Shown here: piece by piece, positions 1 through 20,306 of the stretch
How the letters are laid out: the number at the start of each line of letters is the position of its first letter
Numbering within the stretch: position 1 is the first letter of the stretch
Source: a virus
Virus record (IMG/VR): IMGVR_UViG_3300030329_004907
Coordinates: 1-20,306 of that record
DNA: 20,306 nt
Reading direction: 5' to 3' (one strand)
Made by a program: the position numbers and the translations under genes
The notes under the pieces: generated by a model
What the model saw: the letters and a program-made list of their open reading frames with translations, nothing else
What the model was told of the DNA's origin: nothing
The model's database searches: none

Positions 1-489
1 AACCCAGGATGTCACGCCGTCGCCGATCGCCTTACCGTAGGTGCCAGAGGACGTGTGACCGCTGGTCGCTTCGTCCCAGACAGCGTCGGTGATTGCTGCC
101 GCCGTTGGTAGCCCGTCGAGGTCCGTGATCGTGCCCTGTATGCCCGCGATACGGTTCGAGGCGTCAACGGTCGGCAAGCCGCCCGAGGCCCCAGGTGCGG
201 CCGCTGGCACACTGCCCCCGGTTGTGTGGCAAATCAGGGGAGAGATCGCGACCCCGCTCGTCGCGCTCACGGCGCTAACTGCGAGCACGTCGGCGGCAGT
301 TTCTGAGCTCGAGAGCGCCACAGAATATAGACCGTTTCCCGCCTCGCTCGCGCTCGCCGAAACCCCGGCGTTGCTGCCCCCGTCCTTTGAGATTGACACC
401 GTTAGATCAGAGAGGCCCGTTTTTGGGCCGCCCGTGCTGGTGTCGATTGCGAGGAGGTAAACCGTTGAGGCCTGCGACTTGAAAAGCAT
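1..489 (-). CDS. Tail-tip/baseplate-type protein, C-terminus cut by window edge
   Basis: The ORF opens at ATG 489 and stays open for 163 codons to the left edge, so the C-terminus is missing. An AGGA lies about 10 bases before the start, just inside the end of the beta-helix gene (stop 494). Residues 1-90 are Ser/Ala/Thr-rich and beta-like, with the look of an Ig-like or fibre domain. After that come a Gly/Ala linker and a 'VWDEATSGHTSSGTYGK' segment. From memory, similar 'AVWDxxxSGHxxxGTxG' segments occur in phage tail and baseplate-associated proteins, often in planctomycete prophages. I infer a virion-surface protein made from the tail operon. No catalytic motif is seen in the visible part. 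Confidence 0.7.
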   Translation of the reverse strand, partial: MLFKSQASTVYLLAIDTSTGGPKTGLSDLTVSISKDGGSNAGVSASASEAGNGLYSVALSSSETAADVLAVSAVSATSGVAISPLICHTTGGSVPAAAPGASGGLPTVDASNRIAGIQGTITDLDGLPTAAAITDAVWDEATSGHTSSGTYGKAIGDGVTSWV

Positions 490-493
490 AGCA

Positions 494-1930
494 TTAGGTT
501 CCTGATTGGTGCGGGTATGCTGGGTATACGCTGGAGCCGCTGCTGCCGGCTGGCTCCGTTGTAAATGCGTTAATGTCGCTATAGCTGGTTTGCGTGCCCG
601 CGCCGAATGCGGCCCCCTTCCCCGCCAGTAACGCGCCGCCCGCCGCTGCATCATTTAGTCGAAAATCTGTCGAGCTTTCAAACGGGTCCGCGGTTAACGT
701 CTGGCAGTTGAGGTTCTGATAATTGTCCGCGCCAGCGTGAAAATTCGTCGTATTGTTGTACACCCAGCTGTCGATGATCTGCCCTGCATAGCCGTCTATC
801 GAGAACCCCTTGCCGCAACTATGCGCGCCACATCTGTATGCGTGACCACGATTCGTAACCTGGATTCCTATGTTGCTGCAATTGTAGGCAACACAGTTGA
901 TGCTGTTCAGCGAGTCGCCAGCAACCCAAAACCCCTTGGTGCTGCAATTATCTGCTATGCAATTAATAGCGATATCTTTCGAGTAGTTCAGAAACCATCC
1001 ATAGGTGCAATCTTTGGCAGAGCAGTCCTTTGAAACGAGTTGGAAAAAATATCCGTATTCGCAATCCTCTGCGTGGCAGGCAATGGCCAGACCTGACCCG
1101 TAAAATCCAGTTGGGTAACCGCTTCCTGTCCCGCCGCAGTCCTTGACGACACACAGATATGCCGTGTTGTGGTAATTGCCTATATGGATTCCCTTCGTTG
1201 CCTTTCCGCCCCCGCGAATCTCCAGAAAGGTGGCACTTGAAGCCCATTGGTTGGGCAGATCCAAAACCGTTCCCGAATAATTTAGACTGCTGGGAACGTC
1301 TATAATCGGGCGCGCGCCTCCGTCATTGTGATCTCCGATGGTCGTCGTGTACCCGACCCACTTTTCCGCGTAAGGCATGTAAGTTATTGCACTAGAATCC
1401 AGCTCATTTCCAGAAGTGCAGGTGTAAGTCGCCGCCTTCAGGTAGATGTAAAACACATAACTTCGGCTGTACCAGACGTGCATCTTCGAGCGATAGAAAA
1501 ACGGGTCGGCTAACGCGCCGCCCATTTTCCCGGTGACCGTTTCGGCAGCAGAATCTCCGGCGCTGGAACGAACGTAGCCAGCCATTTGCCAATAGTTGCC
1601 GGTAATGTCCACGCTGACGATTCTGTGCATACCTTCATAAACGCTGGATCCGCTGTCGCTGTCCAGATTTACGACGTTGCCAATATCGTCAGTGGAGACG
1701 GTATACCCTGACAGGACTATGCGTCTTCGGTTGTACCAATTGTCGCCGGTCTGCGTCGTTGCTGTTACTCCGCTGGGGCTGCCGGAAGAAAAATCTACAT
1801 AGGCGTCAGCTTGATTCGACCTGTCAACTCCCGCGCTGCTCGCGTTATACGCAAACATCCCTCCGTTCGTATTATCTCCGTCCGCCCTGACGTGTACCTT
1901 GAAGTCTTCCTCCATCATTTCATACGACAT
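494..1930 (-). CDS. Cys-rich right-handed beta-helix protein (tail spike / surface glycan-binding candidate)
   Basis: 478 residues from ATG 1930, four bases after the preceding stop. Residues about 1-240 are beta-rich, with many Tyr, Trp and Ser. Residues about 255-395 hold a repeat of roughly 22 residues of the form C-x-A-x-x-C-(S/T)-x-x-G-(F/W), seen in 'CHAEDCEYGYFF', 'CSAKDCTYGWF', 'CIADNCSTKGFWV', 'CVAYNCSNIGIQV' and 'CGAHSCGKGFSI'. That is the pattern of a parallel beta-helix (pectate-lyase-like fold) with stacked Cys. The C-terminus is Gly/Ser-rich. Such proteins in late tail operons are usually tail spikes or polysaccharide-binding or -cleaving proteins. I cannot identify catalytic residues. 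The DNA is visibly less GC-rich than its neighbours, which suggests a recently exchanged receptor-binding gene. Confidence 0.8.
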   Translation of the reverse strand: MSYEMMEEDFKVHVRADGDNTNGGMFAYNASSAGVDRSNQADAYVDFSSGSPSGVTATTQTGDNWYNRRRIVLSGYTVSTDDIGNVVNLDSDSGSSVYEGMHRIVSVDITGNYWQMAGYVRSSAGDSAAETVTGKMGGALADPFFYRSKMHVWYSRSYVFYIYLKAATYTCTSGNELDSSAITYMPYAEKWVGYTTTIGDHNDGGARPIIDVPSSLNYSGTVLDLPNQWASSATFLEIRGGGKATKGIHIGNYHNTAYLCVVKDCGGTGSGYPTGFYGSGLAIACHAEDCEYGYFFQLVSKDCSAKDCTYGWFLNYSKDIAINCIADNCSTKGFWVAGDSLNSINCVAYNCSNIGIQVTNRGHAYRCGAHSCGKGFSIDGYAGQIIDSWVYNNTTNFHAGADNYQNLNCQTLTADPFESSTDFRLNDAAAGGALLAGKGAAFGAGTQTSYSDINAFTTEPAGSSGSSVYPAYPHQSGT

Positions 1931-1933
1931 TGA

Positions 1934-2266
1934 CTAGCCCCTGATGATCGCATTGACGCCAGCCGCCCGGATCAATAACCCGCCGTTGTCCTTTTCGATC
2001 TGGGACACGTCCCCGAAAATTTGCAACAGCGCCCGCACGTCGTCCGCGCTTATCGCCATGCTGTCGGCCAAGTCAGTGTGATTGGGCACCATCGCGCCCG
2101 GGTCTAGTTTATTGATTGCCGCGTTCGCGCCCGTCTGGTCGGCGCTTTCGACAACTTGCCCAGCCTTATAGCTGAGCTGCGCCGCGGTCCCCGCGCCGCT
2201 TCGTAGGTGGGCCATCATCTCGTCAACTACGCGCTTTTCTTCGTCGGTTAGGTCGTCGTACTGCAT
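1934..2266 (-). CDS. Small acidic hypothetical tail-region protein
   Basis: 110 residues from ATG 2266, preceded by an AGGAAA ribosome-binding site about 7 bases upstream. The N-terminus 'MQYDDLTDEEKRVVDEMM' is a charged helix, and most of the protein is predicted helical by eye, with no membrane segment and no Cys. It sits between the Ig-like protein (ends 2278) and the beta-helix protein (starts 1930), so it is probably a minor virion or chaperone-type protein of the fibre module. I do not recognise a named family. Confidence 0.72.
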   Translation of the reverse strand: MQYDDLTDEEKRVVDEMMAHLRSGAGTAAQLSYKAGQVVESADQTGANAAINKLDPGAMVPNHTDLADSMAISADDVRALLQIFGDVSQIEKDNGGLLIRAAGVNAIIRG

Positions 2267-2277
2267 GGTTTTTTTTC

Positions 2278-2586
2278 CTAGCTTGCTTGGTGATATCTGG
2301 CCACAACCGGAACCCGGCGAAAACCGTCGCGCCCTGAGCTGCTCGCGGTCAGCTCGAGCACGTAATCCGTGCCCGCCGACAGGGTCGCAGCGTCGGCCTT
2401 CTCAATTGTCCCTTGATACTTGCCCGAGCTCGCGGCGACGTAGGCGAGCGAGCCGGTCGCCTTACTCGTGCCCCCGGTGTCGGTCAGATTATAGCTAACG
2501 GTTGCATCGTTCACGAAACTGGAATCTGTCCCGTCGGTCATCGCGTCCCACAGGACGAGATTATCCTCGTTGATATAGATATCCAC
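2278..2586 (-). CDS. Ig-like beta-sandwich virion protein
   Basis: 102 residues from GTG 2586, directly behind the nuclease stop (TGA then GTG), with AAAGGAG about 9 bases upstream. The composition (Thr, Ser, Gly, Val) and alternating hydrophobic pattern, with 'GKYQGTIE' followed by 'YVLELTAS', resemble a single Ig-like or carboxypeptidase-regulatory-like beta-sandwich. Comparable short proteins with a '(G/D)xYxGTI' strand occur in phage-like clusters that I associate with planctomycetes. Likely role: a small surface-exposed structural or adhesion protein of the tail tip. No enzyme motif is visible. Confidence 0.72.
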   Translation of the reverse strand: MDIYINEDNLVLWDAMTDGTDSSFVNDATVSYNLTDTGGTSKATGSLAYVAASSGKYQGTIEKADAATLSAGTDYVLELTASSSGRDGFRRVPVVARYHQAS

Positions 2587-2913
2587 TCAATAACTCCTTT
2601 CGATTGCGTGCCCCTCGGCGACCATCCAGCGACAGACGTCGACCCCCTCCTCGTTGACAATTTGCGCCAGCCAGCGGCCGTATTTTCCTGTCTTTTCGGT
2701 GCGGGCGATCCAGGGCCCGCCCGTCGCGAGAAAACCCTCGAGCGCCTCTTTCGCGACCAGCCCGCGCGGGCGATCTGGGCCTCGCGTTTCCCAGGCGTCG
2801 ATACCAGCCAGCCGCAGCCGCTGCACGGTCTCGACCCGCAGGCCCAGATCGAGCCGGGCGTCGATTGTGTCGCCGTCGACGACCCGCAGAATTTCGACTT
2901 TGTATTCGTACAC
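2587..2913 (-). CDS. Staphylococcal-nuclease-like (thermonuclease) protein
   Basis: 108 residues from GTG 2913, which abuts the hydrolase stop codon. The SNase fold landmarks appear in order: 'VVDGDTID' (Asp13, Asp15), 'RLRLAGIDAWETRG' (Arg34, Asp39, Glu42) and 'GKYGRWLA' (Arg80). These correspond to the calcium-binding Asp residues and the Arg/Glu/Arg catalytic set of staphylococcal nuclease (Arg35, Glu43, Arg87). The protein is close to a minimal SNase domain, with no signal peptide. The family hydrolyses DNA and RNA phosphodiester bonds using Ca2+. Its place among tail-tip genes is unusual. It could degrade host nucleic acid, act at DNA entry, or simply be late-expressed cargo. Confidence 0.88.
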   Translation of the reverse strand: MYEYKVEILRVVDGDTIDARLDLGLRVETVQRLRLAGIDAWETRGPDRPRGLVAKEALEGFLATGGPWIARTEKTGKYGRWLAQIVNEEGVDVCRWMVAEGHAIERSY

Positions 2914-3483
2914 CTACGCGCCCCCCTCGACCGCTGTAATCGCCTGATAATGGAAGGCGGGCAGGTCGTCCATATAGGTATGCGAAACGGCGAACGTCTG
3001 CGCCTCGTCGATCCTGGTCACGCTGGGGTCGGCCGCTCGCAGGTCGTGGCCCTGCGGTCGGTCGGAATACTGACGAAACCAGGTGACCCGCTCCACGTTC
3101 GCGGGGATCTCGATCACTGACCAAGGAACCAGGGCCCGCCAATTGCCGAGCCAATACGCATGTCGATAGACCGCGTCGCTCAATAGCATGTGATCGACCG
3201 AGAGCCCGCGGCGACCGAGCTCGCGGGCGAGGTTCTGGGCGCTCGCGCCTCCCCAGCTATAGGCGGCGATCAGAACCTCGGGCACCCCGTCGCGCGGTCG
3301 TAGTCGCCAGATCAATTCCGCGAGCGGCCCGGGCCGATCGTCCCAGGCCCGAAACTCGACCCGAGTCGACGGGCCCGCCTGGCGGGCGTGCAGGTCTCGC
3401 CAGAGCGCGACCATCCCGTTAGGCGTGCCCTCGTTTTGCATGTAGCCGGCGATCACGATCACCCATTTTGTAATCGGTTCCAT
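2914..3483 (-). CDS. Alpha/beta-hydrolase (serine esterase/lipase-like)
   Basis: 189 residues from ATG 3483, which shares one base with the previous stop (TAATG). The protein opens with a buried beta strand ('WVIVIAGYMQNEG'). A nucleophile elbow 'AAYSWGGASAQNLA' follows, a variant of G-x-S-x-G with Ala in the first position. Then come 'LLSDAVYRH' and 'VSHTYMDDLPAFH'. A Ser76-Asp103-His168 triad (or His178) fits the alpha/beta-hydrolase order. There is no signal peptide or membrane segment. Substrate is unknown. Position in a tail operon suggests cleavage of a host envelope ester, or a lysis enzyme comparable in principle to mycobacteriophage LysB, but I see no direct homology evidence for that. 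Confidence 0.78.
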   Translation of the reverse strand: MEPITKWVIVIAGYMQNEGTPNGMVALWRDLHARQAGPSTRVEFRAWDDRPGPLAELIWRLRPRDGVPEVLIAAYSWGGASAQNLARELGRRGLSVDHMLLSDAVYRHAYWLGNWRALVPWSVIEIPANVERVTWFRQYSDRPQGHDLRAADPSVTRIDEAQTFAVSHTYMDDLPAFHYQAITAVEGGA

Positions 3484-3872
3484 TAGTCGCCCCCCCATTT
3501 GCCAATCGGGCAGCTTTCCGTCGACCATCGGAGCTTATCGCCGAGCGCGCCCGGCTCACCCACAGCGCAGCCGCATTTGAGATGCGAGCACGTTTTTTCT
3601 TCGGGGTTGTACCAGTCGCAGGCGCGGCAGATCGCCCGCAGGCGCTCGACCTCGTCGGGCTCACGTACAGGGCAGCCCTGGGCGGCCCATTGGGCGAGGG
3701 CTGTCGTATAGTTGCGCAGGCGTCGAGCGATCCCAGGCGAGCAGCTGATCGGGGTCCCGGGGTCGCTGTCGCTTTCGTAGCGGGTCCCGCAGCGACAGGT
3801 CAGCGGGTACTCGATCCCCTCGAGCGGCTGCGACAGGTCGCAGGTTGTGCAGGTGTGTTGTTGCGTTGTCAT
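3483..3872 (-). CDS. Cysteine-cluster (zinc-binding type) small protein
   Basis: 129 residues from ATG 3872, overlapping the previous gene by four bases (ATGA). An N-terminal cluster 'CTTC' ... 'CRCG' (residues about 7-27) is followed by a helical stretch with 'AQWAAQGCPV'. A C-terminal cluster reads 'CRACDWYNPEEKTCSHLKCGCAV', continuing to 'ESCPIGKW'. The spacing C-x2-C-x9-C-x3-4-C-x-C ... C-P-x-G-K-W is a compact Cys-cluster module that I have seen in phage and planctomycete hypothetical proteins. It probably binds one or two Zn ions. No catalytic function can be assigned. It sits between another Cys-rich protein and the hydrolase. Confidence 0.78.
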   Translation of the reverse strand: MTTQQHTCTTCDLSQPLEGIEYPLTCRCGTRYESDSDPGTPISCSPGIARRLRNYTTALAQWAAQGCPVREPDEVERLRAICRACDWYNPEEKTCSHLKCGCAVGEPGALGDKLRWSTESCPIGKWGGD

Positions 3873-4327
3873 AGTGCGGTTACCAGCGCCGACCCGATTG
3901 TCGTCCCACATGCGAAACTGGTCGCGGTATAGCTGAGCGAAAAACTCGAAAACGCGCTGCAATCTGGCAGGCCAGACTGGAACGTCTGATACTGCGGCGA
4001 CATGCCCGCCATGCCAGGCGTGACCGAATTGACCCACCAGATCTTTGCCCAGAAATAAGGGGCCCAGGCGTCGCCCGTTTTCGAGAATTCAAGTTTCAAA
4101 AAATAGGTCGTGCCCGTCGAGCAGGTGATCGAGACCGGAACCGACCATTGGCAAGAATCGGCAAAGTACACTCGATCTGTGACAACATAGGTCCCGGCCC
4201 CAAAATCGCCGCTCGGAATCACGACCCGATAAGTCTCGGTCGGCTGCCCGTCGCTTGCGCAGGCGTTGCACGGGCTCGCATGCGTGCAGCAGGTGCAATC
4301 GCTCGATTGTGGCCCGAACCAGCCCAT
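3869..4327 (-). CDS. Cys-rich beta-type tail-tip protein
   Basis: 152 residues from ATG 4327 (TGATG overlap with the upstream stop). A GTG two codons earlier at 4333 is an alternative start. The N-terminus packs Cys residues ('CTCCTHASPCNAC'). A Thr/Val/Tyr-rich beta region follows, with 'DSCQWSVPV', 'ITCSTG', 'PDCSAF' and 'SFACGT'. So many Cys residues suggest disulfides or metal binding in a particle-exposed protein. It lacks a signal peptide, so it is more likely a virion component than a secreted one. I do not know a named family. Similar Cys-headed proteins occur beside tail genes in planctomycete-type phage clusters (recollection, not checked). Confidence 0.75.
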   Translation of the reverse strand: MGWFGPQSSDCTCCTHASPCNACASDGQPTETYRVVIPSGDFGAGTYVVTDRVYFADSCQWSVPVSITCSTGTTYFLKLEFSKTGDAWAPYFWAKIWWVNSVTPGMAGMSPQYQTFQSGLPDCSAFSSFSLSYTATSFACGTTIGSALVTAL

Positions 4328-5058
4328 CAACACCCCGCTTGGATAACGTAGTAGCGATCACCCGAGAGCAGACAGAGGCCCGTATCGCCCGACGTCAGCG
4401 TCGAGAAAATGCCCTCGGGGTCGCGAACGGTGAACGAGCCGGTCACGGTGTCGCCGTCGAGGTTCTTGATCGTGGCGCCCGCGCTGCCTGAGCTCAGGCT
4501 CGCCGTGAGGGCGAACCGCCAGAGCGTCGCGCCGCCCGTGCCTGGGAATTGGACGAGCCCCCATTTACCGGTGCCCGTGCCCGCCTCTTTGTACAAAATC
4601 CGGGCGTGCCCCTGGCCCGTCAACAGCATGCCGTCATCAGATACAAAAGCGTTGATATCGGCGAACACGTCGGTCGCTCGCTCGATGTACAGCTTGACAG
4701 GCGAGACGCCGGTCGCCATCACGCGCCCGATACGGCCGTTCTCGATCGGTTCCTGCGCGATCACAAACGCCCCCGCGTCGGCGTCGGTCGGCGTCCTGAG
4801 GGTTATCGAGGCGTTATTTTGGAATTCGTGCGAGTTGTCGGTCGGTGAGATGTTAATGCCAGAGACGCCCATCGGCGCGAACCTGTCGACGTCGGCGCCG
4901 GTTCCGTTCTTGGCGAATAGCCAGCCCGCGGGCAGCTCGCCGCCCTCGGTCGTGCCTAGCATGCGGGTATCCGCCGAGCGCGAGGCCTCAGCCGCGGCCG
5001 CTTGCATGCGGTCGAATGTTTGGCGCGTCGGAATTACCAGCGGGGTTTGTGGTTTCAT
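4327..5058 (-). CDS. Putative tail-tip/host-interaction structural protein
   Basis: 243 residues from ATG 5058, sharing a base with the upstream stop (TAATG). A short helical N-terminus contains 'ARxxFDRMQAAAAEASRS'-like heptads (residues 8-30). A long beta-rich part follows, with 'LPAGWLFAKNGTGADVDRF', 'LYIERATDVFADINAF' and a closing 'LLSGDRYYVIQAGC'. The layout resembles proteins that decorate the tail tip, where each gene encodes a short helix plus beta domains. It lies second behind the tape measure gene, where lambda-like phages carry minor tail proteins. No named family is recognised with certainty. Confidence 0.72.
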   Translation of the reverse strand: MKPQTPLVIPTRQTFDRMQAAAAEASRSADTRMLGTTEGGELPAGWLFAKNGTGADVDRFAPMGVSGINISPTDNSHEFQNNASITLRTPTDADAGAFVIAQEPIENGRIGRVMATGVSPVKLYIERATDVFADINAFVSDDGMLLTGQGHARILYKEAGTGTGKWGLVQFPGTGGATLWRFALTASLSSGSAGATIKNLDGDTVTGSFTVRDPEGIFSTLTSGDTGLCLLSGDRYYVIQAGC

Positions 5059-5882
5059 TAGATCGCCAGGTCGTCGAAGTCGGCAGTTTGATATACCCGC
5101 TCAACGTTCACCTGATACGGGGTCGAAATGAGCGCTTTCGCGGTTGCGTCCTCTTCTGGTCGGTAATAGATCCAGAGAAACTCGTGCCCACTTTTGGCGG
5201 GTACTGTAATGCCGCCGACGTCGAGGCTCGTGATATTCTGCGACGCTACAAAGCTATACGTCACCTCTGGGTCGGCGGTCGCCTCCTGCCGACCCCGGGC
5301 GCCCAGAAACAAGAGCTCGCCCGCGGCCCAGCTATTCCACGTCGCGTCATTTGTTCGGCCCGTCAGTCCGGCGAGCGTTTTGACGTAGGCGGTTGTTAGC
5401 GTCGCGTTCGCTTGTCTCTTCACAATCTCGAATTCTAATTTGGGAACGACGACGTCGACCCCGCTCGCCTTCTTGCCGTCGTAGCCGATAAGCCCGCCAA
5501 AATTCGCCGCGACCTCGCCGACTCTCGCCGTGCGAGAAATGGTTTCCAGGCTGGCTGTCATCTTCTCGCGGCCGCCCATCGTATTGAACGACCACGACCA
5601 GTCACCAGTGTCGTTATCGGTGTCCAATTTATCGGGGTGTACATATTGGGCGGTAAACTTCCAGACGCTCGGCCCTTCTCGGTTCCAGCTCAGCGACTTT
5701 TGAAACAGCTTCCCAGGGCCGCCCGTGATCGCGATATCGTCGGGCACGCTGGGCGAGACGGCCGCCTTCGCGGTTGTCTCGTTCGCGTAGCCGGTCGCGT
5801 ACCATGTCAGGGTTCGCGTCTGATCCTTCGCGCCTGAGTCTGCGCCGTTTCCGTAATCGAATGCCGTAAATACCTCACTCAT
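5058..5882 (-). CDS. Putative distal-tail/minor tail protein
   Basis: 274 residues from ATG 5882, coupled to the tape measure stop by TAATG. An in-frame upstream extension exists but is low-complexity Arg-rich shadow sequence, so the coupled start is preferred. The protein is beta-rich with many Trp and Tyr ('TLTWYATGY', 'GDWSWSFNTM', 'HEFLWIYYRPEE') and a closing 'QTADFDDLAI'. It has no Cys clusters and no catalytic motif. The gene right after the tape measure usually encodes the distal tail or tail-tip hub component, and its size (about 270 residues) fits that role. The assignment rests on position, not on sequence family. Confidence 0.72.
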   Translation of the reverse strand: MSEVFTAFDYGNGADSGAKDQTRTLTWYATGYANETTAKAAVSPSVPDDIAITGGPGKLFQKSLSWNREGPSVWKFTAQYVHPDKLDTDNDTGDWSWSFNTMGGREKMTASLETISRTARVGEVAANFGGLIGYDGKKASGVDVVVPKLEFEIVKRQANATLTTAYVKTLAGLTGRTNDATWNSWAAGELLFLGARGRQEATADPEVTYSFVASQNITSLDVGGITVPAKSGHEFLWIYYRPEEDATAKALISTPYQVNVERVYQTADFDDLAI

Positions 5883-7645
5883 TAGGCGGCCCCTAGGTTG
5901 TTGTTGAGCTGCTCGCCGGCGTCGGCGCCCTTGCGCGTCGCCTCGGCGATCTCGAGCAGCGCCTCGAGCTGTTGCGATTGGATCCCGCCACCCCCGCGGC
6001 CCAGCATGGCGGCGCCCAGGGCCGAGAACGATCCCGCGGCCGTGTCGGCGGTCGCGGTCACGGTCGCCAGCTCGGGCAGCTCTGGGCCGGCAGGGCCCGG
6101 CGTTGGTGCGGCCGCCTCCGCCTCGCGGGCGGCTTGCGCGGTCGCCCGGTTTAGTTTGCGCTGTAGTTCGCCGAGCTTTGCGTTCGTCTCGGCGAGGCTC
6201 GCAGCCCCTGCCGCTTGTCTCGCGTTCGCGTTGCGCTCGGCCTGTTTCTCGAGCCCGTCGGCAAAGGCCCGTTGATCGTCTGAGATGATCCGAATCGACG
6301 CCTCGGCATCGACAAGCCCAAACATTCCGGCGACCGTCAAGAGACCCTTGGCGATACTGCTCACGATATCGTTCCACAGCACCCGAATACGGTTCAGCGT
6401 CTGATCCCAGGCTGACCAGAGCCCATCAGTGAAGGAATGCCACACGGGGAGCACCCGCGCCATACCAGCATAGAAGGCCGCCTCGAGTCCGAGCCACGCG
6501 ATCTCACCAGCCAGCGCGAGATTGCCCGCGGCGAGCGCGTCGAAAATACCCTGCAGCACGGGCCGCACGACCTCGAGCAGGCCCTGAAACTTGCCGACGA
6601 GCCAATCGATCGCCGCGCCGCCCGTTCCCGAAAAATGCAAGAAGGCCGCGCCGGCAGCTGCCAGCCCGCCGACGATCAGCGTGATCGGGTTGAGCAAAAA
6701 CGCGAGCGCCGCGCCCAGGGCCCCGACGGCCGCCATCATCCCAGAGATCGCGATGCCGGTAGTCGCCAGGGCCGCGCCGAAAGCGACCACCCCGCCCAGC
6801 ACGGCGAGCACGATCCCGACGATCCGCATGATCGAGGCCATCAGCTCGCCGTTGTTTTGGATCCAATTGACGACCCAGCCGACAACCTGGGCGATCTTCT
6901 CAGCGAGCAGCGTCAGAAACGGCGCCGCGGCCGCCCCGATCGCTAACACCCCGCCCTTGATCGACGCCCAGAGTTCGAACAGGGCGTCGGTAAGCGCGGC
7001 GGCGCTGTTCGCGCCCTCGTCGCTCATGGTAACGCCCAGGTCCCGCGCCCGCTGCCGCATCTCCTCGATACCAGCCGCGCCGCTCTGCACCAGCGGCGCC
7101 AGCGCCTTGTAGCTGTCCCCGAGAATCTCGAACCCCATTTGCGCCGCCCGGCTCTGGTCGTCCATTTTTGAGAGGGCGTCCGCTAAGAATAAAAACTGAT
7201 CCTCGGGTTTGAGCTTGTTGAGGTCCTTCGCGTTGATCCCGAGCTCTTTGAGGGCCCGCACGGCCGGCCCGGTTGCGGTCGCCGCGTTGGCGATCCGGCG
7301 CCGCATCCGAAAGAGCGTCCCGCCGACCTCCTCGAGGCTCGTCCCGCTCAGCTCGGCGGCGTGCCCCAGCTCCGACAGCGCTTGAACCGAAACCCCCGTT
7401 CTCGCGCTCATTTTGTGCAGCTTGTCGCCGACGTCTGCGAAATGTTTACTCGCTGCGATCAACGGCGTCGCGATCATCGCGCCGATCCCCATCCCGAACC
7501 CGGCGATCCTGGCCCCCTGGGCGCGAGCGAACCCCGCGAAGGCCTTGAGCTGGGCGCGGGCTCGCGCGAGCCCTTTCCCGAGCTTTGATTTCGTCGCGAG
7601 CTCGACGAATGCCCGACCCGCTCGAATTGCCGACCCCTGCGCCAT
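5882..7645 (-). CDS. Tail tape measure protein
   Basis: 587 residues from ATG 7645 (TAATG overlap). The N-terminal 80 residues are Ala/Lys/Arg-rich helices. Residues about 70-220 contain 'GVSVQALSELGHAAELSGTS', the segment typical of tape measure N-terminal domains. Residues about 230-340 are strongly hydrophobic with several potential membrane segments, and residues about 465-520 are Ala/Glu/Gln coiled-coil. Tape measures set tail length and are ejected into the host envelope, where the hydrophobic part can insert. At roughly 1.5 angstroms per residue, 587 residues suggest a short tail of about 85-90 nm, shorter than lambda's (inference). It follows the chaperone genes in the canonical order. 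Confidence 0.92.
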   Translation of the reverse strand: MAQGSAIRAGRAFVELATKSKLGKGLARARAQLKAFAGFARAQGARIAGFGMGIGAMIATPLIAASKHFADVGDKLHKMSARTGVSVQALSELGHAAELSGTSLEEVGGTLFRMRRRIANAATATGPAVRALKELGINAKDLNKLKPEDQFLFLADALSKMDDQSRAAQMGFEILGDSYKALAPLVQSGAAGIEEMRQRARDLGVTMSDEGANSAAALTDALFELWASIKGGVLAIGAAAAPFLTLLAEKIAQVVGWVVNWIQNNGELMASIMRIVGIVLAVLGGVVAFGAALATTGIAISGMMAAVGALGAALAFLLNPITLIVGGLAAAGAAFLHFSGTGGAAIDWLVGKFQGLLEVVRPVLQGIFDALAAGNLALAGEIAWLGLEAAFYAGMARVLPVWHSFTDGLWSAWDQTLNRIRVLWNDIVSSIAKGLLTVAGMFGLVDAEASIRIISDDQRAFADGLEKQAERNANARQAAGAASLAETNAKLGELQRKLNRATAQAAREAEAAAPTPGPAGPELPELATVTATADTAAGSFSALGAAMLGRGGGGIQSQQLEALLEIAEATRKGADAGEQLNNNLGAA

Positions 7646-8229
7646 TAGACCAGGTCCTTGAATAGATCGGGAAACTTTCCGCCTTCGACAAAGTCCTCGA
7701 GACTGGGCCGCATAAAGGGCCGTTTCGCGATCCTCACCCGTTTTCTTACAAACGACTTGCGGCCGCGCTTAGTGACCTCGACGACCGCCTCGGTCTCGCC
7801 GCCCTTCTCGAGTAGCTCGGGCACCCCGCCCGCATTGAATAGCACGGGCCCGACAATGGTTGTCATTTCAGCCCGCGCGAAATGGTAGAAAATCGAGCGA
7901 ATCCCCCGCTCGCCTGCGGCGACGTGCGAGAAAGGCGGCTCGTTCGGCTCGCTGCGCGTCTTTAGCTTTTTCTCGATCGACTTTTTCGCCCGTTCGCGCA
8001 CCTTTGAGCTATACCAATGGGGCGGGCCTCCGCGGCTCTTGGCGAGCTGGAGTTTCGTCGGCCGCTTGTGCTTGATCTTCTTCTTCGCGATCGTCTGCAG
8101 CTCGCGACCGGCGAGGCTGAGGCGCTTACTGCTCGCCTGGTCGAGCGCCGGCTGAATACTGCGCCCCTGCGGGTCGAGGAAAAAGTCGAAGTCGAAACCG
8201 ACACTAAAGTCGATCGGGTTCGCGGCCAT
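7645..8229 (-). CDS. HK97-gp10-like / tail completion-type protein
   Basis: 194 residues from ATG 8229 (TGATG overlap with the chaperone T frame stop). The protein is basic in the middle ('KKKIKHKRPTKLQLAK'). It contains 'GPVLFNAGGVPELLEKGG' and ends in 'RIAKRPFMRPSLEDF'. A terminal '(A/K)RPFMRPAL' segment is a hallmark of HK97 gp10-like and other tail-completion proteins. Position between the tail assembly chaperones and the tape measure is unusual for gp10 in HK97, where it lies before the tube, but planctomycete-type phages may differ. Probable role: neck or tail-end assembly. The family assignment is moderate. Confidence 0.72.
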   Translation of the reverse strand: MAANPIDFSVGFDFDFFLDPQGRSIQPALDQASSKRLSLAGRELQTIAKKKIKHKRPTKLQLAKSRGGPPHWYSSKVRERAKKSIEKKLKTRSEPNEPPFSHVAAGERGIRSIFYHFARAEMTTIVGPVLFNAGGVPELLEKGGETEAVVEVTKRGRKSFVRKRVRIAKRPFMRPSLEDFVEGGKFPDLFKDLV

Positions 8230-8663
8230 CAGCTGCCCCCCCCTGCGGCGTTGAACATCGCCCGCAGCGTCGCCCGGTTACCCTTCGCGAGCCGAACCCC
8301 GCCCGGCTTCTTGCGCGGCGCGAACGGGTTAAAATCGGCCGCCTGGAACGGTGCCCGCTGCCGCTTCGGATCGCGGGCCGTGTTGGCAATCATCGCGAGC
8401 ACGTTCGAGGCGATCGACCAATCGGCCTTATCTCTGCCCTCTTTCATTTCGACGAGCTCCCAGTATTTAAGCGGCCCAGGATCGACCCCTATCGCCCCCG
8501 CTAGTTCGTGGAGGCGCTGCCACCAGACCCAACTAGCTCCGCTCTCGCCGCCTTCTCGGCCTTCTCGATGTGTTTCATCATCAGGCGCTCGGTCGCCGGG
8601 TCCTCGAACAGCTCGACGACCTTCTCGCTCCCCCTCTCGATCAGCCTCTGTACGTTCCGCCAC
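8229..8663 (-). CDS. Tail assembly chaperone T-type frame (product of -1 frameshift from G)
   Basis: This open frame lies -1 relative to the 8992 gene and overlaps its end. Only the part below about 8545 looks protein-coding: 'SWVWWQRLHELAGAIGV', 'YWELVEMKEGR', 'ASNVLAMIANTARDPKRQ' and 'FQAADFNPFAPRK'. The pattern W..LHELAG..G..P...(L/Y)WEL..M..GR....W....V..M..N..RD is typical of the T extension of G-T tail chaperones. The segment above 8545 is Arg/Glu/Gly-rich antiphase sequence, and no plausible start lies at the junction. I infer a G-T fusion of about 250 residues made by ribosomal frameshifting. No canonical X-XXY-YYZ heptamer is evident. Confidence 0.75.
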   Translation of the reverse strand: MAERTEADREGEREGRRAVRGPGDRAPDDETHREGREGGESGASWVWWQRLHELAGAIGVDPGPLKYWELVEMKEGRDKADWSIASNVLAMIANTARDPKRQRAPFQAADFNPFAPRKKPGGVRLAKGNRATLRAMFNAAGGGS

Positions 8664-8992
8664 TGCGCTAGGATCGCCGGCCCTCTGGCCGGCCCACCAA
8701 AAGCCGCCAGGGTCTCGATTAGTGCGCTTTGGGCGTCGACGATCTGGTCGACCCCGATCAGCTCGCCGAACTGCTCGTCGCTCACCTCGCGCCCGTCGGC
8801 CTCTTTGCGGCAGAGGATATAGAGCGCGCCGACGACGAGCTCGAAAGATTCCGACAACCTGACGAGCGTCGTGTTCTGTTTGGTCAGCAGGTCGGCGGGG
8901 TCGAGATCTAGCTCGCGTCGTAATTGTTTCGCTGTGGTCGCGTTGATGTCCGGGTGCCAGGTTGTCCCGTTTCGGTCGTTGAATTGTTGCAT
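8501..8992 (-). CDS. Tail assembly chaperone (lambda G-like)
   Basis: 163 residues from ATG 8992. An ORF extending upstream to 9115 exists, but that part is antiphase sequence. The protein begins 'MQQFNDRNGTTWHPDINATTAKQLRRELDLDP', cut here only to describe: a short beta hairpin, then helices with 'LVVGALYILCRKEADGREVSDEQFGELIGVD'-type text spread over residues 50-80. The order 'W.(L/P)DI...T.K.LR..L.(L/V)D..DL' then 'LYxLC(K/R).(E/Q)AD....SDE.FG' is one I know from G-type chaperones of planctomycete and proteobacterial prophages. It coats the tape measure during tail assembly and is not in the mature virion. Its start has no good ribosome-binding site and overlaps the preceding gene by 85 bases, implying coupling. 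Confidence 0.83.
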   Translation of the reverse strand: MQQFNDRNGTTWHPDINATTAKQLRRELDLDPADLLTKQNTTLVRLSESFELVVGALYILCRKEADGREVSDEQFGELIGVDQIVDAQSALIETLAAFGGPARGPAILAQWRNVQRLIERGSEKVVELFEDPATERLMMKHIEKAEKAARAELVGSGGSASTN

Positions 8993-9171
8993 TGATAAAC
9001 CGCTTTCATAGCCGCGGCGAGAGCGCCCGCCTGTTCTAATCCCCAGGGTAGAGAGGGGCAGGCCGCCCAGCGTAGCGCCGTAAATAGCGCGAGCGCCTCG
9101 CGGCCTTGGGTCCATTCGAGGCGGTATAAGTGCCCCTCGTGGTCGATCTCGACGAAATAGATATCGTCGAT
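8908..9171 (-). CDS. Hidden small gene with apparent AUC start, unknown function
   Basis: 87 codons open between a TGA at 9196-9198 and the TAG at 8908-8910 in a frame with no ATG, GTG or TTG before a late ATG near 9002. The frame is clearly coding-like: 'IDDIYFVEIDHEGHLYRLEW', then 'TQGREALALFTALRWAA' and 'LEQAGALAAAMKAVYQ', with GC-ending codons. A strong AAAAGGGG lies six bases before ATC at 9171, which is the best placed start. Without it, about 230 bases (9223-8993) would be empty in a packed operon. The last 27 codons overlap the G chaperone. No family recognised; 'GHLYRLEW' suggests a small alpha/beta protein. The start could also reflect a sequence error of one base. Confidence 0.55.
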   Translation of the reverse strand: MDDIYFVEIDHEGHLYRLEWTQGREALALFTALRWAACPSLPWGLEQAGALAAAMKAVYQCNNSTTETGQPGTRTSTRPQRNNYDAS

Positions 9172-9223
9172 GGTGTGCCCCTTTTCCGTTTTATGTCAGC
9201 CCGCGCCCGGCGCGGGGTTGTTG

Positions 9224-9577
9224 CTAGTCGTCGGCCGCTGTTTCCTCGGTCGCTTCGACAGGCGGGTCGACCATCGGGGCGACCGGTTCGCCAGCCAGCG
9301 CCAGCACGTCGGCAGCTTGCCAAAGTACCGATTCGGCGCCCTTAGATCGCAGCAGGCCGCGGCGCAAATTGGCGGCCAGCTTGTCGCCCTTTGGCGCAGC
9401 TTCGACCAGCGCCTCGCCCTCGTCGCGGCTGACATGAACCAGCCCGCGCGTCGGGTCAATCGCCTGGATATTCTCGATCTCGGCGGCGTCGAATTCTGGC
9501 ATAAGGCCCGCGAGGGTTGCGTTTTTCCACTGCTCGCCGCGCTCGATTGCGAGCTTGGCCCGTTGTTTAATTTCCAT
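9224..9577 (-). CDS. Hypothetical protein between tail tube and chaperones
   Basis: 117 residues from ATG 9577, with AAAGGGGAA about 5 bases upstream. An in-frame extension to 9661 overlaps the tube gene and is rejected. The N-terminus 'MEIKQRAKLAIERGEQWKN' is a charged helix. The middle contains 'LVHVSRDEGEALVEAAPKGDK', quoted only to residue-level pattern: a mixed alpha/beta region. The C-terminus is acidic and Pro/Ala-rich ('VEATEETAADD'). It lies where many siphoviruses encode a first tail chaperone or tail-tube cofactor, but I see no family signature. Confidence 0.72.
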   Translation of the reverse strand: MEIKQRAKLAIERGEQWKNATLAGLMPEFDAAEIENIQAIDPTRGLVHVSRDEGEALVEAAPKGDKLAANLRRGLLRSKGAESVLWQAADVLALAGEPVAPMVDPPVEATEETAADD

Positions 9578-9590
9578 GGTTTCCCCTTTG

Positions 9591-10058
9591 CTAGCTCGCC
9601 GTGAACCAAGTAGGTACAACGAGCGCGCTCGACTCTTCGGCGTAAACCGGCTTAGCTTCAAAATCGACCGTACTCGCGTCCTCGAGTCCCTGGTTGAGTG
9701 TGTTACTAAAGAACTGACAATGGGCGCGGATACCCTGACAGCCCGACTCCGTCGCCGGCCCGTCGAGCGCCAGGAGCTCGTAGGTCGTGCGAGAAAAGAA
9801 GGCGGCCCGGAGCGCGTCGAATACCGCGTCGGTGCCTTGCTTGTGCAGATAGTTAAAACTGATCGCGAGCTCTTTCAGGCCCTGCCGGGTCAGCTTCCAC
9901 GCGCTTTCGCGGGCGTTGGTGGTGACCTCGCTCGCGGTAATCGAGATAGTGCAATCTATCGTTTTGCTTATCTCCACCCACGTCGGGCTGGCGTGTGTCG
10001 CCGAGTTGTAGTAGAGCTTAGATTCTTGGCCCGTCACTGGGGTCTGAGTTAGCGCCAT
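9591..10058 (-). CDS. Major tail (tube) protein
   Basis: 155 residues from ATG 10058, with AAGGA about 9 bases upstream. The protein reads like a tail tube protein. An N-terminal strand has 'WVEISKTIDCTISI'. The conserved 'ASEVTTNARESAWKLTRQGLKE' region is described as '(D/E)VTT(N/R)....W....GLKE'. 'ISFNYLHKQGTDAVFDALRAAF' follows, then a beta-strand block ending 'VDFEAKPVYAEE'. This matches the TP901-1/HK97-type tube fold pattern. Hexamers stack along the tape measure to form the tail tube. The gene order (terminator protein, tube, chaperones, tape measure) supports the call. Confidence 0.85.
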   Translation of the reverse strand: MALTQTPVTGQESKLYYNSATHASPTWVEISKTIDCTISITASEVTTNARESAWKLTRQGLKELAISFNYLHKQGTDAVFDALRAAFFSRTTYELLALDGPATESGCQGIRAHCQFFSNTLNQGLEDASTVDFEAKPVYAEESSALVVPTWFTAS

Positions 10059-10074
10059 TTGTTGCGGTCCTTAT

Positions 10075-10518
10075 TTATGCGAAGAACAGATATCTAATTC
10101 GAATCAGCTTGGCGAAGGCGGGCAGGTTCAGGCCGCCCAGGGTGTCGGAGTCGGTCACCTCGTGCCCGACGTAGACGGCGCCCGCGGGTCGCTGCGGGTC
10201 GCTGGTCGTTGTCAGCCCGATAAAGTCGGCGACCTCCTGGGCGAAATAATCGAGCGCGTCAGCCGCTGCGGTTGTCGTCGCTTGCTTCTGCACGCTGACG
10301 ACGATCGGCGAGGTAAATCGCGACGAGCTGCGGCTCGAGAGCTCGGCCTCAGCCGGGCCCGGTATCACTCGCAGCTGCAGAGAATCGAGTTCCTCGAGCT
10401 TTACGACCGGCTTATAGTCTCGCTGGCAGGTAAACGACGTAATCGAGAACCCGCTCGCGGCGGAGTTGATAGCGCTGACCAGCGCGTCGGCGATTTGTAC
10501 GGGTTTGCTATCGGTCAC
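10075..10518 (-). CDS. Tail terminator / minor tail protein (lambda U-like position)
   Basis: 147 residues from GTG 10518, overlapping the preceding membrane-protein gene by 11 bases. N-terminal helix 'VQIADALVSAINSAASGF' is followed by strands with 'YKPVVKLEELDSLQLRVIPG', 'SPIVVSVQKQA', a helix 'ALDYFAQEVADFIGL' and a closing strand 'AFAKLIRIRYLF'. This alpha-beta layout and the size match the tail terminator family, which caps the tail tube and joins it to the head. Position just before the tube gene agrees. The call rests on layout plus context, not a unique motif. Confidence 0.75.
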   Translation of the reverse strand: MTDSKPVQIADALVSAINSAASGFSITSFTCQRDYKPVVKLEELDSLQLRVIPGPAEAELSSRSSSRFTSPIVVSVQKQATTTAAADALDYFAQEVADFIGLTTTSDPQRPAGAVYVGHEVTDSDTLGGLNLPAFAKLIRIRYLFFA

Positions 10519-10756
10519 GGTTTTCGATCAGTTTGTCGAGGGTGTTTTGCAGGCGGTCGAGTTGTTTCGCGATGTGTTCTGTCGTCCGCTCGTATTCGGT
10601 TTGCCTTACGCTCGCCGCATGCGTGCCCGAGTTATGGGTTTGGAAACTCACCGCACCCAGTCCAACGAGCGCGGTCGCGACGGTCAGCGTCGAGAGGGTC
10701 CACTCTCGCCACGTTACAAACCGCTGCCCGTTCGCTGGGCGGTTGCTGTTCATCAT
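10508..10756 (-). CDS. Small one-pass membrane protein with coiled-coil tail
   Basis: 82 residues from ATG 10756, overlapping the upstream stop by four bases (ATGA). A second ATG follows directly. A polar N-terminus is followed by one hydrophobic segment, residues about 18-38 ('LSTLTVATALVGLGAV'), then a heptad-rich C-terminus ('HIAKQLDRLQNTLDKLIE'). A longer in-frame extension exists but is antiphase to the stopper gene, so this start is preferred. Topology resembles small holins, spanin-like or phage envelope proteins. Its location inside the neck cassette is unusual. Function unknown; a holin role is only a possibility. Confidence 0.75.
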   Translation of the reverse strand: MMNSNRPANGQRFVTWREWTLSTLTVATALVGLGAVSFQTHNSGTHAASVRQTEYERTTEHIAKQLDRLQNTLDKLIENRDR

Positions 10757-11133
10757 GTTTGCGCTGTCTGCTTGCTGTGGATGCGGTAGCGGGTCCGCTC
10801 GCGATCCAGGTAGGCGTAAACCGGTTCGCCTTCCGGCGCTGCGACGGTGTAGGTTTCGGTCACCCCGTTTCTGGTGGTGCTGATCGTATCGCCGCGGGCC
10901 GGCGTAACCACTGCGCCACCGATCACCAGATCGGCGACCGATACGAGCCAATCGGCCGAGGTAAACCGCTCCGCGAGCCCGCCGTCGATCACGACCTCGA
11001 AGTCGGTCGCGCCCTGCAGCGCGCCCCCGGTAAGGGTCACACTGCCCGCGCTCGTCGTGTAGGTGATCGTCAGCCCGGCGAGCCGGGTCGCCGCTTTGAG
11101 AGCGGTCGAGATCGCGGTCGAGAAATTCGACAT
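10753..11133 (-). CDS. Head-tail joining protein (FII/stopper-like)
   Basis: 126 residues from ATG 11133, with GGAGG four bases before the start. After a helix of about 17 residues the protein is beta-rich: 'LTITYTTSAGSVTLTGG', then 'ERFTSADWLVSVADL', 'GDTISTTRNGVTETYTV' and a closing 'TRYRIHSKQT'. The motif set, a 'DW(L/I)(V/I)...DL' strand, 'GD.I....(N/D)G....Y.V' and a terminal 'RIH(T/S)K', is one I associate with the small head-tail stopper proteins in Mu-like and planctomycete prophages. It sits exactly where lambda FII lies, between capsid and tail terminator. Likely role: sealing the neck so that tails can attach. Confidence 0.8.
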   Translation of the reverse strand: MSNFSTAISTALKAATRLAGLTITYTTSAGSVTLTGGALQGATDFEVVIDGGLAERFTSADWLVSVADLVIGGAVVTPARGDTISTTRNGVTETYTVAAPEGEPVYAYLDRERTRYRIHSKQTAQT

Positions 11134-11160
11134 TGAGCCTCCGATTTATCGCCACCGGTC

Positions 11161-11194
11161 GCCCGGGCGCGCTGCGGCTGAGACGCGCCCGGGC
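11161..11194. promoter_or_regulatory. Perfect 11-bp GC-rich hairpin between capsid and stopper genes
   Basis: GCCCGGGCGCG at 11161-11171 pairs perfectly with CGCGCCCGGGC at 11184-11194 around a 12-base loop. It lies in the 106-base gap between the capsid stop (11240) and the stopper start (11133), the largest clean gap inside the head and tail operon. Neither side has a T run, so it is not a standard intrinsic terminator. A weaker AAAAG...CTTTT pair lies just after the capsid stop. It could attenuate transcription, stabilise the capsid transcript 3' end, or mark a processing site, which would favour high capsid expression. Confidence 0.5.
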
Positions 11195-11239
11195 TTGCGG
11201 CGGAGAGGAGCACTAGAAAAGTTTCCTCTTTTATTAAAA

Positions 11240-12169
11240 CTAGGTGACCTGAGTCTCGGCGTTACCCAGTCCAGGCGAGACGATGATCGGAATCCCTTGG
11301 GATTCGGCAGGCCAGGGCGCCGGGCTGCCCGTCGCGTTGGTTGCTGTTCGCGAGCTCTGCAGCTGGTACGCGCTGCGGCTATTCATTACGAGCACGTCGG
11401 GCCACGCGCCTCCTGGGAATTGCTCGAGCATCTCGGCGATTTTCGCGTCGGTGAGTTTATTACTCCCGGCGTCTACGTTCGCGATTCTGGCACAGGAGTA
11501 CTTGTCGCCCATCGTTACCCCCGCCCAGGCGTCTATGGGCGTCACATACGCCGAAAAACTCTTTGAGCTCGAATCGATTGTGAGCTCTTGACGGGTCTCG
11601 CCGATCGAGATGATCCCGTTATTCCCTACCAGAACCTGGCAGTCGCTCGGGCCCATCCTGAGGGCGTAGACCGACGTGAGGGCGGTCGTTCCGCCTGCGT
11701 CGATCACCTGCGAGTCGGCCACGTCGCTCAGCGCGGCGTTATCTGGCAGACCATTAAAACCGTCGGCGTCCGCGTTCGTACCCTGCAAAATCTGCTTCTC
11801 GATCACGAAAAACGCATTGGCGAGCGCGCGGCCCGCCTTCATGGCGATCAGTGCCTCGGGTCCGTAGATATAGGCGTTCGCCGTAGCAACGTCCTGCTTT
11901 ACGCTGGCGTCGACGTATTTGAGACTTACACTGACCTCGGTGTCCGTGCTCGTCGTAAAATCCTTACCGGCGTTCGCGGCTCGGAAAACGGCGACCGAAT
12001 TCGCCGATTCGACGTAGTATTTGAACGTATCGCCGAGGGGGGCGATCGCGGCGGGCATGCGTTGCAATAGCGGCGCGCTCTGCAGCAGGTCGGAGAACGT
12101 GCCCTCTGTGTAGAGGTCGCGGCTGTTAATTTTCGCCAGGTCGGCGAGTGTCATGAGTGAGTCGGCCAT
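11240..12169 (-). CDS. Major capsid protein (HK97-fold)
   Basis: 309 residues from ATG 12169, with AAGGA about 10 bases upstream. The N-terminus 'MADSLMTLADLAKINSRDLYTEGTF' (described, not a motif) leads into 'LGDTFKYYVES', 'VSVSLKYVDASVKQD', 'IEKQILQGTNADADGFNGLPDN', 'AWAGVTMGDKYSCARIANVD' and 'VLVMNSRSAYQLQ'. Text such as '(I/L)E(K/R)(Q/A)(I/L)L.G......GF.G(L/I)' and 'DVL(V/L)MN.R.' near the C-terminus is typical of HK97-fold capsid proteins (gp7-type group). It follows the protease/scaffold gene, as expected. No lambda-D-like decoration gene is between the two. A hairpin follows the stop. Confidence 0.88.
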   Translation of the reverse strand: MADSLMTLADLAKINSRDLYTEGTFSDLLQSAPLLQRMPAAIAPLGDTFKYYVESANSVAVFRAANAGKDFTTSTDTEVSVSLKYVDASVKQDVATANAYIYGPEALIAMKAGRALANAFFVIEKQILQGTNADADGFNGLPDNAALSDVADSQVIDAGGTTALTSVYALRMGPSDCQVLVGNNGIISIGETRQELTIDSSSKSFSAYVTPIDAWAGVTMGDKYSCARIANVDAGSNKLTDAKIAEMLEQFPGGAWPDVLVMNSRSAYQLQSSRTATNATGSPAPWPAESQGIPIIVSPGLGNAETQVT

Positions 12170-12240
12170 GGTCGGCGGGTCCTTCTATTTTAGTTGCGAT
12201 GTGGTGCGGTAGGTTGCGAGTTGGTGCGAGGGTCTGCGGG

Positions 12241-13335
12241 CTAGTTCAGCTGACCGCGGCGCCCTGCGATCGAGATAAACTGCTGGAGCGGGTGCTCGAA
12301 TTTGGTCGCCTGCTGAGTCGACGCCCCTTGAAAACTGACCGGGTGCTCTTCGCCCCGGTCGAAGGCGGCGACCTTTGCCTCGGCGGCGGTTGCGTTGCCC
12401 AGCGCGGCCGCTGCGAACTGCTCCAGGTGCGTTGTGTAGGCGATCGCAGCGCTCGCGATATCGAGCCCACGCGCGCCGGCGTCAACAATAAAACCGTTCC
12501 TGTCGAACCCCTCGGGCGCGCCGTCGCACAGCGCTTTGAGGTCGGCAATGTTCGCGGCTTGTGGTGCGGCAGGTGCTGCCGGTTGCGGCTCGGCGACCGG
12601 TTCGCTGTGTTGGGCGAGGGCCGGCTCGGCGACCGGCTGCTCGGGCGGTTGCGCGGCTGCCGGCTGCGGCTCGGGCTGCGGCTCGGGTTGCGGTTGCGGT
12701 TCGGCGTGGAGGTTTGCGAGCTCTGGCATTAATTCGGCCTTTCGAAAAACGGTGACTATTTGGTGAGGTTCGGTATCAATAAACTGGGCGTGGGTGTCGG
12801 GGTCGGCGCCGAACGGCGTGATCGCGACGGATCGCAGCGGCCAGGATCTGACGACGTACCCAGGGCCGGCGAACGTGCGGCCGTTCACCTCGGTCTCTTC
12901 GCCCTCTTCGAGCTGCTCGAGCGTCGTCCCGGGTCCGTTCCAATCGATAGACGCCTCGTACTCGATCCCAGCCGCGGCCTTCTTGAGGACGGTCGCGGCG
13001 CGGTCGTTGGGCGAGGTGCTCACCAGCTCGGCGAACATCTCGAGCCCGCGCTCGCTCACGGTTGTCTCTTCGCAGAACCCGATCGGCTCGCCGTCGTGCG
13101 AGTAGTCGACCATCACGCGATTGTGTCTTTTCGTCATCCCGGCGAGGTCGTGCACGATTCGCCCCCAATAGGGCGTTTCGATCGCGTCGCCTGTTCGGGC
13201 GAGGATCTGCACGGGTGCCCGGGTCACTCCGTCGCCGTCGTCGTGTAGCTTGCTCTGATCGATCGGCTCGAGCGTCGCCTCGCAGCGTAGCGCGGTCGCT
13301 GGGACCTGCTGATATTGTTTCTGTTTGTCTGCCAT
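12241..13335 (-). CDS. Capsid maturation protease with C-terminal scaffold-like domain
   Basis: 364 residues from ATG 13335, with GGAGG five bases upstream and one base shared with the portal stop (TAATG). An open extension to 13605 is antiphase sequence. Residues about 50-185 form the protease part: 'VMVDYSHDGEPIGFCEE' with His80, 'ERGLEMFAEL', 'AAGIEYEASIDWNG' with Ser129, and 'PLRSVAITPFGADPDT'. This is the layout of HK97/U35-type or Mu I-like prohead proteases (catalytic His and Ser). Residues about 212-265 are a Pro/Gln/Glu/Ala repeat linker, followed by a helical C-terminal domain that probably serves as the scaffold. Lambda C and Nu3 functions would thus be on one chain. Catalytic residues are inferred by position. 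Confidence 0.85.
   Translation of the reverse strand: MADKQKQYQQVPATALRCEATLEPIDQSKLHDDGDGVTRAPVQILARTGDAIETPYWGRIVHDLAGMTKRHNRVMVDYSHDGEPIGFCEETTVSERGLEMFAELVSTSPNDRAATVLKKAAAGIEYEASIDWNGPGTTLEQLEEGEETEVNGRTFAGPGYVVRSWPLRSVAITPFGADPDTHAQFIDTEPHQIVTVFRKAELMPELANLHAEPQPQPEPQPEPQPAAAQPPEQPVAEPALAQHSEPVAEPQPAAPAAPQAANIADLKALCDGAPEGFDRNGFIVDAGARGLDIASAAIAYTTHLEQFAAAALGNATAAEAKVAAFDRGEEHPVSFQGASTQQATKFEHPLQQFISIAGRRGQLN
12582..12713 (-). repeat. In-frame Pro/Glu/Gln-coding degenerate repeat
   Basis: On the plus strand this stretch repeats units like 'ggctgcggctcggg' and 'ggttgcggttcgg'. They encode PQPEPQPEPQP-type and PVAEPALAQ-type residues on the minus strand, in frame with the protease/scaffold gene. 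It is a low-complexity linker between the protease and scaffold domains, prone to length change by slippage. It is not a CRISPR or binding-site array. Confidence 0.7.
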
Positions 13336-14822
13336 TATTCCTCCGGGTCTTCTTGTGGTGTTGCCTCGGGTGTCGCCTCGGGCGGTAGCTCGAAATTCAG
13401 CCGGATGGGTTCGCCCAGCTCCTCGAGCCCGCGCTCGCGGGCGTATTTGACGGCGCGAATAGTGGCGTCGATGTTCTGCTCGAATTCGCCCTGCCCGCGC
13501 TCGCGGCAGACCCGCATCGGGTTTGAGAAGCCGGCGCCGATTGCGTCGATGTCGCCTTTGATCTCTTGATCCGGTCGCCACCAGGGCGTACCTCTGTGGA
13601 CCCACTCCCAGCGAACGTCCTCGAGGGTCCAGCCGCTCGGCAGATCGAGCTCACCGTCGAGGATGGCGAGCGTCAGGCGCCAGACGGTCCACTTGTCGCG
13701 CAGGTTGCGATGATCCTCGCGGGCTGCCAGGCAGCCGCGGTCATAGGCGAGCTGGTCACTCCTCGACCCGTGCCAGGTCGATTTCTCGCTCGAGTACATA
13801 CTCGGCGAAATGTTGAGAGCCTTCATCGCCGCCTCGAGTGTGTAGTTCATGTAATTCTTGAACTGATCACTCGGCTCGTTACTCTGTAGGAATTTCGCGT
13901 CCTCGCCCGGCAGCAGATCGAGCAGCACGGGCCCGGCCCCAAAATCGACGTCTAGCGCGCTTTTGTCTTCTGGCTGATCCGCGGCAGCGCCGCCCGTGAT
14001 ATCGCCGGCCGATTCCTCGGCGTCCCTGGACAAAACGAGCGAGAAAAATGCTTGGCTTTTGGCTTTCAAAATGGCGAATTCCGAGCTCTCCATCGCGTCT
14101 TTTAGTTGGTTCGCCGCTGAGGCGAGCGGCGAGATCCCGCGCACCTGGTCGAATCGATAGCTCGAGTCGAAAAACCCATAAAGCCACATTCGGCCCCCGC
14201 GGATGTCGCGCGGGTCGACCCAATTCGAGCCGCCTTGGTCCCGGTTCCAGATCGAATAGGCCAGGGTCCGGCCGCTGTCGTTCACCTTGACCCCATTGAC
14301 CCAGCTCGAGCGCGAGCCGCTGCCCTGGGGTTTCTTGACGAAGTTTCGCGAGTCGCTCGGGTTGCGGATCCGGTCGGCCTCGATCGCCATCACCGACCCG
14401 GTGCCTGGGCCGCTGCTGACCTTCAATACGCCGACGTCGCCGTCGATGATCCGGCGAGCCTCGCACAAGCGAAAGAACGACTCGAGCCGATGGCGGCCCG
14501 CAGCGTCGAACCGCTCAGCCCGTCCCAGGTCGGCGACGACCGAGGTCAGGTAGGCGTTAAAACCCTTGTCCTTTGTCGTCGGGGTAAATGAGAAAAAGCT
14601 CGTGTAATCGAGGTGCCTCGCGATCATCCATTTTGCAACCGAGAAGTTGCGCACCAGGTCGCGCGTCGTCGCGGTCAGCTTCTGCCGGCCGTAGGGGTCG
14701 AGCTGTTTCCCCTCGGCCTTGGTCGCGCTGATCGGCGCCGCCCGCCGACCCTTCGAGCTGATCGCGTCGTATCCGTGTTGCTTCGCGCTCTCGGGCACGG
14801 GGCCCGGCTCGTTGCGGCCCAT
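13335..14822 (-). CDS. Portal protein (lambda B-type)
   Basis: 495 residues from ATG 14822, one base after the gpW-like stop. The N-terminus contains 'TATTRDLVRNFSVAKWMIARHLDYT', matching the 'RDL.RN.(S/P)(V/L)A......' helix of lambda-type portals. Further landmarks are 'AERFDAAGRHRLESFFRLCEARRIIDGDVG', 'MAIEADRIRNP', 'DPRDIRGGRMWLYGFFDSSYRFDQVRGISPLASAANQLKDAMESSEF' in fragments, and 'SPSMYSSEKSTWHGSRSDQLAY'. The C-terminus is acidic and Pro-rich ('PEATPEATPQEDPEE'). The dodecameric portal sits at the capsid vertex, nucleates head assembly and passes DNA. Length fits lambda B (533). The gene is coupled to the protease start by TAATG. Confidence 0.93.
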   Translation of the reverse strand: MGRNEPGPVPESAKQHGYDAISSKGRRAAPISATKAEGKQLDPYGRQKLTATTRDLVRNFSVAKWMIARHLDYTSFFSFTPTTKDKGFNAYLTSVVADLGRAERFDAAGRHRLESFFRLCEARRIIDGDVGVLKVSSGPGTGSVMAIEADRIRNPSDSRNFVKKPQGSGSRSSWVNGVKVNDSGRTLAYSIWNRDQGGSNWVDPRDIRGGRMWLYGFFDSSYRFDQVRGISPLASAANQLKDAMESSEFAILKAKSQAFFSLVLSRDAEESAGDITGGAAADQPEDKSALDVDFGAGPVLLDLLPGEDAKFLQSNEPSDQFKNYMNYTLEAAMKALNISPSMYSSEKSTWHGSRSDQLAYDRGCLAAREDHRNLRDKWTVWRLTLAILDGELDLPSGWTLEDVRWEWVHRGTPWWRPDQEIKGDIDAIGAGFSNPMRVCRERGQGEFEQNIDATIRAVKYARERGLEELGEPIRLNFELPPEATPEATPQEDPEE

Positions 14823-14823
14823 C

Positions 14824-15024
14824 TTAAAACCCCGAGGTGAGAATTCTCGAGGCGACCGGGCGGCGGTTACGCTGCACGGAATCGGCCGCTTGCAGGCGGC
14901 GGATCTCCTGCCGCACGCTGGCGAGGTCGATCGTCACGCTGACCCCGTCGACATTCACGGTCGTTGCGCCCGACTCGAGCAGCTCGCGAAGCGTCGCGAG
15001 CTTGGCGGTGTTGTCTTGATCCAT
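14824..15024 (-). CDS. Head-tail connector, lambda gpW-like
   Basis: 66 residues from ATG 15024. The text 'KLATLRELLESGATTVNVDGVSVTIDLASVRQEIRRLQA' (fragments: 'ATLRELLESG', 'VNVDGVSVTI', 'SVRQEIRRL') follows the gpW layout of lambda: helix, a beta hairpin with a 'DG..V' turn, then a second helix. Lambda W is 68 residues. gpW completes the head after packaging and forms part of the connector under the portal. Order terminase, W, portal is the same as in lambda. No obvious ribosome-binding site precedes the ATG, and a double hairpin lies about 45-100 bases upstream. Confidence 0.8.
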   Translation of the reverse strand: MDQDNTAKLATLRELLESGATTVNVDGVSVTIDLASVRQEIRRLQAADSVQRNRRPVASRILTSGF

Positions 15025-15065
15025 GCGGGCGAGTTTCGCGAGATCGCGGTCGCATGGTCAGGCAG

Positions 15066-15086
15066 GAAAAGGCGGGCGGCCTTTTC
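15066..15086. terminator. Short A/T-flanked inverted repeat (second, weak terminator or operator)
   Basis: GAAAAGGC at 15066-15073 pairs perfectly with GCCTTTTC at 15079-15086 around a 5-base GGGCG loop. On the minus strand it reads AAAAGGC-loop-GCCTTTTC, a short terminator-like hairpin right behind the strong one at 15096. The T run is only four bases, so on its own it is weak. It could also be a palindromic protein-binding site or work in both directions. Confidence 0.45.
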
Positions 15087-15095
15087 TGGGCGCAT

Positions 15096-15126
15096 AAAAA
15101 ACCCGCCCGGGTCGATCCCAGGCGGG
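15096..15126 (-). terminator. Rho-independent terminator after the 66-residue gene
   Basis: On the minus strand CCCGCCTGGG is followed by a 5-base loop, then CCCGGGCGGG and TTTTTT: a 10-bp stem with one wobble pair and a six-T run. It begins about eight bases after the stop of the small gene (15134). It should end transcripts coming from the terminase side. Head genes start just below it at 15024. Confidence 0.85.
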
Positions 15127-15133
15127 CGGGGGG

Positions 15134-15334
15134 TTAGTCGGCGGGTACAATGTCGATGATCTTGAACGGCGACCCGAATCCGGTGTACTCCTTTCCTAGT
15201 TCAAACCGGGCCGACGTTACCTCGACGTGGGTCAGCCCCTCGAGTATCCCGCCAGTAAAGAGCCGAGTGACGGTGTTGAGCTCGACGCCGTGCTCGCGGT
15301 AAATGTCGTTTGCTGTTCGTGTGGTCGCTGCCAT
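15134..15334 (-). CDS. Small hypothetical protein bounded by a terminator
   Basis: 66 residues from ATG 15334, with AAAGG about 7 bases upstream. A second in-frame ATG at 15370 would add 12 polar residues but has no ribosome-binding site at normal distance. It contains 'IYREHGVELNTVTRLFTGG', 'THVEVTSARFELGKEY' and ends 'FKIIDIVPAD', an alpha/beta look without Cys or membrane segment. It is preceded by a 167-base AT-rich gap and followed by a strong terminator, so it may be the last gene of the packaging transcript or a single-gene unit. No family recognised. Confidence 0.7.
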   Translation of the reverse strand: MAATTRTANDIYREHGVELNTVTRLFTGGILEGLTHVEVTSARFELGKEYTGFGSPFKIIDIVPAD

Positions 15335-15370
15335 CGTTTCGCCTTTCGTTTTGGGTTGCGTGCTTGCCAT

Positions 15371-15537
15371 GTGTTATATGTTATAAAACCTTATCGGGTT
15401 TTCAATCATAAAACATTGAGATAATCAGAAAAACCCCGCAAACCACTTGTTTTATAGGCTGAAAAACTTTCCAAAAAACTTGGCGATCGGGTTCGAGAGG
15501 GGACCCGCGTCGCCGGTTCTATCCCCTTTTGCCTTGT
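15371..15537 (-). promoter_or_regulatory. AT-rich intergenic region, likely promoter-bearing
   Basis: This 167-base gap is the largest in the interior of the window and is clearly AT-rich for the neighbourhood. On the minus strand it contains TATAAA (about 15455), TTGAAA (about 15404) and two TATAAC boxes just before ATG 15370. TTGAAA-to-TATAAC spacings are 14 and 21, neither ideal for sigma70. A CCAAGTTTTTTGG palindrome lies near 15471-15483. I see no ORF in it. It may drive the small gene and possibly the head operon by read-through. Confidence 0.35.
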
Positions 15538-15846
15538 TCACTCCCAGCTTTTATCAATGCGGGCCTGACCGCAATTGCTGCAGCTGGTACGCCTCAGCAC
15601 GACCCGCGAGAACGGTAGCCGGTAGACCCCGCCGCAGATACAGCGCTCGCCCCGGGTGCCGACCTGCGGGCAGTCGTCGCAGCGGGTCCCGGTGTACTGG
15701 TGGACGGTCGCGTTCCTGTAGGGTTCGCGGTCGGCGCTGCCGCAGGCGTTGCACCTGCTCGCCTCAGCTCGCACGACGTCGCGTTCTTTCGTCTTGGCGC
15801 CCTTGGGCCGGCCTCGTTTCTTGGTCGCGGCTTTTTTCTTGCTCAT
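15538..15846 (-). CDS. Zinc-ribbon protein with AT-hook-like N-terminus
   Basis: 102 residues from ATG 15846, overlapping the TerL stop by four bases (ATGA). The N-terminus is very basic and includes 'KKRGRPKGAK', which fits the AT-hook core G-R-P flanked by Lys/Arg. Four Cys pairs follow: 'CNAC', 'CDDC', 'CICG' and 'CSNC', spaced like one or two zinc ribbons. The layout suggests nucleic-acid binding. Coupling to TerL suggests a packaging-related or late-regulatory role, for example a DNA-binding helper of terminase or a late transcription factor. No named family is certain. Confidence 0.8.
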   Translation of the reverse strand: MSKKKAATKKRGRPKGAKTKERDVVRAEASRCNACGSADREPYRNATVHQYTGTRCDDCPQVGTRGERCICGGVYRLPFSRVVLRRTSCSNCGQARIDKSWE

Positions 15847-17975
15847 AACTGGGTGACCGATCTCCTCCGCTTACGGGTAACGGGCGCGGGCCGGTCGTAG
15901 TCGAGCGACAGGCCGCAGATAGAGGCGGCGACCGTCGCGCCGACCGTGCAGTCGAGCCAGTGATTGTCAGGGCGGCCCGGGTTGAGCCTCCAATCGTCGA
16001 CGACCCCGAACGGGCCGCTCGTCTCGACCTTACTCTCGGCGGTAAGGTGCTCGGCATACAGCCGGTGATTCTCCGCGCCCTCTGGCTGATAGAGCGACAG
16101 GCTGCCAGGGTCGCCGATCGCAGCCGCTAGCCGGTTCATCGTGTACGATTTCCACCAGTTAACGTCGGCGAGAACGTGGCGACAAACTCGCGGCTCGGGT
16201 CGCGGGCTGCGCCAATGGGCCGCCTCGGCCGAGCTCCTCCTCGCGATCGCCGTCGGCAGGTCGCCCGCTGCGGTAGTCCACTCGCGCATCGGTCGCCGCC
16301 CTGGGCCGATATAGCGGCCGTGATAGGGCCACCAGATCGAAGAGTTCCGAGTACAAAAATCATAGACAGTGTCGCGCGACAGCCCCCAGGCCGCATCGAC
16401 CAGCCCGCGGGCGATCGTGTAGCGGGTCGACAGGTCGGCCGCCAGATCGTCGAGCCCGCCGCGGAGTCGCCCCTCGAGCTGCCGCCCTGGGTATTTCTTC
16501 GAGAGCGTGCGCCGCAGGTTCGCGAGCGTATGGTATTGCCCCGGCTGCTCGGGCCAGGTGCCATACTCGACGACCTGCCCGCTCATGCGTTCCGACCAGG
16601 CGCAGACGCAATAATAGAGAGCCTCTTTTTGCACGTCGATAAATGCGGTTGTGACGATCGCCGACGGGTCGACCACCCCGCGCGGCCAGGTGCCCAGCTT
16701 CGCGCTGATCCGGGCCGGTGCGAGCTCGTCGGTCGCGGTCGATCGATGCGCCGCGGCGGGGTCGTTCTGAAACTCCGCAAAGAACGCCTCACGGTCTCGA
16801 TAGTAGCGGTCCATGGCAGATTGCAGGGCCGATAGATCGCCCTCCTCGATCCGCTCAGGCCACGCGACGACCGCGCCGGCGTCCATCGCTTTACGATTCT
16901 TCTTGTAAAACGCGCGGGCCTTCTTGCCAGTCCCGCCGTCGACTAGTTCCTCGTGCCTGAGCTGGGCGTATTGATCCCAGAGCTCGGTATTGATCGGCAT
17001 CGAGTCGATCATCTGGGTTGTGATCCCGCGCCACTCGGGGTGCTTTTCCCGGTCGAGAAACTGGTCGGCGAGATCGCCCGGCTCGATCACGGTGCAGGGC
17101 ATCACGCAAGAGATGCGGCGCTCGCCGGGCCCGCTGAGATACAAGATCTCTGAGTTGATCACGCGCACCCGCTCGTCCGTTTGCGTCGCCGATCGAGCCG
17201 AGCGCCTCGTTTGTGGGTCGTCGATCAGGCAAAACGTCGGGCGGCGAATCTCGCCGTCAGTCCCGAGCGCCATCCCTCGCACGGCGCCAATCAGGCCGGC
17301 GCTTTCCAGGCAGCCGCCCGAGCTGGGCGACCCCTCGACGGTCGGCAGAACGACCCGCTCCGCCTCCCAGAGGATATTAGTCGGGACATTTGCCAGGCGC
17401 TGACCGCGGGCCCGCTGGGTTATGTTGTTGAGCTGCCGTATCGGATAGACCGCCTCAGGAAAATCGGCGAGAAGTTTCGGGTTTGCGCGGAGCTCGCCCT
17501 TGATCGACTCAATTCGCTTCTTTGCGTGCTGCTGCGTCGCGGCGACAATTGCCACGTATTTGTGCCAGCCAAATAGGACGACCAGAATCGCGGCCGATTC
17601 GCAAATCGTCGTTTTTCCAGAGCCGCGCGGCATCGCGACCGCCAATAAGAGCCCTTCGCGGGCTGCCTGCTCGATCGACCCGATGACCTTTTTGTGATCC
17701 CTCGAGAACGGCAGCGAAAACCGCCGCGGAAAATAGATCCTCAGAGCCCGCTCGAGATCGGCCTCGCATTGTTGGCGGCGTTTCTTGTTCTTGATCGCCG
17801 GCAGGGGCCCGATCTCGCGGCCTGCCTCGGCTTCTCGATGATAGCGATCCCGCCAGGCGGCCTGGCGTCGCTTCGCCTTGTCGGCCTTCTGCGCGTCTGT
17901 TTCTGGTTTCCGCTTGCGCGTTGTCGGCGCGGGCGTCGGCTCGCCCCGTTTGCGCGTCTGGTCGGTAGTGAACAT
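15843..17975 (-). CDS. Terminase large subunit
   Basis: 710 residues from ATG 17975, with AGGGGGC about 6 bases upstream. A basic N-terminal arm of about 60 residues precedes the ATPase. Walker A is 'MPRGSGKTT' (Lys121), Walker B is 'FCLIDDPQ' (Asp252, Asp253), and the coupling region follows 'TRRSARSATQTDERV'. The nuclease domain begins around residue 440 with 'TTAFIDVQKEALYYCVCAW' (Asp447), which matches the 'VDVQ...(L/I)....(V/C)..W' start of GpA-type nuclease domains. The enzyme cuts concatemeric DNA and pumps it through the portal. Length fits lambda A (641) plus an N-terminal extension. It is preceded by TerS and coupled to the zinc-ribbon gene. Confidence 0.93.
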   Translation of the reverse strand: MFTTDQTRKRGEPTPAPTTRKRKPETDAQKADKAKRRQAAWRDRYHREAEAGREIGPLPAIKNKKRRQQCEADLERALRIYFPRRFSLPFSRDHKKVIGSIEQAAREGLLLAVAMPRGSGKTTICESAAILVVLFGWHKYVAIVAATQQHAKKRIESIKGELRANPKLLADFPEAVYPIRQLNNITQRARGQRLANVPTNILWEAERVVLPTVEGSPSSGGCLESAGLIGAVRGMALGTDGEIRRPTFCLIDDPQTRRSARSATQTDERVRVINSEILYLSGPGERRISCVMPCTVIEPGDLADQFLDREKHPEWRGITTQMIDSMPINTELWDQYAQLRHEELVDGGTGKKARAFYKKNRKAMDAGAVVAWPERIEEGDLSALQSAMDRYYRDREAFFAEFQNDPAAAHRSTATDELAPARISAKLGTWPRGVVDPSAIVTTAFIDVQKEALYYCVCAWSERMSGQVVEYGTWPEQPGQYHTLANLRRTLSKKYPGRQLEGRLRGGLDDLAADLSTRYTIARGLVDAAWGLSRDTVYDFCTRNSSIWWPYHGRYIGPGRRPMREWTTAAGDLPTAIARRSSAEAAHWRSPRPEPRVCRHVLADVNWWKSYTMNRLAAAIGDPGSLSLYQPEGAENHRLYAEHLTAESKVETSGPFGVVDDWRLNPGRPDNHWLDCTVGATVAASICGLSLDYDRPAPVTRKRRRSVTQL

Positions 17976-17984
17976 AGGCGCCCC

Positions 17985-18320
17985 CTATTTGTTCGCGAGC
18001 TGGTGGATCTCTTTAATCGCCGCCAGCGCGGCCTTGAGCTCGCCCGCCTCGACCATCTTGGCGAACAGCTCGCGCGCGGCGAGATAACACCAGCCGTTCA
18101 GAACCAGCCGGTCAGCGTCGCCGACCTGGGCGAGGTGATCCATGATGGCAGCGAGCACCTTGTCGGCGTTCGCCTTGGGATACTGGGCGGCGAGCAGCTC
18201 GCGAACCTCGCGCTCGTCGCGGCCGCTCAGTAGCCACTTGAGCGCGGCATACCGGGCCGGGTCGTCGGCGACTTTCGCCGGCTTGGCGGGCCGTTTCTTT
18301 TTCGTAACCTCGTTAATCAA
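17985..18320 (-). CDS. Terminase small subunit candidate
   Basis: 111 residues from TTG 18320, with GAGG about five bases upstream and an overlap of eight bases with the preceding gene. A basic N-terminus ('TKKKRPAKPAK') precedes helices 'ALKWLLSGRDEREVRELLAAQYP' (fragment) and 'VLAAIMDHLAQVGD', and a coiled C-terminal helix 'ELKAALAAIKEIHQLA'. Small size, an early helix-turn-helix-like region and position nine bases before TerL support the call. The sequence is not close to lambda Nu1. It would recognise the packaging site. Confidence 0.7.
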   Translation of the reverse strand: MINEVTKKKRPAKPAKVADDPARYAALKWLLSGRDEREVRELLAAQYPKANADKVLAAIMDHLAQVGDADRLVLNGWCYLAARELFAKMVEAGELKAALAAIKEIHQLANK

Positions 18321-18771
18321 TGAACCTCAGCGTATTGTTTGTGTCGGTGTCGGTGTCGACCGTCGGCGGCGGTTGCGGTCGATCGAGCAGGCGATCGAGA
18401 ATCAGGCCGCCCGCCAGCCCTCCGCCGCCCGTTAGCCCCAGCGCGGCCGCCAGTAGCCAGCCCGCAGCCGAGCGGCTCGGGTGGTGGTGGTGGTTCGTTG
18501 TCGTCGGGCTCTGGTACGCGATCACGTCGTCGGCCTCGGGCGGTCGATAGTGCTCGAGATGTTGCGCGAGCTGGGCGTCGGCGAGGGCCTCACTCCTGCG
18601 GTGATTCCTCTGGTCGGTCTGCAGGCCCGCCAGATAGGAAAGAACCCCGAGCGGAGAACGAGGCGCGGTAGGTTTCCCAGCGGGCGAGCTCGGCGACCCG
18701 GTCGAGCCGCTCGCGGGTGTAGGCTCGGCGCTGCTCGAGCCAGTGCTCGACGTCGGGTTCGCTGTCGTCAT
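18313..18771 (-). CDS. Membrane-anchored protein, downstream frame of a split gene
   Basis: 152 codons from ATG 18771. The first 40 residues are Ser/Thr/Pro low-complexity because they are antiphase to the GTG 18784 frame. From about 18645 down the frame looks real: 'LGVLSYLAGLQTDQRNHRR', 'ALADAQLAQHLEHY', a His run, a hydrophobic Gly/Ala/Leu segment (residues 101-127, 'AAGWLLAAALGLTGGGG') and a polar acidic end. The likely true protein joins the upstream frame at a GGGG run (18645-18648). I infer a coiled-coil plus single membrane anchor; function unknown, a lysis-related role is possible but unsupported. Confidence 0.6.
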   Translation of the reverse strand: MTTANPTSSTGSSSAEPTPASGSTGSPSSPAGKPTAPRSPLGVLSYLAGLQTDQRNHRRSEALADAQLAQHLEHYRPPEADDVIAYQSPTTTNHHHHPSRSAAGWLLAAALGLTGGGGLAGGLILDRLLDRPQPPPTVDTDTDTNNTLRFID

Positions 18772-18784
18772 GCGTTGCGCTCAC
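18590..18784 (-). CDS. Upstream frame of split gene, small charged helical protein
   Basis: 64 codons from GTG 18784, whose G is shared with the preceding stop (TAGTG). Residues 1-45 look coding: 'VEHWLEQRRAYTRERLDRV' then 'AELARWETYRAS', a charged amphipathic helix with GC-ending codons. After about residue 45 the frame turns into Gly/Ser/Pro sequence while the +1 frame becomes coding-like. Deleting one G from the GGGG at 18645-18648 would fuse the two into one protein of about 154 residues. Alternatives: programmed +1 frameshift, true overlapping genes, a natural mutation or a sequencing error. Confidence 0.6.
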   Translation of the reverse strand: MSATHDDSEPDVEHWLEQRRAYTRERLDRVAELARWETYRASFSARGSFLSGGPADRPEESPQE

Positions 18785-19038
18785 TAGCTACTGGCTGCGG
18801 GCATGTAGTTTGGATAGATCCCGGCGTTTTTCGATTGTAGGATCGAGTCGGCGAGCCCGTCTTTCTCGAGCAGGTTCTGAGCTGTCGCCGCTACGAGTTT
18901 CTGAGTATGCAGAAAACTCTGTTTCGACTCGGCAGCGACAAAAGCGCTGTTGTCCGTAAACCGTTCGGCGATCTGCTGCAGGCGCTCGATTCTGGTCGCG
19001 TAGTTTTGATCAAGAGTATGTTTCAGGATGTCGTCCAT
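18784..19038 (-). CDS. Small helical protein upstream of terminase
   Basis: 84 residues from ATG 19038, chosen because GAGGAGA lies seven bases upstream. An in-frame ATG at 19095 would overlap the protease and lacks support. The text 'ILKHTLDQNYATRIERLQQI', 'NSAFVAAESKQSFLHTQKLV' and 'AATAQNLLEKDGLADSIL' is helical and Gln/Ala-rich, ending in a short Pro/Tyr tail. No Cys or membrane segment. It follows the protease by 34 bases and is coupled to the next gene. I do not recognise a family. Confidence 0.72.
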   Translation of the reverse strand: MDDILKHTLDQNYATRIERLQQIAERFTDNSAFVAAESKQSFLHTQKLVAATAQNLLEKDGLADSILQSKNAGIYPNYMPAASS

Positions 19039-19072
19039 AGGTCGCGTCTCCTCGGTGTAAATGGTTACAGGA

Positions 19073-20110
19073 TCACTGTCGGGCACGGTTCGCACCTTCC
19101 ACTCGGATTTTGATCGGCTCGCCTAGCGGGCGGGCCTGTCGGTAGACTTTGCCGCGGTCGTGGATCTCGAGCACGACGGGCGGCAGCTGGTCGAGCAGGG
19201 TCGCCAGGTCGACAGCCGGGCCGGCAGGCCCCCGAAACGGCGCCGGGTTGTTTTGCATCCGTACCCAGATCATCGAGGCGATCTTTTCGAGCTGTTCGTC
19301 GGTCACCTCGAGCGCGGGCGATCCCTCGGGCTCGAGCTCGATCTCGGGCTCGATCGGCGTCGATTGCCCAGCGTCGGGCGCGCTGTCGTTTCCTGGTACG
19401 GTGACGACCCCGGGAGCCGGTCGCCAGCCGGGCGGGCACCATCCCGAGCGCAGCCGCTGCCGCCAGCGTCTGAGCCGCTCAGCATGCGGCAGCAGAAACC
19501 GCCGCAGGCGACCACATAACAGGAACGTCGTCGATTCTTGATCCGCTCCCCAGAGATTCCCGATCAGGCGCCCGCGAGCGTCGAAAACGGGGCCCCCAGA
19601 ATCGCCGCTCTGGGCCGCGCCATGGTTCCCGCGCTGCATTCTGCCCCAGTCGAGCATACGGCCGCCTGGGCGACCCACTGCCCGCTGGTAGCGACCGGGC
19701 CGAAAACCAGCCCGGCCGCTCGACCAGCCGCACAAGAACAGAGCCTCGCCCCTGGTCGGGTTTCTGGTGGCTATCTGTACGCCTGCCAGCATTGGCGGGC
19801 GAGCGCTCGTTTCGATTAGGGCCGCGTCCCACTCCGCGAGCAGCGCCACGAGCTGCCAGCCGAACCGCGCGCCGCTGGGAAACTCGGCGACCCCTGCGCG
19901 GGCCTGCTCGCCGTCGAAGAGGTGCCGACAGGTGAGAATCAGCCCGTCTCCCAGGTAACAGCCTGAGCCAATCGAGCTGCCGACCTGCACGCGGCAGACA
20001 TGCCGACCCTGCTCGAGCACCCGGGCCGGAACCTGCGCGACGACCTGGCCCGCGAGTAGCGAGACCAGGATCGCAGCGCAAGCCAGCGACAGCCCTGTCG
20101 GTTTTCGCAT
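19073..20110 (-). CDS. Secreted trypsin-like serine protease
   Basis: 345 residues from ATG 20110; a TTG at 20134 would only add residues in front of a clear signal peptide. Residues 1-25 are a classical signal ('LACAAILVSLLAGQVVAQ'). Residues 35-220 form an S1/HtrA-type protease: 'ILTCRHLFDG' (His63), 'AEWDAALIET' (Asp95) and 'SGDSGGPVFD' (Ser171). An Arg-rich segment follows, then a Pro/Glu linker, a Gly-Pro stretch and 'KVYRQARPLGEPIKIRV' at the end. There is no PDZ domain. Substrate unknown. A phage-encoded exported trypsin fold next to terminase is unusual; it may act in the periplasm or on the cell surface during lysis. Confidence 0.88.
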   Translation of the reverse strand: MRKPTGLSLACAAILVSLLAGQVVAQVPARVLEQGRHVCRVQVGSSIGSGCYLGDGLILTCRHLFDGEQARAGVAEFPSGARFGWQLVALLAEWDAALIETSARPPMLAGVQIATRNPTRGEALFLCGWSSGRAGFRPGRYQRAVGRPGGRMLDWGRMQRGNHGAAQSGDSGGPVFDARGRLIGNLWGADQESTTFLLCGRLRRFLLPHAERLRRWRQRLRSGWCPPGWRPAPGVVTVPGNDSAPDAGQSTPIEPEIELEPEGSPALEVTDEQLEKIASMIWVRMQNNPAPFRGPAGPAVDLATLLDQLPPVVLEIHDRGKVYRQARPLGEPIKIRVEGANRARQ

Positions 20111-20132
20111 CCGTGCCCCCCGTCCTTGGTGC

Positions 20133-20177
20133 AAAAAAGCGGCCCGCGAGAAGGCGAAACGGAAACCCGCGAGCCGC
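20133..20177 (-). terminator. Rho-independent terminator before the protease gene
   Basis: On the minus strand GCGGCTCGCG (20177-20168) pairs with CGCGGGCCGC (20148-20139), a 10-bp stem with one wobble pair and a 19-base loop, followed by TTTTTT at 20138-20133. It ends transcripts of the partial gene upstream. The protease start lies 23 bases below, so that gene needs its own promoter or read-through. Confidence 0.75.
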
Positions 20178-20200
20178 CGCGCGTCGACGATTCTAATTTA

Positions 20201-20305
20201 TCAAAATAGTTCTCTTGTTTCCTGTTTTATCACATCTTTCGCCGTAATCTCGACGATACGAGGCCGCCAGCGACAGCCGACGAAGGGGCCCGCCATCTCG
20301 ACTTT
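20201..20305 (-). CDS. C-terminal end of an upstream gene, cut by window edge
   Basis: An open minus-strand frame enters from the right edge and ends in TGA at 20201-20203 after 34 codons, including 'AGPFVGCRWRPRIVEI' and 'DVIKQETRELF'. The terminator at 20177-20133 lies 23 bases behind the stop, which supports a real gene end. Too little remains to assign a function. Confidence 0.55.
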   Translation of the reverse strand, partial: KVEMAGPFVGCRWRPRIVEITAKDVIKQETRELF

Positions 20306-20306
20306 G

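Follow-up and report, generated by a model that had tools for sequence, protein, structure and literature searches.

The stretch of DNA analysed here (the window) covers bases 1 to 20,306 of an IMG/VR virus record that is 29,919 bases long. It carries on its minus strand a packed morphogenesis operon with genes for a terminase, a portal, a GP7-type major capsid protein, a major tail protein, two small frames designated P2 and P1, a tail assembly chaperone, a gpT-like domain and a tape measure protein. The virus record contains 10 N in L003 231-578 (about 20,230-20,580 of the record), and because of these undetermined bases the scaffold was probably gap-joined at that point. The genes considered are the following.

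12169-11240 of the window: GP7-type major capsid protein
9591-10058, minus strand: major tail protein (PHROG 1407; profile match with E 2.7e-6, homologues in relatives)
9224-9577, minus strand: P2, a 117-residue gene with an ATG start and an AAAGGGG Shine-Dalgarno sequence
8908-9171, minus strand: P1, candidate gene of 87 codons from ATC; coding part with good support about 9171-8993 (first 60 codons)
8501-8992, minus strand: gpG-like tail assembly chaperone, start set by homologues
8229-8700, minus strand: gpT-like domain, encoded in the chaperone gene's -1 frame and conserved from W, 8522, onwards
5882-7645, minus strand: tape measure protein

The P1 frame is stop-free on the minus strand from 9195 to its stop codon at 8910-8908. 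It consists of the ATC at 9171 and 86 further codons, with the first in-frame ATG, GTG or TTG being the ATG at 9009 (codon 55), so that the 87-codon frame without an early canonical start described in an earlier note can be read directly from the sequence. The 231 bp between the P2 stop (9224) and the chaperone start (8992) agree with the statement, also made there, that without P1 some 230 bases of a packed operon would be empty. The last 85 nt of P1 are overlapped by the chaperone gene. An open frame by itself proves little, since comparably long stop-free runs are no rarity in this GC-rich DNA: 24 of 344 wrong-frame stop-free runs extend over at least 95 codons.

Codon usage was evaluated with a log-odds score trained on 18 genes of the phage, each gene being left out in turn for the reference windows. 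Codons 1-30 of P1 score 0.594 bits/codon, a value reached by 0.11% of 2,718 stop-free wrong-frame windows, and codons 1-60 score 0.311 bits/codon (gene mean 0.28), which is reached by 1.8% of such windows; because the windows overlap, these fractions are descriptive and not strict p-values. Codons 60-87, which lie in the chaperone overlap, score -0.16, the same as non-coding DNA. The gene-like codon usage looked for in a gene with a non-canonical start is thus present in approximately the first 60 codons, and the "strong coding character" previously attributed to the whole frame is borne out for about the first 40-60 codons but not for codons 60-87. The competing frame, an upstream extension of the chaperone to an ATG at 9115 (9115-8993), scores -0.14, at the non-coding level; this, together with the gene-like first 30-60 codons, argues for a P1 gene.

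The region may nevertheless contain no gene, being a non-coding spacer or a chaperone leader in which the open frame, the codon signal and the Shine-Dalgarno motif described below coincide by chance in GC-rich DNA. The number of long wrong-frame runs and the fraction of wrong-frame windows that reach the 60-codon score are in keeping with such a coincidence, but the 30-codon signal is rare by chance and falls together with a good and well-spaced Shine-Dalgarno sequence. Moreover, no Rfam family matched the P1 region. We consider the absence of a gene unlikely.

Relatives were gathered by terminase and capsid searches, which gave 80 IMG/VR loci each, and by a search with the T domain, which gave 80 genome loci. 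The T-domain loci come mostly from Planctomycetota assemblies, and on this basis the host of the phage, for which the contig itself carries no record, is probably a member of the Planctomycetota. Many IMG/VR contigs encode relatives of the major capsid protein at 41-50%, and Akkermansia phage Chantilly has one at 27%; this distribution suggests that the phage group is widespread among Planctomycetota and their relatives.

The chaperone homologues start at, or a few residues from, the residue equivalent to 8992. In 95 of the 106 loci that have both genes, the distance from the major tail protein gene to the chaperone gene is -1 to 107 nt; the same junction in this phage measures 598 nt and is occupied by P2 and P1. 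Different inserts are found at this point in 11 relatives (L058, L096, L098, L102, L103, L115, L124, L130, L215, L246 and L256). The insert in L115 encodes a trypsin-like peptidase domain (Trypsin_2; Pfam PF13365, E 2.4e-9), that in L103 is a small gene on the opposite strand, and those in L058, L098, L215 and L246 encode unrelated proteins. As in phage morons, the insert is absent from most relatives and its flanks are conserved. Since relatives mostly have the flanking tail genes almost adjacent and 11 have other inserts, we conclude from this comparison that P1 and P2 are accessory cargo in one insert and not a conserved tail gene. The description of P1 as a tail-operon gene consequently holds for its position, but not for its being a tail gene. 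Given the usual range of -1 to 107 nt, 231 empty bases would be unusual at this junction, which also weighs against a mere spacer. Whether or not the AUC is used, foreign genes enter these phages at the junction of the major tail protein gene with the tail chaperone gene.

No homologue of P1 was detected by tblastn in 50,697 phage records, in two IMG/VR scans, or in 392 genomes of the phylum of the related-prophage carrier, a search for which a positive control was impossible. Low-stringency tblastn and phmmer comparisons with the fetched relative loci gave no P1 homologue, and there was no significant profile or sequence match in Pfam, PHROGs, NCBIfam, PADLOC or the PDB. For P2, there was no convincing homologue, the matches being weak and at chance level. 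On these comparisons, P1 does not appear to be a known tail protein or a member of another described family, and the collections searched yielded no homologue in which the P1 frame or the ATC could be compared. AlphaFold2 applied to P1 alone gave, with low confidence, a β-hairpin and two helices; the mean pLDDT was 52.5, so that a fold search with the model would be meaningless.

The features around the presumed start of P1 are as follows.

9178-9185, minus strand: Shine-Dalgarno sequence AAAAGGGG, followed by six bases (CACACC) and then ATC 9171
9169-9171, minus strand: ATC, presumed start-codon position of P1
9149-9170, minus strand: predicted 7-bp hairpin UCGACGA/UCGUCGA, in which two bases of the AUC, U and C, are paired (-12.1 kcal/mol, z -2.15)
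9200-9216, minus strand: predicted GC-rich hairpin between P2 and P1, without a U-run (-13.5 kcal/mol, z -1.34)

The ribosome-binding site that had been placed six bases before ATC 9171 is present, as AAAAGGGG at 9185-9178. Its duplex energy, -7.2 kcal/mol, ranks fourth among 15 starts; an equally good Shine-Dalgarno sequence precedes 4.2% of ATC triplets. P1 and P2, the latter with an ATG, have the same AAAGGGG Shine-Dalgarno sequence. No ATG, GTG or TTG in any frame follows that of P1 at a usable distance, and it therefore serves ATC 9171 or nothing: the frame has no canonical start, and a Shine-Dalgarno sequence stands at a functional distance from a near-cognate codon. In favour of coincidence in a region without a gene, AAAGGGG occurs at about its chance frequency (3 against 2.6 expected), and the third occurrence, at 15529-15523 on the minus strand of the window, shortly after a gene that ends at 15538, is followed by no start codon.

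The 46-nt start region folds at -12.1 kcal/mol, compared with -2.7 to -5.2 kcal/mol for four canonical starts of the same phage. Initiation at an AUC covered by the predicted hairpin should be weak, if it occurs; such a structure fits low expression and, equally, a dead start, and the burial of the start also lends weight to there being no gene. In the way of possible transcription signals, the sequence upstream of P1 shows only the GC-rich hairpin, which lacks a U-run.

P1 may also be a gene that has, or once had, an ATG at 9171, the ATC being the lost start of a decaying cargo gene, a minority strain variant captured by the assembly, or a sequencing or assembly error. The Shine-Dalgarno sequence has the ideal spacing for initiation precisely at 9171, and wherever else in the operon a start can be placed with confidence, it is ATG or GTG. 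Cargo genes that are orphans can often be dispensed with, and no relatives of P1 were detected. A stop codon in another frame, TGA 9008-9006, lies where one would expect a normal gene to end ahead of the chaperone, so the P1 frame may carry an old indel. ATC 9171 is known from one metagenome-derived sequence, as the near-identical contigs L002 and L005 (97-99%) end before 9171. The window, however, contains no N, the rest of the first 60 codons is free of signs of decay, and consensus substitution errors are uncommon in assembled contigs. We regard a present or former ATG as a real possibility, though one well short of an even chance.

Overall, P1 is probably a gene with its start position at 9171. 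The claim of a missed gene with an AUC start is thus supported, through codon usage, the Shine-Dalgarno sequence and the operon gap, as far as a gene at this site is concerned, but the support does not extend to initiation at the AUC. Weak initiation at the AUC is plausible and not without precedent, but the fit is nearly as good for a lost ATG, a strain variant or an assembly error; that P1 is a real gene that uses its AUC weakly is our tentative preference, to which we give slightly less than an even chance. On this preferred reading, P1 would be a small accessory gene that shares with P2 the insert separating the major tail protein gene from the tail chaperone gene, and its product would have about 60-87 residues. 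Initiation by initiator tRNA at AUC 9171 would be infrequent and would be made possible by the strong Shine-Dalgarno sequence 6 nt upstream, and low expression would be maintained by the AUC together with the hairpin covering it. The product would most likely be a non-essential accessory protein. The analysis shows the open frame, the gene-like codon usage, the Shine-Dalgarno sequence, a predicted hairpin and the absence of the insert in relatives; translation of P1, use of the AUC, a low dose and any function are inferred. Counting against an AUC-started P1 are the failure to find any homologue that would show conservation of the frame or of the ATC, the non-coding-like last 28 codons, the long 85-nt overlap and the unusually structured start, and a single-base base-call or assembly difference is possible. 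It is distinctly unlikely, in our judgement, that P1 is a functional and deliberately throttled gene, in which the AUC is the only start, its C completes the 7-bp hairpin, and the strong Shine-Dalgarno sequence gives no more than traces of protein, with expression perhaps released under some condition. If the AUC is used, P1 would be a natural example of a phage gene that has no start other than AUC, and genes of this kind escape gene finders restricted to ATG, GTG and TTG; if the start is dead, the locus would simply be a cargo gene caught in the course of its loss, which is nothing unusual.

Genes that start with AUU or AUA (infC and pcnB, and cvfC1 and ccpN of Staphylococcus aureus; PMC13009471) resemble P1 in having a near-cognate start, ideal spacing, a strong Shine-Dalgarno sequence and an expectation of low expression, and cvfC1 (61 residues) likewise encodes a small protein. 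In S. aureus, each of the AUU and AUA starts is accompanied by an extended Shine-Dalgarno motif, and expression from them is about 10% of that from AUG (PMC13009471). The starts of these genes are conserved or have been demonstrated by ribosome profiling and reporters, whereas P1 has an AUC, is an orphan and is known from sequence alone. AUC as an initiation codon, as proposed for P1, has a counterpart in one ATC-initiated N-terminus identified in Escherichia coli by N-terminomics (TRAINSPOTTER, PMC13245402); that N-terminus, however, belongs to a known gene, in which it marks an alternative start farther upstream, whereas P1 would be an unknown gene with no start but its ATC. Phage morons are, like P1 and P2, extra genes at a junction of the structural operon that most relatives lack. 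They differ from morons with their own promoter and terminator in that, as far as the sequence shows, both sit inside the operon and on its strand.

The -1 frameshift of lambda gpG/gpGT is a likeness of the chaperone pair that flanks P1, and not of P1 itself. In all 144 loci, the chaperone's -1 frame encodes the T domain. In the 108 nt that precede the conserved tryptophan, the -1 frame has 1 stop in 4,392 codons, compared with 2-3% farther upstream; the +1 frame over these 108 nt is not stop-free. An in-register XXXYYYZ heptamer is found in 106 of 123 loci, most commonly U UUU UUC, spanning the codons GAT TTT TTC. The corresponding feature of this phage is

8696-8702, minus strand: U UUU GGU, probable -1 frameshift site, with U UUU UUC at the equivalent place in relatives

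and a 7-bp GC hairpin at 8693-8676 follows it. From these sequences, the chaperone pair looks as though it uses a programmed -1 frameshift in the known lambda-type arrangement. The U UUU GGU of this phage is weaker than the conserved U UUU UUC (L034, L051, L074 and about 120 more loci).

The use of a -1 frameshift at this next junction, and a chaperone frame that is open upstream to 9190, would accommodate translation of the P1 region within a larger product, either by P2 reading into P1 or by frameshifting from P1 into the chaperone. The homologous chaperones examined, all starting at or close to the equivalent of 8992, speak against such a product, and we think it very improbable. Read-through from P2 into P1 is ruled out by the P2 stop at 9224 and the P1-frame stop at 9198-9196, and a P1-to-chaperone frameshift is unsupported, there being no XXXYYYZ slippery site from 9171 to the chaperone start. 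As for the T domain, a purely mechanical ORF call would put its start at a false GTG, 8663.
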